Shown piece after piece: positions 1-64,000 of a stretch of DNA of 64,000 bases. The notes under the pieces were generated by a model. It worked only from the letters and a program-made list of their open reading frames with translations. It ran no database searches and was not told the origin of the DNA. The position numbers and the translations under genes are program-made. Source of the stretch: Methanomassiliicoccus sp. (GTDB lineage: Archaea > Thermoplasmatota > Thermoplasmata > Methanomassiliicoccales > Methanomassiliicoccaceae); assembly GCA_012719175.1 (NCBI GenBank), contig JAAYAX010000005.1, positions 124,001-188,000 of the forward strand. Direction: 5' to 3'. Within the stretch, counting starts at the first letter, position 1. Every line of letters begins with the position of its first letter.

Positions 1-42
1 AAATTCCCGATAGACTTTTTATAATCCCTGCATAATCCTTTG

Positions 43-1488
43 ATGAGTGAGAAAATGGAGCAGGACGTGGTTGAGCAGATAGGGACGATCGTAGGCGAGA
101 GCAACTATTCCACCAGGATTGCTGATCTGTATACTTATGGGTTCGACGCATCTATCCATCACGTCACCCCGGAGATCGTGGTGCAGCCTCGGAGCACGGA
201 GCAGGTATCCAAGCTCATGAAGCTCGCCAACTCCCTGAAGATCCCTGTGGTGCCCCGTGGGGCCGGTACCGGCCTGTGCGGTGGAGCCGTACCTCTGCAG
301 GGAGGAATGGTGATCGATCTCACCCGGATGAACAAGATCAAGGAGATCAGGGTGGAGGACCTCTACTGCGTATGCGAGGCAGGGGTGGTCTATGACCACC
401 TGCAAAAGGCGCTGGGACCATACAAGTTCACCTTCCCTCCTACCCCCGGTAGCGCCGAGGCGTGCACCATCGGTGGCATGGTATCCACCAACGCCTCGGG
501 CATGAGGGCCATCAAGTACGGGGGGACCAGGGACTACGTCCTGGGGCTGGAGGTCGTCCTGCCCTCGGGAGAGATCATGCAGCTGGGTACGAGGACGCTG
601 AAGAACGCCTCCGGCTATCAGCTGGACCGCCTATTCGTAGGGGCCGAGGGAACTCTGGGGATCATCACCCAAGTGACCCTGAAGATCGTTCCCAAGCCCA
701 AGAAGATGGCCATGATCATCGCCGGCTTCGACACCCTGGAGAAGGCCGGGAAGTGCGTATCCGCGCTCATCGCCAAGCCCCTGCTCCCGTCGGCAGTGGA
801 GCTCATGGACTCCACATGCATCCGTGCCGTTAACAAGGCCATCAATGCCGGGCTGCCTGACGTGGCCGCGCTATGCATGATCGAGGTCGACGGCGACCCC
901 AAGGTGGTGGCCGAGGAACTGGTGGAGGTCGTAAAGGTCGCGGATTCCATTGGCGCCGTGGGCCTGCAGCAGTCGGACGACCCCGCGCAGATGGCCAAGT
1001 GGACCAACTCCCGGAAGAGCGTCATGGCCGCTCTGTCACGTTATGGCGAGGGCCTGGTCTCGGTGTCCCTGGCCGATGATATGGGCGTCCCCATCTCCAA
1101 GATACCCGATGCGGTGGTGGAGTTCGCCAAGATCGCCGACAGGTACGGCGTCATCATCGGCACCTACGGGCACGCTGCGGACGGCAACCTGCACACGAAG
1201 ATGCTGCTCAACCCCGAGTCCCCGGAGTCATGGCGGGCTGGGGAGAAGGCGGTGCGCGATATCTTCGACACCTGCCTGCGGCTGGGCGGAACGGTTACAG
1301 GGGAGCATGGAGTGGGCATTTCCAAGGCACCCTATTTCCAGAAGGAGAGGGCCTCGGCCATCATCGCTATGAAGGCCATAAAGACGGCGCTCGACCCTAA
1401 CAACATCATGAACCCCGGGAAGATGCAGGACTGGGACGGGTACATCATCCAGCACCTGCGTTACCCCTGCGCCGATCAGAACCAGTGA
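43..1488 (+). CDS. glcD: FAD-binding oxidase, GlcD family (glycolate/D-lactate dehydrogenase type)
   Basis: Flavoprotein of the FAD_binding_4 plus FAD-oxidase_C architecture that oxidises a 2-hydroxy acid such as D-lactate or glycolate. The FAD-binding loop PRGAGTGLCGG lies near residue 70, GTRTLKNASGYQL follows in the middle, and GEHGVG near residue 420 is the signature of the C-terminal domain. The length of about 480 residues is normal for the family. No Fe-S domain is fused, so an electron-acceptor partner would have to be encoded elsewhere. I chose ATG 43 because a T/A-rich box at about 15-24 would give a leaderless transcript; TTG 40 and ATG 55 are alternatives. It converges tail to tail with the M50 protease. 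The substrate is not determinable from sequence. Confidence 0.88.
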   Translation: MSEKMEQDVVEQIGTIVGESNYSTRIADLYTYGFDASIHHVTPEIVVQPRSTEQVSKLMKLANSLKIPVVPRGAGTGLCGGAVPLQGGMVIDLTRMNKIKEIRVEDLYCVCEAGVVYDHLQKALGPYKFTFPPTPGSAEACTIGGMVSTNASGMRAIKYGGTRDYVLGLEVVLPSGEIMQLGTRTLKNASGYQLDRLFVGAEGTLGIITQVTLKIVPKPKKMAMIIAGFDTLEKAGKCVSALIAKPLLPSAVELMDSTCIRAVNKAINAGLPDVAALCMIEVDGDPKVVAEELVEVVKVADSIGAVGLQQSDDPAQMAKWTNSRKSVMAALSRYGEGLVSVSLADDMGVPISKIPDAVVEFAKIADRYGVIIGTYGHAADGNLHTKMLLNPESPESWRAGEKAVRDIFDTCLRLGGTVTGEHGVGISKAPYFQKERASAIIAMKAIKTALDPNNIMNPGKMQDWDGYIIQHLRYPCADQNQ

Positions 1489-2145
1489 TCACGCCAGGAC
1501 GTTGAGGTACACCATGGCCGCGAGGGCCGCCGATGCACCAAAGGTCACGATGTACACCGGAAGGTTCCACTTCATGACCTTGTAACCGTCCAGAGGCGGT
1601 ATGGGTAGCGGGTTGAAAGCAGCCAGCATCAGGTTCACGGTCCCGATCAGGTAGAGTGCCAATGCAAGTAGGCCTGCGTTGAGCCACAACCCCAGGCCCA
1701 TGAAGGACAATCCCAGAGCCAGGTTGGTGAGGGGGCCGGCGATGCTGATGAGGCCGTTCTGCTTGCGGCTGATCATGCCCTGGATGTACACCGCGCCGGG
1801 AGCGGCGAACAGGAAACCCATGAACGCGAACAGGACCGCCATGAGAAGGCCCATAGGGTAGGCGCGGAACTCCGCCCACGCCCCGCTCCTCTGAGCGACG
1901 ATCTTGTGAGCGAGCTCGTGCAGCATGAAGCCGGTGAGAACTGCGACAAAGGATACGCCCACCGTATACAGCAGAGACTCCACCGTCGTCAGTCCGCTGA
2001 TGCTAGAGATCAACCCAGTATATAGGACGAGGGTGAAGACCAATGTGAGCGCGGAAACGGCGATGAGGATGTTCTTCATCTCCACCTTGCCAAAGCTCAC
2101 CTTGCCATAGCCGGCAGGTATGTTGATGGTATTTGGACTGTACAT
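1489..2145 (-). CDS. M50-family intramembrane zinc metalloprotease
   Basis: Site-2-protease-like integral membrane peptidase. The zinc-binding HELAH motif is at residues 76-80 and the second metal-site motif NPLPIPPLDG is at about residues 178-187, both embedded in hydrophobic segments. The 218-residue length fits the compact archaeal members that lack PDZ and CBS domains. In this family the enzyme cuts transmembrane segments of regulators or membrane proteins; the target is unknown here. The stop codon abuts that of the upstream oxidase, so the two are convergent and independently transcribed. Confidence 0.85.
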   Translation of the reverse strand: MYSPNTINIPAGYGKVSFGKVEMKNILIAVSALTLVFTLVLYTGLISSISGLTTVESLLYTVGVSFVAVLTGFMLHELAHKIVAQRSGAWAEFRAYPMGLLMAVLFAFMGFLFAAPGAVYIQGMISRKQNGLISIAGPLTNLALGLSFMGLGLWLNAGLLALALYLIGTVNLMLAAFNPLPIPPLDGYKVMKWNLPVYIVTFGASAALAAMVYLNVLA

Positions 2146-2445
2146 ATCTGCTTAAAGCGAGAGTTGCAGCACTATAAGAGGGTTGACCCTTCCGGCCCGG
2201 GGAACGATATCCGGGACCATGCGCCCGAAGCAGCTCTCTTTCAAGCGTCCACCGATGTTCGGTAGTGCGGTCTTTGGTGCGATGAAATGGGCTACGAGGC
2301 CTGTTGCCCCCCTCCCCCCCTTCCATCCGTTCCGGGGCTGGAATCGGCCAGGTCGAAGGTCAGCGGTTCGCGGCTTTTTATTGCAATGAACGCTACTGGG
2401 CATGGAAAAATAATTAGGGGAGCACCTTATCCCAAGCCCGATAAC

Positions 2446-3519
2446 ATGGACCCGCTCCTGTTCCTCCTCAGTTTCGTCATAATCTTGGCCTCATGTGAGC
2501 TGTTCACGAACGGCGTGGAGTGGGTCGGAAGGAGGTTCAACCTCTCCGAAGGATGTGTCGGAAGCGTGCTGGCCGCCATCGGGACAGCGCTTCCGGAGAC
2601 CATCATACCTCTGATCGCCATCCTCTTCGTGGCCGGGGATGCCGGGACCGAACTGGGCACCGGTGCTATCCTGGGCGCTCCCTTCATGCTCTCCACCCTG
2701 GCCTTGTTCGTGTGCGGGCTTTCGGTGCTGGTGTTCAAGAAGAGACGGGGAACGAACACATTGCACATCAACGGTCACCTCATACGCCGCGACCTCAAGT
2801 TCTTTCTGCTGGCATATGGTCTGGCCGCGCTGGCGGCGTTCCTGCCCTCGGACATGAGGTTCGTCAAGATGGGACTCGGGATCGGGTTGTTCTGCCTGTA
2901 TGGCGTCTATATCTGGTATACCGTGCGCACGGGCTCGGTGTGCGAGGAGGAGCTTAAGGCGTTGTACCTGCACAAGCTGGGGCGCCGTCTACGCCCCGAG
3001 TCCAAGCGATCCTCCGATGGCAGCTTGGAGGGTGAGGGGACCGAGGTGTACAGGCCAAGCACCGCGCTCATCATCCTTCAGGTCTTCATCTCCCTCGGCG
3101 GAATAATTCTGGGTGCCAATGTCTTCGTGGAGCAGATCGAGGCCCTGTCCACCGAGATCGCTGTGCCTGTGATAATCATGGCGCTCCTCATCACCCCCCT
3201 CGCCACCGAGCTCCCGGAGAAGTTCAACAGCGTGCTGTGGATCAGGGAGCGCAAGGACACCTACGCCATAGGGAACATAACCGGGGCGATGGTGTTCCAG
3301 TCCTGCATCCCCGTCACCATCGGCTTGCTGCTTACGCCCTGGATCATAGATATCAGCAACCCCGTGGAGGCATTGGAGGCGATGGCCTTGGGCATCGCCT
3401 TGTTGTCGGGGGTCATTCTCTACTGGCGCTCGTCAGAGACCGAGCTCAGCATGGCCAGCCTCATGATGGGAGGGCTTTTCTACGTCGCCTTCTTCATCAT
3501 GGTGCTGTTTAACGTGTGA
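2446..3519 (+). CDS. Sodium/calcium exchanger-like cation antiporter (CaCA family)
   Basis: Multi-pass membrane protein with two inverted halves, each with an acidic alpha-repeat motif: GTALPETIIPLIAI near residue 46 and ATELPEKFNSV near residue 250. These hold the cation in CaCA exchangers, which swap Ca2+ (or another cation) for Na+ or H+. A hydrophilic loop separates the halves, rich in R, K, E and S. I start at ATG 2446 (MDPLLF), because residues before it in the longer open frame are proline-rich and not membrane-like, and an A/T-rich box lies 30-40 bases upstream. About 357 residues, normal for archaeal and YrbG-type exchangers. The transported ion is inferred from the family. Confidence 0.85.
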   Translation: MDPLLFLLSFVIILASCELFTNGVEWVGRRFNLSEGCVGSVLAAIGTALPETIIPLIAILFVAGDAGTELGTGAILGAPFMLSTLALFVCGLSVLVFKKRRGTNTLHINGHLIRRDLKFFLLAYGLAALAAFLPSDMRFVKMGLGIGLFCLYGVYIWYTVRTGSVCEEELKALYLHKLGRRLRPESKRSSDGSLEGEGTEVYRPSTALIILQVFISLGGIILGANVFVEQIEALSTEIAVPVIIMALLITPLATELPEKFNSVLWIRERKDTYAIGNITGAMVFQSCIPVTIGLLLTPWIIDISNPVEALEAMALGIALLSGVILYWRSSETELSMASLMMGGLFYVAFFIMVLFNV

Positions 3520-3568
3520 GATCCGCGTAGGGGCAAATAGCTTGAAATATTAGGCGCAATTTAATCGG

Positions 3569-5452
3569 GTGGCCCATTTCGAGCACGGAAAGGTAGGCTT
3601 CCACTGGTGCGACACCTGCGGAACCCTGATACTGGGAGCTAAGTGCGATGTCTGCTCCTCGCCGGGTAGGCGATTCGAGGTGTCCAAACCGGGGGACCTG
3701 AGACCGTGCATGGGCAAGAGCCTGGACGTGCTAATATCCCTTTTCAAGAAGTACTTCGGTCACGCTGATTTTCTTCGGAACCGCACGGTGTTCCTCAACA
3801 AGGTGGCAGGGGAGGACCGGACCGATGAGATCGTCTTCCAAGGCCTGGTCATCGGCGTTCTCCGCTACGATCTGAAGGCCAGTGATTTCCGGCTCGACCT
3901 GAGGCTGGAGGGAGCGCTCCTCCTCCGGTCCCTGGCCACCAAGGGAGTGGTGACAGTGGGGCACGACACCGGGCACCTCAAGGGGAAGAGCCTCCCCGGC
4001 AGGGCCATAACTGGCGTGCAGGGGGATTTCCAGGAGGGAGACCCCCTCATCGTTGTGGCCGGGAACCTGACATGCAGCGCCGTGGCCAAGGTGCCGAGCG
4101 ATCGCGTCCGTGAGGCCGAAAAGGCGGTGGGGGTGCGGGACGTGGGAAAGGGCACCATCGAGGTGGCCAAGAAGCGCTCCTCGTGGACCGGCTTCGTCAA
4201 CGCCAACGAGACCTACCTGCGGGCGCTGGAGAGCAGGGGAGTGTCCGACATACGGTCGTTCATAGGCAACAACAAGCTTCCGGTGACGCTTTCCTTCAGC
4301 GGCGGCAAGGACTCCCTGGCCTGCTACGGTCTGGCCGTGAAGGCCGCTCCCGAAGCTACCCTCATATTCGTGAACACCGGCCTGGAGTTCCCGGAGACGG
4401 TGCGCTTTGTGGAGGACTTCGCCCGCAAGAACCGCAAGCGACTACTGGTCGCCGATGCCGGCAACGCCTTCTGGGAACAGGTCGGCTCCTTCGGTCCGCC
4501 GGCCAAGGACTTCCGCTGGTGCTGCAAGGTGTGCAAGCTCGCCCCCCTGACCGACCTCATAGAGAAGAACTTCCCCCGGGGGACAGTGACCATCGAGGGC
4601 AACAGGGCCTTCGAGTCCTTCGCCCGTTCCACCATATCCTTCGTGGAGAGGAACCCCTTTGTCCCCAACCAGGTGATCCTCAACCCCATCCGGGACTGGC
4701 GCGCGGTGGATGTGTGGGGCTACATCTGGTGGAGGAACCTGGACTACAACCCTCTATACGAGAGGGACTTCGAGCGCATCGGTTGTTATCTCTGCCCTTC
4801 CTGCCTGGAGAGCGAATGGAGAAGCACCGCGGAGATCCACCCCGACCTGCACGCCCGATGGGACTCCCACCTCAAGGCATGGTCGCGGAAGAACGGCAGC
4901 GGTGACGAGTACGTCAAGTTAGGCTTCTGGCGGTGGAAAGTTTACCCACGGAAGATGCGCCAGCTGGCCGAGGAGGTGGACCTAAGGCTCCCGGAGGTGC
5001 GCTCGGACCGCCTGGAGCTTAAATGGGTGAAGGGGGTATCACCCTGCCTCACCGGAGGGTACTCTGCGGAAGGGGTGCTCTCACTACCACGCAAGCGTGA
5101 TTTCTCGCGGGTGGTGGAGGCCCTCAAGACCGTCGGCCAGGTGAAGTACTCCAAGGAGTTCGAGATCGCCCTGGTCAAGACCAAGGACTCGACGCTGAAG
5201 GTGTTCGGTGGGGGTCAGATGGTGGCCACCGGACCAACGCCGGAGAAGGCTCACGCCATATTCGAGGCCGGGGCCAAGGCGCTGCTGCGCGCGCAGCTGT
5301 GCACCGAGTGCGGGATCTGCCTTCGCAACTGCAGGACCAAGGCCATCCGCCTGGATGACGGCATCGTGATTGATGAGGAGAGGTGCACGCGGTGCGGCAA
5401 GTGCACCGAGGCCTGTGTGGTGGCCCACTACTATGACAAGCTCGTCACCTAG
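3569..5452 (+). CDS. PAPS-reductase-domain protein with zinc ribbon, PUA-like region and ferredoxin domain
   Basis: Four-part protein of 627 residues. A zinc-ribbon-like C14xxC17...C26xxC29 pair opens it. A PUA-like segment follows at about 100-190 (GRAITGVQGDF, DPLIVVAGN). The PP-loop ATPase/PAPS-reductase domain carries SGGKDS near residue 243, followed by WCCKVCK and CYLCPSC cysteine clusters. The C-terminus has two 4Fe-4S motifs, CTECGICLRNC and CTRCGKCTEAC. This architecture is known in methanogens, where its reaction is unsettled; the PP-loop suggests adenylation of sulfate or RNA rather than simple assimilatory sulfate reduction. GTG start 3569 follows an A/T-rich upstream region. Domain assignment is firm; the function is not known. 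Confidence 0.85.
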   Translation: MAHFEHGKVGFHWCDTCGTLILGAKCDVCSSPGRRFEVSKPGDLRPCMGKSLDVLISLFKKYFGHADFLRNRTVFLNKVAGEDRTDEIVFQGLVIGVLRYDLKASDFRLDLRLEGALLLRSLATKGVVTVGHDTGHLKGKSLPGRAITGVQGDFQEGDPLIVVAGNLTCSAVAKVPSDRVREAEKAVGVRDVGKGTIEVAKKRSSWTGFVNANETYLRALESRGVSDIRSFIGNNKLPVTLSFSGGKDSLACYGLAVKAAPEATLIFVNTGLEFPETVRFVEDFARKNRKRLLVADAGNAFWEQVGSFGPPAKDFRWCCKVCKLAPLTDLIEKNFPRGTVTIEGNRAFESFARSTISFVERNPFVPNQVILNPIRDWRAVDVWGYIWWRNLDYNPLYERDFERIGCYLCPSCLESEWRSTAEIHPDLHARWDSHLKAWSRKNGSGDEYVKLGFWRWKVYPRKMRQLAEEVDLRLPEVRSDRLELKWVKGVSPCLTGGYSAEGVLSLPRKRDFSRVVEALKTVGQVKYSKEFEIALVKTKDSTLKVFGGGQMVATGPTPEKAHAIFEAGAKALLRAQLCTECGICLRNCRTKAIRLDDGIVIDEERCTRCGKCTEACVVAHYYDKLVT

Positions 5453-5491
5453 ACATAGGTTGAAATAGGCACACCTTCTCCACGAAAGCGG

Positions 5492-6208
5492 ATGGACATC
5501 ACCTCGCTCGTGGCCGCCGCAATAGGCTTCACCCCGCCGATCATCCTGATGCTGTGGACCCTGCAGAAGTACACCTATCCGCGGGTGGACAAGCCCTATT
5601 TCAGCGACCCCAAGCTCTTCGGGATGTTCGCCGTGGGCATAGTGATAGGGGTCGCCCTGTACGTCGTGTCGCTCGTCCTGCCGCTCGAGTATGTCATAGT
5701 AGGCTTCCTTCTGGAGGAGGCCGTGAAGCTGATGATCATGAACATGCCTCGGTTCCAGAGGAGGGCGGACACACCGTTCTACGCCTTCGGTCTGAGCGCG
5801 GGGATGGCCTCGGCGCTGGCATTCGGTATCGTGAACCGGGCCCTCACCGGAGTGGGCCTGGACGTCTTGGCCATATCGATCACCATCATCTACTCCTCGA
5901 TGCTGGCCCTGTTGCACATCTCTACCGGGACGACCATAGGCATGGGCGTGGCCCGGGGTACCCCGTGGCCATTCTTCGGTCAGGCAGTGGTGGTACACCT
6001 GGCGGTGACCTTGATGTTGTTGCCCTCGTCCGACATTACATTATCAGAGGGGAACCTCTTGGGGATAACCCTGTTCCTGATCGCGTTGATTTTCACCGCC
6101 ATATACTACTATTTCGTTCATGAGAGGCTCCTCCCTCAGTATGTCAAGGAGGCTCTCGAGAGGACCGGTGAGAAAAAATCTAAAAAAGCGAGAAAGGTAG
6201 CCAAGTAG
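5492..6208 (+). CDS. PrsW-like multi-pass membrane protein
   Basis: Membrane protein of 238 residues with about seven hydrophobic segments. The segment FLLEEAVKLMIMNM near residues 72-85 carries the paired glutamates followed by lysine typical of PrsW/CAAX-protease-like glutamic intramembrane proteases, and a conserved-looking FGLSAGMASALAFGIVNR follows. The C-terminus is a short lysine-rich tail. It lies 39 bases after the PAPS-reductase-like gene and just upstream of the transglutaminase-like gene, all on the same strand. Protease activity is an inference from the EExxK motif; it could be an inactive family member. Confidence 0.6.
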   Translation: MDITSLVAAAIGFTPPIILMLWTLQKYTYPRVDKPYFSDPKLFGMFAVGIVIGVALYVVSLVLPLEYVIVGFLLEEAVKLMIMNMPRFQRRADTPFYAFGLSAGMASALAFGIVNRALTGVGLDVLAISITIIYSSMLALLHISTGTTIGMGVARGTPWPFFGQAVVVHLAVTLMLLPSSDITLSEGNLLGITLFLIALIFTAIYYYFVHERLLPQYVKEALERTGEKKSKKARKVAK

Positions 6209-6221
6209 AAAGGTTAAAATC

Positions 6222-6230
6222 ATATACTCA
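6222..6230 (+). promoter_or_regulatory. TATA-like box for the transglutaminase gene
   Basis: TCATATACT lies about 20 bases before the GTG at 6245, the spacing expected for an archaeal leaderless or near-leaderless transcript. No Shine-Dalgarno sequence is visible before the GTG, which supports this reading. Confidence 0.4.
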
Positions 6231-6244
6231 TCCTCATTAAAATC

Positions 6245-7384
6245 GTGTCCCAGGGCAGGAAGAGAGGTCAGGCGGCGAAGGTTGCCGCGGTGGTCGCCGT
6301 TCTCGTGATCGTAGCCTTTTTATTGTTCACCCCCACGGTCCAGTCGTTCCTCCGCGACCTCGTGGCCTCGCCTTTCAACCCCCGGTACCCGGAGAGCTCC
6401 ACCTTCACTCTCCAGCGCTCGTTGACAGTCGATGCCAACGGCGGAGATATCCTGGGCTACAATTTCGACATCAGCGAGCCAGAGACAATCGTGCAGAACG
6501 GTTTCACCCTTCAGAACGTGACCGATATCCAATATGTACCTGCGGTCACCTCGGATGAGGTACGTTATGGTCAACGTTGGGTGGAGTGGAACGGTACGGC
6601 CTTCGGAGGGAACCAGGAGAGGACGTGCGTGGTCACCTATGAGGTGATGGTGAAGAGCAAGATATGGGACATCGGAAAGGATGGATCTCGAAACATCAGC
6701 TACATCCCCTCATACCTCCGGAGCCAGTACATTCACAACCAGTGGTCTAACGGCTACGGGGAATACAAGATAAACATCACCTCGCCCCTGATACGGTCCA
6801 CGGCCGAGCAGGTAGTGGGCAACGAGACCAACGGTTACCAGGTGCTGAAGAGCATTTACGATTGGATGACGGAGAACATCCGCTACCCCACCACGTCCAC
6901 CGGAGGTGAGCCGCAGAGCGCTGTGCAGACCCTGCTGTCCAAGGTTGGCGACTGCGACGACCAGTCGATCCTCTTTTGTTCCCTCGCCCGGTCCGCCGGC
7001 GTTCCTGCCTGGCTGCAGATGGGCGCCCTATATGTGGAGGCGGAGAGCAGCTGGGGCGGGCACGGCTGGGTGCAGGCCTACGTTCCCCTGGCATCGGGAG
7101 GAGGGGAGAACGTCACCATAGATGTGGTGAACAAGGATTTCATGGTGTTCAAGTCCAACCGCTTCATCGACTTCACCGATGACGGCAACGGCACTCACCT
7201 CAGCGATTACTACTATACGTTCTCCACGACCTACGATCCCACCTCCTATGATGATGGAAAAGTGCCGATGTACTCGGACGAGTACGCGAGCCTCGGTTAC
7301 ATGGAATCGGTCAAGACGATAAGCCGGGGGAACACCTACACCATAGGACCGGAACTCACGCTGGCCTGTATCTTCCGGCAGTAG
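6245..7384 (+). CDS. Membrane-anchored transglutaminase-like protein
   Basis: An N-terminal hydrophobic segment (residues about 14-34, after a short basic stretch) anchors the protein, leaving about 340 residues outside. The transglutaminase-like core has the catalytic triad context: cysteine in VGDCDDQS (about residue 238), histidine in GGHGWVQAY (about 274) and aspartate in IDVVNKDF (about 294). Such domains are usually cysteine peptidases or cross-linkers acting on secreted proteins or pseudomurein-like polymers. Several N-x-S/T sites are present, consistent with surface exposure and N-glycosylation. The GTG start lies behind a TATA box. Its 3' end overlaps the convergent zinc-ribbon gene by 29 bases. 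Confidence 0.8.
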   Translation: MSQGRKRGQAAKVAAVVAVLVIVAFLLFTPTVQSFLRDLVASPFNPRYPESSTFTLQRSLTVDANGGDILGYNFDISEPETIVQNGFTLQNVTDIQYVPAVTSDEVRYGQRWVEWNGTAFGGNQERTCVVTYEVMVKSKIWDIGKDGSRNISYIPSYLRSQYIHNQWSNGYGEYKINITSPLIRSTAEQVVGNETNGYQVLKSIYDWMTENIRYPTTSTGGEPQSAVQTLLSKVGDCDDQSILFCSLARSAGVPAWLQMGALYVEAESSWGGHGWVQAYVPLASGGGENVTIDVVNKDFMVFKSNRFIDFTDDGNGTHLSDYYYTFSTTYDPTSYDDGKVPMYSDEYASLGYMESVKTISRGNTYTIGPELTLACIFRQ

Positions 7385-7787
7385 CCTCGTAGATGACGCC
7401 ATCCTCCAGCAGGTTGGTGAGAACGCGGTCCAGCTCCTCCTCGTCCACGTCACCTAGGGCCACGCGCAGGTCATCTCGCGAGAACTCTTTGACCTTCTCT
7501 GTCAGCTTCACGGCCAGCATCCTCAGCGTCGGCTCCTCCCCCCGTGAGGGATCCCTTACCGATGAGCAAGGAACAACAGGCACGGCGAGCCTTTCGATGT
7601 CGTAGACCAAGCGCTCTCCCACCTGCCGCACCGCCTCGGCCAGTTCCTTACTGGAATCAGTGCGATAGTAGACCTTGGCCTTCCTCACGTTGACCTTACC
7701 CCCGCAGCGGGGGCAGGTCACGCGGGCCATGTCCAGGTCGGCTCCCAGCACGAGGGTGCAGTGGGGGCAGACGATAACACCGAACAT
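7356..7787 (-). CDS. Zinc-ribbon (DUF1922-like) plus winged-helix protein
   Basis: A small protein of 143 residues. CPHC at residues 7-10 and CPRC at about 25-28 form a zinc ribbon like those in archaeal DUF1922 proteins. The C-terminal half (about 85-143, FSRDDLRVALGDVDEEELDRVLTNLL...) looks like a winged-helix domain ending in a typical wing, DGVIYEATAGRYRP. Nucleic-acid binding is likely. It is directly downstream of pdaD, with the stop of pdaD and the ATG here adjacent, so the two are probably co-transcribed. The role is unknown; a link to polyamine metabolism would be guilt by association only. Confidence 0.7.
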   Translation of the reverse strand: MFGVIVCPHCTLVLGADLDMARVTCPRCGGKVNVRKAKVYYRTDSSKELAEAVRQVGERLVYDIERLAVPVVPCSSVRDPSRGEEPTLRMLAVKLTEKVKEFSRDDLRVALGDVDEEELDRVLTNLLEDGVIYEATAGRYRPA

Positions 7788-8258
7788 TTAGTATTCGATG
7801 AACACCAAGGCAGCGACGCAGGCGCCGTAGTTGTCCATAGGTACGGACAGCTCCTCGATGCGGTACTCGATGGTCTCCATCTCTATCCCGCGCAGCTTGG
7901 CCATCTCGTCCATCTTCCACTCCATGATCTCACGGAGGGCCTTCTTGGACCCATGAATGTGTCCCTCGGCCACGTAGCCGCCCTTTCCGTCCTTTCTGAA
8001 GCCATAGGCGATACCGGCCGATATCATCTCGCCCTCTCCGCCCCTCATCTGGGCAAGGACACAGTGAGTGACGGCCCCCATGGGCAGCTCCCTGATCCCG
8101 ACCTGCTCAGCCCCTACGGGAAGGACCGAGGATACGGACACTATGTTTAGCTCACCGATACCGGCCTCGAGAAGGGCCTTGTCGAAAGCGTTAAGGTCAG
8201 AGACCTTGCTGACAGCACAGCCAGAACTGATGAAGAACTTCTTCGGGACGAGATACAT
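7788..8258 (-). CDS. pdaD: Pyruvoyl-dependent arginine decarboxylase
   Basis: Decarboxylates arginine to agmatine, the first step of archaeal polyamine synthesis and the source of agmatine for the agmatidine of tRNA-Ile2. The proenzyme self-cleaves before a serine that becomes the pyruvoyl group; the motif SVSSVLP at residues 42-48 is that site. Other family residues are visible: the N-terminal VPKKFF, GIRELPMGAVTHCV, and GGYVAEGHIHG. The length of 156 is normal. It leads a two-gene unit with the zinc-ribbon protein at 7356-7787. Confidence 0.93.
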   Translation of the reverse strand: MYLVPKKFFISSGCAVSKVSDLNAFDKALLEAGIGELNIVSVSSVLPVGAEQVGIRELPMGAVTHCVLAQMRGGEGEMISAGIAYGFRKDGKGGYVAEGHIHGSKKALREIMEWKMDEMAKLRGIEMETIEYRIEELSVPMDNYGACVAALVFIEY

Positions 8259-8365
8259 TAAGCGAAGTAAGAAGGATTTCGAATTTAAGCGTTTCCCCGG
8301 CTGTTTTATGGCCTTCCATATTCCCTAGTGGACAGCATCATTTAAGGCCTCTGCTACCCCGTTCC

Positions 8366-9340
8366 TCACTCCTCTTGCTCCGTGACCTCTTGATCTCTCC
8401 CATCATGACACTGGTGCCGGATATCCTGGAACTCCCTCTCCAAGAGCTTCACTTCACGAGGTGCGAGGGCTCCAGGGCTCATGGGCAGGAGGAAGATGGA
8501 ATTGTGCACCGCGGCCGCCTCGGTCAAGAGCTGCACGAACTTCAGTATCTTGACGAAATTGGTCTGGGACACAAGATACTCCAGTCCGCTTATGAGGAAG
8601 ATGGCTTCATCGTTCTCCTCCAGGAAGGCCTTGATCTCGCTATAGATAAGAGGGATGTTGGTAGGCTCCCTGGAGATGGTCAGGTCCCTCTCGTAGGAAA
8701 GCCAGATAAGCTGGCCCCCCTCCAGGTTGAAGGCCTTGCGCAGCCTGTCAGGATACTCCCGGGTGATGCACATTCCCGGGGTGCCATGGGCCAGGTAGTC
8801 CTCCATGATCTGGAAGGATTCACGGGAGTCGTCAGACTCGATGAGATAGGAACAACCTGGCTCGAGATGATACTTCCTCTCCGAAGTGACGAGGGCCGAG
8901 CGGCTAGCGTGCAGAGGCATGTCCGATGGCAGCAAGCGGTGAACGCATCGTTCGGCGCCCTGGGACATGCACATAACCTCTGTGGCCTGGTACCGTCTCC
9001 CCAGCAGCCCGGAAGCGATGCCTTCCAGGTACCCTCGGGTGAAATCGCACCTCCTCTTTGAGGTGGCCTCCACCGATCCCTTGAACGAGACCACGATCTC
9101 CTCTTCGGACGCTCTCTCCACTGCCGTGCTGGACAGGCCAGCCTCGGACCACAGCTGGGAGAACACCTCGGCGAAGTCCTCCAGCTTGGTGGCGGTGATG
9201 TCCAAGGATGACACCAGGCTCATTCCCGCCCTGAAACCGGTGCGCTCCAGCGTTTCCCCGGCCCAGTCTCCAGCCAACAGCTCCAGCTCCTCGCGTAATG
9301 ATATCAGCGCGGAGGCCGGCAGAACGAAGAAAGGGTTCAT
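8366..9340 (-). CDS. V4R-domain plus DUF835 protein
   Basis: The N-terminal half (about 20-150) resembles a V4R (4-vinyl reductase) small-molecule-binding domain, ending in a cysteine-containing segment (CMSQGAERCVHRL). The C-terminal half (about 165-310) is a DUF835 domain, recognisable from YLIESDDSRESFQIMEDYLA, HGTPGMCITREYP and IWLSYE. DUF835 is common in Euryarchaeota beside signalling proteins. The start codon overlaps the stop of the upstream small GTPase as ATGA, so they are translated together. A role as ligand-sensing partner or effector of the GTPase is a reasonable inference but not shown. Confidence 0.72.
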   Translation of the reverse strand: MNPFFVLPASALISLREELELLAGDWAGETLERTGFRAGMSLVSSLDITATKLEDFAEVFSQLWSEAGLSSTAVERASEEEIVVSFKGSVEATSKRRCDFTRGYLEGIASGLLGRRYQATEVMCMSQGAERCVHRLLPSDMPLHASRSALVTSERKYHLEPGCSYLIESDDSRESFQIMEDYLAHGTPGMCITREYPDRLRKAFNLEGGQLIWLSYERDLTISREPTNIPLIYSEIKAFLEENDEAIFLISGLEYLVSQTNFVKILKFVQLLTEAAAVHNSIFLLPMSPGALAPREVKLLEREFQDIRHQCHDGRDQEVTEQEE

Positions 9341-9849
9341 TTGGATACCTCGATTATCTCTGAGCCCAGGGTCTCGAACGCTTCCTGCACGCCCTCCCCG
9401 CTCTTGGCACTAGTGTACATGGGGCTCTTCCCCAAAGCAGAGCATACCTGGGCCAAGGCATCTTTGCTGAGAGCGCTCCCCAGGTCCGCCTTGTTTATGA
9501 TGGCGATAAGAGGGATACTTCCAGTGACCTCCATCAGGTCCTGTTTCCACATGGGAAGGTGCAGCAACGTCTCCTCCCGGGCATTGTCGCAGACCAGCAG
9601 CACGCCGTTGGCCCCCCTGTAATATGCTGCATGCAGCGTCTTCTGGGACTTCTGCCCGAGCACATCCCATATCATCAGTGTGAGCTCACAATCGTCGTAC
9701 TCTATGACCTTCTTGGAGACCCTGGTGCCTATGCTCCTGATGTATTCGTCGCTGTAGCTGTTAAGAACGTAACGGCTGATCAAGCTGGTCTTACCGACCC
9801 CACCATCACCCAGCAGACATATCTTTCGGATGATCTTCTTCTTCTCCAT
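9337..9849 (-). CDS. Ras/Rab-like small GTPase
   Basis: Complete small GTPase of 170 residues. G1 is GDGGVGKTS (residues 14-22), G3 is WDVLGQK, G4 is NKAD and G5 is TSAK. The switch I threonine is in IGTRVSKK. There is no C-terminal prenylation cysteine, so membrane recruitment would need a partner. It resembles the archaeal/Rab-like family rather than translation or MglA types. The gene is first in a two-gene unit and its last codons overlap the V4R/DUF835 gene by four bases (ATGA). Confidence 0.88.
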   Translation of the reverse strand: MEKKKIIRKICLLGDGGVGKTSLISRYVLNSYSDEYIRSIGTRVSKKVIEYDDCELTLMIWDVLGQKSQKTLHAAYYRGANGVLLVCDNAREETLLHLPMWKQDLMEVTGSIPLIAIINKADLGSALSKDALAQVCSALGKSPMYTSAKSGEGVQEAFETLGSEIIEVSK

Positions 9850-10016
9850 GAAAGGCCTTTAAATATCTAGCGGTTCGTTATATATACATTGGCGGTCAGG
9901 TATCAAAAAGGATAGCGTGGGTGTTCTCGCCAGTGTGATGCGGCCTTCTTCGTGATGATATGCTCTCTAGAGAGGAGCGGGCAAAGTAATATCACCCGGT
10001 AGTTCTTTGAATCGAC

Positions 10017-11291
10017 GTGAAGAACGAGATACTTATCGAGAGGACCCCCGGCGGCATTCCGGTGGTCATGGAGAGACTACCCAGTTCTCATAGCGCTTCA
10101 TTCTCGGTGTACTTCGGGCATGGGTCCCGCGACGAGACCAAGGAACAGGCGGGTATCGCCCACATGCTCGAGCACATGTTATTCAAGGGGACAGTTAACC
10201 GCACCGCAAAGCAGATGGCGGAGGAGATAGAGTCCGCGGGCGGCGAGACCAACGGTTACACCACCAAGGAGGTCACCACTTATCAGTCCTTCTCCTTGGA
10301 TGAGACGGTGGGCATAGCCCAGGACATCCTTGCGGACATGGTGCTGAACCCCAAGCTGGACAAGGACTGCCTGGTCACCGAGAAGAATGTGGTGACCCAG
10401 GAGATACGTATGCTGGAAAACGATCCTGAGGAGAACATTCACGTCCAGTTCCTGGAAACGTTGTGGGGGGAGCACCCCATGGGCCGCTCCGAGGCCGGCT
10501 CCGCGGAGACGGTGGCGTCCCTAACGGTCAAGGATGTGCGTTCGTTCTTCGAGGAGAGGTACCGCCCTCCGTATATGGCCGTGGTGGCCACAGGCAACAT
10601 CGAGCACGCCCAGGTCGTGGACTGGGCTGGCCGCAGCTTCGACTACCTGGAACGCTCCAACGGCAACCGTTCCCGAGACCCCCCCAAGCCCCTGGCGAGG
10701 TTCATGGTTTATCCCCGGGACGATGCCCAGGCATACGTGGGTATGGGCTTCCCGGGCCTGAGCACGGTGAGCCCCGACCGCTTCGCCCAGCGACTCCTCA
10801 CCTCGGTCTTGGGCATGGGCACATCATCTCGCCTGTTCCAGGCGGTCCGGGAGCGCTCGGGCCTGGTCTACGAGATATTCTCATCATCGGCCAGTTATAC
10901 GGACTGTGGAGCGGTGAGCGTGTTCTACAACACCTCGGTGAAGGACCAGGAAAAGGTGGCCAGGCTGGTGGCCCAGGAGATAAGGAAGCTCAAAACGGAA
11001 GGACTGGAAGAAGGTGAGCTCATGAGGGCCAAGCGCCTGGTCAAGGGGATCTACGTCCGCCGCTTAGAGAGCACAGAGACAAGGATGGTCCGGCTGGGCG
11101 AGATGTTCATGTCCACAGGGAACGTTCTTTCAGCGGACGAATACCTTAAAATGATGGACCAGGTCACCGAGGAGCAGGTGGTCGCCATGGCCGATCGTCT
11201 AATGGACAGGAAGAAACTGTCCATCGCCATGCACGCGCCGGGTAAGGAGAGCGAGAAGGCGGCCAAGAACCTGGAGGACCTGGACTTCTGA
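10017..11291 (+). CDS. M16-family zinc peptidase (processing-peptidase-like)
   Basis: Inverzincin with the inverted zinc motif HMLEH at residues 49-53 and the distal glutamate in the ETNGYTTKEVTTYQ region. The second M16 half contains GMGTSSRLFQAVRERSGLVYEI, the conserved arginine/tyrosine loop. The 424-residue length matches single-chain bacterial and archaeal M16B enzymes, which act as dimers on peptides or signal-like extensions. The GTG start 10017 has no clear ribosome-binding site. It is convergent with the hydrogenase maturation protease. Confidence 0.9.
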   Translation: MKNEILIERTPGGIPVVMERLPSSHSASFSVYFGHGSRDETKEQAGIAHMLEHMLFKGTVNRTAKQMAEEIESAGGETNGYTTKEVTTYQSFSLDETVGIAQDILADMVLNPKLDKDCLVTEKNVVTQEIRMLENDPEENIHVQFLETLWGEHPMGRSEAGSAETVASLTVKDVRSFFEERYRPPYMAVVATGNIEHAQVVDWAGRSFDYLERSNGNRSRDPPKPLARFMVYPRDDAQAYVGMGFPGLSTVSPDRFAQRLLTSVLGMGTSSRLFQAVRERSGLVYEIFSSSASYTDCGAVSVFYNTSVKDQEKVARLVAQEIRKLKTEGLEEGELMRAKRLVKGIYVRRLESTETRMVRLGEMFMSTGNVLSADEYLKMMDQVTEEQVVAMADRLMDRKKLSIAMHAPGKESEKAAKNLEDLDF

Positions 11292-11298
11292 ACGATCC

Positions 11299-11775
11299 TC
11301 AATCGTTCTTTACCAGTTCCAGGACCGTCTGCACCGTCCTGTCCAATGCTGCCTCCAGCTCGGGCGTCATGACCTCGCTCAAGGTGAAAACGTCGTTCGC
11401 CTCCACAGCCACGAACTTGACCTCTTGGGGAAAGCGATCCGGCTGCAGCGTCCTGCCCAGCTCCAGGGTGGTGGCCACATTGGCCTCGTGAGGATTGGTG
11501 CCATGGACGGTGTCGCTGAACGCCTCCGGGCCCATGACCATGACCGTCCCAGGGGGCTTCCCGGACTTGATGATGGCATCCACGATGATGACCCTGTCGT
11601 AATCCAGCATGATCTCTATGAGGTCAAGGCCGCTCGTGCAAGCCTCCTCGAGGTCCACACCAGGGACGCCCATCTTCTCCAGCTCCTGCAGAACCCTGAT
11701 GCCGATGGCATCATCGCACATTATGGGACTTCCGATCCCTAGGACAAGCGTTCGGTGGGTCATCTGCACGCCCAT
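11299..11775 (-). CDS. Hydrogenase maturation protease (HyaD/HycI/FrcD type)
   Basis: Endopeptidase that removes the C-terminal peptide of a [NiFe]-hydrogenase large subunit after nickel insertion. The signature LGIGSPIMCDDAIGIRVL near the N-terminus contains the nickel-sensing acidic residues, followed by the second acidic site in VIIVDAI. The family's conserved glycine/histidine loop is near GTNPHEANVATTLEL. 158 residues is the usual size. ATG 11775 or ATG 11763 (MTHRTLV) could be the start; the second matches family N-termini better. No hydrogenase genes are in the window, so the target lies elsewhere. Confidence 0.87.
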   Translation of the reverse strand: MGVQMTHRTLVLGIGSPIMCDDAIGIRVLQELEKMGVPGVDLEEACTSGLDLIEIMLDYDRVIIVDAIIKSGKPPGTVMVMGPEAFSDTVHGTNPHEANVATTLELGRTLQPDRFPQEVKFVAVEANDVFTLSEVMTPELEAALDRTVQTVLELVKND

Positions 11776-12004
11776 TATGCGGCATCTAAAAAGATTTTTC
11801 GTTATCCCCGCACGCCTGATGCGAACCCGTCACGTACCGCACATCCGACAAAGCATGCCAGATCATGATCGATGACATCCTGTCCAATGAGAATAGAACA
11901 AAGAAAGAGGGTCGTGGGACTTTCATGTCAAGGGTGACAGGTGATCTCCGTCTGAAGAGGATCTCAAGCCTGAGATAATGAAGAGACGACCCATGGTGAG
12001 GCAC

Positions 12005-12015
12005 CTGGTATAAAG
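12005..12015 (+). promoter_or_regulatory. TATA-like box upstream of the LysR/ModE-type regulator
   Basis: GGTATAAAGG lies about 60 bases before ATG 12072. The 296-base gap between 11776 and 12071 shows no gene; this box is the only recognisable signal in it. Confidence 0.4.
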
Positions 12016-12071
12016 GCGTTTCAGGGTGTGTCCAACCTGTTTCTTATCCCTGCTCGTACATCCATCCATTC

Positions 12072-12896
12072 ATGTCCGTCCGGGAGGTGAGACTGGAGCC
12101 GTCGGTCACGCTGAGGGTGGGTAGTGTCCTGTTGACAGAGAGGCAGCTGCAGGTCATCCAGGCAATCCATGAGGAAGGCAGCCAGAACCGGGCTGCCAGA
12201 AGATTGGGGGTGTCCCCACCGGTCCTCCACCGATACCTGGCGCAGATCGAAGCCAAGGTGGGCGCTCGCCTAGTCCAGGCCACCCCCCGGGGCACCAAGC
12301 TCAACGAAGAGGGAGAGCGCATCGCCCTGGAGTATCGTGCTCTGACCAGGCGCATGGCCCCCTCCACCAAGTTAGTGGTAGGAGGGACCATCGTCACCGA
12401 GGAACTGCTGCTGCGGGCTCTCAGCCGGGCCGACCCACAGGGGGAATGTGGCCTCATAATATCGGACGACAGGTGGAATCTGGAGGACTTTCAGGCGGGA
12501 TTGATGGATATTATCGTGCTCGACGATCCCTTGTTCCTTTTCGATCTCGAGGGGGTGCATTGGCAGGAGGTGGCCACCGACCGCCTGCTGCACGTGAATA
12601 AAGGGCCGCGGTATGCCCGGTTCCTCTATGGTGCGCAGAGGATAGGCTTTCGTCACTTGGAGACACAGGGCATTGAGCACCGCATCGAACGAACCTTCCG
12701 TTCCCCGGAGATGCTGATAAGGTCCGATCTGAGCTTCTTCCTTAACGAGTCGCTGGCGCTGAGGAGGGGTATAAAGCTCCGCAGCGACACCGATCCTGGG
12801 TTCCTCGCACACCAGATAAATGCCGTCTACAGGAAGGGGACACCCGCGGTACGGAGGATCGTGGCGGAGATCAGGCGCGCTGGAAGAAAGGTATGA
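12072..12896 (+). CDS. LysR/ModE-type one-component transcriptional regulator
   Basis: The N-terminal winged helix (residues about 20-85; LTERQLQVIQAIHEEGSQNRAARRL...VLHRYLAQIEAKVGARLV) has the LysR/ModE form. The remaining 180 residues look like a periplasmic-binding-protein-like ligand domain (KLVVGGTIVTEELLLRAL..., then SPEMLIRSDLSFFLNESLAL). In methanogens such proteins are often linked to molybdate/tungstate or metabolic control. It stands immediately before hdrC-hdrB on the same strand with its own intervening promoter, so regulation of that pair is plausible but unproven. Confidence 0.78.
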   Translation: MSVREVRLEPSVTLRVGSVLLTERQLQVIQAIHEEGSQNRAARRLGVSPPVLHRYLAQIEAKVGARLVQATPRGTKLNEEGERIALEYRALTRRMAPSTKLVVGGTIVTEELLLRALSRADPQGECGLIISDDRWNLEDFQAGLMDIIVLDDPLFLFDLEGVHWQEVATDRLLHVNKGPRYARFLYGAQRIGFRHLETQGIEHRIERTFRSPEMLIRSDLSFFLNESLALRRGIKLRSDTDPGFLAHQINAVYRKGTPAVRRIVAEIRRAGRKV

Positions 12897-12933
12897 CCTA
12901 TTTAGGTAATAGTGGCGCCGTTTTTTGTATATG

Positions 12934-12942
12934 TTTAAATAA
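12934..12942 (+). promoter_or_regulatory. TATA box of hdrC-hdrB
   Basis: TTTAAATAA is centred about 28 bases before the GTG start of hdrC at 12966, which implies a leaderless transcript. It is the clearest TATA element in this half of the window and is preceded by a run of T. Confidence 0.6.
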
Positions 12943-12965
12943 TTCAGAAACATGGCCTGTACAAG

Positions 12966-13487
12966 GTGAACCTATTGTCATCTCCAAAGCAACCAAGCCT
13001 CGAGTTCGCTGAGTCCGTGCAGAAGGAGCACGGCGGCGAGACCCTTATGTTGTGCTTCCAGTGCGGTACCTGCAGCGGGAGCTGCCCCTCCGGCAGACTG
13101 ACCTCCTACAGGACCCGAAAGCTCATCCGCAAGGCCCAGCTCGGCCTGGAGGACGAAGTCCTGCAGTCCCCTGACCTGTGGATGTGTACCACCTGCTACG
13201 CATGCATGGAACGCTGCCCCCGCGGCGTCGAGATCGTGGACATCATCACTATCCTGCGCAACAAGGCGGTAAGCAAGGGCATTATGTCCGATGAGCACAA
13301 GAAGGTCGGACAGTACCTACTGGCCAACGGAGCGACCATCCCCCTGAACCCCAAGTATGAGGAGATCAGGGAGAGGCTCGGTCTGCCCCGCCGCCCCGTG
13401 AACACCCTGGGCGACAAGAAGGCCTTGGAGGACTTCCAAAAGGTCCTGAAGGCCACTGGCTTCGACAAGCTCATCGGAGGTGACTGA
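12966..13487 (+). CDS. hdrC: CoB-CoM heterodisulfide reductase, subunit C
   Basis: Iron-sulfur electron-transfer subunit of soluble HdrABC, which reduces the CoM-S-S-CoB heterodisulfide at the end of methanogenesis. Two 4Fe-4S motifs are present: C30xxC33xxC36xxxC40 and C74xxC77xxC80xxxC84. The 173-residue length is typical. The start is GTG, placed about 28 bases after a TATA box. hdrB follows in the same transcript; its ribosome-binding site lies in the end of hdrC. No hdrA is nearby, as in several methanogens where hdrA sits with hydrogenase genes. Homologous pairs also occur in non-methanogens, so methanogenesis is likely rather than certain. Confidence 0.92.
   Translation: MNLLSSPKQPSLEFAESVQKEHGGETLMLCFQCGTCSGSCPSGRLTSYRTRKLIRKAQLGLEDEVLQSPDLWMCTTCYACMERCPRGVEIVDIITILRNKAVSKGIMSDEHKKVGQYLLANGATIPLNPKYEEIRERLGLPRRPVNTLGDKKALEDFQKVLKATGFDKLIGGD
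13476..13483 (+). promoter_or_regulatory. Ribosome-binding site that fixes the hdrB start
   Basis: GGAGGTGA inside the 3' end of hdrC ends 5 bases before ATG 13489. It makes ATG 13489 the start of hdrB rather than GTG 13480, which overlaps the site itself. Confidence 0.8.
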
Positions 13488-13488
13488 G

Positions 13489-14340
13489 ATGGCTAAGAAG
13501 TACGCATTGTTCCTCGGTTGCGTCGCACCCGCCAGGTACCCTGGGATTGAATCCTCGACCCGTGAGGTGTGCAAGGAGCTGGGCATTGAGCTTGTGGAGC
13601 TTGAGGGTGCCGGCTGCTGCCCCGCCCCCGGTGTCATCAAGTCGTTCGAGCAGGATGCATGGCTGGCCATAGCGGCCAGGAACCTCGCCCTTGCCCAGAA
13701 GACGGGCGCAGACATCCTCACAATTTGCAACGGCTGCTTCGGCTCGCTGTTCGATGCCGCCCACATCCTGCACAATGACCCTGAGAAGCTCCGCAGCGTC
13801 AACAAGATCCTGCGCGAGGTCGGCCTGGAATACAATGGTGAGACCAAGGTTCATCATTTTGCTGAGATGGTCTACAAGGAGATCGGCCTGGACACCGTCA
13901 AGTCCCACATCAAGGCCCCCCTAGAGATGAACGTGGCCGTCCACTACGGCTGCCACTTCCTGAAGCCCAGCAACATCAAGCAGCTTGACGACCCTGAGCG
14001 CCCCAAGATCCTCGATGAGCTGGTCGAGGTGACCGGCGCTAAGAGCATCGAATACAAGGACAAGCAGATGTGCTGCGGCGCCGGCGGCGGCGTCAGGTCC
14101 GGGAACCCGGCCCTGGCCACCAAGTTCACCGAGGAGAAGTTGAAGAACCTCAAGGCCGCGGGGGCGCAGTACATCATCGATGTGTGTCCTTTCTGTCACC
14201 TTCAGTTCGACAGGACCCAGAAGGAGCTGGGGACCTATTCCTTCCCCGTGATCCACCTTTCGCAGTTGTATGGGCTTGCGATGGGGGTCCCCAAGGAAAG
14301 GCTGGGCCTGGACATCCAGGAGATACCCGGTAACTTCTAG
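13489..14340 (+). CDS. hdrB: CoB-CoM heterodisulfide reductase, subunit B
   Basis: Catalytic subunit carrying the two cysteine-rich CCG domains that hold the noncubane 4Fe-4S clusters on which the heterodisulfide is cleaved. Cysteine sets are visible: C11, C43-C44 (GAGCCPAPG) and NGCFG in the first half; YGCHFLKPS, MCCGAGGG and CPFCHLQFD in the second. 283 residues, standard length. Starts at ATG 13489 behind a perfect GGAGGTGA and ends in TAG. A T-rich tract about 40 bases downstream probably ends transcription. Confidence 0.93.
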   Translation: MAKKYALFLGCVAPARYPGIESSTREVCKELGIELVELEGAGCCPAPGVIKSFEQDAWLAIAARNLALAQKTGADILTICNGCFGSLFDAAHILHNDPEKLRSVNKILREVGLEYNGETKVHHFAEMVYKEIGLDTVKSHIKAPLEMNVAVHYGCHFLKPSNIKQLDDPERPKILDELVEVTGAKSIEYKDKQMCCGAGGGVRSGNPALATKFTEEKLKNLKAAGAQYIIDVCPFCHLQFDRTQKELGTYSFPVIHLSQLYGLAMGVPKERLGLDIQEIPGNF

Positions 14341-14376
14341 GGCAGAGAACAGATCTGGGAAACCCCTTCCCTATTA

Positions 14377-14389
14377 CTTTTTATTTTTA
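14377..14389 (+). terminator. T-rich terminator after hdrB
   Basis: CTTTTTATTTTTA, about 40 bases after the hdrB stop, is a typical archaeal poly-T termination signal. No strong hairpin precedes it. Confidence 0.5.
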
Positions 14390-14997
14390 ATTGTTGAGCT
14401 TGATGTATATCCGATGTCGCCATGGCCGTTCACCGTTGTTGTGAACAAGAATAGGAAGGCCGATGGCCTCTCATCACCGCGCCACGCTCCACGGGTGGAG
14501 GATGGAGTACGATAGAGGGACCATCCGACGATCGTTCAAAGGTCATGAGGACGAGCGTGTCGAGCCTCGATCGCAGGGCACGCAAAAGGGAGCACATCAT
14601 TCACAAAATGCCCTCGGATCGGCGTTTAGTCGGACAAGATAAAGGAGATAACCGTTCTAATAACGCGATGCCTTCTGCGGGAGAACAATGCCCTTTGACG
14701 GCTTCTCGGAGGGCCGGAACTTCGGAAATTTCTGGCGATTTTCGACTTCCGGAGCCGCGGGCCGCGGCGGACGGAGTTTTTTTGAAAAAAATCGAACTTC
14801 GAGGTCATTATTTCTTCATTTTTTATATTTTATTTCATTTTCCTATAATAATCTGGCTAGTAAAAAATTAGCCAGACAAAAATCTCAAAAAATAGAACGT
14901 TTTTTTTGATAATGACCAGTAAGTGTGAACGGGCATAAATTCGATAAACATAGAAAAGAACTTTAGTAAGGACTCCAATATCCCCTCTACGATATAA
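14390..14997. other. Long non-coding gap between hdrB and the lysine-rich gene
   Basis: No convincing gene in about 600 bases. Short open frames here have poor codon character. The segment at 14700-14790 is very GC-rich with imperfect inverted repeats, then becomes strongly A/T-rich from 14800. A perfect stem, TCTGGCTA / TAGCCAGA with a 9-base loop, lies at 14851-14875. It could hold a small RNA or the regulatory region of the gene at 14998; nothing decides this. Confidence 0.4.
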
Positions 14998-15303
14998 ATG
15001 CCAACCAAGAAAACCGAAACCAAGACTGCCAAGCCCGCAGCGAAGGGCAAGGTAAGCTCTGCTAGCGCAAAGAAGACCGTCGCCAAGTCTGCTGCGAAGA
15101 AGGCCGCGGCTCCCAAGAAGGCCCCCGCTAAGAAGGCGGCCGCACCGAAGAAGGCCGAGACCAAGACCGTAGCGAAGAAGGCCGCGGCTCCCAAGAAGGC
15201 CCCCGCTAAGAAGGCGGCCGCACCGAAGAAGGCCGAGGCCGCTGCAAAGAAGCCCGCAGCAAAGGCGACGGAGAAGAAACCGGCTGCAAAGGCAAAGAAG
15301 TAA
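14998..15303 (+). CDS. Lysine/alanine/proline-rich histone H1-like basic protein
   Basis: 101 residues made almost only of K, A, P, T, S and E in KKAAAPKKAPAKKAAAPKK-type repeats, like the C-terminal tail of eukaryotic histone H1 and bacterial H1-like proteins. The DNA has a perfect 66-base direct repeat (15094-15159 and 15172-15237, period 78), so the gene expanded by recent duplication. No folded domain is visible; it probably binds DNA or rRNA by charge. It lies about 200 bases upstream of rps3ae on the same strand but a TATA box separates them. ATG 14998 is the only sensible start. Nucleoid function is inferred from composition. Confidence 0.75.
   Translation: MPTKKTETKTAKPAAKGKVSSASAKKTVAKSAAKKAAAPKKAPAKKAAAPKKAETKTVAKKAAAPKKAPAKKAAAPKKAEAAAKKPAAKATEKKPAAKAKK
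15094..15237 (+). repeat. Perfect 66-base tandem-type repeat within the lysine-rich gene
   Basis: Copy one is 15094-15159 and copy two is 15172-15237, identical over 66 bases and separated by 12 bases encoding TKTV. It is in frame (period 78), so copy-number change would alter protein length without a frameshift. Confidence 0.9.
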
Positions 15304-15407
15304 GACCTGACCTCTGTCGGGGGCCCCGAACCAACGATCAGTTCGTAGGTCATGAAGGGTGAACTCAATTTTAGGGCTCGGTCGTGTAGATTGCCTCAAG
15401 GCAAATG

Positions 15408-15419
15408 TTTATATAAAAG
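15408..15419 (+). promoter_or_regulatory. TATA box of rps3ae
   Basis: TTTATATAAAAG lies about 90 bases before the rps3ae ATG, implying a leader of roughly 65 bases. A small perfect hairpin (TTGCC-TCAA-GGCAA, 15391-15404) sits just upstream of the box, covering the expected BRE side. Confidence 0.6.
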
Positions 15420-15506
15420 TGGTACCTTCGACCCTTATCCCGTTCATACGAGCATGACGGTCCATGACTATCTGTCTGACCGCTGCACGATTCACGGAGG
15501 TTTACT

Positions 15507-16280
15507 ATGGCGGTCAAGAAGGCAAAGACGGCGGCTAGAAAGGTCAAGGACAAGTGGAAGGCAAAGGAGTGGTACAAGCTCTACGCTCCCCGGATGTTCA
15601 ACCAGGTGGAACTTGGAGAGACCCCCAGCTCCGAGCCCTCAGCCCTGATGGGCCGCAACACCGAGGTCACCGTTCACGAGCTCACCGGGGACTTCTCCAA
15701 GATGCACATCAAGATCCGCTTCAGAGTTTCCGACATCCGTGGTCTGGAGGCCCATACCAGCTTTGTGGGTCATGATCTAACAAGCGATTACGTCCGCAGG
15801 CTCACTCGGAGGAAGAGGACCAAGACCGACCATGTCGTCGATGTACGCACCAAGGATGGCTTCCTGCTCCGGGTCAAGCCCATGAGCATCACCGAGCAGA
15901 GGATCCAGGCCGCTCAGGAAACGGCCATCAGGAACATCATGGACAAGACCCTCACCGATCTCGCAGCCACCATGACGGTGTCCGAGCTGGTCAAGGCCAT
16001 TATTACCGGTGACATGTCCAAGGAGCTCTCCAATGCCGCTAAGGTCATCATCCCCATCAAGAGGATAGAGGTGCGCAAGAGCGAGGTCCTGGAGGTCGGT
16101 ACCGTCGCAGCCGACGAGCCCAGCATCCAGGAGAGGTTCGGCCAGGAGGCCGCCGCTCAGGCTGCGGCCCAAGCCGAGGCCGTCGCCGAGGAAGCTCCCG
16201 CCGAATCGGAAGAGCCCTCAGAGGATGAGGAGACCGAGGAAGAAGAGGTCTCCGAAGAGAGCGAAGAAGAAGAGAACTGA
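15507..16280 (+). CDS. rps3ae: Ribosomal protein eS1 (S3Ae)
   Basis: Small-subunit ribosomal protein of the eukaryote/archaea-specific S3Ae family. Typical segments include the basic N-terminus with DKWKAKEWYKLYAPRMFN and the central SDYVRRLTRRKRTKTDHVVDV. Residues after about 215 form a long, highly acidic tail (runs of E, S and D after an alanine/glutamine-rich stretch) beyond the usual core. A GGAGG ribosome-binding site precedes ATG 15507. tRNA-Met begins 12 bases after the stop and is probably in the same transcript. Confidence 0.95.
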   Translation: MAVKKAKTAARKVKDKWKAKEWYKLYAPRMFNQVELGETPSSEPSALMGRNTEVTVHELTGDFSKMHIKIRFRVSDIRGLEAHTSFVGHDLTSDYVRRLTRRKRTKTDHVVDVRTKDGFLLRVKPMSITEQRIQAAQETAIRNIMDKTLTDLAATMTVSELVKAIITGDMSKELSNAAKVIIPIKRIEVRKSEVLEVGTVAADEPSIQERFGQEAAAQAAAQAEAVAEEAPAESEEPSEDEETEEEEVSEESEEEEN

Positions 16281-16291
16281 TACTGAACAAT

Positions 16292-16395
16292 GCCGGGGTG
16301 GCTCAGCCTGGTGGAGCGACGGACTCATAAGGTCCTGACCCTGGGCCAGGGTCCGAGAGATCCGTAGGTCATGGGTTCAAAGCCCATCCCCGGCA
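16292..16395 (+). tRNA. tRNA-Met(CAT), elongator type, with intron
   Basis: Acceptor GCCGGGG pairs with CCCCGGC. The anticodon stem is ACGGA/TCCGT with loop CTCATAA, and the T arm is complete. Anticodon CAT is at 16326-16328. A 30-base intron (16330-16359) interrupts the canonical 37/38 position and contains a hairpin (GACCCTGGGCCAGGGTC), as expected for bulge-helix-bulge splicing. The GCCGGGG acceptor favours elongator Met over initiator; CAT could in principle also be tRNA-Ile2. CCA is not encoded. It lies 12 bases after rps3ae. Confidence 0.88.
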
Positions 16396-16503
16396 CTAAC
16401 TTTCCACATGGGGCCGAGCCCCCGAACCACCTCTTTTCCATCAACTGGCCTTTGGCGTATCTTTCAAGTACATTGATGACGGTAAACTGGTTTCGGTGAA
16501 CCG

Positions 16504-17691
16504 TTGAGAATTTTGATATATACGGGGAAGGGCGGTGTGGGCAAGACCTCCGTGGCTGCCGCCACTGCCCTGAAGGCCGCAAGGATGGGTTACAGGACGG
16601 TCCTGATGTCGACCGATGCAGCACATTCCGTGTCCGATTCTCTGGAAATGCCCCTCTCGGGACAGATAACCGCCGTGGAGAAGAACCTCGATGCCATCGA
16701 GATCGACATGCTCTATGAGCTAGAGACCCGCTGGAAGGAGATACAGAGGTACGTCTCCAGTTTCCTCATGTCCCAGGGCATGGACGGCATCACATCCAAG
16801 GAGATGGCCGTCCTCCCGGGTATGGAGCTCATGTCTGCCCTGTTCTACGTCGAGGACTTCTACAAGCGAGATGCCTATGATGTCGTGGTCATGGACACCG
16901 CGCCCACAGGCGAGACGCTGCGTCTTCTCAGTTTCCCCGAGATATCTGAATGGTACACCGAGAAACTTTACGGCGTGTTCCGGAACATGATGAAGATCGC
17001 CCGCATGACCGTAGGCAAGGTGATGAGCACTCCCCTGCCCTCCGAGGAGCTTCTCGGCGACATCGCTTCCATGGGGGATCGCATGATGGCCGTACAGAAG
17101 ATACTCCAGGACCCTGAGGTCACCTCGATACGCCTGGTGGTCAACCCTGAGAAGATGGTCATCAATGAGACCAAGCGGGCCTTCACCTACATGTGCCTCT
17201 ACAACCTTACGGTGGAAGCCCTCATCGTCAACCGGGTCATCCCTTCGGATGCCGGAGATTTCTTCAAGGAGAAGCTGGAGGAACAGGAGCGCTACCTCAA
17301 GATAATCCAAGAGTCCTTCGACCCCCTCACCATCCTCAGGGCCTACCAGCTCCCGTCCGAGCTTGTTGGCATCAAATCGCTGGAGAAGCTTGGGGAAATG
17401 GTCTTCGGGGACATCGACCCCACCACGCATTTCTCACGGGTGAAGCCCATGGAGATCTACACCAACGATGGCATGGACATTATATCCCTGAACCTGCCAT
17501 TTACCATGAAGGAGGGCGTGAACCTTTACAAGGTAGGTGACAACCTTCTGGTGGAGGTGGGGCACTACCGTCGCTCCATATCTCTCCCGACCAGCTTTGC
17601 CAGGAAGGAGCCGAAGCGGGCGGAGTTCAAGGACGGAAGATTGCTGATAATGTTCGAAGGTGAGGACGATGGAAGAAGAGGGAAACATTGA
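16504..17691 (+). CDS. arsA: ArsA/Get3-type anion-transporting ATPase
   Basis: Deviant-Walker-A ATPase: GKGGVGKTS at residues 8-16, followed by the family's switch segments STDAAHSVSDSL and DTAPTGETLRLL. Archaeal members are closest to Get3/TRC40, which targets tail-anchored membrane proteins, rather than true arsenite pumps; the CxxC of Get3 is not obvious here. 395 residues with one ATPase domain plus a C-terminal beta domain (residues about 300-395). The start is TTG 16504; the residues MRILIYTGKGG fit family N-termini directly. The last 23 bases overlap the next small gene. Confidence 0.87.
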   Translation: MRILIYTGKGGVGKTSVAAATALKAARMGYRTVLMSTDAAHSVSDSLEMPLSGQITAVEKNLDAIEIDMLYELETRWKEIQRYVSSFLMSQGMDGITSKEMAVLPGMELMSALFYVEDFYKRDAYDVVVMDTAPTGETLRLLSFPEISEWYTEKLYGVFRNMMKIARMTVGKVMSTPLPSEELLGDIASMGDRMMAVQKILQDPEVTSIRLVVNPEKMVINETKRAFTYMCLYNLTVEALIVNRVIPSDAGDFFKEKLEEQERYLKIIQESFDPLTILRAYQLPSELVGIKSLEKLGEMVFGDIDPTTHFSRVKPMEIYTNDGMDIISLNLPFTMKEGVNLYKVGDNLLVEVGHYRRSISLPTSFARKEPKRAEFKDGRLLIMFEGEDDGRRGKH

Positions 17692-18007
17692 GGAAGGGGC
17701 GGTCGAGGAGGAGTTCGGCCGCGGCCAGCGGTTAAAGGAGGAGGCCGAGCGGATAACCGAGACGATCCTGCCCAAGACCGCCAGGGAGCACCTGGTCCGA
17801 GCGGGATCGGAGATGCTGCTGGCCTTCGACAACATGATCCCCCGTGACAAGATACCCGATGACGTCAAGCAGCATCTCATCGCTGCCAAGCGAGAGACCC
17901 TGATGATATGGAAGTGCCTCCTGGATGCTCAGCTCAACGTCATAAAGGAGATGGAGAGAGAGCCACAGGAGGAGGAGCCCAGCCTGAAGAAGATCGAGCT
18001 GGAGTGA
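17669..18007 (+). CDS. Small acidic helical protein downstream of the ArsA-type ATPase
   Basis: 112 residues, rich in glutamate and predicted all-helical, with a middle segment (REHLVRAGSEMLLAFDNMIPRDKIP) that looks like a compact helical bundle. I do not recognise a family name. ATG 17669 is preceded by GGTGAGG at good spacing inside the end of the ATPase gene, so the two are translationally coupled; GTG 17660 is less likely. The coupling suggests a partner of the ATPase. Confidence 0.75.
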   Translation: MEEEGNIEEGAVEEEFGRGQRLKEEAERITETILPKTAREHLVRAGSEMLLAFDNMIPRDKIPDDVKQHLIAAKRETLMIWKCLLDAQLNVIKEMEREPQEEEPSLKKIELE

Positions 18008-18598
18008 TCACTCCGGCCGTTCCTGGACGAGGAGATCGCGGCAGTCCGGGCAGAGCATGGATGCCTTCCCCGACACTCCTCCGTTTCTCCTCAGGTCATA
18101 GGAGTAGGCCTCGCACCTCTCGCAGTAGCCTATGAACGCGCCCAGCCCCCTCCGGTCCATCAAGGGGGCGTTGATGTTTTCCCACTCCCTTGTGATCTCG
18201 ATGAGGGTGGGCGACAAGCGGGTGATGTCGTTCTCTGTGATTATGCCCAGAAGCTCACCGTTATCTACCACGGGCAGGCGACGCAGATGCAGGCGGGCCA
18301 TCTTCCTTCCCGCATCCGCCACGCTCTCATGGGGGCCGATGGTGACCACGGGCGCGGACATGACCTCTTGAGCCGTGATCACGCCCGGCAGCTTATCTTC
18401 GGCCACGATCTTCTCCACCAGGTCCTTCTCGGTGACAATGCCCACCGGCCGTCCCTCCACGGTTATGATGATGGAACCCACCTTCCACAAGCGCATCAAG
18501 GAACCAATATCCTTCGCGGTCAGGTCCGGGCAACAGGTTATGGGGACCCTGGTCATGATCTCCTCAACGTAGATGTCTCGTGCCCGCTCCTCTTTCAT
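18008..18598 (-). CDS. CBS-domain-pair protein with C-terminal zinc ribbon
   Basis: Two CBS domains in residues about 8-125 (MTRVPITCCPDLTAKDIGSLM..., then EVMSAPVVTIGPHESVADAGRKM) form a Bateman module that usually senses adenine nucleotides. The C-terminus adds C-x2-C (YCERC) and C-x2-C (CPDC) motifs of a zinc ribbon. I start at ATG 18598 (MKEERARDIYVEEI), because the longer frame to 18862 lacks any domain and overlaps the divergent AMMECR1 gene. Converges with the gene at 17669-18007, their stops adjoining. Confidence 0.83.
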   Translation of the reverse strand: MKEERARDIYVEEIMTRVPITCCPDLTAKDIGSLMRLWKVGSIIITVEGRPVGIVTEKDLVEKIVAEDKLPGVITAQEVMSAPVVTIGPHESVADAGRKMARLHLRRLPVVDNGELLGIITENDITRLSPTLIEITREWENINAPLMDRRGLGAFIGYCERCEAYSYDLRRNGGVSGKASMLCPDCRDLLVQERPE

Positions 18599-18710
18599 GT
18601 TAAAAATAACGGGGCAGCGGTAGAAATAGTTGGTCAAGGAGACCTTCGTTTTTCCTGATGCAACTCTCAAGGAGCGATAAGTCCATCTATCGGTTAATGC
18701 CGTCAATGGT

Positions 18711-19331
18711 ATGGGTACGAGCGTGAACGATATGGAGGGAGAGCTGGCGGTCAGGATCGCGAGGCAGGCGGTGGAGGCCGAGGTCAGAGGTAGGTCAGAC
18801 CATCGCGTGGACGCACCGGCAAGCTTCCGGGAGAAGAGAGGGGCCTTCGTCACCCTGAACACCTATCCTGATCTCTCTTTACGGGGATGCATCGGTTTCC
18901 CGGAGCCCATCTACTCACTGGCTAGCGCCCTCGTGCAAGCGGCCCATCATGCCTGCCACGATCCTCGCTTCGATGACCTGAGGGCAGAGGAGCTCGATGG
19001 CATAGTGGTGGAGGTATCCATACTCAGCCCTCCCCAGGAGGTCCGCGTGGTGGAGCGTAGGGAACTGCCCGGGGAGATCGTGATCGGCAGGGACGGCCTC
19101 ATCATTGAATATGGTCCGTACCGCGGTCTCCTCCTCCCGCAGGTGCCCGTGGAGTGGGACTGGAACGTCGAGGAGTTCCTCGCCCACACCTGCAACAAGG
19201 CGGGACTGCCACCAGAAATGTGGTTGGACGAGCGTACCAAGGTCTATAAGTTCGAGGGAGAGATATTCCACGAGCTGACCCCGCGGGGTCAGGTGCAGAG
19301 GAAGGATATCGCTCATGGATCTGGTCATTGA
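18711..19331 (+). CDS. AMMECR1-domain protein
   Basis: 206-residue member of the universally distributed AMMECR1 family. The hallmark LRGCIGFPEP (about residues 57-66) is present, as is VEVSILSPPQEV and the C-terminal WLDERTKVYKFEGEIFHE. The molecular function of the family is not established; in archaea it often pairs with MEMO or radical-SAM genes, neither of which is here. Its last 17 bases overlap dihydroorotase, so they form a transcription unit. ATG 18711 or ATG 18735 could be the start. Confidence 0.9.
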   Translation: MGTSVNDMEGELAVRIARQAVEAEVRGRSDHRVDAPASFREKRGAFVTLNTYPDLSLRGCIGFPEPIYSLASALVQAAHHACHDPRFDDLRAEELDGIVVEVSILSPPQEVRVVERRELPGEIVIGRDGLIIEYGPYRGLLLPQVPVEWDWNVEEFLAHTCNKAGLPPEMWLDERTKVYKFEGEIFHELTPRGQVQRKDIAHGSGH

Positions 19332-20568
19332 GGGCCGCGCCTTTGTCAAAGGCCGCCTGTCTAATTGGTGCATCGGGATCGAGGACGGCCGTATCGTAGA
19401 GGTAGCGAAGAACCTCAAGGGAGAGGAGCATTTGGACTACGGTCAGATGCTGGTGCTGCCGGCGGCGATCGACCCTCATGTGCACTTCCGGGATCCCGGG
19501 CTCACCGCCAAAGAGGACTTCTCCACGGGGACGATGGCAGCGGCCTTTGGGGGGGTCGGCTGCGTGCTGGACATGCCCAACACCCTTCCGCCGGCGACCA
19601 GTCTGGCGAGCCTCAAAGAGAAGCAGCTGACCATTGCCGGGAAGGCGTGGACCGACTACGGACTGTTCGCGGGATGCGTACCCGGCGTCAAGCTGGAGGA
19701 GATGGCCCCGCACGCCGCAGGGTACAAGATGTTCATGGGCTCGTCCACCGGGAAGCTCCTGGTCACTGAGGATAAGGAGAGGGCACGCATCGGTCATGCT
19801 GTCAAGGCCACCAACAAGGTCCTGAGCGTGCATGCCGAGGAGGAGGCGCTTTTGGGAAAGGAAAGGGAGCAGGACATCCGTGACCACTTGCGGAACAGGC
19901 CCTACCAGGCGGAGGTGGCCGCGATCAACAAGCTTTCGGCCATGGGATGCCGCGTTAACATCTGCCACCTGTCATCGGCCGCGGGGCTGGGAGCTGCCAG
20001 CGGTCATAACTTCACGAAGGAGGTCACGGCCCACCACCTGTTCCTGGACCGGGACAACGAGCGGGGTACGTTCGCCAAGGTCAACCCTCCCTTGAGGACC
20101 AGGGAGGACCGCTTCGCTCTGATGCAAGCGTTCCTCGATGGTAGGATCGACATGCTCGCCTCCGATCACGCGCCCCACACCATCGAGGACAAGTCGCAGG
20201 AGTTCGACATCGCTCCCTCAGGGATGCCTGGGGTGGAGACGCAGGTGCCCCTCATGCTCGCCCTGGTGAAAAAGGGGTCGCTGCCCCTGGACGTCCTGGT
20301 GCGGGCGATGGCGGAGAGGCCTGCGGAGGTGTTCTCGTTGAACAAGGGCCGCATCGAGAAGGGACGGGACGCCGATCTCATGGTGGTGGACACCCGTGCC
20401 CTGGGCGGCATAAAGGTTAATAACCTCCATAGTAAGTGCGGCTGGACCCTCTACGAGGGATACGACGCCATCTTCCCCCATGCCACATACGTACGTGGGC
20501 GGAGGGTCGTGGAGGATGGCGCCATCGCCGGCGAGAGGGGAGGACGGGACGTGGTTGTTGGACCTTGA
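19315..20568 (+). CDS. pyrC: Dihydroorotase
   Basis: Zinc amidohydrolase that closes carbamoyl-aspartate to dihydroorotate in pyrimidine synthesis. Metal ligands are visible: the DPHVHFRDPG motif, KMFMGSSTG, HAEEE, the histidine of CHLSSA and the aspartate of SDHAPH. 417 residues, the size of type I/archaeal PyrC. ATG 19315 lies inside the AMMECR1 gene with GGAAGGAT upstream. It overlaps the start region of the following YkgJ-type gene. Confidence 0.92.
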   Translation: MDLVIEGRAFVKGRLSNWCIGIEDGRIVEVAKNLKGEEHLDYGQMLVLPAAIDPHVHFRDPGLTAKEDFSTGTMAAAFGGVGCVLDMPNTLPPATSLASLKEKQLTIAGKAWTDYGLFAGCVPGVKLEEMAPHAAGYKMFMGSSTGKLLVTEDKERARIGHAVKATNKVLSVHAEEEALLGKEREQDIRDHLRNRPYQAEVAAINKLSAMGCRVNICHLSSAAGLGAASGHNFTKEVTAHHLFLDRDNERGTFAKVNPPLRTREDRFALMQAFLDGRIDMLASDHAPHTIEDKSQEFDIAPSGMPGVETQVPLMLALVKKGSLPLDVLVRAMAERPAEVFSLNKGRIEKGRDADLMVVDTRALGGIKVNNLHSKCGWTLYEGYDAIFPHATYVRGRRVVEDGAIAGERGGRDVVVGP

Positions 20569-21676
20569 TGTGGACATGTCGGAGCTGGAGGGCAAGGCCT
20601 TCACCTGTGACGATAAGTGCGGACTGTGCTGCCTCTGCCAGGCAGAGGTGCTCCCTCATGAGCTACCGTTCTTCAAAAAGAACCACCCGGACCGCATCGT
20701 GATGAAGAACGAGCCCCACCGCCACGCCGCCTTGGCGCTGAAGAACGGGGAGGGCCCCTGCTCCTTCCTGTCCTCCGGCCGGCGTTGCCAGATATATGCG
20801 CAGAGGCCTCATTACTGCCGCCAGTTCCCCTTCCACATGTACGTGGGCACGCGAGTGCAGGTGGAGCTGGACCTCTCCTGTCGAGGAGTGTGGTACGGCG
20901 GAAGGGAGGACGCCCTGGTGATCGGAGGACAGATGGTCTCGGAGCACGCGGAGGTGCTCAGGAGGACGTTGCAGCAGTCCCTTGCCGTGCACCGGGAGTT
21001 CGAGATGAACTGCGCCGAGGCAGGCATCGCCCGCGCCCCCGAAGCGCTGCGCAGGACCATGGAACAGCACCTGCCGGACCTCATGGACCCGCTGTACCTG
21101 GCCCACGTATTGGACCTCTCGGCCGAGGAGGAGGAGATGGAGTCGTTGCCCACGATGTCCTCGTTGCCGACGTACGACCGCAGGGAGCTGGAGGCGTCCG
21201 CACGGGAGACCGGCCTGGAATCGCTGAGCGCCGAGGACGTGTACTCGGCCCCAGTATACTGCGATCCCGCGGGCATATGGAACGTCCTCCTGGCGCGCGA
21301 TGGGAAGGTGGAATGGACGGTCATGGACGACGACGGAAAGGTGTCTCCGGTGCGCTCCATCGACCCCCGGAAGGTACAGTTGCTTCAGCCGGAAGGCCTG
21401 GGGAGAGAGGTGTTCATCGACTACCTCCGCATCCTGAACCGTCGGGACAGCATGCTTGGATACGCATACTTCCTTGTTGACGACTACGGTTACGAGGATC
21501 CCCTGGCCAACACTTACTACGGGGCCATGGCCGCCGCGGCCCTGGACCTCCTGTGGCGTTCCTCGCTCATCGCCCATATGCGCGGCGGGAAACTGGACCG
21601 AGAAGGAATGATCGAAGGCATCATCTCCTTCGACATGGACAGGCTGGACGCTCCCACGATAGGCGCGTTCATCTAG
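20555..21676 (+). CDS. YkgJ-type cysteine-cluster (zinc/iron-chelating) protein
   Basis: The N-terminal domain carries the YkgJ cysteine cluster: CDDKCGLCCLC near residue 15, then CSFL...CQIY...HYCRQFPF. The family is thought to bind Zn or Fe-S; its role is unknown. The C-terminal 200 residues are acidic and unrecognised. The start is uncertain: TTG 20555 or 20558 lie 10-15 bases after GGGGAGG inside pyrC; GTG 20570 and ATG 20576 are alternatives. The longer open frame to 20480 reads pyrC in another frame. It ends in TAG. Confidence 0.75.
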   Translation: MLDLDVDMSELEGKAFTCDDKCGLCCLCQAEVLPHELPFFKKNHPDRIVMKNEPHRHAALALKNGEGPCSFLSSGRRCQIYAQRPHYCRQFPFHMYVGTRVQVELDLSCRGVWYGGREDALVIGGQMVSEHAEVLRRTLQQSLAVHREFEMNCAEAGIARAPEALRRTMEQHLPDLMDPLYLAHVLDLSAEEEEMESLPTMSSLPTYDRRELEASARETGLESLSAEDVYSAPVYCDPAGIWNVLLARDGKVEWTVMDDDGKVSPVRSIDPRKVQLLQPEGLGREVFIDYLRILNRRDSMLGYAYFLVDDYGYEDPLANTYYGAMAAAALDLLWRSSLIAHMRGGKLDREGMIEGIISFDMDRLDAPTIGAFI

Positions 21677-21737
21677 CCCCCTGAGCTAGTAACCTTAAAA
21701 TAGTCCCCGGATTATGGGGCACTTTGGTGGCTGTAAC

Positions 21738-21953
21738 ATGCAGAAACCTCTGACCGTTCTGAACCAGGCGATCAACCGTCCCGTGATCGTCGAGCTAAAG
21801 GCTAACAGGGAATACCGGGGCATCCTCGATGGATACGACCCTCACATGAACCTGGTCCTGAAGAACGCGGAAGAGCTCATCAACAACGAAGTGGTGAGAA
21901 AGCTCGATGTTACCATCGTGCGCGGGGACAACGTCATTTACATTTCACCGTAA
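21738..21953 (+). CDS. lsm: Sm-like archaeal RNA-binding protein
   Basis: 71-residue Lsm protein. Sm1 is visible as [26 protein letters not shown] and Sm2 as [11 protein letters not shown] at the C-terminus. It forms a heptameric ring binding U-rich RNA. ATG 21738 has GGTGG upstream; the frame extending to 21714 adds only a non-homologous octapeptide. eL37 follows 12 bases later, the classical archaeal lsm-rpl37e arrangement. A TTAAAATAG box near 21695 is the likely promoter. Confidence 0.93.
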
Positions 21954-21965
21954 GGAGATGAAAAC

Positions 21966-22133
21966 ATGGGAAAGGGCACTCCGTCAATGGGTAAGAGGTC
22001 AAGTGGCAAATCGCATATTCCCTGCCGCCGCTGCGGAAGGAGCGCTTACAATATGCAGAAGGGCGTCTGTGCGTCCTGTGGATATGGTAAGTCCCCGAGG
22101 TTGAGGTCCTATTCCTGGGCTAAGCAGCACTAA
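21966..22133 (+). CDS. rpl37e: Ribosomal protein eL37
   Basis: Fifty-five residues beginning [18 protein letters not shown], with two zinc-finger pairs, CRRC and CASC, and the conserved ending [10 protein letters not shown]. Large-subunit protein found only in archaea and eukaryotes. AAGGAG precedes the ATG by 8 bases. The gene sits between lsm and purF with gaps of 12 and 4 bases, so all three are one operon. Confidence 0.95.
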
Positions 22134-22137
22134 CTCC

Positions 22138-23556
22138 ATGAACGATGACATGGACGACAGGCCCAAGCATTACTGCGGGGTCGTCGCCATGGCCTACGAC
22201 ACCCTCGTAGCTCCGGACCTGAAAAGATCGTTACGTATTATCCAGCACCGTGGTCAGGAGGCGGCGGGCATTGTCGTTAATGATGCCGGGAAGACCTCCT
22301 ATGTCCGGGGCGAGGGCCTCGTGCATGAGGTCCTGGCGGGCAAGGAGTTCGATTCTCTTAAAGGGAACATAGGTATCGGCCACGTTCGGTACGCCACCAC
22401 TGGTTCCTCCTGCTCTCAGAACGCGCAGCCCATCGTCGTCACCTCCCAGGTCGGGGACGTGGCGCTGGGACACAACGGCGATATTGTGAACGCAGAGAAG
22501 CTGCGCTCGAAGCTCCAGGAGACCGGGTGGGCGTTCCTGACGACCACGGACTCGGAGATAATCGTGCGGTTGCTGGCCAATGAGCTGCGCCAGACATCGG
22601 ACGCCATCAAGGCCATCCGTGCCACCATGAAGATGCTGGAGGGCGCGTACTCCCTGGTCATCATGATAGGCAACCGTATCTATGGCGTAAGGGACCCCCT
22701 GGGATTCCGTCCCTTGTGCCTGGGAAAGCTTCCACACGGCTACTGCATCGCGTCCGAGTCTGCTATATTCAGCATCCTCCAGGGAGATTTCATCAGAGAC
22801 GTGCTCCCCGGAGAGATCATCGAGCTCACCAAGGATGGGTTCACCTCCTCCAAGATGGTCACCGTGCCGCCTCACACGGCCCACTGCATGTTCGAGTGGG
22901 TGTACTTCGCCCGTCCCGACTCCGTGATCGACGGAAGGGAGGTGTACGCGGTCCGCAAGCGTATCGGCATGACCCTGGCCAAGGAGCAGCCGGCCGAGGC
23001 GGACGTGGTCATACCTGTTCCCGACTCCGGTCGCGCGCATGCCCTGGGCTACTCCCTGGCCTCCGGCATCCCCTACGACGAGGGGCTGATGAAGAACCGC
23101 TATGTCGAGAGGACGTTCATCATGCCCGAGCAGTCACAGAGGGAGGAGGGAGTGAGCATCAAGCTCAACCCCATCACATCCACCATCTATGGCAAGAGGG
23201 TCGTGGTGGTGGACGACTCCATCGTGCGTGGGACCACCCTGCGAAAGATCGTGCAGATCCTGCGTAGGGGCGGTGCTAAGGAGGTCCATGTCCGCATCGG
23301 ATGCCCTCCGGTCCGCGCCCCCTGCTATTACGGCATTGATATGAAGACCCGCGTCCAGTTCATTGCCACCGGGAAGACGGTCCAGCAGATAGGTGAGTAT
23401 CTCACTGCCGACAGCCTCGGATACCTCTCGTTGAACGGCCTCGAGGAGGCCCTGGCCATGCCGGACAACGATCTCTGCCTGGCATGCCTTAATGCGGAGT
23501 ATCCCACGCAGGTTCCGGGGGAGCGCATGCGCTTCCAGCAGCGTCTAGACGTGTAG
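22138..23556 (+). CDS. purF: Amidophosphoribosyltransferase
   Basis: First committed enzyme of purine synthesis: transfers glutamine amide nitrogen to PRPP. The N-terminal nucleophile cysteine is C13 (HYCGVVA) after a short propeptide that is presumably removed. The glutaminase domain shows GHVRYATTGSS and NGDIVN; the phosphoribosyltransferase domain shows VVVVDDSIVRGTT. Cysteines near the C-terminus (CLACLNAEYPT) belong to the Fe-S type found in Bacillus-like enzymes. 472 residues, ends in TAG. Its 3' end overlaps the convergent QueG-like gene by 12 bases. Confidence 0.95.
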   Translation: MNDDMDDRPKHYCGVVAMAYDTLVAPDLKRSLRIIQHRGQEAAGIVVNDAGKTSYVRGEGLVHEVLAGKEFDSLKGNIGIGHVRYATTGSSCSQNAQPIVVTSQVGDVALGHNGDIVNAEKLRSKLQETGWAFLTTTDSEIIVRLLANELRQTSDAIKAIRATMKMLEGAYSLVIMIGNRIYGVRDPLGFRPLCLGKLPHGYCIASESAIFSILQGDFIRDVLPGEIIELTKDGFTSSKMVTVPPHTAHCMFEWVYFARPDSVIDGREVYAVRKRIGMTLAKEQPAEADVVIPVPDSGRAHALGYSLASGIPYDEGLMKNRYVERTFIMPEQSQREEGVSIKLNPITSTIYGKRVVVVDDSIVRGTTLRKIVQILRRGGAKEVHVRIGCPPVRAPCYYGIDMKTRVQFIATGKTVQQIGEYLTADSLGYLSLNGLEEALAMPDNDLCLACLNAEYPTQVPGERMRFQQRLDV

Positions 23557-24270
23557 TTCGCGGGACGCTTTTTTACCGTAGGGGCAGGCGTACAGGCACA
23601 TCCCGCACACAGGCACCTTGCCCTGCGCCTTCATGTCTAAGAAGTACCTCTCGCAGGCTCGGGCATCATACCTCATCTCCCGCGGCTCTCCGGGGACGAA
23701 GTTACGGCCTGTGAAGGCGTGGATGGGGCAGGCGTCCACGCACTCACGGCAGTCCCCACATCGCTGTTCCAGGGGCTCCCCCGTCGCCGGCAGGGGCGCG
23801 TCCGTTAGCACCGTGGTAAACCGCACTCGTGGGCCTGACTGAGTTGTCACCAATAGGCAGCTCTTGCCGATCCATCCGAGGCCGGCCGCATGGGCCGCAA
23901 GCTTGTGGGAGAACACCGCGCAGATGCGCTCATCTTCCACTCTCTCGGAGGCCGGTATGGGATATGCCCTGAAGCCGGCATCCTGCAGCGCGGAGGCGAC
24001 GCGGGAGGCGATTGCATCAAGGCGCAGGTTCACGACCTCATAGGCGTGGGTATGGTAGGCCACCGCCACCGCCGACCGGTCCCTTTCCGGCAGGCGGTCT
24101 ACTATGGGGTGCATGAGCTTGACGCCGATGGAGACCGCCCTGGGATATCCGGATACCTCCTCACCGCCCTGCCTCATGACCTCCTCTTTGACCGCGGTGA
24201 GGTCCGCCACACCATAGATGTCCCCGCCCAGCCGGCGCACCAGCCTCGGCATCTTCTCATGAAGCTCCAT
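23545..24270 (-). CDS. QueG-like 4Fe-4S oxidoreductase (epoxyqueuosine reductase family)
   Basis: Iron-sulfur protein of 241 residues related to epoxyqueuosine reductase. The LGWIGKSCLLVTTQSGPRVRF stretch is the family's cobalamin-side motif, followed by CGDCRECVDACP and CGMCLYACPYG cluster motifs. It is shorter than bacterial QueG and lacks the HEAT repeats. Since archaea make archaeosine rather than queuosine, the archaeal paralogs probably reduce something else. The N-terminal region to residue 45 looks regular. Convergent with purF. Confidence 0.8.
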   Translation of the reverse strand: MELHEKMPRLVRRLGGDIYGVADLTAVKEEVMRQGGEEVSGYPRAVSIGVKLMHPIVDRLPERDRSAVAVAYHTHAYEVVNLRLDAIASRVASALQDAGFRAYPIPASERVEDERICAVFSHKLAAHAAGLGWIGKSCLLVTTQSGPRVRFTTVLTDAPLPATGEPLEQRCGDCRECVDACPIHAFTGRNFVPGEPREMRYDARACERYFLDMKAQGKVPVCGMCLYACPYGKKASRELHV

Positions 24271-24383
24271 GTCTCAGGAGATTGGAGGGGACGCCCATAA
24301 ACCATTCTCCATGCTAGGATTAGAACACGTCTGGTTCCGGATGAAAAACTTTAATTAGAGGCATCTGCTTGCCAGGTTACACC

Positions 24384-24456
24384 GGGCAGGTAGATCAGTT
24401 GGAAGATCGCTACCTTGGCATGGTAGAGGCCGGGGGTTCAAATCCCCCCCTGTCCA
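24384..24456 (+). tRNA. tRNA-Ala(GGC)
   Basis: 73 bases, no intron. Acceptor GGGCAGG pairs with CCTGTCC and contains the G3:U70 pair that marks tRNA-Ala. The anticodon stem is CTACC/GGTAG with loop TTGGCAT, giving anticodon GGC. The T arm GGGGG-TTCAAAT-CCCCC is complete. The discriminator is A and CCA is not encoded. A run of T follows (CTTTTTATC), a likely terminator. Confidence 0.93.
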
Positions 24457-24519
24457 CTTTTTATCATCCAACCTCAATTATACTGCCATCAATATGACCG
24501 GATGGTCATTCAGTCTGAG

Positions 24520-24975
24520 TTAATTTGATTTACCATCATCCTTCCTTTTCTGGTCCTCATTGTTGTTCATCAGGGATTTCAGCTCATAATATTCTTCTTT
24601 CGTTATCTCTCCTATGACCAACCTCATATCCAAAATCTCTGATGCTGATCCTTCTTTATTTGACCCTTCTTTCTTAGGATCCAACAGAAGACTATCTATC
24701 GATATTCTTAATGGGGCAGCAACAACTAACAATATCCAATATAAACCAATCCCTACAATGAGCCAACCAATGAAACTAATATCATAAGGTTTGTTGGCAT
24801 TCAGTGCAGCAGCTAGGAGTGCTATGGAGAGGCCGATTACCGCCACCAATGCCCCGATTATGATAAGACAATGGCGCCTTCCCAATTTCATGGCGACCCT
24901 TAACATTACTATAGCGATAAAAAAAGAGATGGTTTTAATTATCTTTCCATTCCTCGAATAATTGACATCTTCCAT
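24520..24975 (-). CDS. Small membrane protein with C-terminal SHOCT motif
   Basis: 151 residues. Two or three hydrophobic segments lie in the first 95 residues (IIKTISFFIAIVMLRVAM, LIIIGALVAVIGLSIALLAAAL, FIGWLIVGIGLYWILLVVAAPL). The end contains ILDMRLVIGEITKEEYYELKSLM, a SHOCT (short C-terminal) motif, common in oligomeric membrane-linked proteins. The DNA is visibly more A/T-rich than its neighbours and uses codons such as AAA, ATA and TCT freely, suggesting different origin. Function unknown. Confidence 0.65.
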   Translation of the reverse strand: MEDVNYSRNGKIIKTISFFIAIVMLRVAMKLGRRHCLIIIGALVAVIGLSIALLAAALNANKPYDISFIGWLIVGIGLYWILLVVAAPLRISIDSLLLDPKKEGSNKEGSASEILDMRLVIGEITKEEYYELKSLMNNNEDQKRKDDGKSN

Positions 24976-25071
24976 TCATGTAACGGTCGAGTTGCTTGCC
25001 AGTGAGTTACAGATGATCCCGATCCTCGGGCAGGAAACGGGGACGCTTCATCTACCTGGAAATGTGAACAT

Positions 25072-25080
25072 TTGATATAA
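25072..25080 (+). promoter_or_regulatory. TATA box of the DUF169 gene
   Basis: TTGATATAA is about 20 bases before ATG 25096 and 26 before ATG 25102. The 26-base spacing would make 25102 the leaderless start. Confidence 0.5.
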
Positions 25081-25095
25081 ACTGGTGTTCGTATT

Positions 25096-25887
25096 ATGGC
25101 CATGAACGCGAGGACCATCGGCGCGAAGCTCACTCAGGCGGGGAAGCTGCCTGGAAGGGCGGTGTGCGTGTTCGGAAGCGAGGACCTTCCACAGGACTCG
25201 GTACAGATATCGAAGATCGATCGTTGCATAGCCCGGGCGGTATACAAGATCTCCATGAAAGGGGACATCCCTCCAGTACACTTCGGCACCGAGGCCAAAG
25301 CGGGCCTATGTCCGGGTGGCCAGGGTTGGTGTGGGGTGACGGCTTTCTCACCAACGACCAAGTATTTTGTATCGACAGGAAAGCTTGACATAATGGGAGG
25401 AGCGGCCGAATACCTCAAGCCCAATCCGGATGCGGCAGAGCGATTCTTCAACGCCCCTGGAAAGATCGCTCTTCCTTCCAAGTACCTCAATATCGCCGGA
25501 TGGGACCAGCTCGACGAGGCCCAGGAGGTCCTATCGTTCATCTTACTGGGCAACGCCGAGTCCATAAGGAACTTGGGTGCCCTGATCCAGTATTCTTTTG
25601 ACGACATCTTCGGGCGCATCATGATGCCTAGCGGTCCCTCCTGCGCGTCCATGGTGACCTATGCCGCTGGCTTGACGGAAAAAGCTCCTCGAGGTACAGC
25701 TTCCGTCGGACCAGTGGACCCCACCGGCAACGCCTGGTTCCCGCCAGAGATGATGTCAATGGCCATACCCTTAGAGATGGCAAAGATCATGGCAGAGAAC
25801 ATAGAAGGCTCATTTCTAGCTAAAAGACCCCAGGTCGCCTTCCCTGCCAAGAGATTAGGGATGGACGAAAAGGCCGATCATTTTTAA
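25096..25887 (+). CDS. DUF169 protein (COG2043)
   Basis: 263-residue protein of the DUF169 family, widespread in methanogens and other anaerobes. Recognisable segments are KIDRCIARAVYKISMKGD, GLCPGGQGWCGV with its cysteine pair, AEYLKPNPDAAERFF and MMPSGPSCASM. No catalytic role is established; the conserved cysteines suggest metal or cofactor binding. ATG 25096 and ATG 25102 are both possible starts; the TATA spacing favours 25102. Single-gene unit. Confidence 0.85.
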   Translation: MAMNARTIGAKLTQAGKLPGRAVCVFGSEDLPQDSVQISKIDRCIARAVYKISMKGDIPPVHFGTEAKAGLCPGGQGWCGVTAFSPTTKYFVSTGKLDIMGGAAEYLKPNPDAAERFFNAPGKIALPSKYLNIAGWDQLDEAQEVLSFILLGNAESIRNLGALIQYSFDDIFGRIMMPSGPSCASMVTYAAGLTEKAPRGTASVGPVDPTGNAWFPPEMMSMAIPLEMAKIMAENIEGSFLAKRPQVAFPAKRLGMDEKADHF

Positions 25888-26201
25888 TAAATTGGCGGAA
25901 AAAGTGAGGGGATCTTTTTCCAGCTCCTCTTACAATTCTTTCGAGCCATTTCTTGAGGGCAGCATCTTAAGGAAATAATATTCATTCTCATATCATCTGC
26001 CCTTACGCAAACTTCAACAATGAGCTAAAAGAAGGGCTCCCTCTCAGGATCATGCAGATCGCTCCCAGGAAGATGTAAAAAGGCGAGTATATCTTATCTT
26101 CAGGATTATCGTACCTGTGTTTAATGTCCCGAATGGGAACGGTCGGCTCATCTCCCAATTATTAAAAAATTGGGATGTGGCGATGGGATTTCGCCAGTGG
26201 T
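25888..26201. other. Gap with no recognised gene
   Basis: About 310 bases between DUF169 and the small membrane protein. Mixed composition with A/T-rich patches (for instance near 25885-25910 and 26155-26170) that may be terminators for the genes on either side. No coding potential or RNA fold that I can support. Confidence 0.4.
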
Positions 26202-26402
26202 TCAGGACCACTCATCCTGGACGGGCTTATGTATGAGTATAGGCAGCAGCCAGAGCGCAGAGCCCAGGATCATCATGACCAGGCCCAGCGCCACCATCAG
26301 CTGCCCCGGTATGAACCACACGATCGCTACCACGAACGCTAGGAAACCTAGCACGAACCACTTGAAGACCTCGGAGTTCTCGATATCTCTACCCATGTCC
26401 AC
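26202..26402 (-). CDS. Small two-TM membrane protein
   Basis: 66 residues; after about 12 polar residues two hydrophobic segments follow (VFKWFVLGFLAFVVAIVWFI and LMVALGLVMMILGSALWLLPILI) separated by PGQ. GTG 26402 or ATG 26396 would start it. A TTATAAG box at about 26434-26440 lies upstream on the same strand. No family recognised. Base composition matches the chromosome. Reality supported by uninterrupted hydrophobicity pattern and promoter only. Confidence 0.5.
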   Translation of the reverse strand: MDMGRDIENSEVFKWFVLGFLAFVVAIVWFIPGQLMVALGLVMMILGSALWLLPILIHKPVQDEWS

Positions 26403-26545
26403 GACCTCATTGGCCCCACCCCACTCCTTTGTCTTATAACCGGCGGAGGTAGGAAGTATGCGAGGACCTCAGCCAGTTCGGAATGAGAATGAAAAGCGAT
26501 AGTTATCTATTATAATATATAGATGAAAATGTATAGAAATGATAT

Positions 26546-26821
26546 TTACCTCGCCCCGGCCACCTTATGCCTCTCGTGCAAAGAAGATCGGAACCTATGG
26601 GCGGTAACAGGAGGCAGGTCGTCTGGGTCGGCTCCCTGCGCTCCTTCTAAGTTGCCTCCGATAAGCAGGATATTCATCGTACCAAGGCCGGTTCCACTGT
26701 CCTCGCAATCGATAACGATGAGAAGTTCCCTGTCCTTCAGCAGGATCCCGGGCATCCTCAACGTTCCTCCCGCGATCACTCTGTCCACAGAGCAATACAA
26801 CGTTAGCCCGATCATCAAAAT
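26546..26821 (-). CDS. Possible hypothetical protein, uncertain
   Basis: A frame of about 90 residues from an internal ATG (MIGLTLYCSVDRVIAGGTLRM...), with codon choice resembling local genes. It overlaps an opposite-strand frame of similar size at 26523-26840, and neither has recognisable domains or a clear ribosome-binding site. The extension upstream to 26896 looks less natural. It may be a decayed gene. Confidence 0.22.
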   Translation of the reverse strand: MLMIGLTLYCSVDRVIAGGTLRMPGILLKDRELLIVIDCEDSGTGLGTMNILLIGGNLEGAQGADPDDLPPVTAHRFRSSLHERHKVAGAR

Positions 26822-27078
26822 TACCCAAGGCACTGCCTGACACACATCATCAGACTCGCATGTTCTGGGCCGATGAGGGATGTCCAGAATGAACAATCGG
26901 TCAGATGAACCTATAATTGTCTTTTAACTGAAAGCATGCTACATGATAACCATTAAATTGGTAACCGATACGGCTCGCATTTTTAATAATTATTCTGAAA
27001 GAAAATAATAAATAACCCTGGTTCCCAGTTGATGGATGACCCTTGGGGGGGATAAACGATAAAAGGAGGTGAAAACGG

Positions 27079-27180
27079 ATGTTCGAGTTTGTATACTTCA
27101 GCGGATCAGTGATCTTCCTGGCCGCTACCTGGTGCTATATCAAGGTCAAGAGCGGTCGTGGCGGCGGTCCGCCCACTTAA
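27079..27180 (+). CDS. 33-residue single-pass membrane peptide
   Basis: MFEFVYFSGSVIFLAATWCY opens the peptide, giving one hydrophobic helix, followed by a basic KVKSGRGGGPP tail. AAAGGAGGTGA ends 6 bases before the ATG, the strongest ribosome-binding site in the window. A TTTTTAATAATTA promoter-like stretch lies about 100 bases upstream and a hairpin-plus-T terminator follows within 60 bases. The complete expression signals make a tiny gene far more likely than chance. Function unknown; the topology suggests a modulator of a membrane complex or a toxin-like peptide. Confidence 0.7.
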   Translation: MFEFVYFSGSVIFLAATWCYIKVKSGRGGGPPT

Positions 27181-27203
27181 AGTGGGTTGCGATAGGAATT
27201 ATA

Positions 27204-27240
27204 TGGGGTCTCAGGACCTCATTTTTCATTTCTTTTTCTT
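27204..27240 (+). terminator. Hairpin and T-rich terminator after the 33-residue peptide
   Basis: GGGGTC-TCAG-GACCTC forms a six-pair stem with one G-T pair, followed by ATTTTTCATTTCTTTTTCTT. It is a good intrinsic-type terminator on the plus strand. Confidence 0.6.
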
Positions 27241-27383
27241 AGATCTGTAATACTTGGAGAATTTGACCTTGAGCATCCAGGCAGTAATGCTGCTGTATGA
27301 GGATATTTGGGGCGAAAATAGATGAAAGATCTCTCTAGTAAGAAAACGTGATGAAGGAGTCAGTAGTGGTGCTACAATACGAC

Positions 27384-27611
27384 TTATTTCTCCAGCATCT
27401 TTTCCAGTTCCTTCATGTACTCAAAGGTGGAGATGTCGACAACCTCGACCTTCAGGATGTACCCTTCCAGGCTCTTCTTGGCATCCGCGATGAAACCCAT
27501 GGTCAGCTCATCGGTACCGAATGGGCAATAACCCTCAACGTTGAATTTTTCATACATCTCTTGAGCAAGTTTATCCTCGATCGGCGAGATGATGCGGATG
27601 ATCACGCCCAT
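27384..27611 (-). CDS. Small CPFG-motif protein, copy 1
   Basis: 75 residues: MGVIIRIISP, then EMYEKFNVEGYCPFGTDE, MGFIADAKKSLEGYILKVEVV and a helical end (FEYMKELEKMLEK). It is clearly homologous to the protein at 56047-56247: both have a short beta strand, an EMYxxF helix, EGxCPFG, an MGxxxxAK segment and GYxxxVE. I do not recognise a named family. The single cysteine in CPFG is conserved between the copies. An A/T-rich promoter region lies upstream and no operon partner is visible. Confidence 0.75.
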   Translation of the reverse strand: MGVIIRIISPIEDKLAQEMYEKFNVEGYCPFGTDELTMGFIADAKKSLEGYILKVEVVDISTFEYMKELEKMLEK

Positions 27612-27872
27612 AGGATTTTTATAGCTCTATTTATTTTGATTTATTTGAATAATTATAATAGATAATATCATCTGATATGCCAGATATATTTTGCTACATC
27701 ACTGTCTATAGATCATTATCATATCAAGAGTTAGGATGATTCCAATCGGTTTGTTGGTAAAGGGGAATCCAATTACCGTTCTTATAACAGATGAGAGCTC
27801 CATCCAGTAATCTAGTGATAGAAAGTATCAGTGCTAAATAATTACATCAAATGAGATTAGGTATCACAACTG

Positions 27873-28550
27873 GTGGTACGATTGGGGATAGAGCAGCTGA
27901 TCTTCAAGGGAAAAGCGGTTGACCAAACATACGCTCAATGGGTAGAGGAACTGTATGCAACCGGAGGCATCGAGCGCAGCATAGCCGGCAGAATGGCTCT
28001 TCTTGCAGAGCTTCAGGATGGCTTCCAATGTGAGAGGTGCGGCAAGTGCTGCAGGGAGCAGAAGGAGATAGAGTTCAGCATGGATGATCTGAAGCTGGCA
28101 TCAAAGAAGCAAGGGATGAATGTCCCCCAGTTCATACGAAAATACGGCTTGAAGAGGATGTCCTATGCGGGCATAGGCATCTATCACGCCCTCAAGCTAG
28201 CTGATGGTGATCGATGTCCGTTCCTAGACGGCGCTGAGTGCGTCATCTATGAGGCTAGGCCTGATGTCTGCCGCCGATATCCTTTCTTGACACCGGAGGG
28301 AGTGGCCCGTACCCTGCAGATGGAGAAAGGGATATGGTTCTACGGGGCCCAATGCGATGCGTCGGTGGAGTACATGCGGAGGATGTCCGCGGAATTGGGG
28401 CTAGCCGAGCCCGAGCCCGATGCGGAGACCAAGAATAAGATGAAGGCGAAGAAGAGGTCGTCCAAGCCCAAGAAGAAGGCCGTCAAGAAGTCCACCAAGG
28501 GCAAGAAGAAAAAGGCTAGCTCGAAACCGGCCAAGATCGCCGGGGAGTGA
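27873..28550 (+). CDS. YkgJ-type cysteine-cluster protein with lysine-rich tail
   Basis: 225 residues. The YkgJ cluster appears as CERCGKCCREQ (about residues 53-63), then CPFLDGAECVIYEARPDVCRRYPF. The last 45 residues are a lysine/serine/alanine-rich basic tail resembling the H1-like gene at 14998. The tail would bind nucleic acid by charge and is not part of the YkgJ family core. GTG 27873 or TTG 27882 begins the frame. The function of the family is unproven; zinc or iron binding is assumed from the cysteines. Confidence 0.8.
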   Translation: MVRLGIEQLIFKGKAVDQTYAQWVEELYATGGIERSIAGRMALLAELQDGFQCERCGKCCREQKEIEFSMDDLKLASKKQGMNVPQFIRKYGLKRMSYAGIGIYHALKLADGDRCPFLDGAECVIYEARPDVCRRYPFLTPEGVARTLQMEKGIWFYGAQCDASVEYMRRMSAELGLAEPEPDAETKNKMKAKKRSSKPKKKAVKKSTKGKKKKASSKPAKIAGE

Positions 28551-28733
28551 TGTCTATAAGGTATTCCCGAGGCCTCGGACCGGCTTTCAGCGCCCCCGCG
28601 CCATCATTCCCGATCGCCCTTGAAGAGCCGGGCTTGTGATGAAGCCTTCGACCATAACGACGGTCTCAAAGAGATTAGAGGGTTTGGAGCGAAGTCCCAT
28701 CTGCGTTTGGATCCGGCCGCCGTTCAGCAGCGT

Positions 28734-29648
28734 TCAAGCCTGGAACAGGCTGGTGCTCAGATACTTCTCTCCTCGGTCCGGCAAGATGGTCACGATTACC
28801 CCGGAATCTATCTGTTTGGCCAGCTCCACGGCGGCATACATTGCGGCTCCGCTGCTCATGCCGACGAAGATGCCCTCCTGTTTCACGATCTGACGTGTCA
28901 TCTCGTACGCCGCTTCCGTCTCCACCATTATCGTGGTGTCGATCTCTGACGGATCGTAGATCGCCGGGACGATGGCCTCCTCCATGTTCTTGAGCCCCTG
29001 GATGTAGTGACCCTTGACAGGATGGGCGCTTACGACCTTGATGTTAGGGTCGTGCTCCTTCAACGCCTTGCCCACTCCCATGATCGTACCGGAAGTGCCG
29101 AGGGCCGAGACGAAGTAGTCCACCATGCCTCCGGTCTGCTTCCAGATCTCATCGCCCGTGGTCTTGTAATGTGCCATCTTGTTGTACTGGTTCGAGAACT
29201 GGTCGGGCATGAAGTACTTCTCGGGGTTTTCCCTGACAAGTTCTCTCGCCATCCTTATCGCGCCGTCCGTGCCGTACTTCCCCTCGCTCAGGGTCACGGT
29301 CCCCCCGAAAGCCTTGATCATCTGCCGCCTCTCCACCGAGACGGACTCGCTCATGACGATCTCTACCCCATAGCCTTTTATCGCACCTATCATGGCCAGG
29401 GCTACTCCGGTGTTACCCGACGTGGGCTCGATGATGGTCTTGCCCCTGGTGAGCTTACCCTCCTCCTCCGCCTGCTGGATCATGCTCAGGGCGATCCTGT
29501 CCTTGATGCTGCCGGTGGGATTGAAGCCCTCCACCTTTGCATAGATGGTCGTGTTCCTGTTGGGATTGAGCTTGTTGATCTTGACCAATGGTGTGTTGCC
29601 GATCGTTTTCAGGATATTTTCCTTGAAATCAGCTGCTGGCTTTTCCAT
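28734..29648 (-). CDS. cysK: Cysteine synthase (O-acetylserine/O-phosphoserine sulfhydrylase family)
   Basis: PLP-dependent beta-replacement enzyme. The PLP lysine is in NPTGSIKDR (about residue 46), the asparagine loop is TSGNTGVALA and the phosphate-binding loop is SALGTSGTIMGVG. The C-terminal VGMSSGAAMYAA also matches. 304 residues is the normal size. It joins sulfide to an activated serine; whether O-acetylserine or O-phosphoserine is used cannot be decided here. No cysE is adjacent. Stand-alone gene on the minus strand. Confidence 0.92.
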   Translation of the reverse strand: MEKPAADFKENILKTIGNTPLVKINKLNPNRNTTIYAKVEGFNPTGSIKDRIALSMIQQAEEEGKLTRGKTIIEPTSGNTGVALAMIGAIKGYGVEIVMSESVSVERRQMIKAFGGTVTLSEGKYGTDGAIRMARELVRENPEKYFMPDQFSNQYNKMAHYKTTGDEIWKQTGGMVDYFVSALGTSGTIMGVGKALKEHDPNIKVVSAHPVKGHYIQGLKNMEEAIVPAIYDPSEIDTTIMVETEAAYEMTRQIVKQEGIFVGMSSGAAMYAAVELAKQIDSGVIVTILPDRGEKYLSTSLFQA

Positions 29649-29858
29649 ATTATGCTCTCCGGGTCAGAACGAAGAGCGTTTATCATAGATATAATCCAGT
29701 GAGGGAGTATCAAGATAGGATAGGTCATGAACGCCAATTTACGGCCCTCGATTGGAACGGATCTCCCCCCACGGGATGTTTAGGTCTAACGAGCCAGTAA
29801 GTTGAGGAATGTATTTTCCTAAAACCAATGCTCTTCTTCCGACCTCTACGTCCGATCG

Positions 29859-32336
29859 TCACGCGGGCAGCGTGAAGTAGAACGTCGATCCCTTACCCGG
29901 TTCGGACTCGAACCATATCTTCCCGTTGTGGTGCTCGACGATCTTCTTTACGATGGCGAGGCCTATGCCCGTGCCTTCGTACTCCTCCTGTGAATGGAGG
30001 CGCTGGAACATAAGGAAGAGGCGATCCCCATGCTTAGGCTCAATGCCGATGCCGTTGTCCTGAACAGATATCACCCAAGCATCGTTCTCCAAGCGGGCGG
30101 ACACATGTATCTGCGGCGCCTCCTCGGCGCGGAACTTGACGGCGTTGCCGATGAGGTTCTGAAGCACCTGAACCATCTGCGTACGGTCCACGGTGACCGT
30201 GGGCAAAGGGTCGTTGGTGATGGAGGCCCCGCTCTCCTCTATCGCCCCTTTCAGGTCCTTCAGGACGATGGCCAGGACATCCTCCAGTTCCACCTTTTCC
30301 AGCGCCTTGCCCTGAGTCTCGATCCGCGAATACAGGAGCAGGTCATCGATCATGCGTCTCATGCGCACAGAGCCCTCAAGTGCATAACGCATGAACTCCT
30401 TCGACTTAGCGTCCAACTCCTTCCCGGCGTACCTGTCCAGAAGGCCGAGGTACGAGGAGACCATCCTCAGCGGCTCTCGCAGATCGTGCGATGCCACGTA
30501 GGCGAACTGTTGGAGCTCGGCGTTGGACCTTCGGAGCTCCTCGGCGGACCTCTTTTTCTCCTCCTCTGCCCTCTTGCGGTGGAGGGCTTCCACGATCGCC
30601 GGGGCCAGTGACTCTACCGTGCGGAGGTCTTCGTCGTTATACCCATCCTCTTTGTTACCCAGCCCTATCATTCCGATGACCTTGCCTAAGTGCGTGAGAG
30701 GTACTCCCAGGAAGGAGGTTAGTCGAGGATGCCCATCTGGCAGTTCGATGTAATCAGGGTGGGCGCCGGGATCATTGGAGTAGAATGCCTTCCCCCCCGT
30801 CAGGACGCGTCCGAAGATCCCATGGACCTTGAGGTTCGTGGGGTACCTCTCGGACCGATGAGGAGAGGTGAAGCTGTACGCCTCCCACTCCATTCCCCCG
30901 GCGATCCCCTCCATGCCGTTTGGAGGTTGTATATGCCCGATGAGCCCGAACCTGCTGTTGGTTAGAATCTCCGCCACCTTCAGGCACGCAAGGCCCAGTT
31001 CCTCGTTGGACTCGGCGGAGATGGCCTCACGGAAGATGCGGTTGATGCCCTCTAGAATGGCCTGCTTGCGCCAGATATCCTCCTCGGCCTTCTTGCTCTC
31101 AGTGATGTCTGTGGTGGTCACCCCGCAGGCGTTCTCGGAGCATCTCCAGACGATGCTGTTGAAATGCCTGTCCAGTCTTGTATTATAGCTCTCGATCTGG
31201 ACGGGCAGGCCTGTTTTAAGGGCCCTGTCCAGTGCTTCCAGCCAGCGCTCATCCGCAGATCCGATGATGCTCCTGGCCATTTTCCCCACCACTTCCCTTT
31301 TGTTAAGGCCTGTCATCCTCTCCCATGACGGGTTGACGTCCTGGTACTTGCCGTCCACCAATCGGCCATCTTTGAAGACCGGTTCCACCAGTTCGAATGC
31401 CTCGGCCATGGAATCGAACAGATGGCGGTATCGGCCCTCACTTTTACGCAGGGCCCGCTCCGTCCTCTTCCTCACAGTGATGTCCTCGAAGACAGTGTAG
31501 ACCTGGTAGGGCCTGAGCTCCCCTGGTCTGAAAAGAGGTACCGCAGTGATGTCGATCCAGCGGTAGTCCCCATCGCGCAGGTTCCAGACCCCCATAATGA
31601 CGTCCCTTATCCTGATCCCCGTCCTGAGCGCTACCATGGCGGGGTGCTCCTCCCCCGGGAACGTGGAACCGTCCTCCCTGATGCAATAACGCTCCTCCCC
31701 GACGGAACTGCTGCCGATGAAATCCTCAGGGTCCTTCCCCAGAATGCGCTCGGCCACCGGGTTCATGGAAATGATCTCACCGCTGGCATCCTGGAAGACG
31801 ACACCCTGGAGCATTGTATCGTGCAGGAGCCGGTACATCTCCTCGGACTGCATTACAACATCTTCGGCCTTTTTCCTTTCCGTGGTCTCGATGAGGGACA
31901 GCACCAGACCGATGATGATGCCGCCCCCGTCCCTCACCGGTACGAGGGTCCAGTCCCAATAGGTCGTGCCTCTTTGTGGCTGATCAGGGTAGGTGAAGGG
32001 CTTGTCCCGATACTTTGCCGGGACCCCGGTATCGCGGACCCTCTTGAAGATGGCCTCGTTCTCCCCGTCCGGGTAGAGAATGAAATGGTTCTTTCCTATC
32101 ATTTCCTCGGGGCGGAGCCCACAATTGCTCGCATACGCCTCGTTAACATAAATGAAGTTGAAGTCCGTGTCTATGTAGGCAAGGCATACATTGAGGGCGC
32201 TGTCCAGTATGGGCTTCAGATAATCCCAATCCTTCTCCATGCCCCTAACGCCCTCCACCGGGCCGTTTCTCAACGTGCCGCTCTCGTCTGAAGCATCGTC
32301 CTGATGATCGTCCCGATAGTTCATCTTATTCTCCAT
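29859..32336 (-). CDS. PAS/GAF sensor histidine kinase
   Basis: Cytoplasmic sensor kinase of 825 residues with no membrane helix. Order: PAS at about 35-150 (YIDTDFNFIYVNEAYASNCG), PAS/PAC at about 165-290, PAS at about 295-415, GAF at about 430-590, then HisKA with the phospho-accepting histidine in VASHDLREP, and HATPase with NLIGNAVKF (N box), DNGIGI (G1) and GTGIGLAIVKKI (G2). No receiver domain or response regulator is adjacent, typical for archaeal orphan kinases. Starts at ATG 32336 or ATG 32324. The stimulus is unknown. Confidence 0.92.
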   Translation of the reverse strand: MENKMNYRDDHQDDASDESGTLRNGPVEGVRGMEKDWDYLKPILDSALNVCLAYIDTDFNFIYVNEAYASNCGLRPEEMIGKNHFILYPDGENEAIFKRVRDTGVPAKYRDKPFTYPDQPQRGTTYWDWTLVPVRDGGGIIIGLVLSLIETTERKKAEDVVMQSEEMYRLLHDTMLQGVVFQDASGEIISMNPVAERILGKDPEDFIGSSSVGEERYCIREDGSTFPGEEHPAMVALRTGIRIRDVIMGVWNLRDGDYRWIDITAVPLFRPGELRPYQVYTVFEDITVRKRTERALRKSEGRYRHLFDSMAEAFELVEPVFKDGRLVDGKYQDVNPSWERMTGLNKREVVGKMARSIIGSADERWLEALDRALKTGLPVQIESYNTRLDRHFNSIVWRCSENACGVTTTDITESKKAEEDIWRKQAILEGINRIFREAISAESNEELGLACLKVAEILTNSRFGLIGHIQPPNGMEGIAGGMEWEAYSFTSPHRSERYPTNLKVHGIFGRVLTGGKAFYSNDPGAHPDYIELPDGHPRLTSFLGVPLTHLGKVIGMIGLGNKEDGYNDEDLRTVESLAPAIVEALHRKRAEEEKKRSAEELRRSNAELQQFAYVASHDLREPLRMVSSYLGLLDRYAGKELDAKSKEFMRYALEGSVRMRRMIDDLLLYSRIETQGKALEKVELEDVLAIVLKDLKGAIEESGASITNDPLPTVTVDRTQMVQVLQNLIGNAVKFRAEEAPQIHVSARLENDAWVISVQDNGIGIEPKHGDRLFLMFQRLHSQEEYEGTGIGLAIVKKIVEHHNGKIWFESEPGKGSTFYFTLPA

Positions 32337-32595
32337 CTATGGTGTCAAGTTTTCCCTCGGTACGATGCTTGAAGGTCTTTCTAACTTATTATAAGCGACC
32401 TAGCACGCGGGTCGATGTTTTTCCCCATCAGTGGCAGACTCGAGAAACATGTCCTGCGTTGCGAAAGACGGAACGATGACGGTTTGAAGAAATTTGGATA
32501 TGTGTCGGTCCTTGCCCTTTCCGGGCGGTCGCTCGACCTCTTTCGCATCCGTTGGAAGAAACCCTCAGGGACCACTGACAAGGTCCATGGAGACA
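32337..32595. other. Gap upstream of the histidine kinase
   Basis: No supported gene. A TTATTATAAGC element near 32386-32396 could serve as a promoter for the kinase on the minus strand. Confidence 0.35.
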
Positions 32596-33012
32596 TCACA
32601 ACCTGATGTTCCCTTCCGAATCCAGCTCCCAGAACGGATTGTATGCGACCTCCCACAGGTGCCCATCGGGATCGGAGAAGTATCCGCTATACCCGCCCCA
32701 GGAGGTTTTCTGTGCCGGCTTGACCACGTTGGCGCCCAAGGTTCTCATATGCGAAAGGAAGCTATCGACCTCCCCCTCATCCCTGCAGTTGTATGCCATG
32801 GCCATACCTCTGAAGCCCTGTCCCTCCGGGGGGACACCGGCATCCATGGCCAAAGCCTCCCGGGGGTAGAGGGCAAGGACCACCCCATTGAGCTGAAAGA
32901 GCGCAATATCTCCTTGGACCTGTGCCTTCCAGCCCAGACCTTCACTGTAGAAGGCGAGCGACCTCTGGAGGTCCTCGACCCCCAGGGTGATGACGTTTAT
33001 TCGTGGATTCAT
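32596..33012 (-). CDS. VOC-superfamily (glyoxalase/dioxygenase-like) protein
   Basis: 138 residues in the vicinal-oxygen-chelate fold, as two beta-alpha-beta modules. NVITLGVEDLQRSLAFYSEGLGW opens the first and GYSGYFSDPDGHLWEVAYNPFW closes the second, with metal-ligand candidates His in DGHLWE and Glu after it. Family members include glyoxalase I, extradiol dioxygenases and antibiotic-binding proteins; the substrate is not predictable. Single gene. Confidence 0.87.
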   Translation of the reverse strand: MNPRINVITLGVEDLQRSLAFYSEGLGWKAQVQGDIALFQLNGVVLALYPREALAMDAGVPPEGQGFRGMAMAYNCRDEGEVDSFLSHMRTLGANVVKPAQKTSWGGYSGYFSDPDGHLWEVAYNPFWELDSEGNIRL

Positions 33013-33340
33013 GGCCTCCTCCCTCCCATAATAGTGCCCTGCAGTAAAATACAGATACCTTCATAGAGAAGGCTGCGGGCGCCCTCTCTGCATAGGCAAT
33101 AGGCCGCTCAGATGAGCGATAAACAATTTCCACGAACATGGAGCCCAGGGCCCGGTTGGAAGGAGATCTCCCACCCGGAGGTATAGCTTAGATGAAGAAT
33201 GAAGGTTGTAGCATACAAGCTCTCCATGGTTCGAGGGATGGTGATCTTTATCGATAACATATTATAATTAGATTGAAAAATATATTAATAGTAGGATAAA
33301 CATCTTCAGCGAAGCGCGCTCTGCCGCGAGGTGAATGTTC
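33013..33340. other. Gap with no recognised gene
   Basis: About 330 bases between divergent genes. It becomes strongly A/T-rich from 33245 to 33300 (ATATTATAATTAG, AATATATTAATAG), which probably holds the promoter of the gene at 33341. No coding potential or RNA fold recognised. Confidence 0.4.
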
Positions 33341-33697
33341 ATGTGCCCATTCGGATTCGTAAGCCATAAGGGTAAGAAGATCGCCGTCGTCGATTGTTCC
33401 AATACCACCGCCGAGGAGGCCATAGACATCATCCGGGATGCGCAGCAAAGGATCGCCTTCATGTCCAAGAACAGCCTCCTGGTGCTTACCGTGGGCGTCA
33501 ATGCCCACTACAACGGGGAAAGCGCGGAGGTGGCCAGGGAGTTCGTGACATCCAACACCTTGTTCGTTAGAGCGTCGGCGGTCGTCGGGCTCGCCAGTAT
33601 GAACGAGCTGAAGGACTCCATGGACCTGAAGGACCAGAGCAGGATAGAGGTGTTCGCCACCCAGGACGAGGCCATGGATTGGCTTGTTAAGCAGTAG
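33341..33697 (+). CDS. SpoIIAA/STAS-like protein
   Basis: 118 residues. Pattern of the SpoIIAA-like (STAS fold) family: KGKKIAVVDCSNTTAEEAIDIIRDAQ near the start, then SLLVLTVGVNAHYN, FVRASAVVGLA and EVFATQDEAMDWLVKQ. Related proteins occur in archaea and bacteria without sigma-factor partners, so regulation of another protein by binding is a guess. CGAGGTGA lies 6 bases before ATG 33341 and would be too close to ATG 33335. Confidence 0.72.
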   Translation: MCPFGFVSHKGKKIAVVDCSNTTAEEAIDIIRDAQQRIAFMSKNSLLVLTVGVNAHYNGESAEVAREFVTSNTLFVRASAVVGLASMNELKDSMDLKDQSRIEVFATQDEAMDWLVKQ

Positions 33698-33720
33698 ATG
33701 ATTGAAGGAACCTTGATGGA

Positions 33721-34143
33721 TCACGCTTTGCGGATGATCCTGAAGGTCTTACGTACGGTCTCTATCACGAAGGACTCGCAACGCTCCCGATGCTCGGGGG
33801 ACGTGAAGTCGCCGAAGTTCAGCTCATGGCACAGCGAGGAACCGAACTTGTCCCGGAACTGGTCATAAAGGTCCCGGGCGGCGTTGTAGCTCACGAAGCG
33901 GTCCTCCCCACATTCGGTCCTACCCAGCACGGTCCCCACGGCCAGCACCCCTCCGGAGAGGGCGCCGCACAGCTCCTGGCTCCTTCCCACTCCGCCGCCA
34001 AAGGGCGTGGCCATCTTCAGGGCGACGTCTGGGAGTTCCACGCCCAGACCGTAGCATACTCCTCTAAGAACGGACTCGGTGCAGTTGTAACCCTTCTCCC
34101 AGCATTCGGACGCGTGCTTGATGGCTTTCTCTTCCGACGGCAT
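33721..34143 (-). CDS. C_GCAxxG_C_C family protein
   Basis: 140 residues with the cysteine pattern defining this family: YNCTESVL, ELCGALSGGVLAVG (the GCAxxG equivalent, here CGALSGG), then TECGED and a distal SSLCHEL/RCESF. Members are redox or metal-binding proteins of unknown function, common in anaerobes. Complete, single gene, convergent with the gene upstream. Confidence 0.85.
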   Translation of the reverse strand: MPSEEKAIKHASECWEKGYNCTESVLRGVCYGLGVELPDVALKMATPFGGGVGRSQELCGALSGGVLAVGTVLGRTECGEDRFVSYNAARDLYDQFRDKFGSSLCHELNFGDFTSPEHRERCESFVIETVRKTFRIIRKA

Positions 34144-34257
34144 AGTGTCTCCCTACGAACGGCAGGACTATCCTCTGTTCCAGGTTAACCTTGTTGGTCC
34201 AAATAGTGTCTTGTGAACACGGAGGACGGCCATCTCAGTAGAGCGAATGACCCTGCC

Positions 34258-34620
34258 TTATAGAAGCTCCATGGCCGGAGGGATGTCGTCGTTCCCTGGT
34301 CCGTCGGGATCATGGGACGCCACTATCGGCCCGGCCACGGAGACCCTGACCTCTCTCTCCTCATGGGCCTCCTTTAACCACGGCCTCCTGTACCTGAGGT
34401 GCACCACCGTCTCTCCGTTTCTCAAGGGCAAGAACGTGAACGTCTGGTGTCCCCCGGCACCGATGAGGTCCGAGGACCTCTCGTACTCCTCCCCCAACAG
34501 CTCCAGGGCACCATCCTCATAGCTTGCTTCCCACCGGTATCCGGTACTGGGATTGGAGCTCAGGACGATGAAGAACCTCTCCCCGATCCTAGCCTCTATA
34601 TTCTGCTCCTCCAGGCGCAT
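34258..34620 (-). CDS. Chagasin-type (I42) cysteine-protease inhibitor
   Basis: 120 residues with the three inhibitory loops of chagasin: NPSTGYRW (loop L2), GAGGHQTF (L4) and RRPW (L6), spaced as in the family. Such proteins block papain-like proteases. There is no signal peptide, so it would act in the cytoplasm unless exported differently. The C-terminus past residue 100 (PIVASHDPDGPGNDDI) is an extra polar tail. The natural target is not in the window, although the transglutaminase-like protein at 6245 is a cysteine-nucleophile enzyme. Confidence 0.85.
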   Translation of the reverse strand: MRLEEQNIEARIGERFFIVLSSNPSTGYRWEASYEDGALELLGEEYERSSDLIGAGGHQTFTFLPLRNGETVVHLRYRRPWLKEAHEEREVRVSVAGPIVASHDPDGPGNDDIPPAMELL

Positions 34621-34729
34621 CTCCTCGTATCTTGAGGGTCATCATCGGAGTTATTGTTTATCCTGATCGGAGGCTCCCGTTCTGCTCAACCGGCATCTTA
34701 CATCCTCCCATGTCTTGACTGCCCGGGAT

Positions 34730-34737
34730 GGGTTTAA
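34730..34737 (+). promoter_or_regulatory. TATA-like box of the META-domain gene
   Basis: GTTTAAAG lies about 27-33 bases before ATG 34763, matching a leaderless transcript and supporting that ATG over the upstream in-frame starts. Confidence 0.45.
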
Positions 34738-34762
34738 AGTCCCGCCCGGCGTTGATGTACAC

Positions 34763-35182
34763 ATGGACATTGGGACAGAGGTAACGGGACGGAGATGGGA
34801 GCTTACCTCGATCTTGCTGGAGGGTCGATCCGTGCAGGGGGTGGTGGGCGCTGGTGCGTACATGGTCTTGGGACCGGACATGAGGGTCCATGGCCGGGGT
34901 GGTTGCAACCGATTCTTTGGCGCCTACTTCATGGACGGTGATGCCCTAAGCTTCGGAAACATCGCATCGACGAGGATGTACTGCTTTGAGACGATGCACG
35001 TGGAGGACGCCTTCTTCCAGGCCATGGGTCTGATCACTTCGCGGAACTTGGAGGAGAGCGTTCTGGAGTTGAGGTCCAGCGACGGCTCGACCATTCTGAG
35101 GTTCGAGGAATATGATGAAGTGGTCAGTGACATGCCTTCACCCACCGAGAAGGACGATCAACCCCCTTCGAACGTTGAATAA
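34763..35182 (+). CDS. META-domain (HslJ-like) protein
   Basis: 139 residues. The META signature is clear: GRRWELTSIL, then GGCNRFFGAYFMDGDALSFGNIASTRM and a following cysteine. In bacteria META proteins (HslJ) are envelope or stress proteins linked to drug resistance; here no signal peptide is seen. ATG 34763 is chosen because of TATA spacing and because the family fold begins at once. It diverges from the chagasin gene. Confidence 0.8.
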   Translation: MDIGTEVTGRRWELTSILLEGRSVQGVVGAGAYMVLGPDMRVHGRGGCNRFFGAYFMDGDALSFGNIASTRMYCFETMHVEDAFFQAMGLITSRNLEESVLELRSSDGSTILRFEEYDEVVSDMPSPTEKDDQPPSNVE

Positions 35183-35332
35183 GATGACGACGATACCTGC
35201 CCTGAAGGTAAGGTCTGCGACCTCCGTGCTGCCCGCTTAAGGCTCGTTGAGGCCTGAGGCGAGCGAAGCACCCGTGCCTCAACCCTCATTCCCGTCCATG
35301 CCCTTGAAAACGTCTCTTGAGAGGGCGGTACG

Positions 35333-36091
35333 TTACTCTGGCTCCTTCTCCCTCTCCCGTTTCAGGATATCCTCCCAGTCCGGAGGCCGCTCCCGATATC
35401 CCCTGGATCGCCAGTAGGCGATGTTGTTGGGGTTCCTCTGGTTGGAGCGGTCGTTGCGGTACTTGAGGTACTTGTGCACGCTGAGGGGCTTGCCCGCCCC
35501 GTCGGTGACGCGCAGCTCCTCAGCGCTCTTTCTTTCCCTTCTCTCCTTGTCCGCAAGGCCTTCCAGCGCCCTGCTGCCTGGAGCCATCAACTGAAGGACG
35601 TGGCATCCGAAGCCCAGGTCCTCACACTTGGATATAAGGAAGCTGGAGATGGAGTTGGCCTCACCTACCACTACCGCTTCCTTGTGATGCATGCTGATGT
35701 ACTCCATGGCCACGGTGATGTCCTTGTCCCCGGTGACCAGCACCAGAATGTCGGGGCAGTCAGGGTCGTGGAGCCTGTCCACGAGGGCACAGTGCATGGA
35801 GGGGTCCGTCAGGCTCTTCCCGAAGGAGATGGCACCGGTGTTCACGTCTATGTGCTTGAAGGACCTGGTCTCCCTGAACCGGAAGCCATTCAGCTCATAG
35901 TCCTCTCGGGTCTTCTGCGACCTCCACAGGGTCGCCTCATCAAGGAACACGTCTGCGTCCACCACCTCCCCCAATCCCTGGGCATACTCCTTGAGGACGC
36001 TCCCCACTCTCTCCAGGATCCTTAGCTCCCCGGCTTCGAACAGCCCCCTCTCCATGTTGGGCCCGTCCACGTATATCCCCACGGTGGTCAT
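35333..36091 (-). CDS. NYN-domain (PIN-like) nuclease
   Basis: 252 residues. The NYN/LabA-type domain spans about 1-165: VGIYVDGPNM holds the first catalytic aspartate (D9), DADVFLD the next, and VLVTGDKDI with the terminal acidic cluster the others. This fold cleaves RNA. The remaining 85 residues are basic and hydrophilic (KSAEELRV..., KYLKYRNDRSNQRNPNN), probably RNA-binding. ATG 36091 overlaps the stop of the upstream 510-residue gene as ATGA, so the two proteins are made together. Confidence 0.87.
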   Translation of the reverse strand: MTTVGIYVDGPNMERGLFEAGELRILERVGSVLKEYAQGLGEVVDADVFLDEATLWRSQKTREDYELNGFRFRETRSFKHIDVNTGAISFGKSLTDPSMHCALVDRLHDPDCPDILVLVTGDKDITVAMEYISMHHKEAVVVGEANSISSFLISKCEDLGFGCHVLQLMAPGSRALEGLADKERRERKSAEELRVTDGAGKPLSVHKYLKYRNDRSNQRNPNNIAYWRSRGYRERPPDWEDILKREREKEPE

Positions 36092-37620
36092 CCCCCGTCC
36101 CCCAGGCTGAGCGTTGCGCGCAGTCGATCGTCCGCCGACGTTCCCTCCAACATCTCGTTCAACAGGGCCAGGAGGACCCGAGGGATGGGCATGGTGACTA
36201 TGTGCTCCTCCTCCAGATAAGCAAGCAGCCGCTCCCCTAGGGAGAAGCTGTACCTCGCGAGCGACTCATAGTAATCGAGGACGGTGATCTTGGCCACGAT
36301 CTCCCGTGCGAGCCCCTCCGTCAGCTCCTCTCCTTCGGCCCGAGACATGAGGGCGTTCACCTTCTCTTCCAGCATGGCCACGTCCGGCTCGGGGAAAGCC
36401 GCTGGGTTCGAATACACTCGGCGCGACAGTGCCAGCAGCTTGCTCCCGATCACCAAGACCACGTCCTGAAGGGTGCTAGGGGACACAACGGTGCCATCGA
36501 GGAGAAAGCGGTCCGCATCGGGATCGTAATCAAGGTCGAAGCCCAGGACCGAGAAGTCCTCCAGACCATGGTCGGGATCATCGAGGTTGACGGGGAACTG
36601 CACCTCCGCGCGGATTCCTGACATCCTCCGCAACAGGGAGCGGAACACCTCGACCCCTTCGGGGCTGAGCGGCCGGGGCCTTCCAGCCAGGGCCCCCTCG
36701 AGGACAGGGTCCTCGACCAGCATCGTCTCCACGCTGAGGGCCTCCTGGAGGTACTGCTCGTCCTCGAAGGTTGGTCCGTGCAGTGCCACCCGACAACCGT
36801 GGATGCGGGGGTCCCTCCGCTCTGAGGCCAGGAACTCCAGCAGGTTGTAGTAGTCCTCGTTCTCCGTTCGGTTCATACCGAAGCCCCGGACGGTATGGAA
36901 CAGACCCACGGTAAGCTCCTTCCTGGAGGGCGTCATACGAACGTCAAAGGTGCCCTGGTCCGGGGAGATCACCTCCCAGTAATCCTCCAGAACCTCCGGA
37001 AGATGGTAGAACTCATTCTCGCCGTGCAGGTTGTTCATGCGGAAGAGGTTCTTGAGGAAATACCTGGAGGTCTTTCTCAGCTCCGGGGGGAGGTCCTCGC
37101 TGGCCAGGCAGATGCGGTGGGTTAGGCCGGAAACATCATCCGTGCAGCGCTCATCCCCTGGCTCAATGATCTCTCCCATGCTCCGGCGCAAACCCTTCCA
37201 GTTGTCCAAGGAGAAGCGCAGAAGGTTGAACCTGCTCTCATCCACGCTATCCACGGTCTGGTCCAGGCCCCCTTCCACCACTGGGGCCAGGACACGCCGA
37301 AGTACCTCATTGCGGCTCTCTCCGCTCTCGGTTAGGGTCCTCAGCAGCATGAAGATGGTCGAGGTCCGCAGGCTCAGCTTGCATGAGGACATCTGAGAGT
37401 AGCCCTTTCGGAAGACCGCCTCCCCGTCGAACTCCAGGACCTTAATGAGCGTATCCACATCACCCTCGCCGGTTCGCCGGCGCTCATCGATCAGGTCCAT
37501 GACCCGGCCTCGGGGTAAGAGCTCGATGACGTCGCCGGAGCGGACCGGGTAAAGCCCCTGAAGAGAGGCCAGCATCTCAGCGTCGCCCGGCCTATCAGCA
37601 GGTACTCGGCGTATGGACAT
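36088..37620 (-). CDS. Unrecognised 510-residue partner of the NYN nuclease
   Basis: Soluble, acidic, mostly helical protein that I cannot place in a family. An early segment (SRGDVIELLPRGRVMDLIDERRR-like) is followed by a helix-rich middle; residues about 225-300 include EVISPDQGTFDVRMTPSRKELTVG and HTVRGFGMNRTENEDYY; the end (LARYSFSLGERLLAYLEEEHIV) is helical. No metal motif, P-loop or membrane helix is visible. It is translated before the NYN nuclease with a four-base overlap, which argues for a stoichiometric complex. A regulator, substrate-recognition subunit or antitoxin-like partner are all possible. Confidence 0.82.
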   Translation of the reverse strand: MSIRRVPADRPGDAEMLASLQGLYPVRSGDVIELLPRGRVMDLIDERRRTGEGDVDTLIKVLEFDGEAVFRKGYSQMSSCKLSLRTSTIFMLLRTLTESGESRNEVLRRVLAPVVEGGLDQTVDSVDESRFNLLRFSLDNWKGLRRSMGEIIEPGDERCTDDVSGLTHRICLASEDLPPELRKTSRYFLKNLFRMNNLHGENEFYHLPEVLEDYWEVISPDQGTFDVRMTPSRKELTVGLFHTVRGFGMNRTENEDYYNLLEFLASERRDPRIHGCRVALHGPTFEDEQYLQEALSVETMLVEDPVLEGALAGRPRPLSPEGVEVFRSLLRRMSGIRAEVQFPVNLDDPDHGLEDFSVLGFDLDYDPDADRFLLDGTVVSPSTLQDVVLVIGSKLLALSRRVYSNPAAFPEPDVAMLEEKVNALMSRAEGEELTEGLAREIVAKITVLDYYESLARYSFSLGERLLAYLEEEHIVTMPIPRVLLALLNEMLEGTSADDRLRATLSLGDGG

Positions 37621-37662
37621 GCTCGTTCCTAATGTCCTCGGCCCATATGCCCTTTTCGTGGA

Positions 37663-37983
37663 TCAAACATCCACGGTCAAGCAACCTTTCTCCACACTTA
37701 CGGGGTAGGTGCGGAGGTCCCACGCCCGCCCCTCGATGTCCACAGGTCCGCTGTAGACCTTACCGTTCCGCACATCGAAGCGCGCTCCGTGCCGGGGGCA
37801 TCGCAGGATCTGCCCCTCCAGCGTCCCTTGGGAAAGGTCGGCCAGGCCATGGGAACAGATGCCGTCCATGGCGTAGTAGGTCCCATCAATGTTGACCACC
37901 AGGACGCTTCGTCCAAGCACCTCGATGCCCCGCATGCTCCCCGGAAGAAGCTCGGAGGCCAGGTAAACCAGTGTCTTAACCAT
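37663..37983 (-). CDS. Rieske-type [2Fe-2S] ferredoxin
   Basis: 106 residues. The two Rieske boxes are CSHGLADL and CPRHGARFD, giving the two Cys plus two His ligands. It has no transmembrane anchor, so it is a soluble Rieske ferredoxin like those serving dioxygenases or nitrite reductases. No oxygenase is adjacent. In an anaerobe it may donate electrons to an unlinked enzyme. Complete and single. Confidence 0.9.
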   Translation of the reverse strand: MVKTLVYLASELLPGSMRGIEVLGRSVLVVNIDGTYYAMDGICSHGLADLSQGTLEGQILRCPRHGARFDVRNGKVYSGPVDIEGRAWDLRTYPVSVEKGCLTVDV

Positions 37984-38106
37984 CGGTACCCTTCATGTAC
38001 ATGGTCGATCAAGGTATACAACGCTTATCGAGGAGCTCACATGGATGACAGTTGGCTCATGACCAGCGATCTCCATTTTATTGCGTAGGGGCCGATGATG
38101 ATTTAT

Positions 38107-38661
38107 TCAAAGACTCCTTGCCAGTTCCTGCAGGGTCGGTCCCTCGATACGGTACACGGTCCAATCGGACATGGGCTTGGCGCCCATGCGTTCATAGAAC
38201 CTAATGGACGATTCATTCCAGTCCAGGCACCACCAGTCCAGGCGCTCGCACCCGCGCTCAATAGTTATGAATGCGAGGCAGGCGAACATGCACTGACCGA
38301 GTCCGCGTCCTCGGTAGCGCTCATCTACGAACAGGTCCTCCAGGTACAGGTTGGCCTTGCCCAGGAAGGTGGAGAAGTTGTGGAAGAACAGGGCGAAGGC
38401 CACGGGGACGCCGTTCAACTCTCCTAAGATCACCTCTGCCTGCTTCTTCAAGAACAACGATTCATGGAGGACCTCCTCGGTAGCGACAACCTCTGAGGAC
38501 AGCCGCTCGTACTCCGCAAGTCGCTTGATGAAATGCAGGATAAGGGTCTCGTCTCCTTCCCGAGCGAAACGGATGGTAAACCCGGGGATGCTAGTATCGA
38601 AGCTCTTACCGGCCTCATTGGTCATCATGTCACCCATCTTATCAATATACTCGCTCCCCAT
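38107..38661 (-). CDS. GNAT acetyltransferase, tandem copy A
   Basis: 184 residues, SSAT/GNAT type. The acetyl-CoA loop is YRGRGLGQCM in motif A, with NLYLEDLFVDERYRGRG before it and WNESSIRFYERMGAKP as motif B. It is strongly similar to the next gene upstream through GFTIRFAREGDE and VAFALFFH. The ATG begins one base after the stop of copy B, so they are co-translated. Substrates in this family include diamines and amino acids; not determinable. Confidence 0.87.
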   Translation of the reverse strand: MGSEYIDKMGDMMTNEAGKSFDTSIPGFTIRFAREGDETLILHFIKRLAEYERLSSEVVATEEVLHESLFLKKQAEVILGELNGVPVAFALFFHNFSTFLGKANLYLEDLFVDERYRGRGLGQCMFACLAFITIERGCERLDWWCLDWNESSIRFYERMGAKPMSDWTVYRIEGPTLQELARSL

Positions 38662-38662
38662 C

Positions 38663-39226
38663 TCACAGCTCCCTTGATAGCTGTTGCAGGTACGACCTGC
38701 TAAGGCGGTACACGGTCATATCAGACACGGGAGCAGCTCCCAGACCCTTGTAGAAGGCGATTGTGGGCTCATTCCAGTCGAGAACAAGCCAGTCCATCCG
38801 ATGGCAATCCCTTTGATCCGCTATCTTGGCCAGGCAGGCGATCATCGACTTGCCCAGTCCTTTACCACGATGCTCCTCCACGACGAACAGGTCCTCTACA
38901 TAGAGATTGGGCTTTCCCAGGAAGCCGGCGTAGGTGTGGAAGAACAACGCGAAAGCGACCGGCTTGCCGTCCAACATCCCGATCAGCGCCTCGGCACACT
39001 CGCTCATGAACATGGAGTCCCTGATAGTCTCCTCGTTCGTGACCACACCTGAGGCCAATCCCTCATAATCTGCCAGACTTCTTATGAAGAACAGGATCAA
39101 GGCCTCATCGCCCTCCCGAGCGAAACGGATGGTGAACCCGGGGACCCTCGTATTGATCTCACCCATCTCGTGGCTCAGGTCATTGGCTGCCGACCCCGTT
39201 CCAACTGCATCTCCATCATTTCTCAT
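38663..39226 (-). CDS. GNAT acetyltransferase, tandem copy B
   Basis: 187 residues from ATG 39226, which is preceded by a GGGGTG-type ribosome-binding site; the frame extending to 39391 overlaps nitroreductase and is not needed. Motif A is HRGKGLGKSM, motif B WNEPTIAFYKGLGAAP. The copies share most of the core, including NLYVEDLF and VAFALFFH, but the N-terminal 35 residues differ. It is the middle gene of a nitroreductase-GNAT-GNAT unit. Confidence 0.85.
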   Translation of the reverse strand: MRNDGDAVGTGSAANDLSHEMGEINTRVPGFTIRFAREGDEALILFFIRSLADYEGLASGVVTNEETIRDSMFMSECAEALIGMLDGKPVAFALFFHTYAGFLGKPNLYVEDLFVVEEHRGKGLGKSMIACLAKIADQRDCHRMDWLVLDWNEPTIAFYKGLGAAPVSDMTVYRLSRSYLQQLSREL

Positions 39227-39239
39227 AACAGCACCCCCC

Positions 39240-39815
39240 CTACTGGAGAGGCTCCCCCCAATGGTTGCTATAGAACACATCGCCAATGGGCCTACGTTCA
39301 GGCCTGGCCCGTTGCCTCTCCTTTTGCCAGTCCGATAGAAGGCTCTCATCATCACTGGGATAGCCGCAGATGACGTAAGTGATGACCACATAGTCTGCGG
39401 GTATGTCTAGAGCTGCTCGTGTCTTCACAGGGTTGAATCCAGATATGGGGTGGGCTATAAGTCCGAGCTCGATCGCCTGCAGGATCAAATGGGCGACACC
39501 CAGGCCGCAGCCGAACTGATAATAGTCCCGCCCCTCGTTCTGGCGACAGTCCTCGGACGGCCTGGCTGACACAACGATGATGAGGGGTGCCCTCGTAGCC
39601 CAAGCATTTCCCTTGTCGAGGCACTCCTTCACCTTCTCCAACGTCTCGCCGGTGCACAGGACCACCCTCCACGGTTGATTATTGTTGCAGCTGGGAGCCA
39701 GGCGCATGGCCTCCACCATCTTCCGTATCTTCTCCTCCTCGATTGTCCTTGTGTCCAAGGCCCGTAGCGCCCGACGACGATGAACAGCGTCTATGACGTC
39801 CATAATGTTCGCCAT
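39240..39815 (-). CDS. Nitroreductase-family flavoprotein
   Basis: 191 residues. FMN contacts appear in RRRALRALD near the N-terminus and in APSCNNNQPWRVVLC; the C-terminal part has GLGVAHLILQAIELGL and HPISGFNP. Members reduce nitroaromatics, quinones or flavins using NAD(P)H. It is first in an operon with the two acetyltransferases, 13 bases from the second gene. A detoxification or modification role is inference only. Confidence 0.88.
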   Translation of the reverse strand: MANIMDVIDAVHRRRALRALDTRTIEEEKIRKMVEAMRLAPSCNNNQPWRVVLCTGETLEKVKECLDKGNAWATRAPLIIVVSARPSEDCRQNEGRDYYQFGCGLGVAHLILQAIELGLIAHPISGFNPVKTRAALDIPADYVVITYVICGYPSDDESLLSDWQKERQRARPERRPIGDVFYSNHWGEPLQ

Positions 39816-39945
39816 AGAGTACAGAAACGGCCCCCTTAATGGTTGCTAGGCTACGTTATGTTCTCAGGCATCGGGGCCGGCCTGGTTATTTATATACATG
39901 ACCTAGGCCAAACCTTTTATCGGAAAAGCCCTATCGAGGTTTCGC

Positions 39946-40061
39946 GGGCTCGTGGCTTAGCCTGGATATAGCACTGGCCTTCTACCATGAATCACATGGA
40001 AGCAAGTCAGTGGTCTCGGGTTCGAAACCTTCTCTAGAAGGCGAAATTCCCGACGAGCCCG
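39946..40061 (+). tRNA. tRNA-Arg(TCT) with two introns, one in the T-loop
   Basis: Acceptor GGGCTCG pairs with CGAGCCC (40054-40060), discriminator G, and CCA is encoded directly after (40062-40064). The anticodon stem is CTGGC/GTCAG with loop CTTCTA+A; anticodon TCT is 39981-39983. Intron 1 (39985-40004, 20 bases) is at the canonical 37/38 site and contains CCATG-AATCA-CATGG. The T stem TCGGG/CCCGA is intact, but the T-loop region 40021-40048 is 28 bases instead of 7, so a 21-base intron interrupts it, best placed at 59/60 (about 40027-40047), leaving TTCGAAT. That insert folds as CCTTC-TCTA-GAAGG. Mature length would be 75. All stems intact, so not a pseudogene. Confidence 0.88.
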
Positions 40062-40133
40062 CCAAATCCCAATCAAAACCTTCTTAAAGGCCCATAGAAT
40101 CAGGGCAAGAAGATAGCACTTGAGGAATTACTG

Positions 40134-40241
40134 ATGAAGAGAAGCTCACGCGCTTGGAAAAAGCGAGGCAAGCAGAGATGGAAGTGGCGCAAAAAGAAGA
40201 TGAGGCGCCGCAAGCGGCAGCAGAAGATGCGCAAGGTATAA
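40134..40241 (+). CDS. rpl41e: Ribosomal protein eL41
   Basis: Thirty-five residues, almost all K and R with tryptophans: MKRSSRAWKKRGKQ then WKWRKKKMRRRKRQQKMRKV. The C-terminal part matches eL41, the tiny arginine/lysine-rich bridge protein of the archaeal/eukaryotic ribosome; about ten extra residues precede the usual core. GAGG lies 8 bases before the ATG. It sits between tRNA-Arg and tRNA-Trp, 11 bases before the latter, probably in one transcript. It is very easily missed because of its size. Confidence 0.8.
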   Translation: MKRSSRAWKKRGKQRWKWRKKKMRRRKRQQKMRKV

Positions 40242-40252
40242 AGCTGAACTGT

Positions 40253-40424
40253 GGGGGTATGGGCTAACACGGTATACTCGCGGGCTCCAGTTATACGGGA
40301 ATGAAAGGTAACGGGTTTGCTGACCAGTGATGATTGACTGGAGCGTTGACCCGTACGATTCCGACAGGGTCGCTCCCTGTCTGGTGGAAACCCGCTGATC
40401 TGGGTTCAAATCCCAGTGCCCCCA
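40253..40424 (+). tRNA. tRNA-Trp(CCA) with a 99-base intron
   Basis: Acceptor GGGGGTA pairs with TGCCCCC (40417-40423), discriminator A. The anticodon stem is GCGGG/CCCGC with loop CTCCAG+A; anticodon CCA at 40287-40289. The T arm is CTGGG-TTCAAAT-CCCAG. The intron 40291-40389 lies at 37/38, as in many euryarchaeal tRNA-Trp genes, and holds a box C/D guide RNA. Mature length is about 73 bases. Position 39 is C, pairing with G31, where other archaea have U39. Confidence 0.93.
40294..40355 (+). ncRNA. Box C/D guide RNA inside the tRNA-Trp intron
   Basis: A terminal stem TACGGG/CCCGTA (40294-40299 with 40350-40355) encloses box C-like AATGAAA (40300-40306), D' CTGA (40320-40323), C' GTGATGA (40327-40333) and a D-position TTGA (40346-40349). 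The guide before D' (CGGGTTT) pairs with the 3' exon so that the fifth base before D' faces position 39. The guide before D (CTGGAGC) pairs with the 5' exon so that the fifth base faces C34. Both satisfy the D+5 rule, predicting 2'-O-methylation of C34 and position 39 of the same tRNA, as known for Haloferax. Box D is TTGA, not CTGA. Confidence 0.82.
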
Positions 40425-40644
40425 CTTCCTTATCCAGTATCCGGCGGCACTATAGAACCGCCGAAAAAAGCTCTTTTTTAGTCCCTTACCATTATCAATG
40501 ACTCGAGCCCCACTGGCGAGCTTGGTAGAAGTACTATGGATGCCGGCCTGAGGTTGCTCCGTTTTGGGAGGGTCAGAGAGTCAGAAGAGCCAATAAATAC
40601 AATTTTATAATGGCCGCTGGAAAACCACTCATTAGGTGGTAATC

Positions 40645-41037
40645 ATGGGCGAATATGAAGAGGCTCTGGAGGACATCAAGATAACAATGGGCTTGGTCTT
40701 GGACCAGTTCAAGGTCATCCCTAAGAATGCGGTCGCACCGGAATGGGACGAGATGAAAAAATACTCTTTTAGCGAGTCCAAGATACCCGCTAAATATCGG
40801 GAGCTTATCGGACTCGCTATCGCAGCATCGATTAAGTGTCCTTACTGCATCTACTTCCATACCAAGGCAGCCAAGATGAACGGTGCGACCGATGAAGAGA
40901 TTGCCGAACTGGCATTATTGACGAGATTCACAACCGGGTGGAGCTCAATCCTGCACGCCAGCTCGATCGACTACGATAACTTCACGAAGCAGTTCGATCA
41001 GGTCGCACAGTATTTGCAGAGCAAATCGAAAGAATAA
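40645..41037 (+). CDS. AhpD/carboxymuconolactone-decarboxylase-family protein
   Basis: 130 residues. The CxxC...H motif of the AhpD-like fold is CPYCIYFHTKAA; the rest of the core (RELIGLAIAASIKC, ATDEEIAELALLTRFTTGW) is typical. These proteins are thiol-dependent peroxidases or disulfide carriers. AGGTGG lies 5 bases before ATG 40645, so that ATG is preferred over GTG 40636. Single gene; probably handles oxidative stress, by family analogy. Confidence 0.87.
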   Translation: MGEYEEALEDIKITMGLVLDQFKVIPKNAVAPEWDEMKKYSFSESKIPAKYRELIGLAIAASIKCPYCIYFHTKAAKMNGATDEEIAELALLTRFTTGWSSILHASSIDYDNFTKQFDQVAQYLQSKSKE

Positions 41038-41317
41038 AATGATAATATCACACCCATCTTTTGAGGGGATGGGAGTGATCATTTTCACCCATGCTCATTG
41101 TTTGAGATATCCACTATCGGTCACCTCCTCCCGCAAGTAGGGTAGAGCAATATGGACCTTCGACTCCCATCAACAAGGAAGATCAATAATGTGATAGAAA
41201 GGTCGCAGAATCTCTATTACCCTGAGGTCGGAATTTTCTTTTGATTAAGATCTTAACACAAAGATATTCTGCAGAGCGTAAGCTGCAGTTTGAGGCTTGT
41301 TTTGCTGCTCGTTGTTA

Positions 41318-41536
41318 TCAATTCGATCGATATTCCCTCATAACCAGCATTGATCCAAGGATTAACAATCCTACGAGTATGAAACCTACGCCCAGTAATT
41401 GAAGGAAGCTCGGCCAGTACTGTGACAGCACATCTCCTGAATAGGTCATCGTATTTAGCAGGAACAAATATCCGATCAGCTCGATAGCGAATCCGCTCCC
41501 TATCAACAATCCGGCAATAGATGATGCTTTCAACAA
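41318..41536 (-). CDS. Small two-TM membrane protein with TTG start
   Basis: 72 residues with two hydrophobic segments (SIAGLLIGSGFAIELIGYLFLL and FLQLLGVGFILVGLLILGSMLV) and a short basic end. A GGTGGG ribosome-binding site is placed properly before TTG 41536. No family recognised. An A/T-rich TATA-like stretch near 41545-41560 lies upstream. Flanking 280 bases at 41038-41317 contain no other gene that I can support. Confidence 0.6.
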   Translation of the reverse strand: MLKASSIAGLLIGSGFAIELIGYLFLLNTMTYSGDVLSQYWPSFLQLLGVGFILVGLLILGSMLVMREYRSN

Positions 41537-41678
41537 CTTCCCACCTTTGATAAATGTATAAGGTTAGAAAAGTTAAAAGTTACCTCATCTTCGAACAACC
41601 ATCTGATCAAGAGCACCATACAAGACAGATGATCTAATTCCTCCGTTTCTAGCTCTGATCACTTCCATAAGGGCCATG

Positions 41679-42548
41679 TTACCGTAACACCTCCAATATC
41701 GCCCTGGGGAGCTCACGGTAGTTCTTGACGTAGAAATGCTTGCCTTTTGTCGCCTTTGCCATCGATGTACACATATCACTGTTGCAGCCCCCATATCCCA
41801 TAGGGACCTGCAGAACATGGAGCCTCGAGTACCTGGGCGCGACCTCGAGGGGATCTTCGCCCTTTGTCACCCATCCATCCGTGGCAATTATGCCCAGCCT
41901 CTCGCTGGCGACATCTTTGGACAGCTGTTGCAAACCGGTCTCTAGTGCCAGTCGGATATTGGTCGCGCCTTGGGACCGTACCTCCAGCAGCTTGTCGATG
42001 ACCACTTCGATGGCCATCTCCTGGTCCATCGGCTTGATGACGTTCACCTCATTATTGAAGGTCAGGATAGCGTATTTCTCACCCCTGAGCCGATAGGCGA
42101 GAACGCCTATGGCGAGAATGGCCACCAGGATCTTCTCGCTCTGCATCGAGTTGCTGATGTCGAGCATCATGACAACCCCCCTCTCCTTGGGCTCCTTGTC
42201 GACCATGATAATGTCCTCATGGTCTGGGCATGTCTTCCCCATGATGTTCTCCATCGTTTCTTCGATCTCCATCTCGTCCAAGCCCGGCCTGAAGGTGGTG
42301 AGTCGTCTTTTTGTCGACCTTATCCCGCGGGCCGAGATCTGAGATGCTAGCTGCATCAGGATCCTGATCAGGATATCCCGGGCGACCATCTTTTGTTCCT
42401 CGTTCAGGTTCTCCTGAATGTCATAAAGGAACAAGGCCGACGACCACCTGAGGGCGGGGTTCTGGGTCGTATGTATCACTTCCCCAAAGACGGCCGGTTC
42501 CTGCAGCAGCTCAGCCAGTGTCTTCGGGCTCTCCCTTCCCATGTCCAC
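41679..42548 (-). CDS. von Willebrand factor A-domain protein partnering MoxR
   Basis: 289 residues from GTG 42548 (ATG 42542 is an alternative). The C-terminal half is a VWA domain with an intact MIDAS: DISNS, then the threonine in the GATNIRLAL loop and the aspartate in IIATDGWVT. MoxR-VWA pairs act as chaperones inserting metal ions or cofactors into enzymes. The same frame runs on upstream of GTG 42548 for 19 codons in protein-like sequence (LEALPRLRRGLKEGNFEVI), but has no ATG, GTG or TTG there and joins the end of moxR at a slippery site. The true N-terminus is therefore open: independent initiation or a -1 frameshift fusion. Confidence 0.82.
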   Translation of the reverse strand: MDMGRESPKTLAELLQEPAVFGEVIHTTQNPALRWSSALFLYDIQENLNEEQKMVARDILIRILMQLASQISARGIRSTKRRLTTFRPGLDEMEIEETMENIMGKTCPDHEDIIMVDKEPKERGVVMMLDISNSMQSEKILVAILAIGVLAYRLRGEKYAILTFNNEVNVIKPMDQEMAIEVVIDKLLEVRSQGATNIRLALETGLQQLSKDVASERLGIIATDGWVTKGEDPLEVAPRYSRLHVLQVPMGYGGCNSDMCTSMAKATKGKHFYVKNYRELPRAILEVLR

Positions 42549-42572
42549 TATGACCTCGAAGTTACCTTCCTT

Positions 42573-42611
42573 GAGGCCCCTCCTCAGGCGAGGAAGGGCC
42601 TCTAAAAATTT
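42573..42611 (-). promoter_or_regulatory. Candidate programmed -1 frameshift site between MoxR and VWA
   Basis: On the minus strand the last moxR codons read GCA AAT TTT TAG. The heptamer A AAT TTT (42605-42611) fits the X XXY YYZ slippery rule exactly. A -1 slip would pass the TAG into the VWA frame. A 13-pair hairpin (GAGGCCCTTCCTC / GAGGAGGGGCCTC, loop GCCT, one G-U pair, 42573-42602) starts 2 bases after it. The heptamer-to-stem gap is shorter than the usual 5-9 bases unless the lowest pairs open. The fused product would be about 617 residues. Confidence 0.45.
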
Positions 42612-43531
42612 GCAGTGTGCTCCTGTTTGAGCGGTCCCTCCTGCGCTTCTACCGATATCCTCATCTCTCTGAGGACCTCGCTGGCGATCTTCCTGAGGAT
42701 CTCCACCTGCTTCTCATGCGAGCCTTCCCGCAGTTCGACCTTGGAGGATAGCGACATGATGGTCGCCTTTTCCAGCATTGCTCTTCTTGTTGCGGAGTCC
42801 AGCTCGGAGATGTGCTTTGAGGTCATTCGTTGCATGACCAGAACGATATCTATCGCGCCCCTGATCGATGCCCCCCTCCTAATATCGGGGCTGGCTCGCG
42901 TGATCCGCACGATCTTGACGGCCGCTCTCACGAGGAGGTCGTCCTCGGAGCTGGTCTCCTTACGGACGATCAGCTCCTCTTCCTCCTCCGTCTGATAGTC
43001 CAGCCATATCATGACGAAACGATCCTTGAGAGCCTCACCAAGCCTGCTGGTCCCTATATATTCCTCGGGGTTCTGGGTCGCGATGATGGTAAATCCCTCC
43101 TTTGCTCTGACGGTCCCGATACGAGGAACGACGATCATCCTCTCGTCCATCGCCGGTAATAGAACGTTCTGGGTCCCCTCGGGCATCCGGTTCAGCTCAT
43201 TGATGAACAGGAAGGCCCCCTCGACCATCGCCTTGTACAATGGACCCTCGATGAAAGCCTCCTTGGTGTAGCCCTTGGCCATGACGATGGATGGATCGAA
43301 CCACCCTACCATCTTCTGTTCGGTATAGCGCTCATCACCGTCGATGCGGTAGATGTTGCGCTTGAAATGATCGGCTAGGGCCGTGGCTATGACCGTCTTG
43401 CCAACTCCCACCGCTCCCTCAATAAGCATGTGTTTCTCTGCCTCTATTGCATACAAAGCGTCCTGAAGCTCAGCCTTTCTCCCGATGATCTTGTGCTGCC
43501 ACTGGATCTGCAATACTTCCTCTGAAACCAT
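42602..43531 (-). CDS. moxR: MoxR-family AAA+ ATPase
   Basis: 309 residues. Walker A is GAVGVGKT (about residues 39-46), Walker B is LFINELNRMP, sensor I is IATQNPEEY, followed by the arginine fingers in LGEALKDRF. It resembles MoxR/ChlI proteins that load metals or remodel target complexes with a VWA partner. GGGTGA precedes ATG 43531. The gene ends in TAG directly after a slippery heptamer, 54 bases before the first standard start in the VWA gene. Confidence 0.92.
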   Translation of the reverse strand: MVSEEVLQIQWQHKIIGRKAELQDALYAIEAEKHMLIEGAVGVGKTVIATALADHFKRNIYRIDGDERYTEQKMVGWFDPSIVMAKGYTKEAFIEGPLYKAMVEGAFLFINELNRMPEGTQNVLLPAMDERMIVVPRIGTVRAKEGFTIIATQNPEEYIGTSRLGEALKDRFVMIWLDYQTEEEEELIVRKETSSEDDLLVRAAVKIVRITRASPDIRRGASIRGAIDIVLVMQRMTSKHISELDSATRRAMLEKATIMSLSSKVELREGSHEKQVEILRKIASEVLREMRISVEAQEGPLKQEHTANF

Positions 43532-43692
43532 CTCAGTTCACCCAAAAACCATCATCGTCCCTTCTGATGAGGTCAGCAAACAACAAAAAGGTACTCTTTT
43601 TTGCTTCTGCTCCTTTGTTGGTGCCCCTTAGCTCTTTTAGCTCCTACAAGGAGGCCACCGCAGTGCCAGTGACAGCCGTAGTCGAAATTGAA

Positions 43693-44022
43693 CTAGTATA
43701 ATTTTTCGGCCCTTACACCACGTGGTATTCGCCGGTTCTTCCGCATCTCCATCTCGGAACCGATGGTACAGTAATAATTGTTGACAAGCCCTCCCTCAGC
43801 GGCCACGGGACAATCGGCACAAATGCAACCCAGCTCCTCCTTCAAGGGCTGATCGCTCTTTCCAGTTATGCAGTATAGGGTCTCCCCATGGTCCTCCGCA
43901 TATTTGTTGAAGGTCGGGCATTGTGGACAGACACATGCCTTCTTCAGACTGGCCAATTTGATCTCATTGACCTCTGGATCCCCGGAGGACAGGTCATGAA
44001 GCATTTGATCGAACGGGTCCAA
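43693..44022 (-). CDS. DUF2769 protein
   Basis: 109 residues, eight or more cysteines in the DUF2769 pattern: CVCPQCPTFNKY, LYCITGKS, CICADCPV and YYCTIG. The family is common in methanogens and may bind iron-sulfur or zinc; no function is established. Complete and monocistronic, with an A/T-rich upstream stretch at 44140-44170. Gap to the neighbour at 44229 is about 200 bases. Confidence 0.87.
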   Translation of the reverse strand: MDPFDQMLHDLSSGDPEVNEIKLASLKKACVCPQCPTFNKYAEDHGETLYCITGKSDQPLKEELGCICADCPVAAEGGLVNNYYCTIGSEMEMRKNRRIPRGVRAEKLY

Positions 44023-44228
44023 GCTCTCACCATGGAAAATATGGCTAACCGGCCTAGATGAATACTTCTACGATACATTTCGTAGACGGTGCTTTCACAC
44101 ACCTATTTTACTCCTCTTTCGGATATCGTGAAAGGACAATACGAAGGTTCATTATTATTTATGGCACAATTTCTCAAACAGACGCTCATGATGTGAACAA
44201 CCCCTACGGTCATGTATGATCACGATCG

Positions 44229-45680
44229 TTGGATGAGGAATATGTTAGCATAGGGGGTATCGCGATCGACGAACAGGTCAAGGTTGCCAGTAGGCCGGTC
44301 CTGAATGAAGCGACCATTCAGGGCTTTAAAGCAAGCCTCCTCGGCAAGCTCATCCTTCCGGAAGACCCCAACTACAATTCTGCCCGCAAGGTGTGGAACG
44401 GGATGATCGACAAATACCCTGCCCTCATCGCCCGTTGCTTGGGGGTTGGCGATATCATCAAAGCCGTCAAATTCGCTCGTGCGAACCAGCTATTGGTGGC
44501 CGTTCGGGGCGGCGGCCACAACGTCTCAGGTAACGCCGTTTGTGATGGCGGATTGGTCATCGACCTCTCCTGTATGAAGGGAATTCGTGTGGACCCCATT
44601 GCACAGACCGCACGGGCGGAACCTGGTGTTACTTGGGGGGAGATCGATCAACAGACCCAAGCTTTCGGCCTGGCATTACCTGGAGGCATCCATTCTACGA
44701 CAGGCATTGCCGGCCTCACCTTGGGTGGGGGGTATGGTTACCTGTCCCGGAAGTATGGTCTGACCATCGATAGCCTACTATCAGTCGACATCGTCACAGC
44801 CACTGGCCAGTTCCTGACGGCAAGCAAGACCGATAATCCTGACCTGTTCTGGGGGATTCGTGGTGGCGGTGGTAATTTCGGTATCGTCACTTCGTTCGAG
44901 TTCAAGTTGCACCCTGTAGGTCCAATGGTCTTGAGCGGCATGTTGCTCCATCCCCTCACGAAGGCAAAGGATTTGATGCGGTCCTATCGTGAATTTATCG
45001 CTTCGGCTCCTGACGAGCTATACTCCTTCGTTAACCTCATGACTGCACCCTACTCATCTCAGCTACCGACACACATTCAGGGAACCCCAGTAATGGCCAT
45101 AGTGCTTTGCTATGTTGGACCGATCGAGGATGGCGAGAGGATGATCAGACCTCTTCGAGCTATCGGTCCCCCCGAGGTCGACCTGGTCCTTCCGAGACCT
45201 TATGTCGAGTTACAATCGATGTTGAATGCTGGGCACCCACCCGGTTGCCAGAACTACTGGAAGTCGGAATACCTTATGGGTCTGAGCGATGAGGCCATCT
45301 ATATCCTGATCGATCATGTCTCCAGAAAACCCTCACCTAGGTCGAAGGTGATCGTCGTAAACCTGTTAGGTGCGGTCAGAAGGGTGAATGATGACGAGAC
45401 CCCTTACAACCATCGTGCCGCCCCTTTCATCCTTAACATCAATTCAACTTGGTCGGATACCATGGAAAATGAGAAGAACATTAAATGGGCACGGGATCTC
45501 TGGAAAGCAGTGCAGCCCTTCTCTACGGGTGGAGTATATGTGAACTTCCTAATGAACGAGGGGATCGACAGAGTTCTCGCAGCCTATGGAAAAGAGAATT
45601 TCGAGCGCCTTAAAGCTCTCAAGAACAAATACGACCCCACGAACTTCTTTAGCCTTAATCAGAACATCAGGCCCAGCTGA
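44229..45680 (+). CDS. FAD-linked oxidase of the berberine-bridge family
   Basis: 483 residues. VRGGGHNVSGN carries the histidine that binds FAD covalently; GIAGLTLGGGYGYLSRKYGLTID follows, but the usual second attachment cysteine is replaced, so FAD is probably singly bound. The C-terminal BBE tail is KYDPTNFFSLNQNI. Such oxidases act on sugars or secondary metabolites with O2, unusual for a strict anaerobe, and the family is mainly bacterial, plantal and fungal. TTG 44229 is the only early start. It borders the SLATT/HExxH pair, so this whole stretch looks acquired. Confidence 0.88.
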   Translation: MDEEYVSIGGIAIDEQVKVASRPVLNEATIQGFKASLLGKLILPEDPNYNSARKVWNGMIDKYPALIARCLGVGDIIKAVKFARANQLLVAVRGGGHNVSGNAVCDGGLVIDLSCMKGIRVDPIAQTARAEPGVTWGEIDQQTQAFGLALPGGIHSTTGIAGLTLGGGYGYLSRKYGLTIDSLLSVDIVTATGQFLTASKTDNPDLFWGIRGGGGNFGIVTSFEFKLHPVGPMVLSGMLLHPLTKAKDLMRSYREFIASAPDELYSFVNLMTAPYSSQLPTHIQGTPVMAIVLCYVGPIEDGERMIRPLRAIGPPEVDLVLPRPYVELQSMLNAGHPPGCQNYWKSEYLMGLSDEAIYILIDHVSRKPSPRSKVIVVNLLGAVRRVNDDETPYNHRAAPFILNINSTWSDTMENEKNIKWARDLWKAVQPFSTGGVYVNFLMNEGIDRVLAAYGKENFERLKALKNKYDPTNFFSLNQNIRPS

Positions 45681-45854
45681 ATTATTCATTAGGATAATTG
45701 GATTAGCTCGTGAATATTTTCCACAATAAACATCGGTGAGCCCAGACATCACACCTCTCAACCCTTCCCATGGAGATCATCGATGACCAATGTAAGTGTG
45801 TATAACAAAAAAGTCCCCACCATACTGGCTTAAAAACGATCAAAGGTCAAAGCC

Positions 45855-46646
45855 CTACGGTCTTTTACAGATCAGGCCATAGTACGGATCCTTACTCAGA
45901 TACGTGTTGGCCAGTTTACCGCACACTCGTGTACGTTCCCTTTCGAACCGTTCCAAATACTTTTTCTTTGTTTTATCGTCGAATTGTTGCCAGTAGGTTC
46001 TCTGCATCGTCGCCTGTAGATTGTCATAGGCATTTCTTAAGGACCAGAATTCTTCCTCATCCCGCAGTTGAAAGTCATTCTCGGACTCCAGATCGCGTAA
46101 GTGTGCATCAAAATCTCGAAATTCTTTCCGCTCCTCTGCATTACCCCCACGAAATAGTTGAGGATTCTGGCGCTGATGCCAATGCCATATTTCGTGACGC
46201 AATGTACGTTGGAGAAAATGCTGATCCTTAAATGCTGAATCATTCACGTTGCAGTATGGCTGGTTTTCGAGATCATCGATCCATCCTCCGGTCTGTGCGC
46301 AAGAATTCAGAGACTGGATCTTTTCAGGTTGATATCTCACGCGATCGAGGAATGGTTTGAGGTGCGGTTGTTGTCCGGCCATTTTGCTCAATGCCGTTTT
46401 GAAGGCAGTTTCACGTAATTGTCTCGCCGTTCTGTAGTTGTAGGGCCATTCCGATCGTGGCGCGTCTGGCCAGAAGAAGTCGGAACGCACACCATTAGGG
46501 CCCAAAAGCCTGTTCGCTGTCCTCAGGTCCCTATCTACTCTAATGTTCACCAACCGTCCCTTGAGAGAAGCTGCGGACCTGGGCTGAGGATCACTCTGCC
46601 CTGTGCCGAAGCGGTTCTTCAACCCGTCAAATTGACCCAATGTCAC
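45855..46646 (-). CDS. Putative HExxH metallopeptidase downstream of SLATT-like gene
   Basis: 263 residues. The zincin motif is HEIWH at 151-155 inside a helix (LQRTLRHEIWHWHQR); possible third ligands lie in the acidic helix that follows (EERKEFRDFDAHLRDLE). No signal peptide, no named family that I recognise. Residues 1-35 are polar and probably flexible. It begins 8 bases after the SLATT-like stop, so they are one operon. Base composition is more A/T-rich than the housekeeping genes. Protease activity rests on the motif alone. Confidence 0.75.
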   Translation of the reverse strand: MTLGQFDGLKNRFGTGQSDPQPRSAASLKGRLVNIRVDRDLRTANRLLGPNGVRSDFFWPDAPRSEWPYNYRTARQLRETAFKTALSKMAGQQPHLKPFLDRVRYQPEKIQSLNSCAQTGGWIDDLENQPYCNVNDSAFKDQHFLQRTLRHEIWHWHQRQNPQLFRGGNAEERKEFRDFDAHLRDLESENDFQLRDEEEFWSLRNAYDNLQATMQRTYWQQFDDKTKKKYLERFERERTRVCGKLANTYLSKDPYYGLICKRP

Positions 46647-46654
46647 TCCTCCGA

Positions 46655-47200
46655 TTAGATCTGCTTGATCCTCCCCGTCACTTTTCCCACCTGAAAGGTC
46701 GATGCCCGGAGGTCCTTTGAGTTCTTGTCCGATACTCCGACCCTCGCTTTCTGAGAGATCACAGGACTGGCCTCAGTTACCCTCTGCTTTTCAGCAATTA
46801 GGTCGTCGAGCATCTTGCTCAGCTCATCCGGCTGCTTCAATGATATGTCGGTTCGAGCTAACTTAAAAAATTTGTCCGCCAGGATTGACCATCCATCGCC
46901 CGCTCGCTTGTGTGCTGAGGCCTTCTCCTCTGGCTTTAGGAACGAAACCACCGCCCCGATCACGCCTGCAAGGAAGGAGAAACCGACCGCAAAGGGTATA
47001 ACCAGAGCATCTGAGCCCCCACCTGCCGTTGAGGCGGTCGCGGTCCCTCCGAGAGCTCCTAACACGATCGAAAAAACACCTAGCCACCAATTGGCATTCG
47101 TCCATCTGTTGGCATCAATGAAATGACTCGCCCTTGACCTCTGGCACCGCTCCTCAAGATCTAATACATCCTTTTGAAATTCCACCATATCGAGAGCCAA
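46655..47200 (-). CDS. SLATT-like two-transmembrane protein
   Basis: 181 residues. Helical N-terminus with cysteine/histidine (LEERCQRSRASHFIDANRW), then TM1 at about 38-58 and TM2 at about 67-88, then KPEEKASAHKRAGDGWSILADKFFKLART, a pattern of SLATT domains (two-TM effectors thought to form pores in SMODS/SLOG-linked defence systems). The C-terminal 60 residues are polar. First gene of a two-gene unit with the HExxH protein. SLATT assignment is by pattern; a search is needed to fix the subfamily. Confidence 0.65.
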   Translation of the reverse strand: MALDMVEFQKDVLDLEERCQRSRASHFIDANRWTNANWWLGVFSIVLGALGGTATASTAGGGSDALVIPFAVGFSFLAGVIGAVVSFLKPEEKASAHKRAGDGWSILADKFFKLARTDISLKQPDELSKMLDDLIAEKQRVTEASPVISQKARVGVSDKNSKDLRASTFQVGKVTGRIKQI

Positions 47201-47643
47201 AGCTCCACCCCTCCAATACCCTCATATCATTCTAAAATCTAATAATTTTCGGTTTTGATAAATATTGCCTTTATGGAGTTTAGACAATTCACATGGAGTA
47301 ATAGCCCTGCCACCCTCATTTTCGTTGAGGCGATCAGAGTTACCTCAGATCGTTTGTTGCACAGCTGAAATGAAGTGGAGAGCGATATTCTTCCACCCTC
47401 GCCCTACCTAATATCGAGATCAGCTTCATCGCTCTCGATGTGATGTCCATCAGGATGACAGGTCATGCGTCAGACCCGACCTGATGCTTCGTCCGAATGT
47501 AAGGGGTCATTACCCATGGCGTGCGACCGCCATTTATTTCTGCTTAGCTTTGAAGAAAAGCCCTACAATATATTATTGTAGGAAAGAAAAAGGATGGTCC
47601 GAGGAACCTCACCCGTTGTTGGAGAGATCATCGGACGAACAGA
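47201..47643. other. Gap upstream of the SLATT-like gene
   Basis: No gene that I can support. The A/T-rich stretch at 47230-47270 (AATCTAATAATTTT) is the likely promoter region for the SLATT/HExxH unit on the minus strand. An open frame at 47484-47780 has poor codon character and is opposite the small gene at 47644. Confidence 0.35.
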
Positions 47644-47778
47644 TCACTTCTTGCCCTTCGCACCCTTGCCGACCGGCGTTACGATGGCGGATGAGGCTTT
47701 CGAGGTCTTATGATCCGACCGGTTCATGTTCACTGGTGGGTCATCTGCTCCCTTCTTTTTCTTCTTCATTTGGCTCAT
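47644..47778 (-). CDS. 44-residue basic protein
   Basis: MSQMKKKKKGADDPPVNMNR begins it and GKGAKGKK ends it; the middle is serine/threonine-rich. No fold is predicted. TTTTAAT (about 47806-47812) lies near 30 bases upstream of ATG 47778 on the minus strand, right for a near-leaderless transcript. Codon third positions match the chromosome. Small, disordered, charged proteins of this kind are easily missed. No function can be proposed. Confidence 0.5.
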   Translation of the reverse strand: MSQMKKKKKGADDPPVNMNRSDHKTSKASSAIVTPVGKGAKGKK

Positions 47779-48133
47779 AGTGATCTGCAATTACTTACAG
47801 ATGAGGATTAAAAGTTTAGCACCTGAATATTCATTTTTCTAATGAACGTGTGAAAGTCAGCTAACTTATTCACCCTTGGCGCCCATCGCACACGAAATGA
47901 TCGCCCTGATGGGAATATGTCCATACATTGCAGTTAGGCATGCTGGATTCGTCGCAAGGGCGTTGCAGTGTATGGAGGTCGGGGCGGTGGTACGGCCCCA
48001 TTGGAACGTTCCAAAGGCTTTCGTCGAGTAGTTCTGTGAACGATAATAAGAAAATTATCTGTCATCGGAGAAATGCAAATTTATAAGCACATGGAACTCC
48101 AGAAATATCATCTGGGACGAGAGCCCAGGCGAG
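47779..48133. other. Gap with no recognised gene
   Basis: About 350 bases between the 44-residue gene and the GYD gene. It holds the divergent promoter region and an A/T-rich tract near 48040-48085 (AAGAAAATTATC, AATTTATAAGC); the latter is a plausible TATA element for the GYD gene. No RNA or coding feature is evident. Confidence 0.4.
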
Positions 48134-48406
48134 ATGATGAGATTTATCCTAATGGTCAAGTTCAAGATGGGTCCAACGGAGGAGATAATCGCCCAGAACC
48201 TCGAGATGATCGAGGAAGAGGCAAAGGAGGGCATTCAGCTGATCGACATCTATTGGACCCTTGGTCGCTATGATGCGGTCGCGATCGTGGAAGCTCCTGA
48301 CGTGGAAGCGGCCATGAGGATGTCCATCAGACGAAGCGAGAACCACATCATCGAGACCATGGTGGCGATCCCTGCTGTGGAGGCCAGGAGGTTCGTCGAA
48401 AGTTGA
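48134..48406 (+). CDS. GYD-domain protein
   Basis: 90 residues of the GYD family: MVKFKMGPTEEIIAQNLEMI, GIQLIDIYWTLGRYDAVAIVEAPD and a C-terminal VAIPAVEARRFV. It forms a ferredoxin-like fold related to dimeric alpha-beta barrel proteins. The function is unknown. ATG 48134, 48137 or 48152 could start the protein; 48152 fits family N-termini. Confidence 0.83.
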   Translation: MMRFILMVKFKMGPTEEIIAQNLEMIEEEAKEGIQLIDIYWTLGRYDAVAIVEAPDVEAAMRMSIRRSENHIIETMVAIPAVEARRFVES

Positions 48407-48564
48407 CTGGGAACGATGGTCATTTTTTCAAGGAACATGGATGGCATTCGATTGATGACATTGGCCTTCCGAGCATCTAACTCTGCTAGAGAATGTGATA
48501 ATCCACCCTAGGGAAGCGCGATGCGATACGCACCAAGGGTCATTTAAACGCAGGCACGCGCCAA

Positions 48565-48852
48565 ATGAAGGGCGATAAGTGTCATTTACATCCAATGCGA
48601 TTCGAGCATGTGTACATGACCGACGAGGAACTGGACGAACAACTGGGGGAATTCGTTAAGACTGCCAAGAGGGAACTATCTCGGGCCAATGAGGCCTTGG
48701 CCAGGGTCGAGGCCGAGTATCTCGAGGAGGGCGCCTGTGGCCTCGCTGACCTGATGACGATCTTGGACAGCGTCAAGTTCGAGGCCACCCGTCTTTATGT
48801 GGAGTCCGAGCGCCAGCTTCATCTTGCACCTAAAAAGAAGAAAAGGACTTAG
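48565..48852 (+). CDS. Hypothetical helical protein
   Basis: 95 residues with a long amphipathic helix (DEQLGEFVKTAKRELSRANEALARVEAEYL), probably coiled coil, and a basic end. C6 and H8/H10 near the N-terminus could hold a metal. No family recognised. ATG 48565 is preceded by a CGCGCCAAATG context with no obvious ribosome-binding site. Codon use matches local genes. Ends in TAG. Confidence 0.6.
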   Translation: MKGDKCHLHPMRFEHVYMTDEELDEQLGEFVKTAKRELSRANEALARVEAEYLEEGACGLADLMTILDSVKFEATRLYVESERQLHLAPKKKKRT

Positions 48853-48939
48853 TGTCCAGACCAAAAAGTCCTCAGGATCATCCGACTAGTAACCATTTTC
48901 ATCTCAAGCGATGATTACACGTTACCGGGGAAATGGGAA

Positions 48940-49281
48940 ATGAACGTTGATACGTTGATCGAATCCTTTTCGATGGAGGACCTGAGGTCCATACTTCGGT
49001 CAATGAGCGACGACTCCACAGGAACGCTGGACGATCTCAGGGCAAGGGTCCGCAGCAAGTATAGTAGCCTGCCGTGGAGGTCCGTGCTCACCGCCGTACC
49101 GAAGGAAAGCCTCCAGAGGATCTGCAAGGACAATAAGCTAAGGAGCGATCTGACCAAGGACGAGCTGATCGATCAGATAGTTGGGTCTCTAACTAAGCCC
49201 TCCGAAGGCAAAGGCCTCCTCAGAGATCTGGGAAGCCCCTGGATGAGGTGGAAGATGCCAGGGCAAAGAGGGCAAAGGTAG
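48940..49281 (+). CDS. Hypothetical protein with two SAP/HeH-like helical repeats
   Basis: 113 residues. Two similar helix pairs are visible, SMEDLRSILRSMSDDSTGTLDDLRARV and VPKESLQRICKDNKLRSDLTKDELIDQIV, the second resembling SAP/LEM-type helix-extended-helix motifs that bind DNA. The C-terminus (PWMRWKMPGQRGQR) is basic. ATG 48940 has weak GGGAAA upstream. DNA binding is an inference from this resemblance. Ends in TAG. Confidence 0.6.
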   Translation: MNVDTLIESFSMEDLRSILRSMSDDSTGTLDDLRARVRSKYSSLPWRSVLTAVPKESLQRICKDNKLRSDLTKDELIDQIVGSLTKPSEGKGLLRDLGSPWMRWKMPGQRGQR

Positions 49282-49431
49282 AGGGAAAATTGCACAGTGT
49301 TCCTACGACCATATCGCAGAACGCAACTTTTTATTAAACATTAAAAACAGTCATTTATTGGGCGCTCACCATCGATAGGGACTTGCTGCAAGAATGTAAG
49401 CGGCTGCTTTGTGAAATTTGTAAAAGGACCC

Positions 49432-49451
49432 GGCGCCCCCGCGGGGGCGCC
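49432..49451 (-). terminator. GC palindrome terminator of the DRTGG gene
   Basis: GGCGCCCCCGCGGGGGCGCC is a perfect 20-base palindrome about 15 bases beyond the stop of the minus-strand gene, followed on that strand by CGGGTCCTTTTACAAATTTC. The hairpin-plus-T order makes it a terminator for the acd-DRTGG operon. Confidence 0.6.
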
Positions 49452-49465
49452 GAGCGGGCGTTGCC

Positions 49466-50467
49466 TTAGTCGCCCCACACCTTGGCCAGGTCCACGTGCC
49501 GGCGGACCATCTCCGCCACCATGTCCACCTTGGCCATGTCCGTGGGATCGATCCTGGCGATCAGGTTCTCGAACATGTCCGCCGCCACCTGGGTTCCGTG
49601 GCCGACCAACAGGACCGGCACCTGCAGCTCCTCGGCCTTGGCCAGGACGTGGTTGTCGGGATATAGCCCGCCGGTGAGGATGAGGCAGGAGGTGTCCGTG
49701 CTGAGGGCGGAAAGCAGCATGTCCGACCGGTCACCGCCGGTGATCATGGCCTTCCGGTTAAGACGCCTCATCTCCTTCATGGCCGATTCCGCGGTCATAC
49801 CTCCGACCATGACCTTCTCCACGCTGCGGTTGAGGCCCTCTATGCCCGCCAGGACCTCTGCGTTGAGGCCCTCGGCGATCTCCTTCACGCGCGGATAGTT
49901 AAGCTCCTCCAACGCCGGTATGTTGCCCAGGACGTCGACCCCGCCGTTCTCCACCAGCTTCTTCACCCCGGGGTTGTTGCATCTGTTCAGGATCACGCCC
50001 TTGAGCTTTTGGCCGTTGGCCTCCATGAGGCGATGGTAGATGGTGATCTTGTCGATGGCCTCCGGTGTACCGGGAGAGACAAGGATCACATCCGCGTTAA
50101 GCTCCTTGGCGATAGCCATGCCGTCCATGTGGTGCCGGGCCCCGGTGCTGAACAGCTGCGGTCCCTCGACCAGCATGAACTCGCTCTCATCCTTGACCTT
50201 CTCGAAGCCATCGATAACGCTCTGCATGCTCACGGGGTTGAAGATATCGTATTTCAGGGGGGAGAGCATCTCCTCGCTGGCTTCCAGTCCTAGCGCCGTC
50301 CTCATCATGTGGGCGTCCCTGTCCACCACGCGGTGGTTGATGCACAGTACCTCCTCGCGGAAGGGCTTGTAGTACCCCAGTTTCCCCGAGAAGTTCTTGG
50401 CCAGGCCAAGGGCGATCGTGCTCTTTCCCGAATACTCAAGCACTGAGCTTAAGAATAGTGTCCTCAT
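49466..50467 (-). CDS. P-loop/DRTGG protein (phosphotransacetylase N-terminal-like)
   Basis: 333 residues. The N-terminal domain is a BioD-like P-loop ATPase fold (SSVLEYSGKSTIALGLA; FMLVEGPQLF) and the C-terminal part is a DRTGG domain (VMVGGMTAESAMKEM, MITGGDRSDMLLSAL). This arrangement matches the N-terminal half of long bacterial phosphotransacetylases and stand-alone COG0857 proteins. The ATG shares one base with the stop of the acetyl-CoA synthetase gene. A regulatory role in acyl-CoA metabolism is likely, but not shown. Confidence 0.85.
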   Translation of the reverse strand: MRTLFLSSVLEYSGKSTIALGLAKNFSGKLGYYKPFREEVLCINHRVVDRDAHMMRTALGLEASEEMLSPLKYDIFNPVSMQSVIDGFEKVKDESEFMLVEGPQLFSTGARHHMDGMAIAKELNADVILVSPGTPEAIDKITIYHRLMEANGQKLKGVILNRCNNPGVKKLVENGGVDVLGNIPALEELNYPRVKEIAEGLNAEVLAGIEGLNRSVEKVMVGGMTAESAMKEMRRLNRKAMITGGDRSDMLLSALSTDTSCLILTGGLYPDNHVLAKAEELQVPVLLVGHGTQVAADMFENLIARIDPTDMAKVDMVAEMVRRHVDLAKVWGD

Positions 50468-52563
50468 CAGTTCTCCCTCCTCAATACTACAAGGGCATCT
50501 ACCGCATATGTGCCCTTTCCTTCATCCCCTACCATGACTGGATTGACCTCCAGCTCTGATATCTCCGGGAAATCGAGCGCGATCTGAGATATGCGGAAGA
50601 TGGTGTCCTTCAGCGACTCGATGTCCGCCGTCCTTCCTCCCCTGGCACCGGTCAATATGGGGTATGATCTTATCGACCGCACCATGGTGTCCACGTCGTG
50701 CTTGGTCAGGGGAGCGATGCGCTGGGAGACATCCTTCATTATCTCCACGAAGACCCCGCCCAGGCCGAAGGTGATGACCGGCCCGAACTGCTCGTCGCGG
50801 GTCATCCCCATTAGGACCTCCTTGCCCTTGACCATCTGGCAGATGGTTATGCCGTTGATGGTGGCACCGGGAACACGGGACCGGACCTTTGACATCATAA
50901 GCTCGAAGCTCTGGCGTACGGCGCTCTCCGAGCCGACCCCGACCATGACGCCACCGACATCGGACTTGTGGGCGATGTCGGGCGAGTCGATCTTCATGAC
51001 CACCGGGAACCCTATCTTGGCGGCGGCCTGGGCTGCTGCCTCGGCGGTGGACGCTGTGATCTCCGTGGGGATGGCCACTCCATAGGCGCGCAGGATCTCC
51101 TTACCCTCGCTCTCGCTCAGGGAGGTGCGGCCGCTCCGGCGCACCGAAGCGATCACGTCCTGCACCTTCTGCCGGTCGCCCTCTACCACCACGGGGGCGG
51201 TGTCGCCGGACGCCTCCCTCATCCTCTTGTAGTGAACCATGGCTCCCAGCGCGCGGATGGCCTTGTCGGGGGAGTCGTAGCAAGGAACATTGGCCTCGTG
51301 CATCAGCTCGATTCCCACGTTGGTCTTGGTCCCTCCCACGAACGCGCCCACCACTGGCATGGACACTTTGCCGGCAAAGGATGCCACATGCTCCGCTACC
51401 GCCTTTATGTCCACCGTATCCAAGGGTGCCAGCAGAACGGCTACGCAGTTCACGTTGGGGTCCTCCATTACCGTCCGTATGGCGAACTCGTACCTGTCCG
51501 CGGTGGCGTCCCCCAGGACGTCCACGGGATTGTAGAGGTTGGCCGCTTCCGGCAGGTAGCCCTTCAGCTTCTCGATGGTGCTCTTCTCGAAAGAGGCCAG
51601 TCTCAACCCGTAGTCGGAGCAGGCGTCCGCGGCCATGACACCATGGCCGCCGGCGTTGGTCACGATCGCCAGTCCGTCCCCCTTGGGCATGGGCATGTTG
51701 GCGAAGACCTGCAGGAGGTCGAAGAGCTCGTCGATGGTGTTGACCCTGATGATATTAGCCTGATGGAACGCCGCATCGTAGATCTTGTCGCTGCCAGAGA
51801 GCGCGCCGGTGTGCGACGATGCCGCCTTGGAACCGGAGCTGGTCCTTCCCGACTTGAGAACGATGATTGGCTTGACCTGGCTGGTCCTGAACGCCTCGTT
51901 CATCAGCTCCTTGCCGCGGTTGGCCCCCTCGATGTACATCCCGATGACATTGGTATCGGGGTCATCCTTGAGAGATTTCAGCAGGTCCGCCTCGTCAATG
52001 TCCAGCTTGTTACCGACGCTGATGAACTTGGAGAACCCTACCTTGGACTTGGTGGACCAGTCCAGCATGGAGCTGCACACCGCCCCGGACTGGGAGGCGA
52101 TGGCGATGGAGCCGGCCATGGGGTGGATGTTGGTGAAGGTGATGTTCATCAGGTGATGGGTGTTCATTATGCCCATGCAGTTAGGGCCGAGCACGCGCAT
52201 GCCATACTTCTTGGCGATCTCGCCTACCTTGCGCTCGAGCAAACCTCCCTCCTTTCCCAGCTCTTTGAACCCGGCGGTGATGACGATGACGGCCTCCGCC
52301 CCCTTGATGCCCGACTCCTCCATTACCGAGGGGACGAGGGTGTTGGGGACGCATATCACCACCAGCTCCACCTTGCCCGGTATTGCCGTCAATGAGGGGT
52401 AGGCCTTGCAGCCAAGGATATCACTGGCCTTGGGATTGATGGGATACACCGTTCCCTTGAAATTCGATCGGACGAGGTTACTGAAGACGATATGCCCGAT
52501 CTTTCTTTCATCGTTCGATGCACCGACCACCGCAATAGACTCTGGCTCGAAGAGGGCTTTCAT
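50467..52563 (-). CDS. acd: ADP-forming acetyl-CoA synthetase, fused alpha-beta
   Basis: 698 residues: CoA-binding domain (ESIAVVGASNDERKIGHIVFSN), two ligase-CoA domains with the phosphohistidine loop SSHTGALSGSD, and a C-terminal ATP-grasp domain (IGFPVVMKIDSPDIAHKSDVGGVMVGV). It converts acetyl-CoA (or another acyl-CoA), ADP and phosphate into acid, ATP and CoA, a substrate-level ATP source typical of anaerobic archaea. The acyl specificity cannot be read. It is the first gene of a two-gene operon with the DRTGG protein. Confidence 0.93.
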   Translation of the reverse strand: MKALFEPESIAVVGASNDERKIGHIVFSNLVRSNFKGTVYPINPKASDILGCKAYPSLTAIPGKVELVVICVPNTLVPSVMEESGIKGAEAVIVITAGFKELGKEGGLLERKVGEIAKKYGMRVLGPNCMGIMNTHHLMNITFTNIHPMAGSIAIASQSGAVCSSMLDWSTKSKVGFSKFISVGNKLDIDEADLLKSLKDDPDTNVIGMYIEGANRGKELMNEAFRTSQVKPIIVLKSGRTSSGSKAASSHTGALSGSDKIYDAAFHQANIIRVNTIDELFDLLQVFANMPMPKGDGLAIVTNAGGHGVMAADACSDYGLRLASFEKSTIEKLKGYLPEAANLYNPVDVLGDATADRYEFAIRTVMEDPNVNCVAVLLAPLDTVDIKAVAEHVASFAGKVSMPVVGAFVGGTKTNVGIELMHEANVPCYDSPDKAIRALGAMVHYKRMREASGDTAPVVVEGDRQKVQDVIASVRRSGRTSLSESEGKEILRAYGVAIPTEITASTAEAAAQAAAKIGFPVVMKIDSPDIAHKSDVGGVMVGVGSESAVRQSFELMMSKVRSRVPGATINGITICQMVKGKEVLMGMTRDEQFGPVITFGLGGVFVEIMKDVSQRIAPLTKHDVDTMVRSIRSYPILTGARGGRTADIESLKDTIFRISQIALDFPEISELEVNPVMVGDEGKGTYAVDALVVLRREN

Positions 52564-52832
52564 TTAGATCGACCAAGAAATGTTGATAAATTATTTTGCG
52601 AGACTTCCGAGGTCTAATTTAAAAGTTATCTAAGGCTCCCCTCTATCGAAATCCGTTCATCGACAATCGCTGTATTTCTGCCGATTTGGTATGTGCATAA
52701 TATCGTCAGGGGCGTTTTCTACAGCGACTCTAAGGGACTGCGAAAAAAGATCCGCCGGGAACTTCCAAAGGTTCTAGCGGTTGGAATGGACTGGGAGGTG
52801 CATGGGCCATATAGGCCCGCACCGGGCGAAAA
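52564..52832. other. Gap between acd and the CBS gene
   Basis: No gene supported. The A/T-rich run near 52580-52600 and 52615-52630 probably holds the acd promoter (minus strand). Confidence 0.35.
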
Positions 52833-53231
52833 TCACTCGATCCTTTTGCAGCAGAAGTCATCAAAAATGTCCTTCCAGAACAGGATCCCCAGGAGACGGT
52901 TCTCATCATCCACCACTGGGAGGCGGGCGACATCATGGTCCCTCATCATCTTGACCGCTGTGGACAGCTTCGTCCCCGGATTGACGGTGTGGACCGGCTT
53001 GGTCATGACCTCCGAGATCCTCAGGTGTATGAACTTGGACCTGCTGGTCATGTAACGACGCAAGATATCCCTCTCGGTGAATATCCCTACCACGGCCTCT
53101 GTCTTGTCATCAACCACTATCACGCTGCCAATATCGTTCTCGATCATCAGCTCGATAGCGCTGATCACAGAGTCTTCTGGGATCACTACCTCTTTCTTTT
53201 GGATCATATAATCTTTGACGAGCTCGACCAT
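52833..53231 (-). CDS. CBS-domain-pair protein
   Basis: 132 residues forming one Bateman module: KDYMIQKKEVVIPEDSVISAIELM and EVMTKPVHTVNPGTKLSTAVKMM mark the two repeats, each ending in VVDD. Stand-alone archaeal members sense AMP, ATP or SAM and regulate partners. No partner gene is adjacent. A TATATAATAG element near 53258-53266 sits upstream of the start. Complete, with no extra domain, unlike the CBS protein at 18008. Confidence 0.9.
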   Translation of the reverse strand: MVELVKDYMIQKKEVVIPEDSVISAIELMIENDIGSVIVVDDKTEAVVGIFTERDILRRYMTSRSKFIHLRISEVMTKPVHTVNPGTKLSTAVKMMRDHDVARLPVVDDENRLLGILFWKDIFDDFCCKRIE

Positions 53232-53468
53232 ACTATCGTGTTGCCGAAGGTGCCGACTTTATATAATAGTTCCCAACGGCCTCAATTGCACAAGGTGAAG
53301 GCCTGGCCGATCCGTCGATGCTCATAACAACGGTCGACGATGACCACTGTAAGGTGTTCGGCATCCTCGGCGAATATACGGCAAGGACCCTCCTCTTCAC
53401 ATCCTTCTCCAGAGGGTCGTCCGCTAAGGAGGAAAATGCTTATTCTTGGTGGGCGCTTATTCAGCTCC

Positions 53469-53702
53469 ATGACCATGATAGTGGTGGTGGACCAGGGATC
53501 GTGCATCCAATGCGGCCTGTGCTACCTTGATAACTGTCCTGAGATCTTCAAGGAAGGTTCTGACGGGACTTCCGAGATCGCCGAGAAATACCGTACCGAT
53601 AGCATATCTCAGGGCGAAGTGCCCAGTGAGCTAACGGACTGTGCGAAGGTCGCTGCGGATGCCTGCCCGGCGACCGCCATAAGCGTGATGGACCTGTCCT
53701 GA
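53469..53702 (+). CDS. Single-cluster 4Fe-4S ferredoxin
   Basis: 77 residues from ATG 53469 (or 53475). Ligands: CIQCGLC and the distal CPATAIS cysteine; additional cysteines at DNCPEIF and DCAKVA, as in Fer4_13-type ferredoxins with a disulfide. A TTATTC box 25-30 bases upstream favours this start; the longer frame reaching back to 53340 is serine/proline-rich and not homologous. It is a low-potential electron carrier for unspecified enzymes. Confidence 0.85.
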   Translation: MTMIVVVDQGSCIQCGLCYLDNCPEIFKEGSDGTSEIAEKYRTDSISQGEVPSELTDCAKVAADACPATAISVMDLS

Positions 53703-53932
53703 GCCTACCAGCGGCTCGAGGAGCGACATGGGATTACCATCGGCCTCTTCCGTTCTAACTATGATGGACATCGATGCATGCGGAGGCGACGCTCACTCCT
53801 TGAGCTCACCGTGCCCTGAGGTCACAGGGACGGCCTGGCCGACCGATCAATTAAGTATCCCGGTAGTGATTTCTGTCCAGATAACATGGGGTAAAAAATG
53901 ATAATACATAGTGCGGTTGACTGGTGAGGAGA

Positions 53933-54547
53933 ATGACATCGCCCGCTCGCATTGAACCAGTGGACATACCTCCCCCCAAGAAGGTCTCCGTTATCGTGGT
54001 ATCCCTATTTCCCAAGGCCTCATGGTACAATGATTTCTACATGCCTGCGCTGGCATCATACCAGCTAGGTTTCATGTATTTCTCCGATTGCCGGAAGAGC
54101 CTGTTCGACAGCGGTACACCCAAGCAACTGAAGGACGAGGTGCAGAAGGTCATGCCCTATTTCGAGGCTGAGGGCGTCGAGGAACTATCGGAGACGCTCT
54201 ACTCATGGCTGCTCGAGGAAGGCCACTGGACCCACTATCATAAGCATCCGCTGAAACGATGGAACAAAAAGAAGAGGGCCGACCCCCATCTGCTCGAGGA
54301 GATCGAGAAGAACCTGATGGACACGTCCACGCTGATACTTCTAGGCAGCGAGGTACAGAGGTGGGCAAGGAAGCAAGGTCTTCCCGAAAAGGTCCTCCCG
54401 GAAAACTACATCGAACTTCATCTTCCGACCCCCAGCGGCAAGCATGCGCGGTATTGGAGCCCGGAGAACCCCAAGGTAAGGATAAGCATCCCCCGACTGG
54501 TCGCCAAGTTAAGACCGCGCGTGAAGGAGAAGCCGAAGGAAGGCTGA
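53933..54547 (+). CDS. Hypothetical protein
   Basis: 204 residues, no family recognised. Features: VSVIVVSLFPKASWYNDFY near the start, a helical middle (FEAEGVEELSETLYSWLLEEGHWTHY), then TLILLGSEVQRWARKQG and HLPTPSGKHARYW, which is loosely reminiscent of uracil-DNA-glycosylase-superfamily folds (a LLG-type strand and a histidine-proline loop). That resemblance is weak. GGTGAGGAGA ends at ATG 53933 and GTG 53924 is an alternative start. Single gene. Confidence 0.65.
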   Translation: MTSPARIEPVDIPPPKKVSVIVVSLFPKASWYNDFYMPALASYQLGFMYFSDCRKSLFDSGTPKQLKDEVQKVMPYFEAEGVEELSETLYSWLLEEGHWTHYHKHPLKRWNKKKRADPHLLEEIEKNLMDTSTLILLGSEVQRWARKQGLPEKVLPENYIELHLPTPSGKHARYWSPENPKVRISIPRLVAKLRPRVKEKPKEG

Positions 54548-54722
54548 TGAACACCATCCTTCCTCAACATGGCCCCGGCATTTCATCCATTGTTCGGTAT
54601 CGATCATACATGATCATCTAAGCCAACGACCTCTGGCAGCCGTTCATGCCCCCCATTCTTCAATGCACCTACGGAACCAAGCGGACAAAGTCTTAAGGGG
54701 AAGAGGTTCGAAAAGAAGTCGT

Positions 54723-55715
54723 ATGATGTCATCCGAGGAGGTAGACAAGGGTCCTGAAATGGTGTTCACCCGTGCCTTCCACGCTAGCAGGAGACGCGTA
54801 TGGGAAGCATGGACCGATCCCGAGGTGCTCAAGGTATGGTGGGGTCCGAAAGGCTTCACCACCCCAGTTTACCGCATCGACCTTCGCGTTGGAGGAGCGT
54901 ACTTCTCATGCATGAGGTCTCCCGATGGGAAGGACTTCTGTTCCACCGGTACGTTCAAGGAGGTCGTTCCCATGGAACGCCTGGTCTACACTGATTCCTT
55001 CGCCGATGAGGACGGGAACGCCGTCCCTGCTTCTCATTACGGCATGCCCGGAGAATGGCCCATGGAGACGCTGGTGACCTTGGAGTTAACGGAGGATGGG
55101 GAAACTACCAAGATAACGATGAGATCGAGCGGCAGCCCTGAGGGAATGGCCAGTGAGATGGCCAGGGCTGGTTGGAACGAGTCCTTCGACAAATTGGAGG
55201 AGTACCTGGGGAAGGGCAGTGTGGGCGTGCCCAGGACCATTCTCATAGCGAATCCCGGCGTTCAGGAGATCATCATAAAGCGGACGTTCGACGCACCTCG
55301 GGCGTTGGTGTTCAGGGCTTTCACCGATGCCATGCTGATACCACAGTGGTGGGGTCCACAAAAGTACACGACTGCCATCGACAAGCTGGAAGTCAGAGAC
55401 GGCGGGTCATGGCGATTCGTTCAACGTGATGAGGAGGGCAACAAGTTCGCCTTCCGAGGGGTCTTCCACGAGGTCAGGTCTCCGGAGAGGATTATCCAAA
55501 CCTTCGAGTTCGAACCCATGCCCGGCCATGTCGAGATGCAGATCGCCAGGTTCGACGAGAGGGAGGGGAAGACCGACTTCTGTGCTAAGAGCGTGTACCT
55601 GTCCGTGGAGGACCGTGATGGGATGCTCAGCGCAGGTATGGAGGCCGGGATGAACGAAGGCTACGTGAGACTGGACGCACTCCTAGAGCGGATGAAGGCT
55701 CACGACATTGGTTGA
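54723..55715 (+). CDS. Tandem AHSA1/SRPBCC-domain protein
   Basis: 330 residues with two ligand-binding START-like AHSA1 domains fused: first at about 12-160 (MVFTRAFHASRRRVWEAWTDPEVLKVWWGPKGF), second at about 180-325 (EIIIKRTFDAPRALVFRAFTDAMLIPQWWGPQKY). Each has the WWGP motif. Most family members carry only one domain, acting as hydrophobic-ligand carriers or Hsp90 co-activator relatives. ATG 54723 or 54726 starts it; the frame to 54663 adds a basic non-homologous lead. No regulator of the ArsR kind, the usual neighbour, is present. Confidence 0.87.
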   Translation: MMSSEEVDKGPEMVFTRAFHASRRRVWEAWTDPEVLKVWWGPKGFTTPVYRIDLRVGGAYFSCMRSPDGKDFCSTGTFKEVVPMERLVYTDSFADEDGNAVPASHYGMPGEWPMETLVTLELTEDGETTKITMRSSGSPEGMASEMARAGWNESFDKLEEYLGKGSVGVPRTILIANPGVQEIIIKRTFDAPRALVFRAFTDAMLIPQWWGPQKYTTAIDKLEVRDGGSWRFVQRDEEGNKFAFRGVFHEVRSPERIIQTFEFEPMPGHVEMQIARFDEREGKTDFCAKSVYLSVEDRDGMLSAGMEAGMNEGYVRLDALLERMKAHDIG

Positions 55716-56046
55716 AAGATGCGCTAGACGGCCACATCACGTACGAGGCAGCGAGAGGGGTTCGGTCTATCCCCTCGATGCTTGAGGTCTTCTACGTCCC
55801 TATCCATCCATCTCGGCATGGTATGTGAGAACTGCAACATAAGCCACGAATTGCCAATGCACAACATTCTTCCCGCATTGCCGCACCATAATCTCCTTCA
55901 GGATCGTGCATACCTATCAGGAAGGAGTGGTGTAATAAGGAATCCGGGAAGGGCCGAAATGGGACCTGAACGGTTCAGCTATGCTCACGAATATCTAGAA
56001 GAATAAATGAAAAAAAAACGATTGATGAATAAAATAGTAAAAATCA
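55716..56046. other. Gap with no recognised gene
   Basis: About 330 bases between the SRPBCC gene and the small CPFG gene. It includes a six-pair hairpin GAGGGG-(10)-CCCCTC at 55755-55776, possibly ending the SRPBCC transcript, and an A-run at 56008-56017 that may act as terminator for the CPFG gene on the other strand. A 74-residue open frame (55782-56006) has no supporting signals. Confidence 0.4.
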
Positions 56047-56247
56047 TCACGCCATTTTATTGAGCAATGGAGAAGCCAGCTCTACCGTGAATACATAGCC
56101 AACCGGGCCTCCCTTTGCTTCTTTTACCAATCCCATGGCCACCTTTTCATCGCCAAAGGGGCAGGACCCCTCTTCCAAAAAGCGGTCGTACATCTCTCGG
56201 GCAGAAGAATCATCGTAGGTTGAAGCGATACGGACGATCATAATCAT
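56047..56247 (-). CDS. Small CPFG-motif protein, copy 2
   Basis: 66 residues from ATG 56247 (MIMIVRIAS); TTG 56256 is an alternative. Shares with the protein at 27384-27611 an IVRI/IIRI strand, REMYDRFLEEGSCPFG, VAMGLVKEAKGG and GYVFTVE. AATATATACTT near 56267-56276 is a suitable promoter box. Two dispersed copies with the same cysteine motif suggest a real family with a common role; the cysteine of CPFG may be a redox or metal site. No known family is recognised. Confidence 0.75.
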   Translation of the reverse strand: MIMIVRIASTYDDSSAREMYDRFLEEGSCPFGDEKVAMGLVKEAKGGPVGYVFTVELASPLLNKMA

Positions 56248-56521
56248 GAAATTCAAATTATAAGTATATATTAGAAATCATATAAATTGAAAAAGGCGAT
56301 AATACTGATTTGATTTAAATATTCAATATGAAACCTAAAAAAACCGTGCTACAACGACAGCGATCCTACGAAAATTATCTGCGATGTGCTGCTTCTGCAC
56401 CACAAAGGTTCGGCTTGCCACAGTTTATACCGTTGGGACACCATCGCCTCATCTCGGCGAGAACGTGCCCTCATTTTATTAAATGAGAAAACGTAAAAAG
56501 CGGTAACGAGCTGTTGGGTCC

Positions 56522-57403
56522 ATGGATAAAAGGAAGATCGCTATTTTGGCCATTTTGGTAGGGCTTATAGTATTCGTACTGAAGCTCATAGCCTACTTCC
56601 TGTCCAACTCCGTTGCACTTCTCTCCGATGCTCTGGAGTCTACCATCAATATCGTCGCCTCCATCATGATGTTCTACGCTCTTAATCTGGCTAGCCAGCC
56701 CGAGGACGAGGACCACAGGTATGGACATCAGAAGGCCGAGAACATCTCCGCCCTGGTGGAGGGGATTCTCATTATCATCGCGGCCATTCTTATCATCGAG
56801 GCCGCCGTGGGCCGACTTTCCGATCCCATCCCTCTCGAGGACATCAACCTTGGACTGATCATATCCCTCGGCGCCACCTCCCTCAACGGGATCCTCGCCT
56901 GGGCGATGATGAAGGAGGCGAGGAAGAGTCGCTCAATGGCGCTGGAGGGCGATGCCAAGCACCTGTTCTCGGACGTGGTGTCCTCGGCGGGAGTGGTTGT
57001 GGGTTTGATCATAGCAGTGCTGACCGGCCTCTACGTCCTCGATTCCGTGATCGCCATGGTGGTCGCGGTCCTGCTCATCAGGATGGGGGTGGAAGTCCTC
57101 AGGAAGACCACCCGAGACCTCATGGACGCGACCTGCGAGGAGGAGGAGTTGGTCATCGTGGGGGTCTTGGAAAAGAACCAGGACCTCCTCGAGTACCACG
57201 ATCTGAGGACCCGCCGGTCCGGCACCACCGTTTTCATGGACGTCCATATCTGCATCGACGGCAAGAAGACAGTCTCCGAGGGCCAGGGGATCGTGGCCAA
57301 GGTAGAGGAGGAACTCAAGGTGGTGGTGCCTGGCATTGTTCCCAACTTCCGCATCGAGGATGAGACCCAGTGTAAAAGGTATAAGGCCGAGGGGAAGAAC
57401 TGA
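56522..57403 (+). CDS. Cation diffusion facilitator (CDF) transporter
   Basis: 293 residues. Six membrane helices: NSVALLSDALESTINI in TM2 carries the metal-site aspartate pair pattern with HRYGHQKAENIS in the following loop, and HLFSDVVSSAGVVVG in TM5 the second. The C-terminal cytoplasmic domain (about 205-293) ends in a cysteine-containing tail. CDF proteins export divalent metals (Zn, Fe, Mn) against protons. Specificity cannot be assigned. ATG 56522. Confidence 0.9.
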   Translation: MDKRKIAILAILVGLIVFVLKLIAYFLSNSVALLSDALESTINIVASIMMFYALNLASQPEDEDHRYGHQKAENISALVEGILIIIAAILIIEAAVGRLSDPIPLEDINLGLIISLGATSLNGILAWAMMKEARKSRSMALEGDAKHLFSDVVSSAGVVVGLIIAVLTGLYVLDSVIAMVVAVLLIRMGVEVLRKTTRDLMDATCEEEELVIVGVLEKNQDLLEYHDLRTRRSGTTVFMDVHICIDGKKTVSEGQGIVAKVEEELKVVVPGIVPNFRIEDETQCKRYKAEGKN

Positions 57404-57425
57404 TCATATGCTAACAGGAGAACGA

Positions 57426-58196
57426 TCAGCTCTTGTTCATCCTTCTGCCTTGAAAATAGAGAAGACCGCTGATGGCCCCCAGGCCCCCGATGATGCCCCA
57501 CCCGACCATGGGGCCCCTCCATGGCATTGTTACCTCTTCTCCCTCATAGCGGGTGCTACCGAAACCGACGACGAACAGCTCGTCAGCGATGCGCTGGTGA
57601 CCAGCAGGGCTGAGGTGGACACCATCACCGACCTGGTATTCCGATGCCAGCGTATCATTGGCATCGCCAAGAAGGGCCCAAGCGTCGATGACATGGACGT
57701 TCTTATATGACAGGCTCTTGGCCCAGTCATTGATGAGCGAGTGGAAGGAAGATCCACTGTCGTTGACAGGGACGGTCACCAGTAGCACTTGGGCTCCGTT
57801 GGCCAGGGCCAGCGAGATCATGTTCAGATAGTTGCTCTCGCTCTCCGCGACGCTCAACCAATTACGGTCCTCCCGCGTCATCGCCAGCACCACCACATCG
57901 GGACTGAGCGAGATGACGTCCGGTCCGAACCTTGTAAGCATATTCCATGAGATATCTCCTGTCATGACCATGTTGTGGACGCTGACGTTCAACATGGATC
58001 CAAGCTGAGAGATGACCGAGTCCTGGGAGTTATTCGGGTCATCCTTCACCATGGTCTCACCGACGGTGATATGATCGCCGATGACCACGACCACGGGCGC
58101 GCCGGCGTCACCCGCGGTGGCAATAGGTGGTATGAACAATAGGAAGAAGCAGGACAACGTGATAGCTACGAACACCTGGCAGTGCCGACCCATCAT
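57426..58196 (-). CDS. Secreted, membrane-tailed SGNH-like protein, catalytic serine replaced
   Basis: 256 residues with a signal peptide (residues about 1-28) and a C-terminal hydrophobic anchor (about 229-248). The SGNH/GDSL fold is evident: block I VVVIGDHITVG (GDS normally; here H at position 42 replaces the serine), block V DGVHLSPAGHQRIAD with D191 and H194 retained. Block III lacks the GxND asparagine (VVVLAMTREDRN). The codon for the altered residue is CAT in this sequence. An esterase by classical mechanism is unlikely; it may bind a surface glycan or lipid instead. Confidence 0.75.
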   Translation of the reverse strand: MMGRHCQVFVAITLSCFFLLFIPPIATAGDAGAPVVVVIGDHITVGETMVKDDPNNSQDSVISQLGSMLNVSVHNMVMTGDISWNMLTRFGPDVISLSPDVVVLAMTREDRNWLSVAESESNYLNMISLALANGAQVLLVTVPVNDSGSSFHSLINDWAKSLSYKNVHVIDAWALLGDANDTLASEYQVGDGVHLSPAGHQRIADELFVVGFGSTRYEGEEVTMPWRGPMVGWGIIGGLGAISGLLYFQGRRMNKS

Positions 58197-58280
58197 GATA
58201 CAGAACGCCTTGCCAGTTATTTCACCTTATGGGCCGAGTGAGCATTTGGACCCGAATTACTCTCTAAGAGCAAACCGTCG

Positions 58281-58703
58281 CTACCGGCCCACGATCTTAC
58301 TGAGGTCGACCTTCTGATAAACGGCTCTCGCCTCGGCGACGACCTTCTTGGTGTGGGCATCGATCAGGGTGGAGTATACTTCGATCCTTCGCCCCTCACG
58401 CTTCTCCACCCAGGCCTCGCAGATAAGCCTATGGCCCTCGAACCCGGGGCTCTTGTAATCGACCGCCATGGTGACGGTCACGACACCGGGGACCGTGCGG
58501 GCGATGACATGGTACATGGCCTCATCGAACAGCACGCAAGTTACGCCTCCGTGCATAAGCCCGGGGTAACCGCAATGCTCAGGTCCGATATCGAACTCTA
58601 TATGCGATCTCTCATCAACGAACGAGTACTTCAGCCGAAATCCGATGGGGTTCTCCTGGCCACATCCATAGCAGCTGGGGAAGTCAACGCCTTGGTCCTT
58701 CAT
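58281..58703 (-). CDS. PaaI-family hotdog thioesterase
   Basis: 140 residues from ATG 58703 (MKDQGVDFPSCYGCG); ATG 58718 is an alternative. The hotdog active-site helix is PGLMHGGVTCVLFDEAM and the acidic residue is in that helix. The leading C-x2-C pair (SCYGCG) occurs in related archaeal and bacterial thioesterases. Hydrolyses an acyl-CoA, possibly aromatic; the substrate is unknown. Single gene. Confidence 0.87.
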   Translation of the reverse strand: MKDQGVDFPSCYGCGQENPIGFRLKYSFVDERSHIEFDIGPEHCGYPGLMHGGVTCVLFDEAMYHVIARTVPGVVTVTMAVDYKSPGFEGHRLICEAWVEKREGRRIEVYSTLIDAHTKKVVAEARAVYQKVDLSKIVGR

Positions 58704-58894
58704 GCATCTCGGCAGCATATGGCATACGATGCTTAAATCGATTCATCGGAAGGGCCTCGAGGGACCTGTGGGTAGGCGCCGAGCAATTCGAAGATAGCCC
58801 GCTAGTATCGATCGAAGTGTAGAAGAAAAAGACCAAACGGTTTGTACGCAGGCCCGGCCGACCGTAGCGACGTCCCGATGGATGGCCCAGTCAC

Positions 58895-59548
58895 TTATCT
58901 TGCCCCTCCCGATCGCTCCATGTTGGTAAAGGACTCAGTAGAGGCGAGATCGTCGTCCACCAGCCGGGTGCGGTCGCAGGTCCCATCGCACTTCCTATCT
59001 CTGACGCCGGCTGACCCGTTGTCACCGTTGCGGCCTCCGTCCCGACCACCCTCGTCCGGGCACCAGCGGTCGCCGTCCCTGAACCTCAGGCTTTGATCGC
59101 ACCCATCACACCAGCCGTTTCCGTGCAGCATGATGGTGCTCAGCTGGTCCTCGGTCAGGTTCACCTCTCCGAACCCACAGAGACCCTGGTAGGTGGCGCA
59201 CACCATGTACTCTCCCTCAGGAAGATCGAAGGTCAGGTAGCCCTCGGTGTCGGTCTGCCCCTGGGCGACCTTCTGGACGATGATGGTAGTGGTATCGTCA
59301 TCCTCGGTGATGTTCACAGTGTAGACCGTGACGTTCACACCCTCGACGGTTATGGGAGTACCATCCACCATGCAGACCACGTTGACGTTCAACGCATATG
59401 TCGCATCCGTTCCCTCTTCCTCGACCGTGACCACTGGGCTCTCATCCTCCGCCGAGACACTGGTCGAGGACATGAGAGCGAAGGCGATCCCTGAGATCAG
59501 GAGAGTTGCCACCGCCCCCATCGACAATATTTTGGTACTCAGTCTCAA
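58895..59548 (-). CDS. Secreted cysteine-rich protein, paralog A
   Basis: 217 residues. The start is TTG 59548 with GGAGGA at 7-base spacing; this N-terminus (MRLSTKILSMGAVATLLISG) aligns with paralog B, confirming the choice. Signal peptide or N-terminal anchor at residues 5-25. Residues about 40-145 resemble a Cna-B-like beta sandwich (GVNVTVYTVNITEDD, TDTEGYLTFDLPEGEYMVCATYQG), a surface-display fold. A cysteine/aspartate/glycine-rich tail follows (CDGCDQSLRFRDGDRWC, then KCDGTCD). Function unknown. Confidence 0.72.
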   Translation of the reverse strand: MRLSTKILSMGAVATLLISGIAFALMSSTSVSAEDESPVVTVEEEGTDATYALNVNVVCMVDGTPITVEGVNVTVYTVNITEDDDTTTIIVQKVAQGQTDTEGYLTFDLPEGEYMVCATYQGLCGFGEVNLTEDQLSTIMLHGNGWCDGCDQSLRFRDGDRWCPDEGGRDGGRNGDNGSAGVRDRKCDGTCDRTRLVDDDLASTESFTNMERSGGAR

Positions 59549-59729
59549 ATCATGTTCCTCCGGGAAATAGGAGCGTCCGAACATTATATCCCAGGTCGGA
59601 AAGCATCATCCGGATGAATCGTTCATGCTGAGCGCGACCGGCCACCTCCCTCGTGGCGGTCACGATGTTCACCGCAAGGGGGAGGCGCTTAGAAAAAATG
59701 AAATGGTTTGGGGGCTGGCGCTCGTTCCT

Positions 59730-60272
59730 TTATTGCCCCGCCTTTCCGCCCTCACCGCTCTGGGCCGTGGTCTGTGTTCCTGCCTGAACCTCACCAGAGT
59801 GGTTTGCGGTGAACATCTGACCGTTCATGTGGCTCCACTCCCACTGATGCTGGTAGCATAGCCCCGCCTCGGTCTGGTTCATGTTCTTATTGGCGAATCC
59901 CTTCTGGTCCTGGTTCTCCGCGCAGATCATGTACTTGTATCCCTCGGAGAAGTTGTACTGCACCTTGCCGTCCCCACCGGTCTGGAGAGCGATCATCTCC
60001 ATGACCCTCATGGTGGTCTGGTCGCCGTCACAGGTGACGTTCATCTTGCAGACCATCACCTTCGCACCGCTAAGGGGTACGCTCTCTCCATTGGCTTCGG
60101 TCGTGACCATAACCGCCTCACCGGCATCGGATCCGAGGCTGACCACGGATACCGTGGGGGCGTCCGCGCCCACGGCGGACAGGTCGTTCTCCTTCAGAGT
60201 GGTCAAAGCCACTCCCGATATGATCAGGGCAGCAACAGCGCCCAACGCTAACATCTTGATGCTTGTTCTCAT
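59730..60272 (-). CDS. Secreted protein, paralog B
   Basis: 180 residues. MRTSIKMLALGAVAALIISG matches paralog A, followed by a Cna-B-like or similar beta domain (VPLSGAKVMVCKMNVTCDGDQTT; GGDGKVQYNFSEGYKYMICAENQDQKGFA). The tail is glutamine/serine/glycine-rich and lacks the cysteine cluster of A. N-x-S/T sites are frequent. The two genes are 181 bases apart, each with its own upstream region, so a duplication followed by divergence. Surface or secreted role is inferred. Confidence 0.72.
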   Translation of the reverse strand: MRTSIKMLALGAVAALIISGVALTTLKENDLSAVGADAPTVSVVSLGSDAGEAVMVTTEANGESVPLSGAKVMVCKMNVTCDGDQTTMRVMEMIALQTGGDGKVQYNFSEGYKYMICAENQDQKGFANKNMNQTEAGLCYQHQWEWSHMNGQMFTANHSGEVQAGTQTTAQSGEGGKAGQ

Positions 60273-60464
60273 TGACTGACCTCTGATGAAAGAATCTACC
60301 TTAAATTATATTCAAGTTAGGAAATAATCGTCTAGACGATTCGTGCACTTCCGGTGATAACAGTAAGGTATCGACGGTGCAGGTACCTATCCTCAGGGGA
60401 CATATCAGGGGAACATCAGCTCGTCGACCGTTCAAAATATTTCGTTATCTTGTTATAAAAACTA

Positions 60465-61229
60465 ATGAAGGAATCCTTCATATTGCCAATATACATTTCG
60501 TGGTCAGGCCTATGTGCCGGTGCATTCATGTTCCCGCCGAGATGGTTCCTTCCATATGATGCGATATTCCAGCTCATAACCGCCTTTGTAGCCTTGGCCG
60601 TGGCCATGTACGCCCTGAGAGGGCATCAATGGGTCAAGGAAAAGACGTTGTACGCCCTGTATCTGGCGTTCCAGCTGCTGTCGATAGGCCTTTTCATAAA
60701 CAGCATAACGCTCACCTATACCTACGTCTTCGGTATTTCCTTCACCTCTCCCTCGGACCCCCTCTCCATCGCCGATATGGGGTTCTGGGCCTACTATGCG
60801 CTGAGCATGTTCGCCTACTCTCTCCTGGTGTTCGCCTACACCCTCCGACTGCGGGAATCGTCCTTGCCCCTGTCCGCATTGGTGTTGGTGGGGGCGGGGG
60901 GCAACGGAGCAGGCGGGGGCGGTACAGGCGGAGGTGGAGCGGGTGGAGGGGCCGCTGGGAGCACTCTCCTGACCGCCGGGCCCGTGGCCGAGCTGATACT
61001 GGTAGTATTGCTGCTTATCATCGTCATCTCTCAATTGGCCCACCTGATGGTGAAAAGGAGCCGGTACGGCATCATGGTCACGTTCAGCTTCCTTCTCATG
61101 CTGATGAGTCACCTCCTGATCATGTTCAGCTCCCATGAGGACATCGTGTACGTAGTAGGCAGGGTACTAGAGCTGACAGGCTTCCTCTCGCTGTTCTTGG
61201 TCCTGTATAGCCTCAGGAGGAGCGGATGA
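60465..61229 (+). CDS. Seven-TM-like membrane protein with a glycine-rich loop
   Basis: 254 residues with about seven hydrophobic segments. Between the fourth and fifth lies a loop rich in glycine (about residues 143-165: VGAGGNGAGGGGTGGGGAGG then GAAG), a low-complexity insertion. No family recognised. The gene overlaps the winged-helix gene downstream by four bases (ATGA), implying coupled translation. A membrane sensor paired with a DNA-binding regulator is suggested by this arrangement, as inference only. Confidence 0.7.
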   Translation: MKESFILPIYISWSGLCAGAFMFPPRWFLPYDAIFQLITAFVALAVAMYALRGHQWVKEKTLYALYLAFQLLSIGLFINSITLTYTYVFGISFTSPSDPLSIADMGFWAYYALSMFAYSLLVFAYTLRLRESSLPLSALVLVGAGGNGAGGGGTGGGGAGGGAAGSTLLTAGPVAELILVVLLLIIVISQLAHLMVKRSRYGIMVTFSFLLMLMSHLLIMFSSHEDIVYVVGRVLELTGFLSLFLVLYSLRRSG

Positions 61230-61510
61230 AAGGACCCCAGAAATACCGCTCCAAGGGGCGCATCTTCGCGGACATCCTACGCGCGGTGCAGGCGGACGGT
61301 CCGGCCAAGGTGACACACATACTGTACAAGGCCAACTTGTCCCACGATCGGCTGACCAAGTACCTTGTCCAGCTGGAGGAGACTGGGCTGATATTGAAAG
61401 AGCAGGAGGGAGACCGGTCCGCGTACTCCATCACCGACAAGGGGAAGAAGTTCCTGATGGAGTTCCGCAAGATGGAAGAGTTCGCCGATGCCTTCGGGCT
61501 AGACATATGA
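61226..61510 (+). CDS. Winged-helix DNA-binding protein (HTH_45/PF14947 type)
   Basis: 94 residues: KYRSKGRIFADILRAVQADGPAKVTHILYKANLSHDRLTKYLVQLEETGLI is the helix-turn-helix, SAYSITDKGKKFLMEFRKM the wing and terminal helix. This is the common archaeal small winged-helix family that binds its own promoter as a dimer. It starts inside the end of the membrane-protein gene (ATGA). Probably responds to the membrane partner. Confidence 0.88.
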   Translation: MKGPQKYRSKGRIFADILRAVQADGPAKVTHILYKANLSHDRLTKYLVQLEETGLILKEQEGDRSAYSITDKGKKFLMEFRKMEEFADAFGLDI

Positions 61511-61711
61511 GCGCAACCTCATTCTATAGAACGACATGCTTGTTTAACATGCAATTCATCGATACATTTTATTAACCCCTGCAATATATTGGTTACGGGG
61601 AGTCCCCGTGGACCTTCTCCAACTTCCCCACCATTTCTTTAATCTTCGGGGGCTCCTCACACAACTCTTTTTTCTGAGCGTCTGGCTACCTGTTCTGAAC
61701 GCGTATCGGTC

Positions 61712-62659
61712 CTACAAATCGCAACGCGAAACGATCCCTCTGATGATGCTCTGGGTCTCTTCCGGGGGTCTCGTGGTGTTGACCAAGTGCACCTCGCAAT
61801 GCTCAAGGAAATCCCGGAAGAACCTCCGGCGCAGAGAGAGCTTCCTTTCATCCCTCACCAGCTGATGAGGGTTGCAGAAGTCTTGGGCCTCGAGGTACTC
61901 CATCGCCTCTTCCGGCTCCATCTCCCTGGTGGTGACCGGATCATCGGGATCACGTTTCAGAAGGATCACCTTGTACATCGTGGTCAGGGGAGAGACCCCG
62001 CCCTGGCCCACCGTCCACCGAACGTTCACTATGGCCCGGCCCCGGCTGTCGAAGGAGGCCTTGTCCACCAACCCCTGGTATTCCGGCCAGATAGTGGAGA
62101 TGTCCCCCTCCACGTAGAAGTTTTTCTCCGAACCGTACGCTAAAGGCCTCTTGCTGGACATCCTAACGAAGTACCAGTCATCAGTCACCAGGCGGGCATC
62201 CTTCATGCGGAGCAGCCCCCAGGAATGGGTGGTCTTGCCCGACTTGGAAGGAGCTATGAGGGATACGCCCCTTCCCCCGATGTCCAGCGCGGCTCCGTGG
62301 ACGGAGTGTATGTTGTGCTGGTCCTCCAGGATGTCTCCCGCCAGGGCCAGGGCGATACTCTTTACCCAGCCGTAGTAATCGATGTTGAAGAGGAAGGCCG
62401 TGCGGGTCAGGGGATCGTACTTCACACCCGCCTGTTGCTGGGGATCGTTCAGGACGATCAGGCGTCCGTGGGAGCGCACGCTCTCCGCCATGCCGTAGAA
62501 GTTGTTGTCCCATACCTGGTCAGTGCGCTCCTGGTCCGTCAGGAGGCGGATGCACGTCCCGTGCAGCTCGCACTTGGAGGAGTATAGGTAGCGGGCCTCG
62601 TATCGTTCGAACAGCTCGTTGCGCTCGTCCGGCCCTATGAGTTCTAGGTGGTATCGCAT
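61712..62659 (-). CDS. HPr-kinase-like P-loop protein
   Basis: 315 residues. The central Walker A is LIAPSKSGKTTHSWGLL (about residue 133), followed by LVTDDWYFVR, in the form of HPrK/P C-terminal domains. Upstream residues 1-125 include SVHGAALDIGGRGVSL, the entry to the P-loop fold. The family is used by bacteria to phosphorylate HPr; archaea usually lack the PTS, so substrate is unknown. Residues 225-315 are an unrecognised acidic/basic tail. Start ATG 62659. Confidence 0.78.
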   Translation of the reverse strand: MRYHLELIGPDERNELFERYEARYLYSSKCELHGTCIRLLTDQERTDQVWDNNFYGMAESVRSHGRLIVLNDPQQQAGVKYDPLTRTAFLFNIDYYGWVKSIALALAGDILEDQHNIHSVHGAALDIGGRGVSLIAPSKSGKTTHSWGLLRMKDARLVTDDWYFVRMSSKRPLAYGSEKNFYVEGDISTIWPEYQGLVDKASFDSRGRAIVNVRWTVGQGGVSPLTTMYKVILLKRDPDDPVTTREMEPEEAMEYLEAQDFCNPHQLVRDERKLSLRRRFFRDFLEHCEVHLVNTTRPPEETQSIIRGIVSRCDL

Positions 62660-62716
62660 CGCCCGATAGAGGGAGGTAGTTAAGTAAAAAGGTTGGCTCC
62701 TGGCTTCGCCGTGGAT

Positions 62717-64000
62717 TTAGCTGGAAGATGGCTGGGAGCCCTTCATGAGCTTGTACTCCATGCTGTCCAGGAGCGCTATGAGCGAGGCCTCGATGACGTT
62801 GGTGGACACGCCCACAGTGGTCCACGAGGCCTCCCCGTCGGTGGATCTAATCAGCACCCTGACCTTGGCACCGGTGGCGTCCTTGCTGTCGATGACCCGG
62901 ACCTTGTAGTCGGCCAGGCGCACCTCGCGCAGCTCCGGGTAGAACCTCTCCAGGGCTTTGCGGACAGCGCGGTCCAGCGCGTTCACGGGACCGTTGCCGT
63001 TGGCGGCGGTGTGCTCCATCATCCCGGTGGAGTCGACGACCTTGATGCTCGCCTCCGAGGAGACGTTGTTCCCGGTCACATCGACGAAGATACGGAAGCC
63101 CTCGAGGCGGAACGGCGGCTTGATACCATCATTAAGACGGCGCACCAGCAGCTCGAAGGACGCGTCCGCCCCCTCGAACTGGTAGCCCTCCGACTCCATG
63201 TGCTTGAGGTGCTCCAGAACCTTCCGTCCGGACTCCTTCTCGGTGTCTATCCCGAACTCCTTCATCTTGGCCAGTATCGACGCCGTTCCCGAAAGCTCGG
63301 ACATCAATACCCGACGCTGGTTGCCCACCAGGCGGGGATCGATGTGCTCATAGGTCTTCTCGTCCTTCAGGAGCGCGTTCACGTGGACACCGGCCTTGTG
63401 CGCGAAGGCGCTACGCCCTACGTACGGGAGCTTAGGGTCTATGACCACGTTAGCGGTCTCGCTTATGAAGTTGGAGAGCGGGGTCAGGGACGTGAGGTCG
63501 GGGATGGATATCTTACGCCCCATCTTCAGCGTCAGAGTGGGCATGATGGAACAGAGGTTGGCATTGCCGCATCTCTCACCCAGTCCATTGATGGTGCCCT
63601 GCACCATGGTGACGCCCCCCTCCACGGCCGCCAGGGAGTTGGCTACCGCCAGGTCGGCATCGTTATGCGCGTGGATGCCCATGGGGAGGTCGAAGCGCTT
63701 GGCGACCACGTCCACGCACGTCCTGACGTCTCCGGGCAGCGTCCCGCCGTTGGTGTCGCACAGCACCAGCCAATCGGCACCAGCCTGGGCCGCCGCTTCC
63801 AAAGTAGAGAGCGCGTACTCCGGTGAGGCCTTGTAGCCGTCGAAGAAGTGCTCCGCGTCGTACACCACCTCCACCCCGCTCTTCTTGAGGAACCAGACGC
63901 TGTCGGAGATGAGCTCCAGGTTCTCCGGCAGAGGTATTTTCAGAGCGTTCCTAACATGGCGGTCCCAGCTCTTGCCGAATATCGCCACCGCGGGGGCCTT
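62717..64000 (-). CDS. cimA: (R)-citramalate synthase (partial, N-terminus beyond the right edge)
   Basis: At least 427 residues, truncated at its 5' end by the window boundary. The visible sequence includes [16 protein letters not shown]-like entry, [33 protein letters not shown] (metal-binding H-x-H) and GERCGNANL, all from the HMGL-like catalytic domain, then the C-terminal LeuA-type regulatory domain (about 63250 down to 62720). Matches the TIGR00977 form. Makes citramalate from pyruvate and acetyl-CoA for isoleucine synthesis. The start codon cannot be given. Confidence 0.9.

Follow-up and report, generated by a model that had tools for sequence, protein, structure and literature searches.

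Within a 64,000-nucleotide stretch of Methanomassiliicoccus sp. DNA (hereafter the window), a gene for a MoxR-type AAA+ ATPase runs into a stop codon at the very point where a frame encoding a VWA protein, offset by -1, passes through without one. This raises the question of whether the two are separate genes or a single gene read in two ways. We conclude that moxR and VWA are very likely one gene with a programmed -1 ribosomal frameshift, a conclusion resting on comparative sequence evidence, with no protein or ribosome-profiling data.

The moxR-VWA junction

Read on the minus strand, the junction is CAC ACT GCA AAT TTT TAG AGG, and the following features were located around it:

43531..42602, minus strand: moxR, a MoxR-type AAA+ ATPase and the frame 0 product, 309 aa (ORF and Pfam)
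42620..42624, minus strand: AGGAG, Shine-Dalgarno-like, 8 nt upstream of the heptamer (sequence)
42611..42605, minus strand: slippery heptamer A_AAT_TTT (frame 0), abutting the moxR stop (sequence; identical in the relatives L012-L015)
42604..42602, minus strand: moxR stop codon TAG (sequence)
42602..42573, minus strand: hairpin with a 13-bp stem and a 4-nt loop, its inner 8 bp pairing 42597-42590 with 42585-42578
42549..42605, minus strand: bridge of 19 codons, LEALPRLRRGLKEGNFEVI, reached only by a -1 shift and belonging to the VWA N-terminal helical domain
41679..42605, minus strand: VWA protein frame, -1 relative to moxR, 308 aa including the bridge
42546..42557, minus strand: GTG 42548 and an upstream GAGGT, a possible independent VWA start (sequence)

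From upstream of the heptamer to 41679, past the moxR stop, the -1 frame stays open, and the full -1 product, moxR joined to the VWA frame, has 617 residues. No ATG, GTG or TTG occurs in the first 19 codons of the VWA frame, which end before GTG 42548. Two defining features of -1 programmed ribosomal frameshifting, an in-frame X_XXY_YYZ heptamer at the junction and a -1 frame open past the frame 0 stop into a conserved domain, are both present.

An earlier note on this DNA, made from the sequence alone, had described the heptamer, the stop directly after it, the open -1 frame and a 13-pair hairpin two bases further on, and had given the fusion product as about 617 residues; re-reading the sequence and translating the -1 frame confirmed all of these. 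The GTG at 42548 that it raised as a caveat is present as described, with GAGGT 4 nt upstream. Its reading, a programmed -1 frameshift making a MoxR-VWA fusion, is well supported by the comparative evidence given below; no product has been measured.

Fused and split relatives

Relatives were gathered by scanning GTDB genomes with a MoxR alignment, a scan that yielded 80 loci, and the comparison set consisted of 83 distinct loci encoding both the MoxR and the VWA parts. A few loci were truncated by contig ends. The VWA protein used as the sole query gave no match in genome contigs, because VWA peptide patterns are poorly conserved, and the MoxR alignment succeeded instead. The arrangement and the slippery sequence were found in many archaea, including Asgards, and in some bacteria, with family members in Methanomethylicia, Bathyarchaeota, Thermoplasmatota, Hadarchaeota, several Asgard phyla and bacteria such as Spirochaetota.

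A single natural ORF covers both parts in 20 of the 83 loci, while the other 63 are split, and the VWA lies in the -1 frame in all of these but one (62/63, the exception, L091, being +1), a count that does not represent 62 independent events. Since this -1 relation recurs in split loci from many phyla, the sequencing or assembly indel that the earlier note had kept as an alternative is not needed for the window genome. That note had also proposed looking for the 19-codon segment in homologs, where it either forms part of a single-ORF fusion, as in L016 (VPRLKDAIKRGDIPKALFIIQDSPQSIYEI), or follows a slippery site in the -1 frame. Its reading would have been refuted by a conserved ordinary start codon ahead of the 19 codons, which was not found among the relatives compared, or by loss of the heptamer in close relatives, which is not the case, the heptamer being invariant in the four closest (L012-L015) despite their diverged flanks.

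The +1 exception, L091 (3700-3920), is a distant locus with a poly-A run at its junction, suggestive of a possible -2/+1 slippage or of transcriptional slippage. On a Bathyarchaeota chromosome (L022), the MoxR match extends to residue 234, with no VWA partner within 3 kb. In the split loci L048 and L087, the overlap left open in the -1 frame is unusually long (298 and 874 nt), and an A-run lies ~30 nt before the stop. The Methanomethylicus MAG that carries L012 also encodes a second, divergent MoxR-VWA pair, L029, split at a poly-A slippery run; the sister of this second pair, L088, is fused.

Slippery motifs across the family

A slippery motif is present in the -1-open overlap before the stop in every split locus (63/63), as a strict X_XXY_YYZ in 61 and as G_GAT_TTT in two. 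It abuts the stop in 38 of the 63 loci, compared with 1 of 214 control ORF ends (P = 1e-28), and falls within the last five positions in 58 of the 63, compared with 8 of the 214 (P = 1e-44). The controls were other long ORF ends in the DNA of the same loci, searched for the strict X_XXY_YYZ. As they include some spurious ORFs and the loci are related, these P values overstate independence.

The motif itself differs between lineages. A_AAT_TTT is found in Methanomethylicia, Hermodarchaeota and Baldrarchaeum; T_TTT_TTC or T_TTT_TTA in Heimdall- and Hodarchaeota; G_GGT_TTT in some Heimdall- and Jordarchaeota; and poly-A sites in the Thermoplasmata family f18, Spirochaetota, Hadarchaeota and others. 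The tree requires a minimum of six switches between fused and split states and of 13 changes of site type when fusion is treated as one of the types. The moxR stop varies as well: TAG in the window, TAA in L012 and TGA in L013 and L014.

Coding constraint and structure of the bridge

In each of the six groups analyzed, the stretch from the moxR stop to the first possible VWA start had its lowest pN/pS in the -1 frame (0.39-0.56), with values of 0.39 in Heimdall, 0.48 in Heimdall with a longer bridge, 0.46 in Hermod, 0.40 in Thermoplasmata f18, 0.56 in Methanomethylicia with the window and 0.43 in bacteria. No stop codon interrupts the -1 frame of the bridge in these six groups, and the bridge aligns with natural fusions such as that of L016. 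Five loci (L020, L021, L028, L038 and L066) have no ATG, GTG or TTG in the VWA frame ahead of the VWA homology. Conservation of site and frame combined with coding constraint past the stop, another mark of programmed frameshifting, is met, and what the sequences establish directly is the site, its conservation, the constraint in the -1 frame and the existence of natural fusions.

The AlphaFold model of the 308-aa VWA frame, built from a 35-sequence alignment, had a mean pLDDT of 90, and of 88 over the 19-codon bridge. It places helices at residues 3-13 and 16-25, the bridge forming helix 1 and part of helix 2 of the N-terminal helical domain. Because the second helix is predicted at 16-25, translation beginning at GTG 42548 (residue 20) would truncate it. 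This GTG and its GAGGT are absent from relatives, and GTG 42548 as the sole VWA start was rejected on both grounds, although the codon might possibly yield a separate VWA protein in addition.

In L013 and L014 a TTG overlaps the TGA stop, and an ATG is found at this position in L047 and L103. The overlapping TTG is not conserved, as the stop differs between L012, the window and L013/L014. Start-stop coupling may possibly add to frameshifting, or replace it, in some lineages.

The downstream hairpin and an upstream element

The hairpin of the window comprises 13 pairs, including one G-U pair, closed by a 4-nt loop, and begins 2 nt past the heptamer. Its energy of -32.2 kcal/mol compares with a mean of -14.7 in codon-synonymous shuffles, none of 300 being as low, and its z score against dinucleotide shuffles is -4.9; by both measures it is not a product of chance. 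Ribosomal frameshifting is characteristically marked by a stable hairpin downstream, and 7 nt from heptamer to stem is a standard spacing. The shortness of the gap had been a concern of the earlier note. It is explained by L012-L014, which keep only the inner 8 bp of the stem, starting 7 nt past the heptamer; the window extends this stem downward, hence its 2-nt spacing.

Three pairs of the stem are changed on both sides among five sequences, and sliding the partners reduces the pairing, but this covariation is only modest evidence because the set is so small. Support from synonymous shuffles was strong in the window, L012 and L015 and marginal in L013 and L014 (p = 0.05 and 0.09), and the same folding test gave no evident clear hairpin in most poly-A loci. 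A downstream stimulatory RNA structure at suitable spacing is thus a feature of the window clade, not evident in most poly-A loci. Eight nt before the heptamer, the window carries AGGAG and L013 and L014 carry AAGGAG; the element is weaker in L012 and absent in L015. By analogy, it could be an upstream stimulator like that of dnaX.

Identity of the two protein parts

The moxR product matched Pfam AAA_5 (75 bits) and AAA_3 (71 bits), and the VWA frame matched VWA (41 bits), which meets the definition of a MoxR-class AAA+ with a VWA partner, namely an AAA_3/AAA_5 domain and an adjacent VWA protein. The closest solved sequences to the MoxR part were Midasin (E = 1e-40), then MoxR 2r44 and NorQ, and the closest structures to the VWA model were NorD VWA domains, the MDN1/Rea1 MIDAS also being near. 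We describe the family as a MoxR/NorQ-Midasin-like AAA+ with a NorD-like VWA.

NorQ and NorD likewise pair a MoxR-class AAA+ with a VWA partner (PMC9976466, PMC13036017). NorQ hexamers bind about one NorD (PMC9976466), and the VWA finger sits in the ring pore (PMC13036017). From this literature we infer that a hexameric ring engages the VWA domain in the MoxR-VWA family too. However, NorQ and NorD are separate genes, whereas here the VWA is joined to some of the ATPase subunits by recoding or natural fusion.

Midasin/Rea1, a eukaryotic pre-60S AAA+, also tethers AAA+ modules to a C-terminal VWA (MIDAS) domain, but carries six AAA modules in one chain and is not known to involve recoding. It is the closest solved match to the MoxR alignment, well ahead of NorQ. 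The Asgard members may make the MoxR-VWA family a lead on the origin of Midasin, though this is no more than a possibility.

Comparison with chlD and other frameshift systems

The nearest precedent is fs-chlD, a -1 programmed frameshift in the gene for Mg/Co-chelatase D (Antonov 2013, PMC3711429; Kuznetsov 2022, PMC9227772), which occurs between the AAA+ and VWA parts in bacteria and in Methanocaldococcus/Methanococcus and reached 10-63% in three cassettes measured in E. coli (PMC3711429). In both systems, one gene encodes an AAA+ and then a VWA module with a -1 shift between them, giving a short and a long product, and relatives with natural fusions exist in archaea and bacteria alike. The sites differ, the three tested chlD cassettes being poly-A whereas those of MoxR-VWA are often A_AAT_TTT, T_TTT_TTC or G_GGT_TTT at or next to the stop.

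The window gene shares with fs-chlD the -1 shift between AAA+ and VWA parts; it does not share the chelatase identity. The moxR product scored 33 bits against TIGR02031 (cut-off 500) and 34 bits against TIGR02442 (cut-off 779), six relatives fell likewise far below these chelatase equivalog cut-offs, and CobN/ChlH (PF02514) was absent from the genome of the window, whereas control genomes gave matches. Membership in chlD was rejected on these grounds: the gene works like fs-chlD yet, judged by these tests, is not chlD. Genes classed as fs-chlD of unknown function exist in genomes without chelatase (PMC9227772), and some of them (Spirochaeta thermophila, Brevefilum) might belong to the MoxR-VWA family.

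Bacterial -1 cassettes such as dnaX and the Sulfolobus fucA1 gene (PMC8211752) resemble the window in their slippery heptamer and downstream hairpin, dnaX having in addition an upstream Shine-Dalgarno-like element, but differ in gene and function. A review of archaeal recoding gives fucA1 as the cellular -1 frameshift demonstrated by experiment in archaea, and also mentions some viruses and a predicted chelatase (PMC8211752). Neither this review nor the chlD papers (PMC3711429, PMC9227772) mention MoxR, and no report of MoxR-VWA frameshifting was found in the literature searched, which was limited to open-licence papers. As the best reading, MoxR-VWA is likely a new gene family of conserved -1 programmed frameshifting.

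Proposed mechanism and alternatives

In the mechanism that we propose, most ribosomes would terminate at the TAG and release the MoxR ATPase alone. A fraction would slip back one base on A_AAT_TTT, both tRNAs re-pairing with AAA and TTT, aided by the downstream hairpin and possibly by the upstream AGGAG, and would enter the VWA frame to make the 617-aa MoxR-VWA fusion. The likely purpose would be to keep plain ATPase subunits at a fixed excess over those bearing a VWA within a mixed AAA+ ring, on which the tethered VWA domain would act as in NorQD. A minority of VWA-bearing subunits would suit a NorQD-like hexamer, a ratio hypothesis that is untested. Ribosomal slippage, its efficiency, the mixed ring and the biochemical role are all inferred.

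Alternatively, two separate proteins could be made, with GTG 42548 serving as an independent VWA start or with ribosomes that terminate at the moxR stop reinitiating there, the heptamer and open frame being incidental. The GAGGT before the GTG, the TTG or ATG at the stop in four relatives, and the many known systems in which MoxR and VWA partners are separate genes, such as NorQ/NorD, speak for this. Against it, the GTG and GAGGT are not shared by relatives and this start falls inside the predicted helix 2, the 19 upstream codons evolve as protein and sit within natural fusions, five loci lack any start codon, and the slippery motif is near-universal among split loci. We consider this explanation very unlikely. 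The same holds for transcriptional slippage, in which a base inserted or skipped by RNA polymerase along the A/T run would leave some mRNAs with a fused frame. In Spirochaetota and Thermoplasmata f18, 9-11 A do occur in a row, for the most part with no clear hairpin, and Thermus dnaX is a known case of slippage on 9 A (PMC3711429), but the run in the window is only A3T5, its strong hairpin is well placed, and heptamer and stop are exactly in phase.

The split could also stem from an indel introduced in sequencing or assembly, or from a recent mutation that shifted the frame of an ancestral single-ORF fusion; natural fusions do exist, and one extra T would join the frames in the window. However, four related genomes (L012-L015) share the junction and the -1 offset, as do many other phyla, which all but excludes this explanation; an isolated sequencing error was rejected for the same reason.

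Very few cases of cellular frameshifting are confirmed in archaea, and programmed frameshifting in MoxR-VWA would contribute a gene family built on the same -1 logic. If true, the frameshift can persist through many replacements of its slippery signal. A mechanical ORF call splits this gene in two, and the family offers a handle on the subunit ratio needed by MoxR-VWA machines and on their targets.

Distribution and gene neighbourhood

The gene is missing from the window's own genus, family and order, where only weak, partial VWA matches were found, and is patchy within its class. In the tree, the window gene nests among Methanomethylicus genes as sister to L012 (support 92). This nesting and the absence from the genus suggest horizontal transfer, and the gene was likely acquired in this way, the genome itself belonging to another class (with Thermoplasmata).

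Corrinoid-methyltransferase genes, counted as B12-binding corrinoid proteins and URO-D-type and MtmB/MttB-type methyltransferases, lie within ~3 kb of 11 of the 21 loci in the window's half of the tree, compared with 0 of 62 elsewhere. The match at L038 is weak (23% identity), flank lengths are unequal and the loci are related.

A bolder joint reading, which we think more apt to fail than to hold, is that this is an ancient recoding shared by archaea, including Asgards, and bacteria, in which the frameshift sets the share of MoxR-ring ATPase subunits with a tethered VWA (e.g., about one in six). Swapped slippery sequences and repeated hard-wired fusions would show this ratio to be under selection, the machine of the window clade would serve corrinoid-dependent methyltransferases, and the family would be related to the ancestor of eukaryotic Midasin. 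The ratio and the methyltransferase role are untested.

No corrinoid-methyltransferase gene lies inside the 64-kb window. Upstream of moxR on the same strand, 43693-44022 (-) encodes a cysteine-rich DUF2769 protein with no known link to it. The loci with corrinoid neighbours are L012, L013, L014, L015, L019, L020, L021, L023, L027, L038 and L088.
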